A DNA stretch of 64,000 nt from Streptomyces sp. NBC_01237 (lineage in GTDB: Bacteria > Actinomycetota > Actinomycetes > Streptomycetales > Streptomycetaceae): the NCBI RefSeq assembly GCF_035917275.1, contig NZ_CP108508.1:7812001-7876000 (forward strand). Direction: 5' to 3'. Positions 1-64,000 of the stretch are shown here, piece after piece; position 1 is the first letter of the stretch, and every line of letters starts with the position of its first letter. A model generated the notes under the pieces. That model did not search any database, was not told the origin of the DNA, and saw only the letters and a program-made list of their open reading frames with translations. The translations under genes were made by a program, and so were the position numbers.

Positions 1-1073
1 GCGATTCTGCGGAGGACGTGTACTTGGACCCCGGCGTCGGCGAACCAGGTCAGTCCGGTGTGCCGGAGGTCGTGGCGGCGCAGATGCTCGTAGCCGAGCT
101 TGGTGACCACGTCGTCCCAGTGTGTGGCGTCGCGCAGGACGGCGGTGGAGATGCGTCCGCCTCGTGGGCCCGTGAACAGGCGGGCGTCGGGATTGGGGCC
201 TGCGGACAGGATGCGCTGGGCGACGAGGGGGCGGATCTCCTCGACGATGGGAACCTTGCGGACCCGCTTGCCCTTGGTGCCCTTGTCGGTCAGTCCGCCG
301 GGCGCGGGTGTGGTCTGACGCCGCACGGTCCAGATCCACTGGGTGGTGTCGATGTCTCCGACGCGGCAGCCTGAGATCTCGCCGATCCGTGCGGCGGTGC
401 ACGCGGCGAAGATGACCACGTCTCCCCAGCCGCGGTACTCGTCGTGGGAGGCGGCCACGAGTGCGTCGGCCAGTGCGACGAGTGTTTCCCAGTCGGGCAG
501 GGCGAGCGCGCGTGGGTCGAGCAGTTCGTCCTCGGCCTGCTTGTAGAGCTTCTGCCAGCCGGTCACCCGGGCGGGGTTCACCTTGATGATGCCGTCGCGG
601 ACTGCCTGCTCCATGACGCGGACCAGGACGGCGATGGTGTTCTTGACCGTTGAGCGGCTGAGCTCGTCGGCGATCCAGTTCTGCACGGTGCGGTCGACAG
701 CGCCGTTGGTGATCATCCGGACCGCGACGTGGCCCAGGGCGGGCACGACACGCATCCGCCAGCCTGACAGGTAGGGGTCGAGTGTTTTCAACTCCAGGCC
801 GCGCAGGGCGAGGTCCATGTTCGCGTTGCCGTATTCGGCGAGCTTCATGGTGGCGAGCGACGGGGACAGTCCTGCCTCAGCCGCTTCGATGATGGACTGG
901 AGCCACTCCTGCGCTTTATCCTCGTCCGCCTTCCCCTCCGACAGGGACAGACGCCGCTTCGTAGCCGGATCGAACCAGCGGACTCGCGCGCGGTACGGGT
1001 TGGGGCGATCAGGCCGGTACTCGATGTCGGTGGTGAGTCGGACACCGACCGGTACAACGGCTTTATCGGCCAT
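1..1073 (-). CDS. int: Tyrosine-type site-specific integrase (C-terminus beyond window)
   Basis: This reading frame is open to the left edge of the window, giving about 357 residues of a phage/ICE-type tyrosine recombinase. The start ATG at 1073 overlaps the stop of the upstream helix-turn-helix gene by one base (TGATG). The N-terminal half (from MADKAVVPVGVRL) fits the arm-binding and core-binding domains. The catalytic half shows the first arginine in AARIGEI (about residue 227) and the HxLR box in LRRHDLRHTG (about residues 330-340). The nucleophilic tyrosine should lie about 35 residues further on, outside the window. Integrases of actinobacterial integrative elements normally have attP just past their 3' end, so the attachment site is probably also outside. 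It probably catalyses integration and excision of the element whose other genes lie at 1-3.3 kb. Confidence 0.9.
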   Translation of the reverse strand, partial: MADKAVVPVGVRLTTDIEYRPDRPNPYRARVRWFDPATKRRLSLSEGKADEDKAQEWLQSIIEAAEAGLSPSLATMKLAEYGNANMDLALRGLELKTLDPYLSGWRMRVVPALGHVAVRMITNGAVDRTVQNWIADELSRSTVKNTIAVLVRVMEQAVRDGIIKVNPARVTGWQKLYKQAEDELLDPRALALPDWETLVALADALVAASHDEYRGWGDVVIFAACTAARIGEISGCRVGDIDTTQWIWTVRRQTTPAPGGLTDKGTKGKRVRKVPIVEEIRPLVAQRILSAGPNPDARLFTGPRGGRISTAVLRDATHWDDVVTKLGYEHLRRHDLRHTGLTWFADAGVQVHVLRRI

Positions 1074-1327
1074 CAGGCTTCTCGAGGCGGGACGGTCCGG
1101 ACGCTGTGCAGCCATTCCTCAACGTCGAGCGTGCTGTACATGATGACGCGTTTCGAAACGGCGACAAACGGCGGGCCCTGGGGAGGTCGAGCGGTGCGCC
1201 AACGGCGCAGGGTCGAGGAATCTACACGCAGGCAGGCGGCGAGGTCGCTCGTCGAATACCAGGCATTGGCCAGGAGAGACGACCGGCTGTCATCTCGGAC
1301 GAATGGGGCATCGCCCTCATTCTTCAT
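1073..1327 (-). CDS. Small helix-turn-helix protein, excisionase-like
   Basis: This 84-residue protein has a MerR/excisionase-type winged helix (HTH_17-like). WYSTSDLAACLRVDSS at residues 23-38 and the recognition segment TLRRWR are followed by a wing ending in YSTLDVEEWL. It lies directly upstream of the integrase and overlaps its start by one base, the usual arrangement of xis-int pairs in actinobacterial integrative elements. It most likely binds near the attachment site to direct excision, or represses the element. The ATG at 1327 is chosen because the domain begins just after it; the frame stays open further upstream, but that extension looks non-coding (Cys- and Pro-rich, no domain). 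Confidence 0.75.
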   Translation of the reverse strand: MKNEGDAPFVRDDSRSSLLANAWYSTSDLAACLRVDSSTLRRWRTARPPQGPPFVAVSKRVIMYSTLDVEEWLHSVRTVPPREA

Positions 1328-1931
1328 GTGCGTTTGACGGTCTGTGTAGTCTGCTATCGGTTCGGTGGGCAAGGGTGGTGGATCTCCGGGGGTATGGAGC
1401 ACCAAAGGGATACCGAAGAAGGCGTTCGGCGACAAGCGACGCGTCCCGCAGGTGGAGAACCGTGGGGTTCTGCATGCACAGAAGCGGTGAGTCCCTTCTG
1501 ATGGAACTGATCCGCAGTGGTGCTCTGGGCAAACGGTGGACAACAATCGTCTGCAGAAGCGCCGGTTTGGCTAACCGGCGATGTTCGGCTATGTTGCCCT
1601 CGTTTGCGACGCGGTGAGTATCACGTACTGTGCCGATCAATGTTTCTCGATGACCCACCATGTCGAGTGCGTCGCGATCCTTGAGCCCGCCGCAAAGGGC
1701 GTCTGACCTGCGGTTTCGCCGAGTGTGCGTTATGTGCGCTGTGGGCGTTACGGGCGATATCTTGACGCATATTCGACGCACGTGACGCACGTCTGACGCA
1801 CGTTTGACGCACGTCCTGATGAGGCGTCACGTGGTCATTCCTGCAGGTGGCGGTGTGTCGAGTGCGGCTTGAGAGGCTCCCTCTTTACCGCCTCTTGGTG
1901 AAACGGTGCTCGATATCGCCTGATTTAAGGC
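1328..1931. promoter_or_regulatory. 600-bp intergenic region with iteron-like GACGCA repeats
   Basis: No convincing gene is seen here. The notable content is five direct copies of GACGCA at 1764, 1775, 1784, 1795 and 1806. They are spaced 11, 9, 11 and 11 bp, and four are extended to GACGCACGT or a close variant. About one helical turn per repeat is the pattern of a repeated protein-binding array: iterons of a replication origin, a transfer-repressor operator, or integrase arm sites. It lies upstream of the integrase pair and downstream of the 461-aa gene. Confidence 0.5.
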
Positions 1932-3317
1932 TCAGTAGGAACGGGGTCCGTAAGGGCTCCAGTGGCCGAGGAAAGGCTTGAGGTCGTCGCCGCTGGGCTT
2001 GGGTGGGGTGGGCAGCTTCGGCGCTGCGGCGGACTCGGTGAGGTGCTGGAGCCGGGCGTCCGTGAAGGCGAGCCACGCCTCGATCTCTGTTCTTTCCTGT
2101 CCGGGTGGCAGCGATGTGGCGTGGTCGCGTACTGCTGTGACGTATTCGGTCAGGCGCTTGGACTGGTGCCAGGCGTCTGCTTGTTCTTCGAGGTGCGTAA
2201 CGCGATAGGCGTAGGCGTATGCGGTGCGCGCTTCCTCCATGGCGCTTTCCCAGCGCCTCTGCTGGGCTTCCCTGGCCTGCTGGTCTGCAAGGCGTTTGTG
2301 TTCTGCGGCTTTGCCGCGGAGGTCGACTTCTTGTGCGATTTCGGCGAGTTGGTCTTCTAGTGGCCTCTCGGGGACATCGGCCCATTCGCTCGCACGGTGC
2401 GGGCTGCCGCCGCGGAGGATGAAGCGCAGGCGGTTTGAGGGGGTGTAGTCGAAGCGGGCGATGCGCATCCATGAGTGCTTCTTGGCGTCGGCGAGTTCCT
2501 TGTCTGTGGGGATGTGTTCGCTGCGGTCCTGTTCTTGAAGGACGAGGAATCCGACGCTTTCGCCTTGGGCGGTGATGGTGAAGTGTGGTGGTGCGCTGCG
2601 GCGACGGTGGGGTGGGGGAGCGCCTTGCGTGGTTCCGAGTGCTGTCTTATGGCCTTGTGATTCGGTGGCGATGATGAGGGCCTGGATGATGCGCAGGGCT
2701 CGGCCTTGGATGGATTTGGTGAGCCCCATGGGCTGTGGCCGTTGTTGGAGGGCGGCCACGAGGGAGTGGGGTTTGGTGAGTCTGGCCGGAACGGGGAGCG
2801 GGGTGAGTTCGGCGAGGCGCCAGGCGGGGATGTCGACGAGTTTGATTTCGTAGCCGCGGTGGGTGCGGTATGCGTAGAGCTCTTGTGTGCGCGGGATCTT
2901 GCCGGACTTGCGGGCGGTGTTCACCCGTGATGTCCAATTCACTGCGTGTGGGCCGGGTTCGATGGGCTTGATGAGGCAGCCGTCGTTCGCGGCCAGTTCT
3001 TCGAGGAGTTGGTCTGTGTAGTTCGTACGGGCCCTGGGTGCGGTCTTGGGGCGTGGTGCCGGTTTGCGGCTGGGCTGCGCGGGTGGTGCAGCGTTCTGCT
3101 CGACGGGGCAGATGCCGCGGTCGGTGAGATGCTGCCGCCCTCTGTCGGTGAGGTTGGCGCTCCAATGTCCTCGGCGTTTGGTGATTTTGATGAGTCCGCG
3201 ACTCTGTAGTGCCTGAGCGCTGACCTTGAATGTGCTGTCCGGCCAGACTCCGTCGGGACATCCCTGGCCCACCCAATCGAGCACGGTCTGCTGCCGCTCG
3301 TTGAGGGTCTGGTGCAT
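1932..3317 (-). CDS. Hypothetical protein with N-terminal winged-helix-like segment (mobile-element associated)
   Basis: This 461-residue protein of unknown function has codon use and composition consistent with a real gene. Residues 1-65 look like a winged helix: a helical stretch MHQTLNERQQTVLDWV, then QALQSRGLIKITKRRGHW and a TDRGRQHL end. A proline/arginine-rich linker (about residues 75-100) follows. The middle region has a second possible wHTH-like part (NYTDQLLEELAANDGCLIK). A long Glu/Arg/Gln-rich helix, probably coiled coil, spans about residues 325-395. The start has a good ribosome site (GAGAGG 5 nt upstream of ATG). Position next to xis-int suggests a cargo or regulatory protein of the integrative element. 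No enzymatic motif is seen. Confidence 0.6.
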   Translation of the reverse strand: MHQTLNERQQTVLDWVGQGCPDGVWPDSTFKVSAQALQSRGLIKITKRRGHWSANLTDRGRQHLTDRGICPVEQNAAPPAQPSRKPAPRPKTAPRARTNYTDQLLEELAANDGCLIKPIEPGPHAVNWTSRVNTARKSGKIPRTQELYAYRTHRGYEIKLVDIPAWRLAELTPLPVPARLTKPHSLVAALQQRPQPMGLTKSIQGRALRIIQALIIATESQGHKTALGTTQGAPPPHRRRSAPPHFTITAQGESVGFLVLQEQDRSEHIPTDKELADAKKHSWMRIARFDYTPSNRLRFILRGGSPHRASEWADVPERPLEDQLAEIAQEVDLRGKAAEHKRLADQQAREAQQRRWESAMEEARTAYAYAYRVTHLEEQADAWHQSKRLTEYVTAVRDHATSLPPGQERTEIEAWLAFTDARLQHLTESAAAPKLPTPPKPSGDDLKPFLGHWSPYGPRSY

Positions 3318-3458
3318 GTGGACCTCTCGCGGTTCCCGGGTGTGTTGCCCCGGAGACGATGCCCGTAACTTCCGCGGTAATTCGGAGCTTTGTGAGAGGA
3401 CGTTCGTTCGGATGAGACGTGTTGCGTGGCCCGCGCATCGGAGTGCAGCAGGCTACGG

Positions 3459-3750
3459 AAGCGCGCTCGCCCTCGCTGACCCGCCCGTCCCGCAACAGGG
3501 CCCGGTTATCCTTCGGGTTGCCCGGGGCGCGCAGGTGGGTGTAGGCGATGCCGGCCTCATCGACGGCGCGTGTGAGGTGGGTCTTGGTAAGCCCAGCTTG
3601 CGGCTGATGGGCGTCGGGCGGACGTCGGCGACCATGCTGATCTGGGCAGAGAGCAGGGCGGCAACGAATGACGCGATATCCCGCTCCTCGTACCCAGCGG
3701 ACCACAGCCCGCGGCCTGCTGCCTCGGCCTGGCGGAACAGGTCGTCGAGT
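3459..3750 (-). pseudogene. DUF488-family protein remnant, frameshifted
   Basis: Two adjacent frames together give a recognisable DUF488 N-terminal half. The first reads GYEERDIASFVAALL and then VADVRPTPISRKLG; the second continues as GLTKTHLTRAVDEAGIAY and then THLRAPGNPKDNRALLRDG. The switch falls at about 3590, where one base appears to have been lost between the GGC and CTTACC codons. No start codon with a ribosome site is seen and the C-terminal half is missing. This is a decayed fragment, probably truncated by mobile-element activity to its left. Confidence 0.6.
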
Positions 3751-3975
3751 GAAACGTGAGTACGTCGGCAACACCACCCAACACCTGTCGCAACCTCCAG
3801 CGCAACAGGGGGCCGTATGAGGTGAGGCGGCGGCCGGGCCGACTCGTCACCGTGTCGCCTTGCGATTGGTGCCCACGATCTGGAGTTGGTCGCCGGTTGC
3901 GCGCACTACCAGGCCAGTGCGAGACGCAGTTCGCGTCCGTCTTTCGACACGGCATGGTCGGACCCGTGGTCGGGG

Positions 3976-4548
3976 CTATGGTCTGGCGTGGAGAGCTCTT
4001 GGGCGGGCCCAGACCTTCGCCCGGGCCGGATCAGACAGCCGGATTATGGGCTGCCCCGGTGCGGGGCGTGGGAACTGCGGCCGGCTGGCGCAGTTGGTCG
4101 GGAAGAAGATCGCCGTGGCGGTGACGGAGGTAGGCGAGGGCCTGTTCGAGGGAGGGGTTGTGGTCGATGCCCTTGGTGACCTTGCCCGCCGTGCCGGTGT
4201 ACTGCCGCGCCACGCACGCCGAAGCGCCCCGTCCTTGAGGAACCCCGTGTCGTCGAAAATGAGCGCGGACGGCCGGATCGCCGTTTCCATTCTCCAGGCC
4301 ACCCTGGCCCGCACATGCGCCGGATCCCAGGGACTGGTGGTCACGAAATTGGCCAGCGCCTGCCGATTCCCGTCCTCGCCCAGCCGGGCCGCCATCGGCT
4401 CGACCGACTTGCGCCGCCCGTCGGTCAGCAGCCCCCGCAGATAGACCTGCCCCCACCGACGCTGATCCTTCCGCGCGAACGGCTCGAACACCTCCGCCGC
4501 GAACGCCTCCAACTCACCACGCACCGCCACAATCTCGTCCGGAGTCAC
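3976..4548 (-). pseudogene. IS701-family transposase remnant
   Basis: The first ~105 residues (MTPDEIVAVRGELEAFAAEV onward, through IFDDTGFLKDG) match the N-terminal half of IS701-type DDE transposases, including the first catalytic aspartates in FDDTGF. At about 4230 the frame breaks; the neighbouring frame continues with ASACVARQYTGTAGKVTK, the expected next block. After that the similarity stops abruptly (GIDHNPSLEQALAYL), so the catalytic core and C-terminus are gone. Full-length members are about 400 residues. The element is dead, carrying at least one frameshift and a large internal deletion. Confidence 0.75.
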
Positions 4549-4711
4549 ACACCCTCAACGCCACACCGAACCCGATAGACACGCACCACCACAACCGACC
4601 TGACCAAGCACTAGGGAGTGTGTTGAAAGTGGATCAAGCAGTCGCCGACTCGGCGAATCAGGGGCAGCACGTACCCTCAAAGCCCTGATCATTTGCGCTT
4701 GGAGGAGTCGT

Positions 4712-5293
4712 ATGAGCTTGGATCTGGTGCCCGTCGACCGCGAGCCGGCCGCCGGGGCTGTCCTGCTGACCGGCATCCCCGGGAGTGGGAAGTCGACGGT
4801 GGCCGCTGCGCTGGCCGGCCGGTTCCGGATGTCGGCCCATATCGAGGTGGACGCACTTCAGCAGATGATCGTCAGCGGTGGGCAATGGCCCTCGCCGACC
4901 GCGAACGCGGAAGCCGACCGGCAGATTTTCCTGCGGGCCCGCAACGCGTGCCTTCTGGCGGACAGTTTCGTGCGGGCCGGTTTCATCCCGGTGCTCGATG
5001 ATGTCGTGGTCCGTCGTTCCCACCTTGACTTCTACCGCACGACGCTGGCGGCCGTGCCACTCCACATCGTCGTCCTGGCTCCCGGCCCGGCGGAGGCATG
5101 GCGGCGCAACCAGGCTCGGGAGAAGGCCCTGGCCACGGACTGGTCGCCACTGGATGGGGCGATGCGCTCCGAGCTCGGGCAGCAGGGAACCTGGATCGAC
5201 AACGCTGCGCAGACGGTTGAAGGGACAGTCGAAACGATCCTGACTGCGACCAGTCTGGCCTCCAGTTCTGAAGTCGATCAGCCTCTGCGATGA
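4712..5293 (+). CDS. P-loop nucleotide/phosphotransferase-like kinase
   Basis: This 193-residue protein has a clear Walker A motif GIPGSGKST at residues 21-29 and a following ADD-type helix. It resembles small P-loop kinases of the AAA_33/chloramphenicol-phosphotransferase-like group that phosphorylate small molecules or nucleotides. IEVDALQQMI resembles the strand-plus-acid segment after the P-loop, and FVRAGFIPVLDDVVV the central strand. The ATG at 4712 has a strong ribosome site (GGAGG, 6-7 nt upstream). The gene ends 7 bp before the transposase start and lies between the element's proposed terminal repeats, so it may be a passenger. Its substrate cannot be told from sequence. Confidence 0.7.
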   Translation: MSLDLVPVDREPAAGAVLLTGIPGSGKSTVAAALAGRFRMSAHIEVDALQQMIVSGGQWPSPTANAEADRQIFLRARNACLLADSFVRAGFIPVLDDVVVRRSHLDFYRTTLAAVPLHIVVLAPGPAEAWRRNQAREKALATDWSPLDGAMRSELGQQGTWIDNAAQTVEGTVETILTATSLASSSEVDQPLR

Positions 5294-5300
5294 TCGCCAG

Positions 5301-6178
5301 GTGGCGCGTGGAGATCTGACGGATACCCAGTGGGACCGGCTGGCGCCGTTGCTGCCCGGGGGCAAGAAGCCGGGACGTCCACCGATATGGACAAGACGGC
5401 AGCTGATCGACGGCATACGGTTTCGGACCCGCACTGGCGTCCCATGGCGAGATGTCCCGGAGAGGTACGGCCCCTGGGGCCGGGTGTACGACTTGTTCCG
5501 CCGCTGGCAGCGGGACGGGACCTGGCAGAGCATCCTTGTCGAACTGCAGGCCCAGTCGGACGCCAAGGAACTCATAACCTGGGACATCAACGTCGACTCC
5601 ACCGTGTGCCGGGCCCACCAGCACGCCGCCGGGGCGCGGAAAAGGGGGATCTACAAAAGGAGCCGCCCGGCGGTGTCGGCACGGCGGAGCCGGACGACCA
5701 CGGCCTTGGACGCTCGCGCGGCGGTCTGACGACCAAGCTGCATCTGGCCGTCGAGCAGGGCCAGAAGCCGATGTCGATCGTGATCACTGCCGGACAGCGA
5801 GGGGACTCTCCGCAGTTCGAACCCGTCCTGGAGAAGATCCGCGTCTCCCGTCCCGGTCCGGGCAGGCCACGCACCCGTCCGAATCGGGTCCGCGCCGACA
5901 AGGCGTACGCCTCCCGAAAGAACCGCGCCTACCTGCGCAGGCGCGGTATCCGCTGCACGATTCCAGACAAGGCGGACCAGGCCCGGAACCGCAAGAACCT
6001 CGGCTCGCACGGTGGACGGCCGCCGAAGTTCGACAAGATCGACTACCGCGAACGCCACGCGGTTGAGTGCGGCATCAATCGCCTCAAGCGAAACCGGGCC
6101 GTGGCCACGAGGTACGACAAGCTTGCGGTCCGATACGAAGCGACCGTCCTCATCGCAGTCATCAATGAGTGGCTGTGA
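5301..6178 (+). CDS. IS5-family (IS427-type) transposase, two frames
   Basis: Translation starts at GTG 5301 ([20 protein letters not shown]) and runs in one frame to about 5645. The rest of the transposase ([66 protein letters not shown]) is in the -1 frame and ends at 6178. The switch occurs at CGGAAAAGGGGG. Re-reading one A gives the family-standard RKKGDLQKE, so this is either programmed -1 frameshifting on the A-run or a single-base loss. DDE residues are visible: the first D in WDINVDST, a second in RADKAYAS, and E in the [11 protein letters not shown] block. Without frameshifting only a 142-aa truncated product is made. Confidence 0.85.
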
Positions 6179-6204
6179 CCAGCACATTCGATACACGCCC
6201 TAAT

Positions 6205-6540
6205 AGGCCGTGTCCGTAATCGATTGCTCGTTGCTCCGTTTGTGGTGCGACGATATGAACTGACGGATGAGTCCTGGGCGTTGATCGCTCCGTTGCTGGC
6301 GCCGGGGCGCATGGGCAGACCCGTGCGGGACCGGCGCCAGGTCGTGAACGGGATCGTGTGGAAGTTCCACACCGGTGTCGCCTGGCGGGATGTACTCGGG
6401 CGCTAGGGTCCGTGGGTCACGTTGCACACGCGTTTTCGCCGGTGGGCGGCGGACGGGACGTTCGACCGGATGCTGCGGGCCGCTCAGGCGAAGGCGGACA
6501 CGGTGGTCGACATTGAGTGGCGCACTCCGCGTGGATCACG
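6205..6540 (+). pseudogene. Second IS5-family transposase remnant with in-frame amber codon
   Basis: The frame beginning near 6239 reads VRRYELTDESWALIAPLLAP, then GRMGRPVRDRRQVVNGIVWK and FHTGVAWRDVLGR. A TAG at 6404-6406 stands where the family has the Tyr of RYGPW, and the same frame then continues GPWVTLHTRFRRWAADGTFD. It breaks down after DTVVDIEW. The catalytic C-terminal two-thirds are missing. The left end GGCCGTGTCCGTAATCG (about 6207) looks like a transposon terminus. The intact IS5-type element ends immediately to its left, so one element has landed against the end of the other. Confidence 0.75.
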
Positions 6541-6792
6541 CGGGCCGGGGACGTCAGCCAGGCGCTCCAGCAGTCCGGGCATTTCTGCCGAGGCGGGCGC
6601 GCGGAGTTGGTCAAGAGCGGCAGGGATCGGGGATGCTGCGTCGGCAGGCACGGTCTTCCACCGGGATCACGGGGCGTCGAGAACCCCATGACCTTGGAAG
6701 CCGTGCCTGCTTCGCTTGCCACCCCGCCACGTTTCTGACTTCTCGTCGCGAACCGGACGTCGTTCGACTACGCCGAAGCCGTGACTCCGAGG

Positions 6793-6815
6793 GGCCCGGA
6801 CCCATGAGGCCCGGG
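6793..6815 (-). terminator. Possible hairpin terminator after the PKS gene
   Basis: Just beyond the PKS stop at 6832, the inverted repeat GCCCGG/CCGGGC (6-bp stem, extended by a G-T pair, 11-nt loop) lies in the direction of transcription. There is no U-tract, as is common for actinobacterial terminators. The remaining DNA between 6541 and 6831 holds no recognisable gene. Confidence 0.35.
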
Positions 6816-6831
6816 CTCGTCGGCTGTGACC

Positions 6832-9800
6832 TCAGCCCTTCGTGGTCAGTTCCTCCGAGACGAAGTCGGTGAGGTCGGCCAGGCTCTGACCGCTGAGTAT
6901 TTTGGCCAGCGGAAGGATCACACCGAACTCACGTTGGATTTCGCTGCGTACTTCCGTCGCCATGAGGGAGTCCATTCCCATCCGGTTCAGCGGCTTGCGC
7001 ACACTCAATCGGTCGGCGGGAAGTGCCAGTACCTTTGCGACCCGTTTCACCAGGAAGCTCTGTACATCACTGCTTCTCTCTGCGGAAGCTGTCTCAGCCG
7101 CCGCTGTCTCCCCAACCATCGATGCAGGATCCGGTACGGATGGAGTCGAGGGTTCGGCGGGGACGGATTCCGTGCGCGCCCCGTTCTGCGAGGAAACGAA
7201 GTCGGTGAGGTCGGCCAGGCTCTGACCGCTGAGTATTTTGGCCAGCGGTAGGATCACGCCGAATTCGCGTTGGATTTCGCTGCGTACTTCCGTCGCCATG
7301 AGGGAGTCCATTCCCATCCGGTTCAGCGGCTTGCGCACACTCAATCGGTCGGCGGGAAGTGCCAGTACCTTTGCGACCCGATTCACCAGGAAGTTCTGTA
7401 TATCAGTGCTCCTGCGTGTGGAGGGCGCCGGAGCCGCGACTGGCTCCACGACCACCGGTGCAGACTTCGACTCCGGTACCTGGGTGGATTCCGACGCGGA
7501 GTGGAACATTTCGCTCAGCAGCGGGTCGCGTGCGGCGTCGGGGTATGCGGCGCGCCAGCGGACCCAGTCCGCAGGGAGGACGGTGACCTGGGTGACCGAG
7601 GCGTCGAGGAGATGCTGGAGCAGGGCGATGCCTTCCTCCGGCGTGAAACTCTGCATGCCCTGCGGCGTCAGTACCCGGCCGTGCTGCTCCGCATACCGGG
7701 CCACCATGCCGACGGACGCCCAGAAGCCCCAGTTCACCGAGAGTGCCGGCAGCCCCTGCGACCGGCGCAGGTGCGCCATGGCGTCCAGGGACGCGTTGGC
7801 GGCCGCGTACGCGCTCAGGCGCGGCGAGCCGAGGATTGCCGAAGCGGAGGAGAACAACACGAAGAAGTCGAGCTGCTCGCGCTCCAGCAGCCGGTGCAGC
7901 GTCCACGCTCCGAGGGCCTTCGGCCGGACCATGGCCTCGAACTGCTCGATGCCCAGCTCGGCTGCGGAGACCAGGTCGAGCACCCCGGCGGCGTGGATCA
8001 CGCCCTTCACCGGCGGCCGGCCGCCGCCCGTGTGCTCCTGCAGCAGACCGCGCATCGCCGTTTCGTCGGCCACGTCCACCGCGTGGTAGGTGACCTGCGC
8101 GCCGGTGCGGTTCAGGCGGTCAAGTGCCACGGCCCGATCGCCCAGAGGGCTGCGGCCGAGCAGCATCACATGCCCCGCCCCGCATCCGACCAGCCATTCG
8201 GCCAGCTTCAGGCCGATGCCGCCGAGCCCGCCCGTGACCAGATACGTGCCGTCGGCCGAGAGCCGCTGACCACCGCCGGCCGGCGCGACGGACCGGGACG
8301 GCTCCGGCGCCTCGTCGAAACGCACCAGAATCTTGCCGACGTGCCTCGCCCGGGCCATCTGCCGGAACGCCGACTCCACGTCCCCGACGTCGTACACCTC
8401 GTACGGCAGCGGTTCGAGCACCCGCCCGTCGACGAGTTCGAAGATGCGCTCCAGCAGCGCCCCCGCCTTCTCGGGACGGTTGCGGAAGAGATCGATGACG
8501 TCCACCGAGAAGAACGAGAGGTTCTTCGAGAAGGGCAGCAGACCGATGGCACTGTTCTCCAGCAGGTCCTTCTTGCTCAGCTCCACATACCTGCCGTACG
8601 GCGCGAGCAGGGACAGATTCTGCTCGATCGCCTCGCCCGCGAGGGAGTTGAGGACCACGTGCACGCCCTTCCCGCGTGTCGCGGCCAAGACCGACTCGGC
8701 GAAGTCCCCGGAGCGGGAATCGGCGACGTGCTTGACGCCCATGGCCCTCAGCAGCGCCCGCTTGTGCGGACTGCCGGCAGTCGCGTAGACCTCCGCTCCC
8801 CGCCAGCGGGCGATCTGCAGCGCGGCCAGTCCCACGCCGCCGGTCGCCGCATGGATCAGGACCCGCTCGCCGGGAGCGAGGGCAGCCAGCTCGCACAGGC
8901 CGTAGTACGCCGTGAGGTAGGCGGCCGGCAGGGTGAGCGCCTCCTCCGCCAGCAACCGTGCCGGAACCGGAGCCACCAGGTGGGCGTCGGCGACCACGTG
9001 GCTGGCGAGCGCCCCCTCGGCGACGGCGACCACCTCGTCACCGACGCGCAGGCCGGCGACACCGTCACCGAGCGTAGTGACGACGCCCGCACACTCCCAG
9101 CCGAGCTTGGCGCCCCGTGGCGCGCCCGGGTAACGGCCCAGAGCGGTCAGGACGTCGCGGTAGTTCAGTGCCGCATGGCGCACGCGGATCTCGACCTCGC
9201 CCGGGCCGGGCCGGCGGTGTTTGGCGGGCAGCGGCCCGAGCCGGTCGAGGAGGCCGACCTCAGGGGTGTTGACCTCGAAGCGGCCCTGGCCGGCGGCCTG
9301 CGACCCGGGCGCCGGACCCGTGCCTGAGTGATCCGCGGCGGGCACATGGCGGCGCGTCAGACGTGCCACGTATCGCTTCCCGGCGCGGTAGGCGATCTGG
9401 TTCTCCGTCCCGTCCGACAGCAACTCGGCTGCGAGCTGCTCGGCGGCACGGGCGCCTCCGCCCGCGGGCAGGTCGACCAGGGCGCCACGCCACTGGCCGT
9501 ACTCCTGGATCAGTGAACGGCCGAATCCCCACAGCATGGCCTGGCCGACCGAGACCAGGCCCTCGTGCCCCGGCAGTTGCTGGGCGCCGCCGGTGACCAG
9601 CCAGACGCGGGTGTCGGGCCACGCCGTCGCGTCCAGGGCGTGGAACAGCCGCAGCACACTGTGGCAGCCGAGCCGCTCGGCCAGCGCCACCGAAGCGGCA
9701 GGGTCCGCGTCGGCGGAACGCGGGTCCGAGGTGTCGCACGACCACAGGTGAACGATGCCCTCGCACACCAGGTCGCCGGTCTCCCGCCGGACGTCGTCCA

Positions 9801-12800
9801 GCAGCGCTCGGTAGTCATCGGCCGCCACGGGGTCGATGTCGTACCGGTCGGCGTCACGCTTCGCGTACCCGGCGCCCGGCGCGACGACGATGCACCGCCC
9901 GCCCAGGCGGGCGGTGAGCGCTTCGGCGGTACCGCCGGAATCGGCGAACACCAGCCAGAACCCGGTGTCCGGGCGGCCGGCGACGGCGGGCACGGCCGGC
10001 CGCCACATCACCTCGTGCACCCACCCGGACGCGTCTCGCGCAGGCTCCTGCGGTATGAGGTACCGCAGCCGCAGGCCCTGGAACTCGGCGAGCAGCGTGC
10101 CGTCCTCGTCCCGGATCTCGACATCGCCCACCAGGGCGTCAGAGCGGATCTCGGTACGCACCGCGTGACTCCAGAGCGTGCCCCGCGGAGTGCCGTGGAG
10201 GCGCACCCGGTCGATCCCGCCCAGGACGAATGCGTCGTGCTCGCTCCCCGGGGCGGACTCCTCCACCACCGCGGCCAAAGTGTGCCCGCAGGCGTCGAGG
10301 AGGGCGGGGTGGAAGAGATGGTGCGCCACACCGTCGCGGATCGACGCCGGGATCTCGACACGGGCGAGAGCCTCGCCGTCCCGGGTCCACAGCCGCTCGA
10401 TGCCCTGGAAGGCCCCCAGCCACTGATTGCCCTTCGCCGCGAACCGGCGGTAGAACTCCTGCCCCTCGGCCGTCCGGCCGCGCCGCTGAACGGCTTCCCG
10501 CGACTCGCCGGGACCACGGGGTGCGGCCGGCTCGGACGGGTCGACGCGCCCGGTGACATTGCGCCGAGGCTCGTCGTCGGCGTACCGGGTGCTGATCTCG
10601 AAGGTCCAGGTGCCGTCGGACTTCCGGTCCAGGGAGACACGCAGGACCGGCGGCTCCTCGGCGGGGTTGACGAAGATGCCCTCGTGGTACGTGATGTCGC
10701 GGAGCGCGGGCGGCGCCCCGAAGGCGACCGCACCGGCAGCGGACACCAGCTCGACGGAGGCCGTACCGGGCAGGATCACCACACCCTGCACCTGATGGTC
10801 CCGCAGGTAAGCGTTGCGCCCGAGGTCGAGGGCCCCCTCCCAGACATGGTCGACGCCCTGGACGGGAGCGCCCAGCAACGGGTGACCGTCGCCCGCCGCC
10901 CCGGAAGACACCGTGCGGCGGGTGACCGGCCCGCCGCCCTCCGGCGCCTCGGGGAACCAGTATGTCTGCCGCTGCCACGCGGGCCCGGGCAGCCGGACAT
11001 ACCGCGCCTCCGGCTCGAAGGGCCTGGCCAGGTCCACCGGATGCCCACTGAGATGGAGCGCGCCGAACGAGTCCAGCAGAGCCGGTACTTCGGGCTCGCC
11101 GCGCCGGGTGGAGCCGACCGCGAGGCTCCCGCCGTCCGACCGGTCGATGTACTCGCTCATCGCCGGGGTGAGGATCGGGTGCGGGCTGATCTCGACGAAG
11201 AGGGTGCGGCCGCCCTCCAGGAGCCGCTCGATGACCGGCCCGAAATGCACCGGCTCGCGCAGGTTGCGGGCCCAGTAGTCGGCGTCGAGACCGCTGCCGT
11301 CCACGGGCTCCGTCAGGACCGTGGAATACATCGGCACGCTTCCGGCCCGCGGGCTCAGCGTCCGCAGCCCGTCGAGCAGGGGCTGCCGTATCGGCTCCAC
11401 CTGCGGGCCGTGCGAGGCGAAGTCGACCCGCACCAGACGGCAGAACACACCGCGCTGCTGGAGCGAGGCCAGCAGGCCCCGCATCGCGTCCCCGTCACCG
11501 GACAGGATCGTCGACCGGGGGCCGTTGATCGCGGCCACCGAAATAGTGTCGGCGTACGGCTCCAGCTCGCGACGGGCCTCCTCGGCACTCAGCTCCACAG
11601 AGGCCATGGCGCCACGGCCGGACACCTCCTTCGCCAGGGCGCTGCGGCGGCAGATGACGGCGGCGGCGTCGGCGACGCTCAGCGCTCCCGACACACACGC
11701 GGCGGCGGCCTCACCCATGCTGTGGCCCACGACGTAGTCGGGCTCGACGCCCCACGCCCGCCAGACCGCGGCCAGGGCGACCTCCATCGCCCACAGCGTC
11801 GGCTGAATGACGTCGACGCCGTCGAGCGCCGAACCCTCGGTCAGCCGCTCGATCACGGACCAGCCCGCCTCGGCACGGATCGCCGCGTCGCACTCCTCCA
11901 TCGCCCGCCTGAACTCCGGCTGTGTACACAGCAGTTCACGCCCCATGCCGACCCACTGGGAGCCTTGGCCGGGAAACACGAATACCACCTGCGCGGGCGA
12001 CTCGTACACATCGTCGGCCGACCGCAGCAGCGGCGTGGACGCGCCGTCGAGGAACGAGCCCAGCTTCCCGGCGATCTCCTTGTGGGACGTGCCGACCACG
12101 GTCAGACGGCTCTCCCGGTGCTCACGCCGGGTGGCCGCACTGAAGCCGATGTCCCGCAAGGACAGGTCGCCGCCCGACCCGCCCGTGGTGAGGTAGTGCA
12201 GATAGCCGGCCGCCGTCTCCCGCAGTGTCTCCGGCGTGTGCGAGGACAGAGCGAGCAGCCGCGGCCGCTCCTCGACCTCGGTCTCGGGGACCGGCTCGGG
12301 CCGGTAGGCACCCAGGACCACATGGGCGTTGGTGCCGGAGATACCGAACGAGCTGACGCCCGCGAGGCCCGGCCGCTCGTTCTGCGGCCACGGCCGCAGC
12401 TCCTGGGGCACCTCCAGCGGAACGTTCGACCAGTCGACCGCGGGCGTGAGCTCCGCACTGTGCAGACTGGCCGGGATCACCCCCTTCTCCAGGCACAGCA
12501 CCGCCTTGATCAGACCGGCGATGCCGGCGGCACCCTCACAGTGGCCGATGTTCGTCTTCACCGAACCCACGACCAGCGGCCGGCCTGCCGGACGCCCCTC
12601 ACCGAGCACCGCGGTCAGCGCGCCCAGTTCGACCGGGTCACCGACCTTGGTGCCCGTCCCATGGGCCTCCACGTAGTCGACCTGAGCGGGGTCCACCCCG
12701 GCGTCGGCGTAGGCCGCCCGCAGCGTCTGCTCCTGGCCCGACCGGGCCGGCGCGATCATCGCGCCGCCGTTGCGGCCGTCGTTGAGGGTCGCCGAACCGT

Positions 12801-13779
12801 GGATGACCGCACGGATGGCGTCGCCGTCCGCGATCGCATCGTCCAGGAGCTTCAGGACGACGACGCCGATGCCCTCACTGCGCACAAAACCGTCCGCGGT
12901 GGCGGAGGCGAACTTGCACCTGCCGTCGGGTGACAGCATCTTCCCGTCGGAGAAGGTGATGCTCTCCTCGGGGACCAGGACGAGGTTGGCCCCACCGACC
13001 AGCGCCGTGGACGACTCGCCGTTGCGCAGGCTCTGACAGGCCAGATGCACGGCCGTCAGGGACGAGGAGCACGCGGTGTCGACGGTGAAGCTCGGGCCCT
13101 TGAGGTCGAAGGCGTAGGACAACCGTCCCGACAGGACACTGGGGGCGGTGCCGGGGTTCGCGTACAGGTTCAGGACGCCGGCCCGGCTCATCGTGTCCCA
13201 GTAGTTGCGCCCCATCGAGCCGATGAACACACCGGTGCTGCCGGCCGCCAGCTGTGCGCGAGTGAGGCCCGCGTCCTCCGTGGCCGCCGCGGCGGTCTCC
13301 AGGAGCAGCCGCTGCTGCGGGTCCATGTGCTGGGCCTCGCGCGGCGCGATGCCGAAGAAATCGGCGTCGAACGCGTCGATGCCGTCGAGGAACCCGCCGT
13401 ACCGGCTGATGAGCTTGCCGGGCGTGCCGGGGCGCGGGTCGTACACCTCGTCGATGTCGAACCGGCTCGGCGGCACCTCCACGATGCTGTCGTGGCCGGC
13501 GGACAGCCGCTCCCAGAACTCCGCGAGGCCGTCCGCCCCCGGGAACTTGCAGGCCATGCCGATGACGGCGATGGCAGGTCCGCCGACTTTTGGCGTCCCG
13601 GATTCGGCCTGCTTGGTTCTGGCCGTCGTCTTCGTTCTCGTCCTCGTGGTTCCCGCGGTCCCTGTGGTCTTCGTGGTCGTCCTCGGACTCGTCCTGGTGG
13701 TCCTCGTGGTCGCGGAGCGACCCGCCCCGTTTTTCTCCAGGGCGGCGCCCTTGCTGTCCTGGCGCTTGCGGCCGGTCAT
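6832..13779 (-). CDS. Type I polyketide synthase, KS-AT-DH-ER-KR-ACP-ACP
   Basis: This is a 2315-residue, highly reducing single module. It opens with a Thr/Arg/Lys-rich linker (residues about 10-55). KS has DTACSSS (about 235), HGTGT and KTNIGH. AT has GHSMGE (about 685) and the substrate motif FASH, closer to methyl/alkylmalonyl YASH than to malonyl HAFH. DH has HxxxGxxxxP (about 997) and DACGH. A structural KR half follows, then ER (HAATGGVGL, about 1642) and KR (GGLGGIG about 1850, catalytic Tyr in SAYAAAN about 1991). Two nearly identical ACPs (GMDSLM, serines about 2156 and 2268) end the protein. ATG 13779 is chosen because GAGAGG lies 9 nt upstream; an ATG at 13812 overlaps the KASIII gene but lacks one. 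All domains look active, so it may act iteratively to build a saturated acyl chain, handed on by the adjacent KASIII protein. Confidence 0.93.
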   Translation of the reverse strand: MTGRKRQDSKGAALEKNGAGRSATTRTTRTSPRTTTKTTGTAGTTRTRTKTTARTKQAESGTPKVGGPAIAVIGMACKFPGADGLAEFWERLSAGHDSIVEVPPSRFDIDEVYDPRPGTPGKLISRYGGFLDGIDAFDADFFGIAPREAQHMDPQQRLLLETAAAATEDAGLTRAQLAAGSTGVFIGSMGRNYWDTMSRAGVLNLYANPGTAPSVLSGRLSYAFDLKGPSFTVDTACSSSLTAVHLACQSLRNGESSTALVGGANLVLVPEESITFSDGKMLSPDGRCKFASATADGFVRSEGIGVVVLKLLDDAIADGDAIRAVIHGSATLNDGRNGGAMIAPARSGQEQTLRAAYADAGVDPAQVDYVEAHGTGTKVGDPVELGALTAVLGEGRPAGRPLVVGSVKTNIGHCEGAAGIAGLIKAVLCLEKGVIPASLHSAELTPAVDWSNVPLEVPQELRPWPQNERPGLAGVSSFGISGTNAHVVLGAYRPEPVPETEVEERPRLLALSSHTPETLRETAAGYLHYLTTGGSGGDLSLRDIGFSAATRREHRESRLTVVGTSHKEIAGKLGSFLDGASTPLLRSADDVYESPAQVVFVFPGQGSQWVGMGRELLCTQPEFRRAMEECDAAIRAEAGWSVIERLTEGSALDGVDVIQPTLWAMEVALAAVWRAWGVEPDYVVGHSMGEAAAACVSGALSVADAAAVICRRSALAKEVSGRGAMASVELSAEEARRELEPYADTISVAAINGPRSTILSGDGDAMRGLLASLQQRGVFCRLVRVDFASHGPQVEPIRQPLLDGLRTLSPRAGSVPMYSTVLTEPVDGSGLDADYWARNLREPVHFGPVIERLLEGGRTLFVEISPHPILTPAMSEYIDRSDGGSLAVGSTRRGEPEVPALLDSFGALHLSGHPVDLARPFEPEARYVRLPGPAWQRQTYWFPEAPEGGGPVTRRTVSSGAAGDGHPLLGAPVQGVDHVWEGALDLGRNAYLRDHQVQGVVILPGTASVELVSAAGAVAFGAPPALRDITYHEGIFVNPAEEPPVLRVSLDRKSDGTWTFEISTRYADDEPRRNVTGRVDPSEPAAPRGPGESREAVQRRGRTAEGQEFYRRFAAKGNQWLGAFQGIERLWTRDGEALARVEIPASIRDGVAHHLFHPALLDACGHTLAAVVEESAPGSEHDAFVLGGIDRVRLHGTPRGTLWSHAVRTEIRSDALVGDVEIRDEDGTLLAEFQGLRLRYLIPQEPARDASGWVHEVMWRPAVPAVAGRPDTGFWLVFADSGGTAEALTARLGGRCIVVAPGAGYAKRDADRYDIDPVAADDYRALLDDVRRETGDLVCEGIVHLWSCDTSDPRSADADPAASVALAERLGCHSVLRLFHALDATAWPDTRVWLVTGGAQQLPGHEGLVSVGQAMLWGFGRSLIQEYGQWRGALVDLPAGGGARAAEQLAAELLSDGTENQIAYRAGKRYVARLTRRHVPAADHSGTGPAPGSQAAGQGRFEVNTPEVGLLDRLGPLPAKHRRPGPGEVEIRVRHAALNYRDVLTALGRYPGAPRGAKLGWECAGVVTTLGDGVAGLRVGDEVVAVAEGALASHVVADAHLVAPVPARLLAEEALTLPAAYLTAYYGLCELAALAPGERVLIHAATGGVGLAALQIARWRGAEVYATAGSPHKRALLRAMGVKHVADSRSGDFAESVLAATRGKGVHVVLNSLAGEAIEQNLSLLAPYGRYVELSKKDLLENSAIGLLPFSKNLSFFSVDVIDLFRNRPEKAGALLERIFELVDGRVLEPLPYEVYDVGDVESAFRQMARARHVGKILVRFDEAPEPSRSVAPAGGGQRLSADGTYLVTGGLGGIGLKLAEWLVGCGAGHVMLLGRSPLGDRAVALDRLNRTGAQVTYHAVDVADETAMRGLLQEHTGGGRPPVKGVIHAAGVLDLVSAAELGIEQFEAMVRPKALGAWTLHRLLEREQLDFFVLFSSASAILGSPRLSAYAAANASLDAMAHLRRSQGLPALSVNWGFWASVGMVARYAEQHGRVLTPQGMQSFTPEEGIALLQHLLDASVTQVTVLPADWVRWRAAYPDAARDPLLSEMFHSASESTQVPESKSAPVVVEPVAAPAPSTRRSTDIQNFLVNRVAKVLALPADRLSVRKPLNRMGMDSLMATEVRSEIQREFGVILPLAKILSGQSLADLTDFVSSQNGARTESVPAEPSTPSVPDPASMVGETAAAETASAERSSDVQSFLVKRVAKVLALPADRLSVRKPLNRMGMDSLMATEVRSEIQREFGVILPLAKILSGQSLADLTDFVSEELTTKG
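6860..7406 (-). repeat. Direct repeat encoding the tandem ACPs
   Basis: About 210 bp at 6860-7070 recurs at 7196-7406, offset 336 bp (112 codons in frame), with only a handful of mismatches. It encodes the two ACP domains, whose cores (LALPADRLSVRKPLNRMGMD onward) are identical. Such identity at the DNA level indicates recent duplication or ongoing gene conversion. Confidence 0.9.
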
Positions 13780-13799
13780 GCTGTGTTTCCTCTCGCTCT

Positions 13800-14831
13800 T
13801 CAGATCGCCCATGACGCGGTGGCACCGATGGTCAGCACAGCGCTGCTGACCACGAATCCCGGTGCCGCACCCGCCAGCAGGACGTGATCCCCCGGTTGCA
13901 GCTGACCTGTCGTCACCAGGTGGTCGAGCGCGACGACGTGGTCGCTCGCCCCCAAGTGACCGACCGTCCGGCCGAAGTCCCAGCTCGACTTGTCCTCGGG
14001 CAGGCCCAGCGGCTCCAGGAAGTACTGCTCGACCAGGTACTGGCCCTGGTTGACGTAGATGGCCTTGGCGATGTCGTCGACGCCGATTCCGGCCTCGTCC
14101 AGGGAGCGCCGGGCCACCTCTCCCTGCCACTTCGCGATGGTCTCGTTGACCTCGGCGAGTGAGGTGCCCGTACGGCCGAAGTGCCGCGCCCGCTCGACCA
14201 TGTCGACGGTCTCCCGGGCCTGCCCGCCGAACAGCGGCTCGGCCCCGCGGTGCAGCGCCTCCAGTTCCGGAATCAGCACATGGTTGATCGAGCGCACTTG
14301 CGCGAATCCGCTGGCGGTGTCCAGCAGCAGGGCACTTCCGGCGTCACCGACCACGGTGCCCGGGCCGTAGCCGCGCCACCGGTCGAACCTCGCCGCTCCG
14401 GCGTTGTCGGAGGTCGTCAGCAGCGCGGTGGTGCGCGAGGAATCGAGGGCGAGCTGGCCGGCGGCCAGCTCCAGGGCGGCCAGCATGCCGTTGCAGCCCT
14501 GCCGCACCTCGAAGACGGGGATGTGGCCGGTGCCGAGCTCACGCGCTATGTAGCCGCCCGGGTACCACATCTCCGGGCCCGGCTGCAGCACGCAGGAGTG
14601 CACCAGGAGGTCGATGGCCGCGGGGTCCTGGGCCGCGCGTTCGACGGCCTCCCGGGCAGCCGAGGCCGCCATCTCCACGGGTGGTGTGTCACCCGCGACG
14701 AGGGTGCCGGTGACCCCGGAGTCCAGCATGAGGATCTCTTCGTACAGGCCCAGTTCCACGGCCCGCCGACTGCTCATGCGTTCGGGCAGGTAGGTCCCGA
14801 GGCCGCTGACGTGAAGGTGGTCGAGTTTCAC
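13800..14831 (-). CDS. KASIII-like acyltransferase/ketosynthase (FabH/ChlB3/CerJ type)
   Basis: This 343-residue thiolase-fold protein has its active-site cysteine in VRQGCNGML (about residue 114). The FabH Cys-His-Asn pattern is altered: the His-Asn positions are replaced by NQGQY and FGRTVGHLGASDH. GHLGASD provides a His-Asp pair like that of KASIII-type acyltransferases working with iterative PKSs (ChlB3, CerJ), rather than chain-initiating FabH. It starts at GTG 14831 with GGAG 6 nt upstream, 17 bp after the TE-NRPS stop, and is followed by the PKS 20 bp on. The likely role is to move the PKS-made acyl group from ACP to an acceptor (carrier protein or hydroxyl). The acceptor is not shown by sequence. 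Confidence 0.8.
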   Translation of the reverse strand: MKLDHLHVSGLGTYLPERMSSRRAVELGLYEEILMLDSGVTGTLVAGDTPPVEMAASAAREAVERAAQDPAAIDLLVHSCVLQPGPEMWYPGGYIARELGTGHIPVFEVRQGCNGMLAALELAAGQLALDSSRTTALLTTSDNAGAARFDRWRGYGPGTVVGDAGSALLLDTASGFAQVRSINHVLIPELEALHRGAEPLFGGQARETVDMVERARHFGRTGTSLAEVNETIAKWQGEVARRSLDEAGIGVDDIAKAIYVNQGQYLVEQYFLEPLGLPEDKSSWDFGRTVGHLGASDHVVALDHLVTTGQLQPGDHVLLAGAAPGFVVSSAVLTIGATASWAI

Positions 14832-14848
14832 TCATGTCTCCTGGTCGG

Positions 14849-18796
<3,948 letters not shown>

Positions 18797-18809
18797 GGGG
18801 TCTCCCTAC

Positions 18810-34391
<15,582 letters not shown>

Positions 34392-34558
34392 TGCAAATAC
34401 CTCTCTCATGACCTTCGTGCGTTACGGGCGGTGATACGGGTGTGACGGGTGGCAGCGCGACGGGCGCAGGCCGACGAGATCCGGGCACGCGATGTCGGCG
34501 TCGCGTGCGATAGCCAGGGACGCTCGTGGAACAGCGGAGCGGAGACGTCAGGTCGCGC

Positions 34559-36289
34559 TCAGAGACTCAGCTGCTGGGCGATGTCATCGATCTCCGACTG
34601 GTCGAGGGAGACCAGCGAGAGGTCCGAAGGGGTCCGCCCGCCGGCGTGCGGGTCCTGCGCGTGCTCGGCCAGGGCGGTCAGGGCGGTGACCCAGGCGTCG
34701 CCCAGGTTGCGGACGTCCTGCTCGTCCAGCAGTTCCCCGGCCCAGGTGCAGGTGAACGTCAACTGCGGCCCGTCCACGTGGTCCTGAGCGGCAGCCGTGA
34801 GGCGCAGGGCGTGGCGCAGGGGCATCCGCTCGTCACCGGCGCCTTCGATCGCGGCGTTCTCCACGGTCATGGCCCAGTCGGCGTCCTGGGGCGCGGAGGA
34901 CCGGCCCAGGTAGTGGAACGCGATCTGGGGCTGCGGGAGCTTCTCCAGCCGCTGCGCGGTGTGTCGGTTGAGGTGGCGCAGCATGCCGTAGCCGATGCCG
35001 GAGTCCGGCACGGATCGCAGTTGCTCCTTGACCTTCTTGAGGGCCGTGCCGACCGAGGTGTCGGTGCCCGCGTCCAGCCGGACCGGGTGGACGCGGGTGA
35101 ACCAGCCCACCGTCCGGGAGACATCCACACCCGCGGTGATCTCCTGGCGGCCGTGTACCTCCAAGTCCACCAGGAGCGACTGGTGTTCTTCCCGCCCCTG
35201 GGCCCGTCGCCACCGGGCGAAGGCGAGCGCGAGTCCGGTGAGCAGGATGTCGTCGACGCCGCAGGAGTACATCGAGGGCAGGCTCGTCAGCAGAGGGACT
35301 GTCTCCGAGGCGGGCAGGGTCCATGTTGCCGTCCCGGCCGTGCCCAGCGTGTCACGGGTGGCGCACAACTCCCGGCTGTGCAGCAGCGGTTCGGAGCCCT
35401 TCAGAACCCTGGCCCAGTAGGGGAGGTCCTTGACGCGGGCAGGGTTCTGAGCCTCTTCGTCCAGGAGCTGCGACCAAGCGCGGAATGAGGTGCCCGTCGG
35501 GGCCAGGTCGACCGGGCGTCCCTGGGTGACCGCTTCCCAGGCCGCGGGCAGGTCGGGCAGGAGGATGTGCCAGGAGGCACCGTCGATGACGAGCTGGTGG
35601 GCGACGAGCAGCAGCCGTCCGGGTGCCCCGGGGCCGGCGTCGAACCAAACCGCGCGGAACATCACCCCGGCGGCCGGATCCAGCAGGTCCTGGGCCCGGC
35701 GCATACCTTCCGACACCACGGAGGCCAGACCATCGGCGTCGACGTCCGACGCCAGGGCGACGCGCTCGATGCACGCGGCGGCATCGACCGAGCCGGGCTC
35801 GGGAATCTCCAGGTGCCTGTCTCCGACAGGCCCGGACACGCGGGCACGCAGTACGTCATGCTGGTCCAGCAACGCCTCTATCACAGTGGTGAGTTGGGGA
35901 AGCGAGGCACCTGCCGGGACCCGCACCACGACCGCCTGCTGGAGCGAGTCGACACCCATACCGTCGATGTCGAAAGCGCGCATCGCCGGGGTTGGGGACG
36001 CACTGCCCACACCGTCCCCGGCCTGCCCCGCACCGCCGTCACCCTGCCTGGCGTCGGCGCCTGCGGACGGCGCCACCTCCCGTGCTACGCTGGCCAGTTC
36101 GGCCACACTCTGGCAGCGGAACACATCACGCCGGGTGATGACCAGCCCGGCTTCCCGTGCCCGGCTGACCAACTGCATGGCCGTGATGCTGTCTCCGCCG
36201 AGGTCGAAGAACCTGTCGTCGACATCAACTCGGGCCCGCCCCACCAAATCGGCCACGATTCGGCAGAGCAGCCCCTCAGGCGTGTGCAT
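34559..36289 (-). CDS. Stand-alone T-E didomain with degenerate epimerase motif
   Basis: 576 residues, with a carrier protein ([16 protein letters not shown], serine about residue 39) followed by an epimerisation-type condensation fold, but no C or A domain. The E-domain signature HHxxxDG reads HQLVIDGASW (about residue 217): the second, catalytic histidine is glutamine. The later DLEGHGR block reads DLEVHGR. VGWFTRVHP and FHYLGR are retained. The protein is therefore probably a carrier and docking partner with weak or no racemising activity. ATG 36289 is chosen because GGGGGAA lies 6 nt upstream, better than the GTG at 36310. It is the first gene of the NRPS operon, 167 bp before the large NRPS, whose first C domain is of the post-epimerase type. 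It should present the starter, loaded in trans by another A domain. Confidence 0.88.
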   Translation of the reverse strand: MHTPEGLLCRIVADLVGRARVDVDDRFFDLGGDSITAMQLVSRAREAGLVITRRDVFRCQSVAELASVAREVAPSAGADARQGDGGAGQAGDGVGSASPTPAMRAFDIDGMGVDSLQQAVVVRVPAGASLPQLTTVIEALLDQHDVLRARVSGPVGDRHLEIPEPGSVDAAACIERVALASDVDADGLASVVSEGMRRAQDLLDPAAGVMFRAVWFDAGPGAPGRLLLVAHQLVIDGASWHILLPDLPAAWEAVTQGRPVDLAPTGTSFRAWSQLLDEEAQNPARVKDLPYWARVLKGSEPLLHSRELCATRDTLGTAGTATWTLPASETVPLLTSLPSMYSCGVDDILLTGLALAFARWRRAQGREEHQSLLVDLEVHGRQEITAGVDVSRTVGWFTRVHPVRLDAGTDTSVGTALKKVKEQLRSVPDSGIGYGMLRHLNRHTAQRLEKLPQPQIAFHYLGRSSAPQDADWAMTVENAAIEGAGDERMPLRHALRLTAAAQDHVDGPQLTFTCTWAGELLDEQDVRNLGDAWVTALTALAEHAQDPHAGGRTPSDLSLVSLDQSEIDDIAQQLSL

Positions 36290-36691
36290 GCTGTCATTCC
36301 CCCGTATCACGCTGATCCCCTGTCAAGTCCCGGTAGATCTCAATCCGGGAATGGCTTTCACAAGTCGGGATCGTACGTACTCCGAAGTGGAGAGGTGAAT
36401 CGTCCCATCGACGCGTTTCGTGATCATCTCCTCCAGTCGGAGGGGAACCCGGGGGCTAATTCTCGCCGTCGGGATACCGAACGAATCCGGCCAGAGATGG
36501 CAGGCGGAGAACGCTCCACGGGTGGCCCTCATCTCCTCCTGTCGGAGGGGGAGGGGGGATTACAGGTCCTCCGACGGTACGAGAGGAATCTTCCGTGCCA
36601 CGGCTGAAGGATTTACCGCCGCGCTGAGCGGCCATAGCCTGAGCCTGGCACAACGGAATCAGATTCAGAATCAGATGCTGTGGAGATGTTG
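36290..36691. promoter_or_regulatory. Divergent promoter region with two palindromic operator-like sites
   Basis: This region separates the minus-strand NRPS operon from the plus-strand MbtH-like gene, so it should hold both promoters. Two 22-bp sites, 36424-36445 and 36529-36550, are identical at 21 of 22 positions. Each contains the dyad CCTCC-4 nt-GGAGG (CTCCTCCAGTCGGAGGGG and CTCCTCCTGTCGGAGGGG). They are 105 bp apart start to start, ten helical turns. This looks like a pair of binding sites for a dimeric regulator, possibly with looping; no regulator gene is in the window. Confidence 0.5.
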
Positions 36692-36910
36692 ATGACGAAC
36701 CCTTTTGAGAACGACGACACGCACTACCTGGTGCTGCTGAACGATGAGGGGCAGTACTCCCTGTGGCCCGCCGCCAACGACGTTCCGGTCGGCTGGGCCG
36801 TCGCGAAACATGCGGACAAGCGGGCCGCATGCCTGGAGTTCGTGGAGCAGCACTGGACGGACATGCGGCCGAAGAGCCTGGCCGTGGCCATGGGTGACGC
36901 CGCTCATTGA
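36692..36910 (+). CDS. MbtH-like protein (NRPS adenylation chaperone)
   Basis: This 72-residue MbtH-family protein has the family landmarks [29 protein letters not shown] and [14 protein letters not shown]. Members bind A domains and are needed for solubility or activity of many actinobacterial adenylation domains, often Tyr- or Thr-activating ones. It is the only cluster gene on the plus strand outside the IS area, divergent from the NRPS operon. ATG 36692 is chosen because GGAG lies 6 nt upstream; a GTG at 36680 would add four residues. Its own promoter would allow expression independent of the synthetases. Confidence 0.95.
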
Positions 36911-36933
36911 CCGGTTCGGTCACCTCGACCTGC

Positions 36934-36953
36934 CCGCCCGGGCTCACACCCGG
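36934..36953. terminator. Hairpin terminator between convergent genes
   Basis: A perfect 7-bp stem GCCCGGG/CCCGGGC with the 6-nt loop CTCACA lies 24 bp after the MbtH-like stop and 19 bp after the stop of the opposing DUF6191 gene. It can serve both directions. Confidence 0.65.
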
Positions 36954-36971
36954 GCTGTCGGCACCCGTGTA

Positions 36972-37256
36972 CTAGTTCTGTTTGTCGCTGTCGGCGGGGC
37001 GACGTACCACGAATGATGCCCGCCCCGAATCAAGGTCCAGCGGCGGGGCGGCGTCACCGTCGTCCTGCTTGGTCAGCCGCTGCCGTTGGACCTCTTCGCT
37101 GACATGCCGCTGAGACGGATGGAACACTTCGAGGACTTCGAAGTTTCCGGCGAATCCTGAGGATTCGCGACGCCTCCGGTTGATCCAGCGCACGAACCAT
37201 ACTCCCACCAGAAGAAACAGGGGGAAGGCGGAAAACATAATCCACGTACCTAACAT
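36972..37256 (-). CDS. Small membrane protein, DUF6191-like
   Basis: 94 residues: one N-terminal transmembrane helix (WIMFSAFPLFLLVGVWFV, residues about 5-22), a basic stop-transfer stretch WINRRRR, then a cytoplasmic tail. The tail resembles the actinobacterial DUF6191 domain: FEVLEVFHPSQRHVSEE, a charged turn and DLDSGRASFVV. Function is unknown. ATG 37256 is preferred because GGAGG lies 8 nt upstream; ATG 37262 would be only 2 nt from it. The second codon is TTA, the rare leucine codon read by bldA tRNA in Streptomyces, so translation may be developmentally restricted. A 7-bp hairpin lies immediately upstream. Confidence 0.65.
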   Translation of the reverse strand: MLGTWIMFSAFPLFLLVGVWFVRWINRRRRESSGFAGNFEVLEVFHPSQRHVSEEVQRQRLTKQDDGDAAPPLDLDSGRASFVVRRPADSDKQN

Positions 37257-37270
37257 GCGCATAGCCTCCA

Positions 37271-37289
37271 GCCGCTCTTTTCGAGCGGC
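37271..37289 (-). promoter_or_regulatory. Leader hairpin upstream of the DUF6191 gene
   Basis: A GCCGCTC/GAGCGGC 7-bp stem with a 5-nt loop ends a few bases before the GGAGG ribosome site of the DUF6191 gene. It could be a 5'-leader structure, or a terminator for transcription arriving from the LLM gene to the right. Confidence 0.35.
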
Positions 37290-37363
37290 CAGCCTACCTG
37301 ACAGGTCTCTCGCATGTCGCCACAGCCCGTAGCCGTGGGTGTTCGATCCGGACGGATCGGCTA

Positions 37364-37525
37364 AGGGCTGTCCCGCAATTCCTGGCGGATGTGCGACGAC
37401 GGCTCCGGCACCTCGCCGCGTTGTCGAAACGTCCACATAAATCCAGTATGTGGACGTCCCTTCGGCTTGCGATGCACCGCATCTGACGCCGCACGTTGTT
37501 CCACCAGGAATTGTGGGACAGCCCT
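37364..37525. mobile_element. 162-bp MITE-like element
   Basis: 22-bp terminal inverted repeats at 37364-37385 (AGGGCTGTCCCGCAATTCCT..) and 37504-37525 match at 21 of 22 positions. The interior has no coding frame but holds a perfect 10-bp palindrome arm pair (CGTCCACATA / TATGTGGACG, about 37430-37456). The GGGCTGTCCC ends resemble actinobacterial insertion-sequence termini, so this is probably a non-autonomous derivative. No clear target duplication is visible. The right end touches the stop codon of the LLM oxidoreductase gene. A related half-site is at 46513-46530. Confidence 0.7.
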
Positions 37526-38400
37526 CAGGGAAGCACAACGGTCGCTATATGTTCCAGCACTTTCATATCTCCATGGTCTCTGGCCGTCCCGTCGGGGAAT
37601 GGAACCACCAGGTCGGTGACGCCGGCGTCCCGGTATTGCGTTGCCACTTCGATGAATGTGTCTACCGATTCGAGGATCGATCGGTCCTGGCCGAGGTGCA
37701 CGAGCTTGCGAAGAGTGCTCGGATCCCGATTCTCGCCCGTGCAGATGCGCGAGAGCCGGCTGATCTGCTCTCGCACCAGGCCGGGAGAAGCTCTCGGTGC
37801 GATTACGCCGGGCTTGGGGGAGTGCCCGTTGGTCACCCAGATGTCGGCATGCCGGGCGGCCGTCCGCATGCCTCGCGGGCCGGTGGCGGCGACGGCGACC
37901 GGCACTCGCGCGCGCGTCAGGCCATCCGGATCGATGCAGGCTTCCTTGGCCCGGTAATACCGACCCGCGTAGTCGGTGGTCGACGTACGGAGCAGCTTGT
38001 CCGTCAGCTCGACGAACTCCTGGAACCTCGCGGACCGCTCGGCCGCCGACCACGGAGCGTTCCCCGTGACCTCTGCGTCTACGCCACCCGAGCCGGCTCC
38101 AAGACCCAGGATGAAACGCCCGTCCGACAGATCGTCCAGCGTCACAATCTCTTTCGCGAAAGGCACGGGGTGGCGGAAGTTGGGCGAGGACACCAAGGTT
38201 CCCAATTGGATTCTCTCGGTGATTCCCGCAGCGGCCGCGAGCGTGGGCATCGCCGCATACCAGGTGGACCCCATGCGCTCGCGCCAGGCCACATGGTCGT
38301 ACGTCCACGCATGCTCGAAGCCCATCTCTTCGGCGAGGCGCCAGGCATGCCTAGCGGCTTTCCAGTGCTCTGACGGGAGAATGCGCACTCCGACACGCAT
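37525..38400 (-). CDS. LLM-class (luciferase-like) flavin/F420-dependent oxidoreductase
   Basis: 291 residues with the bacterial luciferase-like TIM barrel pattern. MRVGVRILPSEHWKAARHAW starts the first strand and helix; next are FEHAWTYDHV, an IQLGTLVSSPNFRHPVPFAK block, LDDLSDGRFILGLGAG and VPVAVAATGPRGM. LGLGAGSGG and the RHPV(P)xAK block are typical of F420-dependent members, suggesting F420 rather than FMN, though this is not certain. It starts 2 bp after the MFS transporter stop. The stop codon uses the last base of the MITE terminal repeat. In NRPS clusters such enzymes reduce C=C or C=N bonds or hydroxylate building blocks; the substrate is unknown here. Confidence 0.85.
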   Translation of the reverse strand: MRVGVRILPSEHWKAARHAWRLAEEMGFEHAWTYDHVAWRERMGSTWYAAMPTLAAAAGITERIQLGTLVSSPNFRHPVPFAKEIVTLDDLSDGRFILGLGAGSGGVDAEVTGNAPWSAAERSARFQEFVELTDKLLRTSTTDYAGRYYRAKEACIDPDGLTRARVPVAVAATGPRGMRTAARHADIWVTNGHSPKPGVIAPRASPGLVREQISRLSRICTGENRDPSTLRKLVHLGQDRSILESVDTFIEVATQYRDAGVTDLVVPFPDGTARDHGDMKVLEHIATVVLP

Positions 38401-38402
38401 GC

Positions 38403-39680
38403 CTACCTCCGGCGGTCGGGCTCGGGCAGGGGAGGGGTGTTGATTTGCTCGGGCAGTTCGCGCATGGTGCGCAGCGGGGACAGGAAGTTCGGAATGATGC
38501 TCAGCGTCATCCCCACGACACCGATCCACAGCGTGGTCTTCGCTCCGAAAGCTGAGCCCGAGACCCCGCCCAGAAAGCCGCCGAGCGGAATGCCACCCCA
38601 GGACACGAACCGGGCCGTCGCGCTCATGCGGCCCAGGAGATGATCCGGCGTGAGGGCCTGCTGGAAGCTCGACTGAGCCACCACACGGACCACACCGCCC
38701 ATCGAGAGCGAGGCGAGCCCGACGGCGGCCACGTACACGCTCCAGCCCGGCTGAGCCATCGGCATCAACGCCGTCAGCGGACACGTGACCAGGGGCGCGA
38801 TCCAGATGACCGGGCCGTGCCCGACCCGCCGGGAGATCCTGGTGGCCAGTAGCGCACCCAGCAGGGCACCGCACCCCATGCCCGACAGGACGAGTCCGAT
38901 CTCGAAGGAGTCGAGGCCGATCTCCCTCTTCAGGAAGACGAGCAGCATGGCTTGATACATGACCAGGAAGAGATTGAAAATTCCGTCCCCCAGAACGATC
39001 GCGCGCAGCGCGGGATACTTGAGGACGAACCTGAGCCCTTCCTTGATCTCCCGGCCCAATTGCGGGCGCTCGCTGGGCTCCGGCTTCTGCTCGCGGGCCC
39101 GGATGCTCATCGCGAGCAGACCCGACATGGCCATCCCGATCGAGCTCGCCAGGACTGTCGCGGGGGCTCCGACCCACCCCACCATCGGCCCCGCGATCGA
39201 GGGCCCACTGATGCTGGATACGGAGCGGATCGCCGAGAGTTTCGAGTTCCCCTCGACGAGATGGCTTCGTCCCACCAGATGTGGGAGGTAGCTGATGTAG
39301 GCGACGTCGAAGAAGACGGTCAGAATCCCGTGGAACAAGGCGACGGCGTAGAGCCACCAGATCGTCAGCAGGTCCGTCGACCAGGCCACCGGGATCGTCA
39401 CGAGCGCCAGAGACCTTGCTATATCGGTGCTGATCAACACCGACCGCTTCCGCATACGGTCCACCCACGCCCCCGCCGGCAGCCCGACCAGGAGGGAACC
39501 CGCGGTGGTCATTGTGGTCAGCAGCCCGACCTGGAACTCATCGGCGTCCAGCGCCATGATGGCCACCAGCGGAAGGGCCAGAAAGATGATGCGATCACCC
39601 AGCTGGCCGAGCGCGGTGGCCGCGAACAGGCGGCCGAAGTCCGGATCCCGCAGGAGTCCGAGGCGAGAGGATGTTGGCAT
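38403..39680 (-). CDS. MFS transporter, probable product exporter
   Basis: This 425-residue integral membrane protein has roughly twelve hydrophobic segments in two halves. It shows the MFS loop motif LPAGAWVDRMRKRSVLI after the second helix and a long charged central loop (REQKPEPSERPQLGREIKEG). It belongs to the MFS_3/DHA3-type group that includes many actinobacterial self-resistance and siderophore exporters. It lies 30 bp after the aminotransferase stop and 2 bp before the LLM start, in the same operon direction. Export of the cluster product is the likely job. The ribosome site is weak (AGGT). Confidence 0.9.
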   Translation of the reverse strand: MPTSSRLGLLRDPDFGRLFAATALGQLGDRIIFLALPLVAIMALDADEFQVGLLTTMTTAGSLLVGLPAGAWVDRMRKRSVLISTDIARSLALVTIPVAWSTDLLTIWWLYAVALFHGILTVFFDVAYISYLPHLVGRSHLVEGNSKLSAIRSVSSISGPSIAGPMVGWVGAPATVLASSIGMAMSGLLAMSIRAREQKPEPSERPQLGREIKEGLRFVLKYPALRAIVLGDGIFNLFLVMYQAMLLVFLKREIGLDSFEIGLVLSGMGCGALLGALLATRISRRVGHGPVIWIAPLVTCPLTALMPMAQPGWSVYVAAVGLASLSMGGVVRVVAQSSFQQALTPDHLLGRMSATARFVSWGGIPLGGFLGGVSGSAFGAKTTLWIGVVGMTLSIIPNFLSPLRTMRELPEQINTPPLPEPDRRR

Positions 39681-39710
39681 TCAAGTACCTACTTAGGGGG
39701 ATCGTAGAGG

Positions 39711-40604
39711 TTACGCCATGACCTGGTGTACCAGGCGGCCGTAGGCCTCCACCACGGCATTGGTCGTCTTGCCCGTCCGGTACTCATGCTGATCGATCGA
39801 CCGCACGGGCTGGATCTCGTATGCCGTGCCGGTGAGGAAGCACTCGTCGAACCCGCCGAGTTCCTCGGGTCGGACGTGCCGTTCCACCACCGGGATCCCG
39901 AGGTCGCCCGCCAGGTCGAGCACCGTCGCGCGTGTGATGCCGGCGAGGAAGCAGTCCGGCACGGGCGTGTGCAGAGTCTCCCCGGCCACGAGAAAGAGGT
40001 TGGCCCCGGTGGCCTCCGTGACCTGGCCGCGGTAGTCGAGCAGCAGTGCGTCGTCGTAGCCGAGCCGATGGGCCTCATCGCGTGCGAGGGTGCAGATGTT
40101 GTACAGGGAAGCCGCCTTGGCCCGAACCGGTGCCGTGTCCGGTGAGGGCCGGCGCCAGCGCGAGGTGCCCAACCGGATGCCCCGCTCCTTGGCCTCGGCC
40201 GAGAAGACAGGGGGCCACTCCCAGGTGGCGATGGCGACATGAACGGATGCGTCCCCGCCGGCCACGCCGATGTGCTCGCTGCCACGCCATGCCACCGGTC
40301 GGATATACCCGTCGTCGATTCCCTGCCGACGGACGACCTCAAGCGTCGCATCCATCAACTCCGCCTCGGTGAAGGGCAGTCGATAGCCCAGCTCCCGAGC
40401 CGATTTGTGGAGCCGTCGGGTGTGCTCGGCCAGCTTGAAGACATGGCCGTCGTAGACGCGTTCACCCTCGAAGACGCTGCCGCCGTAGTGGAGGCCGTGC
40501 GTGAGGACGTGCAGTCGGGCGTCCCGCCAGGGGACGAACAGGCCGTCGAGCCAGATGACGCCGTCGCGGTCGTCGAGAGCGGAACCGCTCGCCACGTTCG
40601 TCAC
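39711..40604 (-). CDS. Class IV PLP aminotransferase (branched-chain/D-amino-acid transaminase family)
   Basis: 297 residues. The fold-type IV hallmarks are THGLHYGGSVFEGERVY near the N-terminus, YIRPVAWRGSE, the lysine block VRAKAASLYN (about residue 150), the EATGANLFLV cofactor segment, and LTGTAYEIQPVRSID near the C-terminus. It starts at GTG 40604, overlapping the preceding stop as GTGA, so it is translationally coupled to the prephenate-dehydratase/BacA-like gene. The pairing suggests it transaminates the keto acid made through that protein. It is one of two class IV transaminases in the cluster; the other, at 47995, is a longer IlvE type. Confidence 0.88.
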   Translation of the reverse strand: MTNVASGSALDDRDGVIWLDGLFVPWRDARLHVLTHGLHYGGSVFEGERVYDGHVFKLAEHTRRLHKSARELGYRLPFTEAELMDATLEVVRRQGIDDGYIRPVAWRGSEHIGVAGGDASVHVAIATWEWPPVFSAEAKERGIRLGTSRWRRPSPDTAPVRAKAASLYNICTLARDEAHRLGYDDALLLDYRGQVTEATGANLFLVAGETLHTPVPDCFLAGITRATVLDLAGDLGIPVVERHVRPEELGGFDECFLTGTAYEIQPVRSIDQHEYRTGKTTNAVVEAYGRLVHQVMA

Positions 40605-41164
40605 CGCGGAACTCCGGCGCTCTCCAGGCGGTCCTGCGCCGTGTCCAGTCCGCACACCTGGTGGATGGTGAAGACCATGGGCACCGGGCCGAAGTCCTGC
40701 AGGACCCGCAGCCCGTTCCGCTCCGCCGCGACGACGGTCGTGACGCACCCGTCGGTGAGGCCGGCCGCGCAGTCGATGGCCGCCTGCGCATTGCTCAGCA
40801 CCAGCCGGGCTTCGGCACCATCAGGGACCAGCCCCACCGGGGCCGGATGGGTGGCGACGGTACGAGGAGCCTCCGCTCCCGCACTGGCCAGCACCATGTT
40901 GTGGGTCGGCATGACGAAGCTGTCGACCATGTGCAGTCGGTGCAGGTTCCCGAAGGTCAGCGTGTGCAGTGCCGGATAGACCGCACAGGCCACCAGGGCG
41001 TGTTCCCCGTCGTCGGGCACCGCTTCGAGGGCGGTTTCCAACGATGCGTGGAGCTCGACGTTGCCGTCGATACCGCGTCTGTGCAGCCATTCATGAGCCG
41101 CGGATTCCAGGTTGGTGCCGTGCGGGCCGAGGGTGTGGAGGTACCGAATGCGGTTGGTGTTCAT
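40601..41164 (-). CDS. Prephenate dehydratase-like/BacA-like protein
   Basis: 187 residues with the two-lobed prephenate dehydratase fold but no C-terminal ACT regulatory domain. Landmarks are HTLGPHGTNLESAAHEWL, a central THNMVL strand, VATHPAPVGL, LVLSNAQAAIDCAAGL and FGPVPMVFTIHQV. The TRF motif of true dehydratases is absent. The blocks HPAP, LSNAQAA and the final PMVFTI align better with the BacA/SalX/AerD group of prephenate decarboxylases (about 200 aa), which make non-aromatic cyclohexenyl/cyclohexadienyl keto acids. Start ATG 41164 overlaps the previous stop (ATGA) and its own stop overlaps the aminotransferase start (GTGA). Either phenylpyruvate supply or a non-aromatic tyrosine analogue is possible. 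Confidence 0.7.
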   Translation of the reverse strand: MNTNRIRYLHTLGPHGTNLESAAHEWLHRRGIDGNVELHASLETALEAVPDDGEHALVACAVYPALHTLTFGNLHRLHMVDSFVMPTHNMVLASAGAEAPRTVATHPAPVGLVPDGAEARLVLSNAQAAIDCAAGLTDGCVTTVVAAERNGLRVLQDFGPVPMVFTIHQVCGLDTAQDRLESAGVPR

Positions 41165-41367
41165 GTCCTGCGCCTCTCGTTGGAGTAATTCGAATCGGGT
41201 GCCTCGGCGCGTTTGAGACGCTTCGACGCGAGCGCGTGGATCGCCACCGAACCGCCGGCCAGGCCCGCGAGGATTCCGGCGTGCCAGTGCGACCTGCTCC
41301 CGTTGTCCGGTCCTGCGCCGTCCTCGTCACCCCTCAGCAGCTTCCGCCAGGCCGACAGCAGACGCAC
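41161..41367 (-). CDS. 68-aa protein with one hydrophobic segment, unknown function
   Basis: A basic N-terminus (MRLLSAWRKLLRG), an acidic spacer, one weakly hydrophobic helix (HAGILAGLAGGSVAIHALAS, residues about 29-48) and a charged tail. The GTG at 41367 is preferred, with GGAGG 8 nt upstream inside the end of the DUF885 gene, which it overlaps by 41 bp; GTG 41376 is an alternative. Its stop overlaps the next ATG (ATGA). This embedding in a coupled string argues that it is translated. No family recognised; it may be membrane-associated. Confidence 0.5.
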   Translation of the reverse strand: MRLLSAWRKLLRGDEDGAGPDNGSRSHWHAGILAGLAGGSVAIHALASKRLKRAEAPDSNYSNERRRT

Positions 41368-43009
41368 CTCGGTCACCTCCCCGTCGTTGAGCCGCGTCCA
41401 AGTGGCTTCGGTCGTCGAGCAGTTCCCAGCGCTGGAGGGCGAAGGGAACGTTGCCGTCGCGCCACAGTCGGCCCAGGAAGGCATCGAGCCGGAAGCCCTC
41501 GCCCCGGCGCCGCGCCGCGTCGGCGAGAAGGCCATGGATCTGGATCTTCCCGGTGAGGTAGCTCAGCCCCTGCCCCGGATGCCCGGCGAAGAAGGCCGCC
41601 TCCTCCCAGGCCGTGCCGGGATCCAGGGGAACCTGCTCGGCGAGCCTTGCGGCGGCCTGCTCCAGGGTGAGTTCGCCGACGGCCAGGGCGATGTCGACCT
41701 CCACCCGCAGAGCCCGCAGGCGCATCGCGTTCACCAGAAACAGGGCGCTCGTCGGAGTGCCGTCGAACAGCCCCGCCTGCAGAGCGAGTTCCTCGGCGTG
41801 AAAGGCGATGCCCTCGTTGGCCGCCGAGTCGTAGTAGTGGCGCCGCAGTGGATCGGGGTGGCGCCAGGAGAGCGCCGCCTGCCAGGCGTGCACGCCCTCG
41901 TGGACGATGCCCACGCGCGGATCGTAGGCCTCGACCCGCTGGAAGTAGGGCAGGTCCGCCCGGGGCGGACGCAGATACCGCAAGGCGTCATCGCCGGGGC
42001 GGCGCGCCGAGGCGATGTAGTGCGGAACGCCGAGCCACGTGAGCGGTTCCAAGTAGGCGGGCATGGGGGTATTGCGGTAGTGGCGCAGGTCGTCAGGCAG
42101 GTCGATGATGCCTTCGCGGCGCAGCAGGGCCCTGACGTCCTGCTCGTCTGTGCGCTGCCGTTCGACCTGTCGCGCCGTGTCGGCGAAGGGGGGCGGCTCG
42201 GGCAGGTCCCGGTGCCGGCGACGCAGCATGACCTCGGCCGCGGCGGTGCGGGCGTACTCCTGGCGGCCCATGTCCAGCAACTGCCGCATCGAGTACGGCA
42301 GCAGGGCCACATGGTGCAGGAAGTAGCGGAAGGCCTCCGGGCCGACGCTGATCGGCGCCCCGAAACCGGGCAGGTGCTCCCGCAGCCATTCCCGGAAGCC
42401 GACGAGTGCGCGCTGTGCCCCGCCCGTTGCGGCGGCGAGCTCTTCCGTCCGCGCGGTCGGCAGGAACGGACCGAGTGCCGTCATGGCCGTACCCAGCGCC
42501 TTGTCGGCGGTGTCGAGCAGGCGCAGCGCGTACCGGGCGAACGGGCCCGCCGCGTGCCCGGTGAGGTTGCGCCTCGCCTGCTCCAGAACGTCCGGCACAT
42601 GGCCGAGGAGCGCCACGATCTCCCGGCCGCGCGTGCCGGGCCACGGAGGTGGCTGAAGAAGCAGGTTGTAGAGGGGCACCAGGGCCTGGTCGAGGTAGAA
42701 GCAGGGATTGCGGCGCCAGTCGCGCAGCAGGTCCAGCTCCCAGTGCACCCGGGCGAGCGCGGAACCCAGCAGGGTCGCGTCGACCCGGGTGGCGACCGGT
42801 TCCCCGCCAACCTTCAGGTCGCCGTGGCGCTGCGTGAACCCGGCCAGGGCCCGGCGCCGTTCCGCGATCGCGTCGGGTGACCAGTCGGCCAGCAGGCCTG
42901 CCGGTCGTTCGATCCGGGTGACATCGTCGTGGGAGTCGGGCTGGGTGGCCGTACGCCATGCCCAGAACTCCTCGGCCAGCCCGCCGAGTTCGGTGCTGCC
43001 ACCGCTCAT
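41327..43009 (-). CDS. DUF885-family metallopeptidase-like protein
   Basis: 560 residues, DUF885 type: all-helical, with a thermolysin-like zinc site HEGVHAW (HEXXH, about residue 366) and a third ligand expected from the glutamate in NEGIAFHAEEL about 30 residues later. RVGIVHEGVHAWQ and TSALFLVNAMRLRALRVEVD fit the family core. There is no signal peptide, so it acts in the cytoplasm. The start ATG 43009 has GAGGAG 7 nt upstream, 49 bp after asnB. Family members are poorly characterised peptidases. Here it may cut a peptide or amide intermediate, release a protecting group, or act in self-protection; none of these is shown by sequence. Confidence 0.85.
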   Translation of the reverse strand: MSGGSTELGGLAEEFWAWRTATQPDSHDDVTRIERPAGLLADWSPDAIAERRRALAGFTQRHGDLKVGGEPVATRVDATLLGSALARVHWELDLLRDWRRNPCFYLDQALVPLYNLLLQPPPWPGTRGREIVALLGHVPDVLEQARRNLTGHAAGPFARYALRLLDTADKALGTAMTALGPFLPTARTEELAAATGGAQRALVGFREWLREHLPGFGAPISVGPEAFRYFLHHVALLPYSMRQLLDMGRQEYARTAAAEVMLRRRHRDLPEPPPFADTARQVERQRTDEQDVRALLRREGIIDLPDDLRHYRNTPMPAYLEPLTWLGVPHYIASARRPGDDALRYLRPPRADLPYFQRVEAYDPRVGIVHEGVHAWQAALSWRHPDPLRRHYYDSAANEGIAFHAEELALQAGLFDGTPTSALFLVNAMRLRALRVEVDIALAVGELTLEQAAARLAEQVPLDPGTAWEEAAFFAGHPGQGLSYLTGKIQIHGLLADAARRRGEGFRLDAFLGRLWRDGNVPFALQRWELLDDRSHLDAAQRRGGDRGASAVGLAEAAEG

Positions 43010-43058
43010 CGTCGTCTCCTCGCTCTCGATCCGTGGGAGGCCCGGGCAAGTCGGGTCC

Positions 43059-44879
43059 TCATGCGGTCAACGAGACGTTGTAACCGCGCATCCAGCGATC
43101 CACCTCGATCAGGGGCAGCAGCAGATGCAGGTTGTCGGCCATGGTCATCATCCGGCCCTGCCCGGCGGCCAGTTCCCGCACCCTGGGCACGTCGAGCAGC
43201 CCGGCGAGCGGTGAGTCGCCGTCGTCCAGCACGGCGTCCAGCGCGGCACGGACCGTCTTGGCGTGGGCCGGCGAGAAGGTGGCGGGGTAGGCGCTCTTGC
43301 GGCGTTCGAGCACCTCGGCCGGGAGCAGGTCGGCGACAGCGGCGCGCAGCAGGCTCTTCTCCCGGCCGTCGGCGAACTTCATCTTCCAGGGCACGTTCCA
43401 CACGTACTCAAGGAGCGTGTGATCGCAGAACGGCACCCGCACCTCCAGGCCCACGGCCATGCTCATCCGGTCCTTGCGGTCCAGGAGATAGACCAGCGGC
43501 CCCTGGAGGCTCAGATACAGCACCTCGCGCATCCGGGCCTGAAGACCTGACTCGCCCGGCAGACGCGGGACACGGGCGCGGAGCGTGGCATAGCGGTCGC
43601 GTTCGTCGTCGTCCGGGCGGATCCGGGCCCGGACGTCGGGTGCCAGGCAGTCGGTGAGCCGGGGGCTGTTGCCGAGCCAGGGGAAGGTGTCACCCCAGAC
43701 GGTGTCCTGATCGAAGAACCAGGGGTACCCGCCGAACACCTCGTCGGCCGCCTCCCCGGACAGGGCGACCGTGGACCGCTCCCGGATCGCCCGGAAGAGC
43801 AGGTACATGGAGGAGTCGAACTGGCCGAGGCTGGGCGTGTCCCGGGCGAGCAGCGTCTCCGGTACGACCCCGGGGAGCGCTTCCGGGTCGAGCATGAGCG
43901 AGGTGTGCTCGACACCCAGGTGTGCGGCGGCCGCCAGGGCGAAGGGGGTGTCGCGTTCGGGGCGCAGGGCGGTGGCGCGGAAGTCGTCGTCGGCGCCCTG
44001 GAAGTCGACGGAGAAGGAGCGCAGTCCCGGCGGCTGGTGTGCGGCGGCCAGCGCGGTGATCGCCGACGAGTCCAGGCCGCCCGACAGCAGCGTGCACAGT
44101 GGCACGTCCGCTACCAGCTGGTGAACGACGACGTCCTCCAGGATTTCGCGGACCCGGGCCGCGGTGGTCGCGGTGTCGTCGTGGTGCTCCCGGCTCACCA
44201 GCCGCCAGTAGGGAGACTCGTGCCCGCCCGCCCGGTCGAAGCGCACCAGGTGGCCCGGCTGCACCTGACGCAGATCCGTGAAGGGCGTCTCCCAGGGCAT
44301 GGACAGGCGGGGGTTGAACAGAATGGGAAGCTTGTCCTCGCTGGTGCGGGCCGTGAACAGCGGGTTGGCCAGGATCGCCTTGGGTTCGGAGCCGAAGAGC
44401 AGACCCCCGTCGTAGACGTGGTAGTACAAGGGCTTCACGCCGAGCCGGTCGCGCACCAGGAGCAGTTCCTCGCGGCCGGCGTCCCAGATCGCAAAGGCGA
44501 ACATCCCCGTCAGGTGGTCGACGAAGGCCGCACCCCACTCCAGATAGGCATGCAGCAGCACCTCGGTGTCGGACACAGTCTCGAACCGGTGCCCGCGTGC
44601 CGTCAACTGGGCCCGCAGCTCACGGAAGTTGTACACCTCGCCGCTGTACGTCAGCACCACCGGCGCCCCGGTCGAGCGCGGGTGCACCACCATGGGCTGC
44701 TTGCCGCCCTCCAGGTCGACGATGGCAAGACGCCGGTGCCCGAGGGCGACGTGCGGGGCGAGCCACACTCCGTCCGAGTCCGGGCCCCGCCGGTGCAGGG
44801 AAGCTGTCATCGCCTCCACGGTCTGCCGTTCCAGGGTGAGGTCCCGGGAGAAGTCGATCCAGCCGGCAATGCCGCACAT
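43059..44879 (-). CDS. asnB: Asparagine synthetase (glutamine-hydrolysing)-like
   Basis: 606 residues with both AsnB domains. The N-terminal Ntn glutaminase begins MCGIAGW, with the catalytic cysteine right after the initiator. The synthetase domain has the ATP-pyrophosphatase loop LLSGGLDSSAI (about residue 265), ALSGEAADEVFGGYPWF and REKSLLRAA. ATG 44879 is chosen so that Cys2 is exposed after Met removal; AGGAG lies 6 nt upstream. It uses glutamine and ATP to turn a carboxylate into an amide. Among PanD, a FemAB-like transferase and DUF885, it may amidate an aspartate-like building block or the finished compound, or may be a beta-lactam-synthetase-like specialist. Plain asparagine supply is the simplest reading. 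Confidence 0.9.
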   Translation of the reverse strand: MCGIAGWIDFSRDLTLERQTVEAMTASLHRRGPDSDGVWLAPHVALGHRRLAIVDLEGGKQPMVVHPRSTGAPVVLTYSGEVYNFRELRAQLTARGHRFETVSDTEVLLHAYLEWGAAFVDHLTGMFAFAIWDAGREELLLVRDRLGVKPLYYHVYDGGLLFGSEPKAILANPLFTARTSEDKLPILFNPRLSMPWETPFTDLRQVQPGHLVRFDRAGGHESPYWRLVSREHHDDTATTAARVREILEDVVVHQLVADVPLCTLLSGGLDSSAITALAAAHQPPGLRSFSVDFQGADDDFRATALRPERDTPFALAAAAHLGVEHTSLMLDPEALPGVVPETLLARDTPSLGQFDSSMYLLFRAIRERSTVALSGEAADEVFGGYPWFFDQDTVWGDTFPWLGNSPRLTDCLAPDVRARIRPDDDERDRYATLRARVPRLPGESGLQARMREVLYLSLQGPLVYLLDRKDRMSMAVGLEVRVPFCDHTLLEYVWNVPWKMKFADGREKSLLRAAVADLLPAEVLERRKSAYPATFSPAHAKTVRAALDAVLDDGDSPLAGLLDVPRVRELAAGQGRMMTMADNLHLLLPLIEVDRWMRGYNVSLTA

Positions 44880-44900
44880 CATGCGCTCCTGGTGCAATCG

Positions 44901-46046
44901 TCAGGGAAGGTTCGGGTGGACGGCGGGCGGCTGCCGCGCGGTGTCCGGGAGGCCGGCGAGGAAGTCGTCGAAATGGACGAGGCGCTGCCCCCGCACCCCG
45001 GGACAATTCCAGCGCAGGTCGAGCCGGGGCGGACGGTCCTCGTCGTGGAAGTAGACCGCCTCGAAGCCCTGCTGCTGCCCGAACGCGAGGACGGGGTTGG
45101 CGGCCAGGAAGTCGCGGACCGACGGGCTGTCCCGGCGGACCCGCAGCATCAGCCTCTTGCCGCTGAAGTGGTTGCCGGGCAGGGCCACTTCCGGGTGCAT
45201 CTTCCGTTTGAACTGGAAGATCCCCTTGCTCAGGAACGGCTCGCACCCCGACAGGTCCACACGGGTGAGGCCGTGCTCGGCCGCCCACTGCAGGATCAGC
45301 ACGTACATCGCCAAGTAGGTGCCGGATGCGTACGCCTGATCATCGCCCCGGGCCACACCGGCCAGGCGGACGACCAGCGTCCGCCCTTCGAGCCGGCACA
45401 GCATCCCCGCCACTCGGCGGCCGGACTCGCACAGGAAGAAGAGCACCCCGCGTCGGAAGAGACACAGCAGCGCGCTGTCCCGGTCCTCCGAACGGGCGGC
45501 ATCACCGTGCCTGTTCACCATGGTCGGCCGGTGCATGCCGTCGTAGAAGAACGCGAAATCGTCCTCGCCGGCGGCCACTTCGAGCGTGCGGTGGTGGGAG
45601 CGCAGTTCGCGCGCGTGCTGCTGCCGCGCCTTGCGGGAGAGCCTGCCGAGCACGTCCTGCGGGTCGGGCCCGACCGGCACGGCCAGAGTGACCCGGAACG
45701 GCAGCAGCAGGCTGTGCCGCGGCAGCCGGGCCGGGACGCGGTCGCGCAGCATCCCGACCGCGAGGATGTCGGCACCGGGGGCGGCCCGACCGTGCAACAG
45801 GTCGGCCCACGTCGTTCCCCGCCGGGTGTGATGCGACGCCGTACCGCGCCGCTGCTCCAGGAAGGGCAGCACGTGCGTCAGGCCCTGGGGCAGACCGCCG
45901 TACGCCAGCACCGGGCCCGGCCCGTGCGACCGGGACAGCGTGACCCGGGGCCGCGCGGCGAGGACGGCGTCGGCCAGGGTGTGCGCCCGTACGACGCGAG
46001 GGTCGGCGCTGTTGTGCCAGACGTACCGCCAGGTCGGTGGGATCAC
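44901..46046 (-). CDS. GNAT/FemAB-like acyltransferase
   Basis: 381 residues with a C-terminal GNAT fold of the BioF2/FemAB-like group. The N-terminal part is GVLAY-like with a [15 protein letters not shown] strand. The central block is [17 protein letters not shown], then [19 protein letters not shown]. The acceptor half has [21 protein letters not shown] with [20 protein letters not shown], the pattern seen in transferases using aminoacyl-tRNA or acyl-CoA donors. It starts at GTG 46046, overlapping the panD stop (GTGA), so it is made stoichiometrically with the decarboxylase. It may acylate beta-alanine or another amine, or use an aminoacyl donor; substrate unknown. Confidence 0.7.
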
Positions 46047-46462
46047 CCCGCATCCACCGTGTCCCCGGCGATCAGACCGGAGCCGTCGGGAGCGGACGCG
46101 AGAGCGGCGTCGCGGCCCACGACACGGTTGTGCTCGTCCACGAACACCACGCTGGGCACGAGCTCGGCCGCGTCCTCGTCGGGCACCGTCGCGTAGGCGA
46201 TGACGATGACGAGGTCACCGTTGTGGACGAGGCGGGCCGCCGCACCGTTGACCCCGATGACGCCACTGCCGCGCGGCCCCTCGATCACATAGGTCTCTAG
46301 CCGGTTGCCGTTGTTGATGTCCACCAGGTGGACCAGCTCGCCGGGGAGCAGATCGGCGGCGTCCATCAGATCGGCGTCGACGGTGAGTGAGCCGACGTAG
46401 TTCAGATCGCACTGGGTGACCGTGGCGCGGTGGATCTTGGATTTGAGCATCGTACGGAACAT
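46043..46462 (-). CDS. panD: Aspartate 1-decarboxylase (pyruvoyl type)
   Basis: 139 residues. The proenzyme cleavage site YVGSLTVD (Gly-Ser at about 24-25) yields the pyruvoyl group. [24 protein letters not shown] and [20 protein letters not shown] are standard PanD strands. It normally makes beta-alanine from L-aspartate. The copy is translationally coupled to the FemAB-like gene and sits in the cluster, so it probably supplies a beta-amino acid here. With glutamate mutase nearby, decarboxylation of 3-methylaspartate to 3-aminoisobutyrate is another possibility. Start ATG 46462 has GAGAGG upstream. Confidence 0.93.
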
Positions 46463-46512
46463 GGCTGTCCCCTCTCGGGTCGGTGGGGCGGTCGGACCTG
46501 GGCCAAGGGAGG

Positions 46513-46530
46513 TCCCGCTATTCCTGGTGG
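46513..46530. repeat. Partial copy of the MITE terminal repeat
   Basis: TCCCGCTATTCCTGGTGG matches the inner part of the left terminal repeat and adjacent bases of the 37364-37525 element at 16 of 18 positions. It lies in the 76-bp gap between panD and the PLP-enzyme gene. It is probably a remnant or solo end of the same element family. Confidence 0.45.
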
Positions 46531-46538
46531 AGCAGCCC

Positions 46539-47903
46539 CTAGGCGTGCGCGGCCGCGAGCACGACCTTGGCCAGGTCGTCCGCGGCGGACACCCGCGTGA
46601 GGTGTTCGTCCCGCAGCGGGGCGAGCAGTTCGTCGCTGTAGTAGCCGGAGGCGTGCACCACCACGTCGGTGTCCGCCGCGATCAGGCCGCGTTCACGGGC
46701 CACGAGCACCCCGGTGATCGCCTTGACCAGCGACCACTCACGGATCAGGGACGGGTCGGCGGCGATCGTGATGCCGGCGTCGACGGCGAGCGAGCGCACC
46801 TCCTCGAACTTGTCGAGGCACTCCCGGCGGGACACCACGACACCGCCGCCCCCGTGCCGGGCGACTATCTCGTTGACCTGTGTCCGGGTCGGCGGCTCCT
46901 TGGTGTAGAAGGTGGCGTCGATCACCTCCTGCGGGTGGTCCGTGACCGCGGGAAACTCTGCCGCCGTGGACTGCCGCCAGAGCCCGGACTCCTCGTCGTG
47001 GGTGTACTCGGGAACCTTCATGCCGAGCAGGCTGGTCACCATGTCAGCCGTGGCGAGCTGCTGGACCAGGAAGAACCCGGGGTGCCGGGCGGGCGACGGC
47101 AGGCCGGTCGCGCCATCGCCGAGCAGCTGGTGCCCGAGGTGGTAGCCGAGCAGACCGAAGGCGCTGGAGACGGCGTGGGCGTGGAGCCGTGGCGCCGACT
47201 GCTCGGTCACGGGCAGCAGTTCGGCCTCCACGAAGGCACGTACCGCGTCCGCGATGCGGTAGTTGTCGAGGTCCAGTGTGTACCAGATCCGGAAGCCGGT
47301 GGTGTCGAAGATCTCCGCGGCGGACCGCTCGACGACCTCACTGCTGAGCAGCTTCACATCGCCCGGCCGATCGACATCGGCGACCACCACGGGATTCGCG
47401 ATCCGCAGCGACGGCTCGGCGGTCAGCGGGCAGTCACGCAGCTTGGACCGTGACGCCTCGGGGGCGAGCATGACGATCCGCAGCTCGTCCGGCGTGGCCA
47501 GGCCGGTCTCGTAGGCGCGGGCCACCGCGTCGCGCAGCGCCGTCCCCTTGTTGCCGGACGTCGGCGTGACCAGGAGCACCCGCTCGCCGGTGCGGCGGAT
47601 GTGCGCCGCCGCGCGGGCGATCATCAGCAGCGACGCGACCGTCTTCGTCGTCCGCGCACCCGGATTGCGCATCAGATCGAGCAGGTACAGCTGCGGCCGG
47701 ACCTGGGTCAGGCCGACATCCGTGACCTCGGTGAACCTGGTGAACGCGGCTGGTTTCGCGTCCATCTCCAGAGGTATCAGCGGCGGTGGGGCGGTACGTG
47801 CGGCAGCAGTCTTGCGCGCGGCTGCCCGGATCTGCTGGAAGTACCGGTCGAGTACGTTGCGCACGACCTGGCCGTTGACGGCCGCCTGGCCCACAGCGGG
47901 CAT
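46539..47903 (-). CDS. PLP-dependent fold-type II enzyme, threonine-synthase-like (DUF6002 type)
   Basis: 454 residues. [12 protein letters not shown] (about residue 81) offers the Schiff-base lysine. [15 protein letters not shown] (about 112) is the Asn/Gly phosphate-and-substrate loop of tryptophan-synthase-beta-fold enzymes such as threonine synthase, and [13 protein letters not shown] occupies the C-terminal cofactor area. I associate this family with the DUF6002 proteins of actinobacterial biosynthetic clusters. It likely does beta- or gamma-elimination/replacement on an activated hydroxy amino acid, for example to make a dehydrobutyrate- or substituted-aminobutyrate-type residue. Start ATG 47903 has GGAG about 10 nt upstream. 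It lies between panD and the branched-chain aminotransferase, same direction. Confidence 0.7.
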
Positions 47904-47994
47904 GGAGGATCCACTCCTTCGGGAAGCTATTGGATTCGCGACGATGAGGTCGTCCACGTCGTCGATGGGCACCGAGCCCTGCCGCACGGGCGGC

Positions 47995-49089
47995 TCAGTG
48001 CGCGGCGCGGCCCGGGCCGGCCGGAGAGTGCAGCCAGCCGTCCGGATCCGGGGCCAGCCCATGGTGCAGATCGGTCAGAGCCGTGCGCAGCGCCAGCGTG
48101 ACCGGGCCCGGCTTGCCGTCCCCGATGCTCCAGGTGCTGCCGCGGTCCACGACGGTGCTGATCGGGGTGATCACGGCGGCCGTTCCGCAGGCGAACGCCT
48201 CGGACATCAGGCCCTCGTCGCACTCGGTGCGCCACTGGTCCAGGGAGACGCGCTCCTCCACCGCGGCGTAGCCGAGGCGTTCGGCCAGGGTGAGGATCGT
48301 GGTGCGCGTGACACCGGGCAGCAGGGTGCCGGTCAGTTTCGGGGTGACTACCTGCGCCTGCGCCCCCTGGCCACGGACCAGGAAGAGGTTCATGCCGCCC
48401 ATCTCCTCCAGGTAGCGCCGCTCGGCGGCGTCCAGCCAGAGGACCTGCTGGCAGCCCGCCGCTTCCGCCTGCCGCTGGGCCAGGAACGAGGGGGCGTAGT
48501 TGGCGGCCACCTTGACGTCACCGGTGCCGCCGGGGAAGGCGCGGCTGTACTCATGGCTCGCGAAGACCGAGACCGACTCGACGTCGTCACCGAAGAAGCC
48601 CCCGGCGACGAACGCCATGACCAGGAACCGGTACGTCCGCGACGGACGCAGCATGAGCGATGTGTCGGTCCCGAACATGATCGGCCGTACGTAGATGCTG
48701 TGGGCGGGATCGTCGGACAGGCTGCCCTCGTCGGCGTTGATCAGCTGGTCGATGGCCGCCACGAACGTCTCGACGGGCAGCTCGGGCATGGCGAGCCGCC
48801 GGCAGGAACGCTGGAAGCGCGCGGCATGGTCGTAGGGACGCCAGACACCCATCGAACCGTCGGCGCGCCGGTGTGCCTTAAGCCCCTCGTAGGCGACCTG
48901 ACCGTAGTGCAGGCCGATCATCCCGGGGTGGACGGACAGGTTCTGCAACGGAGTCATCCGGCCCTCGGACCAGCCCTCGCCCTCGGTCCACTCCATGCTG
49001 ATCAGGTGTTCGGTGAACGATTCGCCATGGCCGGGGTGCCGCACCACACGGCTGGAGGAGGCGATGCTCGGTTCGGATACGGCGGACAT
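47995..49089 (-). CDS. ilvE: Branched-chain amino acid aminotransferase
   Basis: 364 residues of the long (BCAT/IlvE group II) type. Landmarks are MTPLQNLSVHPGMIGLHYGQ, VAYEGLKAHRRADGS, YVRPIMFGTD, the PLP lysine in GDVKVAANYAPS (about residue 208), EEMGGMNLFLV, LLPGVTRTTIL and EAFACGTAAVITPI. It interconverts Val/Leu/Ile and their keto acids, or a branched unusual amino acid made by the pathway. Start ATG 49089 has GGAG 8 nt upstream, 27 bp after the SnoaL-like gene. A second, differently built class IV transaminase is at 39711, implying two transamination steps. Confidence 0.92.
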   Translation of the reverse strand: MSAVSEPSIASSSRVVRHPGHGESFTEHLISMEWTEGEGWSEGRMTPLQNLSVHPGMIGLHYGQVAYEGLKAHRRADGSMGVWRPYDHAARFQRSCRRLAMPELPVETFVAAIDQLINADEGSLSDDPAHSIYVRPIMFGTDTSLMLRPSRTYRFLVMAFVAGGFFGDDVESVSVFASHEYSRAFPGGTGDVKVAANYAPSFLAQRQAEAAGCQQVLWLDAAERRYLEEMGGMNLFLVRGQGAQAQVVTPKLTGTLLPGVTRTTILTLAERLGYAAVEERVSLDQWRTECDEGLMSEAFACGTAAVITPISTVVDRGSTWSIGDGKPGPVTLALRTALTDLHHGLAPDPDGWLHSPAGPGRAAH

Positions 49090-49116
49090 GCGGGCGGCTC
49101 CTTCGGAAGGGTGGTC

Positions 49117-49491
49117 TCAGACGAGAGGGGCGAAGAAATAGGTGTCGCGGCTGGAGAAGAGGCCGTCGGGACGCACGGTGAAGCTGTCCGCGAAGCGCAG
49201 ATGCACCGGGGTGCCGTCGTGCAGCTCGCCCTGGAACTCGCCGAACGCACCGACGGTGTGACCGTCCGTGAGCAGCGTGGTCAGAGCGTGCCGGCCGGCG
49301 CGGATCGTCCGGTCCCGGCCGTAGAAGCCGCGCAGCCCCTCGGGTCCGACCATGAGGTCGTAGCCGGGCCGCCGATAGGCGGCGTCGGGGGCGAACAGAG
49401 CAGCCAGGCCGTGCACGTCTGCGCTGTCGACCAGGTCGTAGAAGCGGCGGACCGTGCGGATCGCGAGCTGTCGGTCGGGGGCGGTGGTCAC
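49117..49491 (-). CDS. SnoaL-like/NTF2-fold protein
   Basis: 124 residues, with the cone-shaped NTF2/SnoaL pattern: an RFYDLVDSADVHGLAALFAP helix pair, YRRPGYD, then LRGFYGRDR and GEFQGELHDGTPVHLRFADS sheet strands ending SSRDTYFF. Members act as small-molecule isomerases, cyclases, hydratases or binding proteins. GTG 49491 is chosen for its strong AGGAGG ribosome site 7 nt upstream. An ATG at 49524 overlapping the NRPS stop (ATGA) would add 11 residues. As the last gene of the coupled block from glutamate mutase, it probably acts on the carrier-bound or free unit loaded there; the reaction is unknown. Confidence 0.8.
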   Translation of the reverse strand: MTTAPDRQLAIRTVRRFYDLVDSADVHGLAALFAPDAAYRRPGYDLMVGPEGLRGFYGRDRTIRAGRHALTTLLTDGHTVGAFGEFQGELHDGTPVHLRFADSFTVRPDGLFSSRDTYFFAPLV

Positions 49492-49520
49492 TGTCGTACC
49501 TCCTCGATGCGGACGGGTAG

Positions 49521-52500
49521 TCATGAGTCGCCTCGGCGGCGGGCGGTCAGCGCGGGTCCGGCGGGGCGAGCCGATGCGAGCCGGCCGGCGAGGACGGCGA
49601 CCGTGGGAGCTTCGAAGACCGCCTTGATGGACAGCTCCGCCCCGAGAGCCGAGCGGATCCGGTTGATCAGCTTGGTGACGTGCAGGGAGTGACCGCCCAG
49701 GTCGAAGAAGCTGTCGTCGATGCCGACGCGGTCGATTCCGAGGACCTCGGCGAACAGGTCGCACAGGGCGGCTTCCTGCCCGGTGCGCGGTTCACGGCCG
49801 GCTTCGCGCGGAGCGACGACGGGAAGCGGCAGGGCGCGCCGATCGAGCTTGCCGGTCGCCGTCATGGGGAGCGCGTCCACCGGGACCACCGCGGACGGCA
49901 CCAGGTGGTGGGGCAGCCGTTCGGCCAGGAACGCACGGACCGCCACCGGATCCACACCACTGCCGGCCCCGGCCACGACGTATGCCACCAGACGTTTGTC
50001 GCCGGGCACGTCCTCCCGTACGACAACTGCGGTGCGCACCAGCCCCGGGTAGTCGGCCAGCGCCGACTGCACCTCGCCGGGTTCGACCCGGAAGCCGCGG
50101 ATCTTCACCTGGCCGTCGGCACGACCCAGGTACTCCATGACCCCGTCGGCCCGCCAGCGCACCAGATCACCGGTGCGGTACATGCGGTCGCCGGGCCCGC
50201 CGAAGGGGCAGGCGACGAACCGTTCGGACGTCAGGTCCGGCCGGCCGAGATACCCGTGAGCGAGCCCCACCCCGGACATGTAGAGCTCACCCACGGTCCC
50301 CGGAGCCGACAGAGCGAGGCTGTCGTCCAGCACGTACAGGCGTTTGCCGTGCAGGGGCCGCCCGACCGGGATGGAGGCCCGGGCCCCGTCCCCGGCGGCG
50401 ATCCGGTGGGCCAGGGTGAAGATCGTCGACTCGACCGGCGAGTAGCCGTTGATCAGTCGGATCTGCGGGAACTCCCGCACCAGCCGCATCACATGGTGCA
50501 CCGACGCGGCCTCCCCGCCGGTCATCACCTGCCGCAGGCCGGTGAAGGTCTCCGGGTGCTCGTCCAGCAGGAAGTTCAGCAGGCTCGCCGACACATGCAA
50601 AGTGGTGATGCCGTGCTCGCGCACGAGGGAGGCGATCACCGCAGGTTCGGGGCGCGGCCCCGGCTGGAGCACACACACGCCGCCGGAGAACAAGGCACCG
50701 AACAGTTCGAGCGCGAAGGCGTCCCAGGACACGGGCGAACACTGAAGCCACACCTGGGAGGGCTCCATGGCCGCGAAGTCCTGGCCCATCATCGTGCCGA
50801 CGATCGCGCGGTGCGCAGTGACCACGCCCTTCGGCACGCCCGTCGAGCCCGACGTGAACATCACACAGGCGGCGTCCTGCGGACCGGCACGGTGCCCGAG
50901 CCCGTGGGCCGGCCGACGGGCGATCGCCTCCGCTTCGGCGTCGAGACGCACCAGCAGGCCGGGACGCACGGACAGCCGCCCGGCGAGCTGCGTCCCGGTC
51001 ACCACGGCCCGGGCGCAGGCATGGGCGAGCAAGGCCTCCACACGAGCGACCGGCAGGCCGGGGTCGAGCATCGTGTACGTTCCGCCGGCCTTGAGCACGG
51101 CCAGCACGGCGACCACCAGCTCGATTTCGCGCTCCAGATACACCCCGACGACATCGCCGCGCTGCAACCCGGCGGCGACGAGGTGGTGGGCCAGCCGGCC
51201 GGCCCGCACGTCCAGCTCGCGATACGACAGCCGCTCCCGCTCGAAGACCAGGGCGTCGGCGTCCGGCCGCTCCGCCGCCCGCCGCTCGAACAGCTCATGC
51301 ACCAGCCGGTCCGCCGGCTGCCGTGCCGGCGAGCCGTTCCAGTCGACCAGCAAGGTCCGGCGCTCGGCGTCCGACACCACCTCCAACTGGCTCAACGGCT
51401 GATCCGCGCCGGCGAGTGCCGCCTCCACGAAACGGACCAGACGATTCGTCAGGGCGACGATCGACGATCGGTCGAACAGCTCGACGGAGTACCTCACGCA
51501 GACATCGACGCCGGCTGCGGACCCGTCCGAGCAGTGTCCCTCGGAGAGCTCCATGACGAGATCGACGGCGGCGAGGTTCAGGTCGAACACGCGTGCCTCG
51601 GCGGTCAGGCCGGCGAACTCGGCGTGCCTCGTGATGAGTTCGCCGGGGGCCAGCAGCACCTGGAAGAACGGGTGGCGGGACGGGAGGCGAGCAGGTGCCA
51701 GTTCCTCCACGAGGCGCTCGAAGGGCACGTCCTGGTGGGCGTCGGCCTTGAGGGCGGTCTTGCGGACCCGCGCGACGAGTTCACGGAACGAGGGGTCCCC
51801 GGACACATCGGTACGCAGCACAACGGTGTTGACCACTCCGGCCGCTCCTCGTTCGGGAGCGGGGGTGGTGCCCAGGGAAATGTCCGTGCCCACGCCCAGC
51901 CGGGACACCAGGCCCGCCATGGCTGCCTGGAGCACCAGGAACACCGGCACCTGATGCTCCTGCGCGAAAGCGATGAGTCGTTCGTGCGGTCCGGCCTCGA
52001 TCCGTGCCGCATGGACCGCGGCGTGCAGCGACGGCGACGCAGGGCGCGGCCGGTCGGTGGGCAGGGCCGACTCCTCGGGCAGATCGGCCAGGACACGCCG
52101 CCAGTGGGCGAGTTGCCGCGACAGCTCGCTCCGCCCGTCGGACACCGGAGCCTCACGACGCAGGTGCACATCAGGCGTGCCGCCCTGACACCGCGCGGTG
52201 TAGGCCGTGGCCAGATCGCCGAGCCACTGGCCGAGTGACCCGCGCACACCGTTCGGGTGCTGTGTCACCAACAGCACCACATGGTCCTCGGCGCTCACCG
52301 AGAACAGCTGAGCGTGCACGGACGCCTCGCCCGCTCGTACGCAGTCGCGCACGGCCGCTGCCAGTGCGTCGTGAAGGTCCTCTTCGGAGCAGTGGGACAC
52401 CGCCCGGGGGAGTCGCCATTCCGGTAAGAGGTCGGTGACCGCATCCCGCAGGGCGTCGACGTTCAACGGTCCCCGCAGCCTGATGCTCAACGGGACGGTG

Positions 52501-52571
52501 CCCTGTGGGCGGGGACCCTCCGGAAGGTCGTGAAGCCAGAGCCGGGCCTGATCGAAAGCTGGTGGAGTCAT
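49521..52571 (-). CDS. NRPS C*-A-T with disabled condensation motif
   Basis: 1016 residues. The N-terminal condensation fold keeps late motifs ([20 protein letters not shown]), but the catalytic HHxxxDG is replaced by QHPNGVRG (about residue 113), so peptide-bond formation is unlikely. The A domain is complete: [27 protein letters not shown] and a GKLDRR end. Its signature D-A-L-H-M-G-G-I-F has no confident substrate match. T has [11 protein letters not shown] (about residue 965). It starts at ATG 52571 inside the stop of the FMN gene (ATGA). The most likely role is an activation-and-loading protein for the unit made by glutamate mutase and neighbours, feeding in trans the T-E didomain or the hybrid PKS-NRPS. 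Confidence 0.88.
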
Positions 52572-53860
52572 CTGGGAATTCCCAAGGGGTAGTCGGTCAA
52601 CTGGTCGCGGGAGCCGCCGTGGGCGGGCACGGGCCACAGGTCCTCTGGCCCCAGAGAACCGGGGGTGTACTTTCCCAACGCGTGGATCAGCAGCCGGAGT
52701 TCTAAAGCCAGACAGGACACCAGACGGGACAGTCCCGCCGCCGGATCCTCATCCACGGCCACGAGCGCCGCGCGCCCGAGTCCGACCGCAGTGGCACCCA
52801 GCGCCAGGCACTTGACGGCTCGGCCGCCCTCCCACATCCGGCCGGAGGCGAGCAGGCACGCATCACGGTTCCCGATCCGGGCCAGACCTTCGCCCAGCGG
52901 CAGTCCGACCTGGCCGATCGTGGCGAGCGGGACCCAGCCGGTGCCGCCCTCCGCGCCGTCGAGGACGACGGCGTCCGCGCCGGCTTCCCAGGCGGTGGCC
53001 GCGGCGTGCGCGATGTCCCGCCCCGGATGCAGCTTCACCCACACCTTCACCCGGGGGAAGTTGTTGCGCATCAGCCGGATCTGCTGGCGCAGGATCTCCT
53101 CCGTGAAGGTCCCCGCACTGGCGGAACGCAGGACCTCGTCCGAGCCCCGGCCGAAGATCTCGTCCATCGCGAACTGCTTGTCCACCTGCGCGACGGCCGA
53201 GCGGTTCAGCAAGGCCATCCCGCCGAGGCCGGGCTTGGCTCCCTGACCGACCTTGAGCTCGAACGCCAGCCGCCCGCTGTCCAGCAGCGGCTGGGCGGAC
53301 GGGTCACTGTAGACGAGGTTCCAGACCTCGGCATCGGCGTCCTCGGTGCACTGCTGGATCGCCACCCCGCCGTATCCCTCCGGCAGTTCCTCCTGGTAGG
53401 CGGAGAGCCGGCTAAGAACACTGCGACGGCTCTGCTCACCGGCCCTGCCGTAGCCCGTCATGGGCACGATGTTTTCGCCGATGGTCATCGGGATGCCCAG
53501 GCGACCGGCTTGCCGGCCGGCGTTCAGCACCTGCTCCGTGCCGGCGGCCCTGGTCGATCCGAAGGCGGACACATAGAGCGGCAGCGTGGAGCGCAGCCCG
53601 CCGATCACCGTGTCCAGGTCCACGTCGCCGTGCAGGGGTTCCCGGCCGAGTTCGAGCAGCTTCTCCAGGCGCTGCGGCATGAACACGGGCGGAGTCAGCC
53701 GGATGCCGTCCAGGGGATCGCCGGTGCCGGCGGGCACCGGGGCCGAGCCGAAGAGGAGCTGCCCGTAGACCCGCCGGTCGGGGAAGGCAGCCGCCGTGCC
53801 CTCGCGAGCGCGTCTTCGGACCGCTTCCTCGCCGAAGCCGTGGGTGTGCAGATCGGTCAC
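52568..53860 (-). CDS. FMN-binding glutamate-synthase-like (GltB catalytic domain) protein
   Basis: 430 residues matching the TIM-barrel FMN domain of glutamate synthase/archaeal GltB2: [83 protein letters not shown] and [20 protein letters not shown]. The cysteine-rich iron-sulphur segment normally following in glutamate synthases is missing, as are the glutaminase and beta-subunit partners, so it is not ordinary nitrogen assimilation. Start GTG 53860 overlaps the aaRS-like stop (GTGA) and its end overlaps the NRPS start (ATGA). It may carry out redox or amination chemistry on the 3-methylaspartate-derived unit; this is inference. Confidence 0.78.
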
Positions 53861-54873
53861 GGCGACACCACTCCCGGCAGCTTCGGGAACGCGGACGCCT
53901 GCCAGACACTGTCGAGGCCGGCGATGTAACGGGTGAACCGCTCCAGGCCGATCCCGAAACCGGCGCTGGCGGGAATGCCCTCGCGCAGCAGGTCCAGATA
54001 CCAGCCGTACTTGGCCGGGTTCTCGCCGGTCTCCCGGATGCGGCTGACGATGCGCGTGTAGTCGTACTCCCGCTCACTGCCGCTGCACAGCTCGCCGTAC
54101 CCTTCCGGGGCCAGCAGGTCGAAGTTGCGCAGCACGCCCGGTTCGGTCTTGCTTTCACGGTCGTAGAAGCCACGTGACCCCTTCGGGTAGTCGGTGACGA
54201 ACACCGGCCGACCCAGGTGGCGGGACAGCAGCGCCTCACCCGACCATTCGATCTCGGTGCCCGTGCTCTGCACATGACCCAGTTCCCGGAGCTGCTCCAA
54301 GGCCTGAGCATGAGTCATGGTCGGAAAGGTCTGTGACACCAGCGATTCGAAGGCCGAGGGATCACGGCCCAGTGTCTTCAGCTCCGCCGGCAGATCGGCG
54401 ATCACCCGCCGCACGATCTGCCGGACCAACTGCTCCAGAACACCGGTGATCTCCTCGCGCGAGGCACCGGCCATCTCGACGTCGATCTGATGGAACTCGG
54501 CCAGGTGGCGGCTGGTGCTGGTGGTCTCCAGTGGCTCCAGGCGGACATTGGGCGCGATGCAGAAGATCTTGTCGTAGGTCAGCAGGGAGGCCTGCTTGTA
54601 GAGAATTGCACTGGTCATCAGCTTGTACCGGTGGCCGTAGAAATCCACGTCCACCTGTTTCGAACCACGGGTCCCGGGGTCGGTCACCGGGCCGATGATC
54701 GGCGGCAGCATCTCCACGAACCCGGCCGCGGTGAGGTGCTCACGGGCCGCGACCAGCATGTGCCGCTGGATGGCCAGCACGGCCCTGGTGATGTCCGAGG
54801 TGAGGTGCTGCCGGACCCGACTGGGGGACGGCAGCGGCTGCCCGAGCAGCGCGGACTGCGGAACATGCGTCAT
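53857..54873 (-). CDS. Class II aminoacyl-tRNA synthetase paralogue (AsnRS/AspRS-like, catalytic core only)
   Basis: 338 residues. The class II core is complete: MLPPIIGPVTDPGT, LMTSAILYKQASLL, the motif 2 region TSRHLAEFHQIDVEM, and motif 3 GFGIGLERFTRYIAGL. There is no N-terminal OB-fold anticodon-binding domain, so it should not charge tRNA normally. The closest architecture is the free-standing AsnRS-like asparagine synthetase (archaeal AS-AR/AsnA-like), which amidates aspartate through an aspartyl-adenylate. Coupled by 4-nt overlaps to glutamate mutase on one side and the FMN enzyme on the other, it likely activates 3-methylaspartate (or its product) as an adenylate, giving 3-methylasparagine or an ester/amide. 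Start ATG 54873. Confidence 0.8.
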   Translation of the reverse strand: MTHVPQSALLGQPLPSPSRVRQHLTSDITRAVLAIQRHMLVAAREHLTAAGFVEMLPPIIGPVTDPGTRGSKQVDVDFYGHRYKLMTSAILYKQASLLTYDKIFCIAPNVRLEPLETTSTSRHLAEFHQIDVEMAGASREEITGVLEQLVRQIVRRVIADLPAELKTLGRDPSAFESLVSQTFPTMTHAQALEQLRELGHVQSTGTEIEWSGEALLSRHLGRPVFVTDYPKGSRGFYDRESKTEPGVLRNFDLLAPEGYGELCSGSEREYDYTRIVSRIRETGENPAKYGWYLDLLREGIPASAGFGIGLERFTRYIAGLDSVWQASAFPKLPGVVSP

Positions 54874-56234
54874 GAGACGGATTCCTTCTCGTGTCGGGTT
54901 CGAATGACTCGGGAGAACGTCGCGCCGGCCAGTGCGAGCTGGTCGTAGGTGCGCTCGACGAAGGAGAGGGAGCGAAGCAGGTCGGCGGACGAGAGCCGGA
55001 CCCGGCTGTGGACCGTTCGGCGGACCGGCATCGAGCCGACGTCGCACCAGTGCAGCCGTCCCTCGCCGTCCAAGTAGCTCCGCGTGCGCCCGGCGTTGTC
55101 CGGATGCAGGCAGTACGGAACGTCCAGCAACCCCGTCGCGAACGCCTGGACCAGTGCCCCGCCGACGGAGGGGGCGAGAGCGAGAACGGCATCGATGATC
55201 GTCCGCGCCTCGTCGAGGATGCCGGTGCTCTCCCTGCCGGACGCCGTGTGCCTGACCGGTTCACGCGCGGCAGCTTGCGCGGCGAGCTCCAGGGCCGCGA
55301 CGTTCTCCGCGATGTTCGGGATCCGATGTGCCTCGGCGGAGGTCTTGACGATGAGCCGGGCTGCTCCGGTCCGCACCGCCAGACGGGCGGCGTCCTCCAG
55401 GAGCAGCGCGGCCCCGGCCGGCGTACGCGGAAACACCCCCATGTACGCATAGAGAACGATGTGCCAGTCCATGGTGCCCAGCAGCTCGTCGGCGATCGTG
55501 GCCAGAGCGGCGATCGCCTCTTCGTCCTGCGCGGCACTCGTCTGCTGCGCATAGCTCAGCGAGACGCTGCGCAGCCCGTGCTGCTTGAAGAAGAGCGCCT
55601 CCAGCACCGCCAGAGCGACCAGCAGACCGGGCGGGCACAACTGGCCCATCATGCAGCCGCCGAACGTCTCCAAGTGCGGCTCGGCGCCGGTCTCCTGGAG
55701 ACGCGCGAACATCTCGCAGCAGCGAGCCCAGTCCGCCACGGACCGCTCCAACGGGTTGCGGCTGTACGGCAGACAGTAGGAGACCGGGCCGCCCTCGGTG
55801 GCGGCCAGTCCCGCGGCCGTCAAGGCCTCGAAGATCGCGTAGGGAGATGGTGAACCGTGCCGGACCTGGATGGGAAAGTCCGGACCGGCGATCCCATCGA
55901 TGACGGCGAGCGTGGTCGCGGTGCCGTGGGCCACGATGGGGTAGCCGTTGAGCGCCACGCCCTCGGCCAGCGCGCGACGAGCGAACTCGTGGGAGTCCAG
56001 ACGGGTATAGCTGTCCAGCGTGATCGTGCCCACCGTGACCGCCTCGGCCTGCCGGGTGGCCCGCAGCCCCGAGCGCATCAGCCGCGGGTCACTCATTCCC
56101 ATCCGAGGCTGGACCACCAGATGACCGGCGCGCTGAGCGGCGTCGACGAACGCCCCGAAGGACCTGGCCGACGGCCCGGTGCCGGGCCGGTCGCCGAGAT
56201 GCGGCACGAGCCGTGCGTGCTTGCCCCCGCTCAT
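54870..56234 (-). CDS. glmE: Glutamate mutase epsilon subunit (methylaspartate mutase E)
   Basis: 454 residues, the catalytic TIM-barrel subunit. Landmarks are LVVQPRMGMSDPRLMRSGLR, VGTITLDSYTR, LNGYPIVAHGT, FPIQVRHGSPSPYAIFEAL, EGGPVSYCLPYSRN (substrate-binding arginines around) and ETFGGCMMGQLCPPGLLVAL. With the cobalamin subunit it converts L-glutamate to (2S,3S)-3-methylaspartate via adenosylcobalamin. It starts at ATG 56234 in the stop of glmS (ATGA) and ends in the aaRS-like start (ATGA). The family norm is about 480 residues. In actinobacterial clusters this pair makes the methylaspartate unit of lipopeptides (friulimicin) or the starter of vicenistatin-type macrolactams. Confidence 0.95.
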   Translation of the reverse strand: MSGGKHARLVPHLGDRPGTGPSARSFGAFVDAAQRAGHLVVQPRMGMSDPRLMRSGLRATRQAEAVTVGTITLDSYTRLDSHEFARRALAEGVALNGYPIVAHGTATTLAVIDGIAGPDFPIQVRHGSPSPYAIFEALTAAGLAATEGGPVSYCLPYSRNPLERSVADWARCCEMFARLQETGAEPHLETFGGCMMGQLCPPGLLVALAVLEALFFKQHGLRSVSLSYAQQTSAAQDEEAIAALATIADELLGTMDWHIVLYAYMGVFPRTPAGAALLLEDAARLAVRTGAARLIVKTSAEAHRIPNIAENVAALELAAQAAAREPVRHTASGRESTGILDEARTIIDAVLALAPSVGGALVQAFATGLLDVPYCLHPDNAGRTRSYLDGEGRLHWCDVGSMPVRRTVHSRVRLSSADLLRSLSFVERTYDQLALAGATFSRVIRTRHEKESVS

Positions 56235-56686
56235 CGCGTCACCCCGGACGGCAGCGACTGGACGAAGTCACGGAAGCTGACGATCCCGGCGCCCTCCTCG
56301 AAGACTGCGTCGAATCCGGCCTCGCTCAACTCCCGGACACCGCGCCCATGTTCTCCACCCGCGATGCCGAGCTTGCCCCCTATGACCATGGGGGTGGCGT
56401 GCAGTTCGGGGCAGCTGCGCAGCAGTCTCACCACGCGCTTGCCATCGACGAAGCCGTGCCCGTTGACCGTGGAGACCACGATCAGATCGGGACGCCGGGC
56501 ACGACATTCGTCGACCACCAGCTGGTCGGGCACACAGGCACCGAGGTTGGTCACCCGGTGCCCCAGCTCTTCGAGGAGGAGCTGCAGGTAGACCAGATTC
56601 CAGGTGTGAGCGTCCGAAGGCACGCTGCTGACCACGACGTCCAGGCCCGCGGTGTCGGGTGGATGCGCGTAGAACTGCAATTCCAC
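56231..56686 (-). CDS. glmS: Glutamate mutase sigma (cobalamin-binding) subunit
   Basis: 151 residues with a B12-binding Rossmann fold. SSVPSDAHTWNLVYLQLLLE supplies the axial histidine (DxH); the glycine of classical DxHxxG is Asn here (DAHTWN). GHRVTNLGACVPDQLVV, STVNGHGFVDGKRVV and VIGGKLGI are the remaining cofactor loops. It carries adenosylcobalamin for GlmE. GTG 56686 (32 nt after the CCR stop) is chosen because the domain starts with VELQFYAHPP; the frame also opens at 56767 inside CCR, but that N-terminus has no domain meaning. The GGGA ribosome site is weak. Confidence 0.93.
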   Translation of the reverse strand: MELQFYAHPPDTAGLDVVVSSVPSDAHTWNLVYLQLLLEELGHRVTNLGACVPDQLVVDECRARRPDLIVVSTVNGHGFVDGKRVVRLLRSCPELHATPMVIGGKLGIAGGEHGRGVRELSEAGFDAVFEEGAGIVSFRDFVQSLPSGVTR

Positions 56687-56717
56687 AGTCGTTTCCCGTC
56701 GAACGGCTTGACCTGAA

Positions 56718-57950
56718 CTAATTGCTTGCACCGACCAGTGCGGCGACATTGCCCGGTGCTTGTACACCTTCCATGAGGTGCTGATGGGCCTGGCCGATCT
56801 GGTCGAAGGTGTAGGTATGGCCGAGATGAGGAGGAAGAAGGCCCATGTCGACCAGACGTGTTACGGCCTGGCATTCTCGTGGATTGGCGAAATGAGAGCC
56901 CTGGAGCCGCTTCTGCCGCATCCAGAGATATCTGAGGTCGACGTCGACATTGAAGCCGGACGTGGCACCGCAGATCACGATCATCCCACCCGGGGCGCAC
57001 ACGAAAACCGACGTCGGTATGGTGTCGCTGCCAGGATGTTCGAACACTATCTTGGGAGACGCCTTTTCGCCAAGAATATTCCAGATCTCCCGCCCGAAGG
57101 CCCGCAGGTCCGCCGCCCACCGATTGTGTTCCTCGGTACCGGCCGGCGGCACGCGGCCCCAATGCTGGTATACGGTCCGGTCGATGACTCCCACGGCGCC
57201 CAACTCCAGGCAGTATTTGGCCTTCTCTGGAGACGACACCACCGCGATGGGTCTTCCTCCCATCTGGAGCGTCAAGGAGATGGCCATCGAGCCGAGTCCG
57301 CCGGACCCGCCCCAGATGAGAACCGTGTCCCCGGGCTGCACCGTGTTGGGCGGCCAGCCGTTGAGCTGCCGGTACGCAGTAGCACCGGTGAGGAGGTACC
57401 CCGCAGCCTCCGCCCAGTCGAGCCTGCTGGGCTTGGGCAGGCACTGGAACTCTGCCACCAGTGTGAACTGGGCGAACGAGCCCCAGTTCAGCTCGTACCC
57501 CCATACCTGCTGCGACGCCGCGAGCATGGGATCGACGCCCAGCCGGACGTCGGGGTCGTCCTCGTCCCACCGGCAGCCGGAGAGTACGACCTCGTCGCCC
57601 ACCTTGACTCGTCGTACGCCGGATCCGACTTTCCAGACGATGCCGGAGCCCTCCGAACCGCCGATGTGAAACGGCTCGTTGCTTCCTTGCTTCTGGCGCA
57701 TCGCGACGACGTCGACGGGCTTGCCCTTGGCGGCCCAGACATTATTGAAGTTGATTCCGGCGGCCATGACCGCTACCAGAACGAATCCCGGCGGAACCTC
57801 GGGGGTGTCGACGACTTCCGTCCGGAATGCCGTTTCAGGATCGCCGTACCGCTCGGGACGAATCACCGACGCGTACATGGAGCGGGGGACGGCCCCGAGT
57901 GGGGGCAGATCCCCCACCTCGTACAGAGTGCTGGTGTTCGAGGAGTTCAA
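56718..57950 (-). CDS. ccr: Crotonyl-CoA carboxylase/reductase
   Basis: 410 residues, MDR-superfamily CCR: MYASVIRPERYGDPETAF, FVLVAVMAAGINFNNVWAA, FHIGGSEGSGIVW, the NADPH loop IWGGSGGLGSMAISL, and FEHPGSDTIPTSVFVCAPGG with VDLRYLWMRQKRLQGSHF in the C-terminal CO2/acyl-binding part. It reductively carboxylates crotonyl-CoA (or a longer 2-enoyl-CoA) to ethylmalonyl-CoA (or alkylmalonyl-CoA), a PKS extender unit. The start is TTG 57950, with AGGAG 6 nt upstream. It lies 46 bp after the hybrid PKS-NRPS, whose AT has an ethylmalonyl-like motif. It is slightly shorter at the N-terminus than some primary-metabolism CCRs (about 445). Confidence 0.93.
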   Translation of the reverse strand: MNSSNTSTLYEVGDLPPLGAVPRSMYASVIRPERYGDPETAFRTEVVDTPEVPPGFVLVAVMAAGINFNNVWAAKGKPVDVVAMRQKQGSNEPFHIGGSEGSGIVWKVGSGVRRVKVGDEVVLSGCRWDEDDPDVRLGVDPMLAASQQVWGYELNWGSFAQFTLVAEFQCLPKPSRLDWAEAAGYLLTGATAYRQLNGWPPNTVQPGDTVLIWGGSGGLGSMAISLTLQMGGRPIAVVSSPEKAKYCLELGAVGVIDRTVYQHWGRVPPAGTEEHNRWAADLRAFGREIWNILGEKASPKIVFEHPGSDTIPTSVFVCAPGGMIVICGATSGFNVDVDLRYLWMRQKRLQGSHFANPRECQAVTRLVDMGLLPPHLGHTYTFDQIGQAHQHLMEGVQAPGNVAALVGASN

Positions 57951-57996
57951 CGCAATCTCCTGTTTTCGAATGGTGAAAGTTCAGAACGACAGGCCG

Positions 57997-64000
<6,004 letters not shown>

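Follow-up and report, generated by a model that had tools for sequence, protein, structure and literature searches.

A candidate streptolydigin-type 3-methylasparagine supply-and-loading cassette with a putative stereochemical add-on in Streptomyces sp. NBC_01237

The window analyzed here is a stretch of 64,000 nucleotides from Streptomyces sp. NBC_01237 (contig NZ_CP108508.1, positions 7,812,001 to 7,876,000). In it lies a run of genes, all on the minus strand by sequence and open reading frame, that begins with a glmS-like B12-binding subunit of glutamate mutase (56231..56686; PF02310, 50.9 bits; an alternative upstream start at 56767 is possible) and a glmE-like catalytic subunit (54870..56234; PF06368, MutE, 303.8 bits). 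These are followed by an asparagine-synthetase-A-like protein of the SlgZ type, with an AsnRS catalytic core (53857..54873; NF005052, 447.8 bits, cut-off 368), a GltB-like FMN-domain protein of the SlgE3 type (52568..53860; PF01645, 78.7 bits, plus FMN_dh), a C*-A-T NRPS (49521..52571; Condensation, AMP-binding and PP-binding matches), and a SnoaL/NTF2-like protein (49117..49524; PF12680, SnoaL_2, 55.5 bits). The first 5 genes overlap successively by ATGA (glmS/glmE, 56231-56234), ATGA (glmE/AsnA-like, 54870-54873), GTGA (AsnA-like/GltB-like, 53857-53860), and ATGA (GltB-like/NRPS, 52568-52571); a preliminary description of this DNA had read them as so joined, with the SnoaL gene next, and both sequence and family matches agree. 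Its list of overlaps omits the ATGA coupling between the NRPS and SnoaL genes (49521-49524), where SnoaL could also begin at a later GTG. A gap of 27 bp separates SnoaL from a branched-chain-aminotransferase homologue (47995..49089; NF009897, 388.2 bits, cut-off 307; match to 3dtf).

The neighbors are also on the minus strand. Beyond the aminotransferase are a DUF6002 protein of uncertain start (46539..48062; PF19465, 518.4 bits), a PanD-like aspartate 1-decarboxylase (46043..46462; PF02261/TIGR00223), whose product could be beta-alanine or 3-amino-2-methylpropionate, and an AsnB-type glutamine-dependent amidotransferase (43059..44897). Upstream of glmS is a crotonyl-CoA carboxylase/reductase (56718..57950; TIGR01751, 564.6 bits, cut-off 378.55), which falls within the interval of the preliminary description but is unmentioned there; it probably provides PKS extender units and stands outside the amino-acid cassette. 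Next to it, a PKS-NRPS of the same cluster (57997..63999; KS-AT-T-C-A-T-TE; A code DVENVGAVT) extends past the window.

Both mutase subunits score below the equivalog cut-offs, GlmS with 47.7 vs 110 and 40.5 vs 135.8 bits (NCBIfam) and GlmE with 176.3 vs 390.1 bits (TIGR01503), GlmE passing the Pfam MutE cut-off. The window GlmS has the motif DAHTWN, which we take to carry the cobalamin His, and D[AS]H[TMN]WN, with the His of D-x-H, is present in 72 of the 76 GlmS copies read. The AsnA-like protein, of 338 residues and with no separate anticodon domain, matches PDB 1x54 and 3p8t, and its single other match in its own genome is 31% identical over part of its length. The AsnRS-like label holds for the class II core but not for a loading aaRS: the protein passes the cut-off for asparagine synthetase A and has a described counterpart in SlgZ, which rules it out as an undescribed loading enzyme of the aaRS type. 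As an asparagine-synthetase-A homologue, it would amidate, rather than perform the aaRS-type adenylation that had been proposed. It shares its class II core with archaeal asparagine synthetase A (3p8t) and AsnRS, and it differs in belonging to an actinobacterial branch encoded in a glutamate-mutase operon, with 3-methylaspartate as its probable substrate. The GltB-like protein matches PF01645/FMN_dh alone, and its single other match in its own genome is 33% identical over part; a PHROGs scan gave no match. Glutamate synthase (GltS) is recognized by a glutaminase domain and a 3Fe-4S cysteine motif, C-x5-C-x4-C. The glutaminase domain is absent here and the motif occurs in 0 of the 24 sequences of the alignment, window included, which upholds the earlier remark that the iron-sulphur segment is missing.

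Relatives of the AsnA-like protein are encoded in 239 stretches of the species-level collection, and 80 of the 239 confirmed loci were kept as the comparison sample. The 4 supply genes occur together in 75 of these 80 loci, with the same order and strand in 70 of the 75, and the GltB-like gene is present in 78. Where both genes lie on the plus strand in the given order, a 4-bp-overlap start is in frame at 69 of 78 AsnA-GltB junctions and at 39 of 72 GlmE-AsnA junctions. Together, co-occurrence, conserved order and recurrent overlaps argue that the linkage of the cassette is more than chance. One locus, L057 of S. lydicus, has the 4 supply genes and the A-domain gene, with identities to the window of 66% (AsnA), 61% (GltB), 60% (GlmE), 64% (GlmS), and 57% (A domain). 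L057 encodes SlgN1 itself, which aligns with 4gr5 over its full 567 residues and scores 1273 bits.

SlgN1 belongs to the streptolydigin set slgE1-slgE2-slgE3-slgZ-slgN1. In an excerpt of PMC5357945, SlgE1-E2-E3 are given as the 3-methylaspartate supply, with the SlgE3-type glutamate synthase providing glutamate, and SlgZ is called “asparaginyl-tRNA synthetase-like”; an excerpt of PMC11253843 lists SlgN1 as activating (2S,3S)-3-methyl-Asp. The likeness to the window is that glutamate mutase, AsnRS-like protein, GltB-like protein and SlgN1-like A domain come from one locus. The differences are that in L057 the gene order is another, with glmE and glmS on the strand opposite AsnA and GltB; that SlgN1 is an MbtH-A protein with no carrier, whereas the window has C*-A-T; that the A code is DALQIGGGF in L057 and DALHMGGIF in the window; and that SnoaL was not found in the L057 genome, where the sole aminotransferase match is 48% identical. 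Hence, the claim that this is not a standard route is not supported, and the suspicion of undescribed chemistry mostly fails as well, since the same families make up the streptolydigin precursor set. Nor are such strings confined to clusters whose products lack a methylaspartate-derived part, as the tetramic acid of the S. lydicus compound comes from 3-methylaspartate. The less familiar chemistry is probably to be sought at SnoaL and the adjoining aminotransferase, a gene absent from the preliminary description. Other users of 3-methylaspartate are the VinN/vicenistatin and CrpG/cryptophycin systems, which share the building block but either incorporate it as a beta-amino acid or subject it to decarboxylation. 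In addition, we know of no AsnA-like step in either route.

The C domain of the window NRPS is degenerate, with TQHPNGV in place of HHxxxDG; the neighboring PKS-NRPS has HHIVSDG. At what we take to be the specificity positions, its A domain reads D A L H M G G I F. It matches SlgN1 (4gr5) with 561.7 bits, and the 5 higher-scoring chains have 2 matched stretches each. In a tree of 67 A domains, it is a member of an SlgN1-like family with support of 100/100; support for a Q set with DATx codes is 96/91 and for an H set 87/95. Amycolatopsis DAFFYGAIF domains lie near the H set, yet come without SnoaL. The codes were read from pairwise alignments and vary for distant domains, 2 domains of the left cluster having given differing readings; those of the right-hand cluster and 40 kb upstream are DALHMGGIF, DVENVGAVT, DAFTIGGVC, and DSIMKCT-G, the last doubtful. 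The A domain groups with SlgN1. The proposal that these genes produce, convert and load a unit derived from methylaspartate is supported, and of the 2 products that had been suggested, 3-methylasparagine is the best candidate.

With confidence slightly better than even, we read the block, from homology and gene order, as a streptolydigin-type supply-and-loading cassette for 3-methylasparagine with a stereochemical add-on, running from glutamate through 3-methylaspartate and 3-methylasparagine to the C-beta epimer of the latter and its loading. GlmS and GlmE would convert L-glutamate to (2S,3S)-3-methylaspartate, a reaction established for the family and assigned here by homology. The AsnA-like enzyme would use ATP and ammonia to give 3-methylasparagine, and would at the same time pull the mutase equilibrium, which is unfavorable. 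By analogy with SlgE3, the GltB-like protein may keep up the supply of glutamate or ammonia, though it has neither the Fe-S nor the glutaminase part; a “glutamate synthase” of this kind kept in 78 of 80 loci is a puzzle within a known pathway. SnoaL and the aminotransferase, as a specialized branch of the allo-isoleucine-type pair, would invert C-beta of 3-methylasparagine. The C*-A-T protein would adenylate the product, hold it on its own carrier and, its C domain being without the catalytic motif, presumably pass it to the PKS-NRPS in trans.

The isomerase of allo-isoleucine formation is a small SnoaL/NTF2-type protein, and in the window, a protein of that type adjoins a branched-chain aminotransferase, so that the 2 genes, by sequence, appear to resemble the 2-enzyme system for Ile to allo-Ile. 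That system, known from desotamide and marformycin, consists of an aminotransferase with a separate isomerase (review PMC7459860, in excerpt). The window pair differs from it in its linkage to glutamate mutase genes. SnoaL as a polyketide cyclase is disfavored, as it adjoins an aminotransferase in many relatives. The window aminotransferase has residues H21, L48, H54, M146, and G167, of which H21, H54, and M146 make up the proposed pocket signature; its AlphaFold model has a mean pLDDT of 78.2, and Foldseek confirms the BCAT fold. Position 21 presumably corresponds to Phe30 of hBCATm, a Phe of BCAA-specific enzymes, and H21 aligns with a Phe, residue 35 of the 3dtf chain. According to excerpts of 2 papers, Phe30 lies in the substrate pocket or close to it in both hBCATm and yeast Bat2. 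In the tree, aminotransferases from cassette genomes group as a clade of 18 rows (support 100/97; an 84-residue match from G170 is left out of these counts) with H21 in 17 and Tyr in 1, and H54 and M146 in all 18. None of the 3 residues occurs in the 7 free-standing or 12 housekeeping rows, which have F, S/N/D, and A/G instead, Phe at the first position being found in 6 of 7 free-standing rows (1 is uncovered there) and 12 of 12 housekeeping rows; the published allo-Ile pair was compared by description. Among the free-standing rows is G408a, from a genome that has the cassette, but with no cassette gene in the 11 kb around the aminotransferase. Some rows share a source: G305 and G417 are identical, with the same coordinates, and G202/L052, G238/L017, and G082/L087 are each one genome under 2 handles.

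All 12 genomes with DALH/DALY codes have SnoaL and a signature aminotransferase, adjacent in 8; in G404-G407, SnoaL is apart from the aminotransferase, and its match in G407 is weak (64 bits). The adjacent pair is found in 0 of 21 genomes with the SlgN1-type codes DALQ/DGLQ, the aminotransferase search being genome-wide in 7 and within 10 kb in 14. Three Q-code loci (L028, L029, and L041) have SnoaL with no adjoining aminotransferase, and 3 stretches (G334, G173, and G086) with SnoaL above 100 bits and no aminotransferase in the part read were not counted as pairs. The SnoaL tree itself does not separate H and Q groups. The narrower proposition, that an allo-isoleucine-type pair with a polar pocket has been re-tooled to epimerize the product of glutamate mutase at C-beta (as 3-methylasparagine or, in clusters lacking AsnA, as 3-methylaspartate) and that the DALH/DALY lineage loads that diastereomer, is a tentative one, to which we give somewhat less than even credence from these sequence patterns. 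The literature searched, with subscription journals thinly covered, yielded no description of a pair epimerizing 3-methylasparagine.

The alternative that best withstands these data, though unlikely, is that the cassette supplies 3-methylasparagine just as the streptolydigin genes do, with no epimerization, while the pair separately makes allo-isoleucine for another module. Converting Ile to allo-Ile is what the described pair does (PMC7459860, in excerpt), and a customer may be at hand in the window PKS-NRPS line, whose 3 A domains group with Stackebrandtia domains of Ile/Val-like code (DAFFLGVTF/DAWFMGGTF). Moreover, G268, G404, and G527 have W-type codes in the region of the pair, which could accept aliphatic residues; the DGLW codes of H-code clusters such as G268 could take allo-Ile, and G527 has 5 A codes of the form DxLWMGGIF. 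However, the signature aminotransferases depart from the free-standing ones at the pocket Phe; the 4 codes listed above for the right-hand cluster and 40 kb upstream, one of them doubtful, are non-standard for Ile/Val; L024 combines the cassette with a W-type code and has no SnoaL match above 28 bits; and in G527, the pair lies directly behind glmS-glmE (order glmS-glmE-aminotransferase-SnoaL-NRPS).

G527, which came from a class-wide draw by aminotransferase alone, also bears on the order of steps. Its 120 kb read contain the pair and glmS-glmE but neither AsnA nor GltB, and nowhere in its genome does an AsnA-like match reach E <= 1e-120, which breaks the notion that signature aminotransferases are confined to AsnA genomes. 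It fits a second, rather improbable alternative, in which the pair acts first, on 3-methylaspartate, and AsnA then amidates the resulting (2S,3R) form, which may also feed a PanD-like decarboxylase to 3-amino-2-methylpropionate. Here, one of the genome's 2 panD copies is inside the cluster, and the PanD-like CrpG prefers (2S,3R)-3-methylaspartate (PMC7459860, in excerpt). Against this, panD is found in 0 of the 80 related loci, and AsnA has just 1 position, a weak one, that tells H-type from Q-type clusters. GltB and GlmE have 0 (the H set including L021, L016, L022, and L046, placed there for carrying the pair), and these counts fit amidation before epimerization, as in the preferred reading. 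Least probable of all is redox chemistry by the GltB-like protein on the methylaspartate unit to give a modified nitrogenous residue; the protein lacks the defining parts of glutamate synthase and yet occurs in 78 of 80 loci, but the streptolydigin locus has its gene as well, and the residue in that compound is finally just a methylated amide of the ordinary kind. Its role in print, moreover, is glutamate supply (PMC5357945, in excerpt).

Should the mutase product prove to be the substrate of the pair, the latter would exemplify a C-beta epimerase that evolved from aliphatic to polar substrates and would offer an enzyme route to the other diastereomer of 3-methyl-Asn/Asp. The patterns also suggest a sequence-based rule for predicting the use of 3-methylasparagine by actinobacterial NRPS clusters, and the diastereomer used. 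Under the re-tooled-pair proposition, clusters like G268, whose run of 7 codes is DALH-DALY-DALH-DGLW-DALH-DATK-DVWH, with 4 DALH/DALY, DATK possibly the un-epimerized or acid form and DVWH presumably Ser, would predict peptides unusually rich in beta-methylasparagine. A “MeAsn” residue is reported for the lipopeptins (PMC10172682, in excerpt).

The cassette reads as a minus-strand operon in the order glmS, glmE, AsnA-like, GltB-like, C*-A-T NRPS and SnoaL (49117..49524), with successive overlaps of ATGA, ATGA, GTGA, ATGA and ATGA from glmS through SnoaL. After a gap of 27 bp comes the start of a branched-chain-aminotransferase homologue (47995..49089), followed in turn by DUF6002, PanD, a GNAT-like protein, AsnB and DUF885; the operon's upstream neighbours are a crotonyl-CoA carboxylase/reductase and a PKS-NRPS extending past the window edge. 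The preliminary description had offered this string as its best candidate for undescribed chemistry. That no longer holds, since genes of the same families occur, in another order, in Streptomyces lydicus ISP-5461 at the locus (L057) encoding SlgN1 itself, the streptolydigin A-domain protein, a 567-residue MbtH-A protein that matches 4gr5 end-to-end at 1273 bits; the window string thus belongs to a described kind. At that locus, AsnA-like and GltB-like genes of the same families as in the window adjoin SlgN1, but glmE and glmS lie on the opposite strand and the gene order differs. The substrate of SlgN1 is tabulated in PMC11253843 as (2S,3S)-beta-Me-L-Asp. The cassette is of a known kind, and we are fairly confident that it supplies and loads 3-methylasparagine (or 3-methylaspartate).

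Against the NCBIfam model of asparagine synthetase A the AsnRS-like protein scores above cut-off, and its structure matches are AsnRS and archaeal AsnA. R111, E113, R122, E126 and R312, which we take to fill the class II motif 2 and 3 roles, are invariant in an alignment of 24 sequences that includes the window's, so the protein should still form an aminoacyl adenylate. For the GltB-like protein the FMN part is the sole region matched, and an Fe-S motif was found in none of 24 such sequences. Neither GlmS nor GlmE reaches the cut-off that NCBIfam sets for the classical enzyme. Of 76 GlmS copies, from 75 loci plus the genome's own second copy, 72 keep the motif D[AS]H[TMN]WN; the alignments of the other four begin inside or after it. 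HHxxxDG was not found in the C*-A-T NRPS. Its A domain matches SlgN1 (4gr5) at 561.7 bits, and each of the five chains that outscore 4gr5 comes from gramicidin synthase and is matched over two stretches, which in one of these chains score 292 and 285 bits. A metagenome protein, P0155, fuses the C-terminal part of MutE to an AsnA-like protein.

Of 298 pattern matches in the species-level collection, 239 encode a relative of the AsnA-like protein, and 80 loci were kept. GltB-like genes accompany 78 of these, GlmE 76 and GlmS 75; all four supply genes are present in 75, and 70 of those complete loci keep the same order and strand. The five incomplete loci comprise two contigs of about 4 kb (L034, L054) and three of 13-15 kb (L072, L078, L084). 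AsnA-like proteins were found in 26 of 392 genomes drawn from the genus (E <= 1e-140) and in 5 of 364 drawn class-wide (E <= 1e-120), the window's own genome being included in both. Kibdelosporangium banguiense carries the cassette in triplicate (L018, L035, L089). In the own genome of 10.19 Mb, where the window occupies 7.81-7.88 Mb on contig C1, one further match apiece was found for the AsnA-like and the GltB-like protein, at 31-33% identity and 32-33 bits. A second GlmE copy, with GlmS beside it, lies on contig C2 at about 1157-1158 kb (L007), and no AsnA or GltB was found there in the 20 kb read. The A domain at this second copy has the code DLTKLGVVN, presumably of Asp type, which is what plain 3-methylaspartate use would lead one to expect.

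The SnoaL and aminotransferase genes pose a separate question. According to PMC7459860, L-allo-Ile forms when an aminotransferase and an isomerase remove protons from C-alpha and C-beta of Ile bound to PLP, and the window's two proteins resemble such a pair. With specificity positions taken from what we regard as the usual scheme, a DALH/DALY code is readable in 12 genomes (the window, L011 in part, L017, L020, L040, L052, L069, L079, L082, L087, L090 and L030/G423). All 12 encode SnoaL and an aminotransferase with the pocket signature H21, H54 and M146, adjacent in eight and apart in G404-G406 and G407; G404-G406 are all Lentzea, so that three of the 12 are close kin. At L011, L017 and L040 pair and cassette lie on different contigs of draft assemblies. 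By comparison, none of 21 DALQ/DGLQ loci shows an adjacent pair, SnoaL alone exceeding 100 bits at L028 (adjoining GltB), L029 and L041, and a genome-wide aminotransferase search for seven of the 21 turned up no more than matches of 46-51% and, in L088, a split match. Fisher's test for pair versus H/Y or Q code gives 2.8e-9, but related genomes are not independent. The genome-wide SnoaL search took in the genomes behind 70 of the 80 loci, including two further Kibdelosporangium copies in one searched genome. Among the genomes drawn from the genus, 6 of the 26 with the AsnA-like protein and 7 of the 366 without it have the pair or the special aminotransferase (p = 5.9e-5); G170, one of the seven, is counted on an 84-aa match. 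In Actinosynnema sp. ALI-1.44 (L028, 11037-12629), SnoaL stands in an open frame behind GltB with no adjacent aminotransferase.

Aminotransferases from cassette genomes form an 18-row clade (support 100/97), whose sister comprises six of seven free-standing rows, the seventh, G317, lying near the housekeeping rows. Position 21 is His in 17 of the 18 and Tyr once; His54 and Met146 are present in all. None of the three residues was seen in the 7 free-standing and 12 housekeeping rows, position 21 being uncovered in one free-standing row. Four genomes found via SnoaL only (G414, G417, G423, G437; G417 and G305 are one genome) then showed the signature, and of two pairs in Nonomuraea solani the cassette-adjacent one has it and the other does not. 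Residue 21 of the window protein aligns with a Phe of 3dtf, a branched-chain aminotransferase structure, which we take to be Phe30 of human BCATm. That Phe30 is placed at the substrate pocket in PMC6957111 and PMC9275217.

The class-wide aminotransferase draw gave a match in 2 of 364 genomes, the own genome and a new one, G527 (Tyr21, Phe48, His54, Met146, Gly167), where an operon at about 393-397 kb of C1 (L232-L237) runs glmS-glmE-aminotransferase-SnoaL-NRPS, with no AsnA-like or GltB-like match within the 120 kb read. G527 was not selected by way of AsnA; it links the pair with the mutase, not with AsnA, and suggests that the pair can function without AsnA. No glutamate mutase match was found near free-standing pairs in the stretches read for G347, G355, G365, G317, G096 and G170. 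Five closely related consecutive A domains in G527 share the code DxLWMGGIF and would accept either the un-amidated epimer or else an aliphatic residue. Among 16 H-type rows (four assigned by pair, not by A code) and 21 Q-type rows, one position of AsnA and none of GltB or GlmE separates the two types; this evidence is weak and negative, and it points to an AsnA substrate that is probably the same in both, with amidation preceding epimerisation. That the pair epimerises the mutase product is a reading we hold tentatively, at a little under an even chance, and no description of such a pair was found in the literature searched.

The competing notion is an aliphatic substrate. The G527 codes are one fact that speaks against a simple reading. 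Another is that the window's PKS-NRPS A domains (DVENVGAVT, DAFTIGGVC and DSIMKCT-G, the last a doubtful reading) fall together with domains from Stackebrandtia whose codes are Ile/Val-like, so that an A domain taking an aliphatic product of the pair may still exist in the window. The 67-domain tree places the SlgN1-like family in a single clade (100/100), with DALQ/DGLQ and DATK/DATD/DATE in one group (96/91), DALH/DALY and DGLY/DGLF in a separate one (87/95), and DGLW/DALW branching deeper. With Val codes as the guide, a His or Gln at position 278 would point to a polar side chain, and a Trp there to an aliphatic one.

Two A domains upstream (L008) share 75% and 66% identity with the A domain of the PKS-NRPS (window 58000-63999) but differ greatly from it in code, which hints that the specificity region has been exchanged. 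NRPS module runs carry four DALH/DALY A domains in G268 (L192-L194) and three in G404 (L202-L203), predicting peptides with repeated 3-methyl-Asn-like residues. The window's PanD-like gene (46043-46462) is one of two genome copies; in G096 (L188-L189) a 77% PanD adjoins one of the free-standing pairs of aminotransferase and SnoaL, and the 40 kb read there gave no match to glutamate mutase. To the left of the cassette, 6832-36310 holds a lipopeptide-like set of reducing PKS, KAS III, thioesterase and five A domains, among which DFWNVGMVH occurs twice and DAYWWGGTF once.
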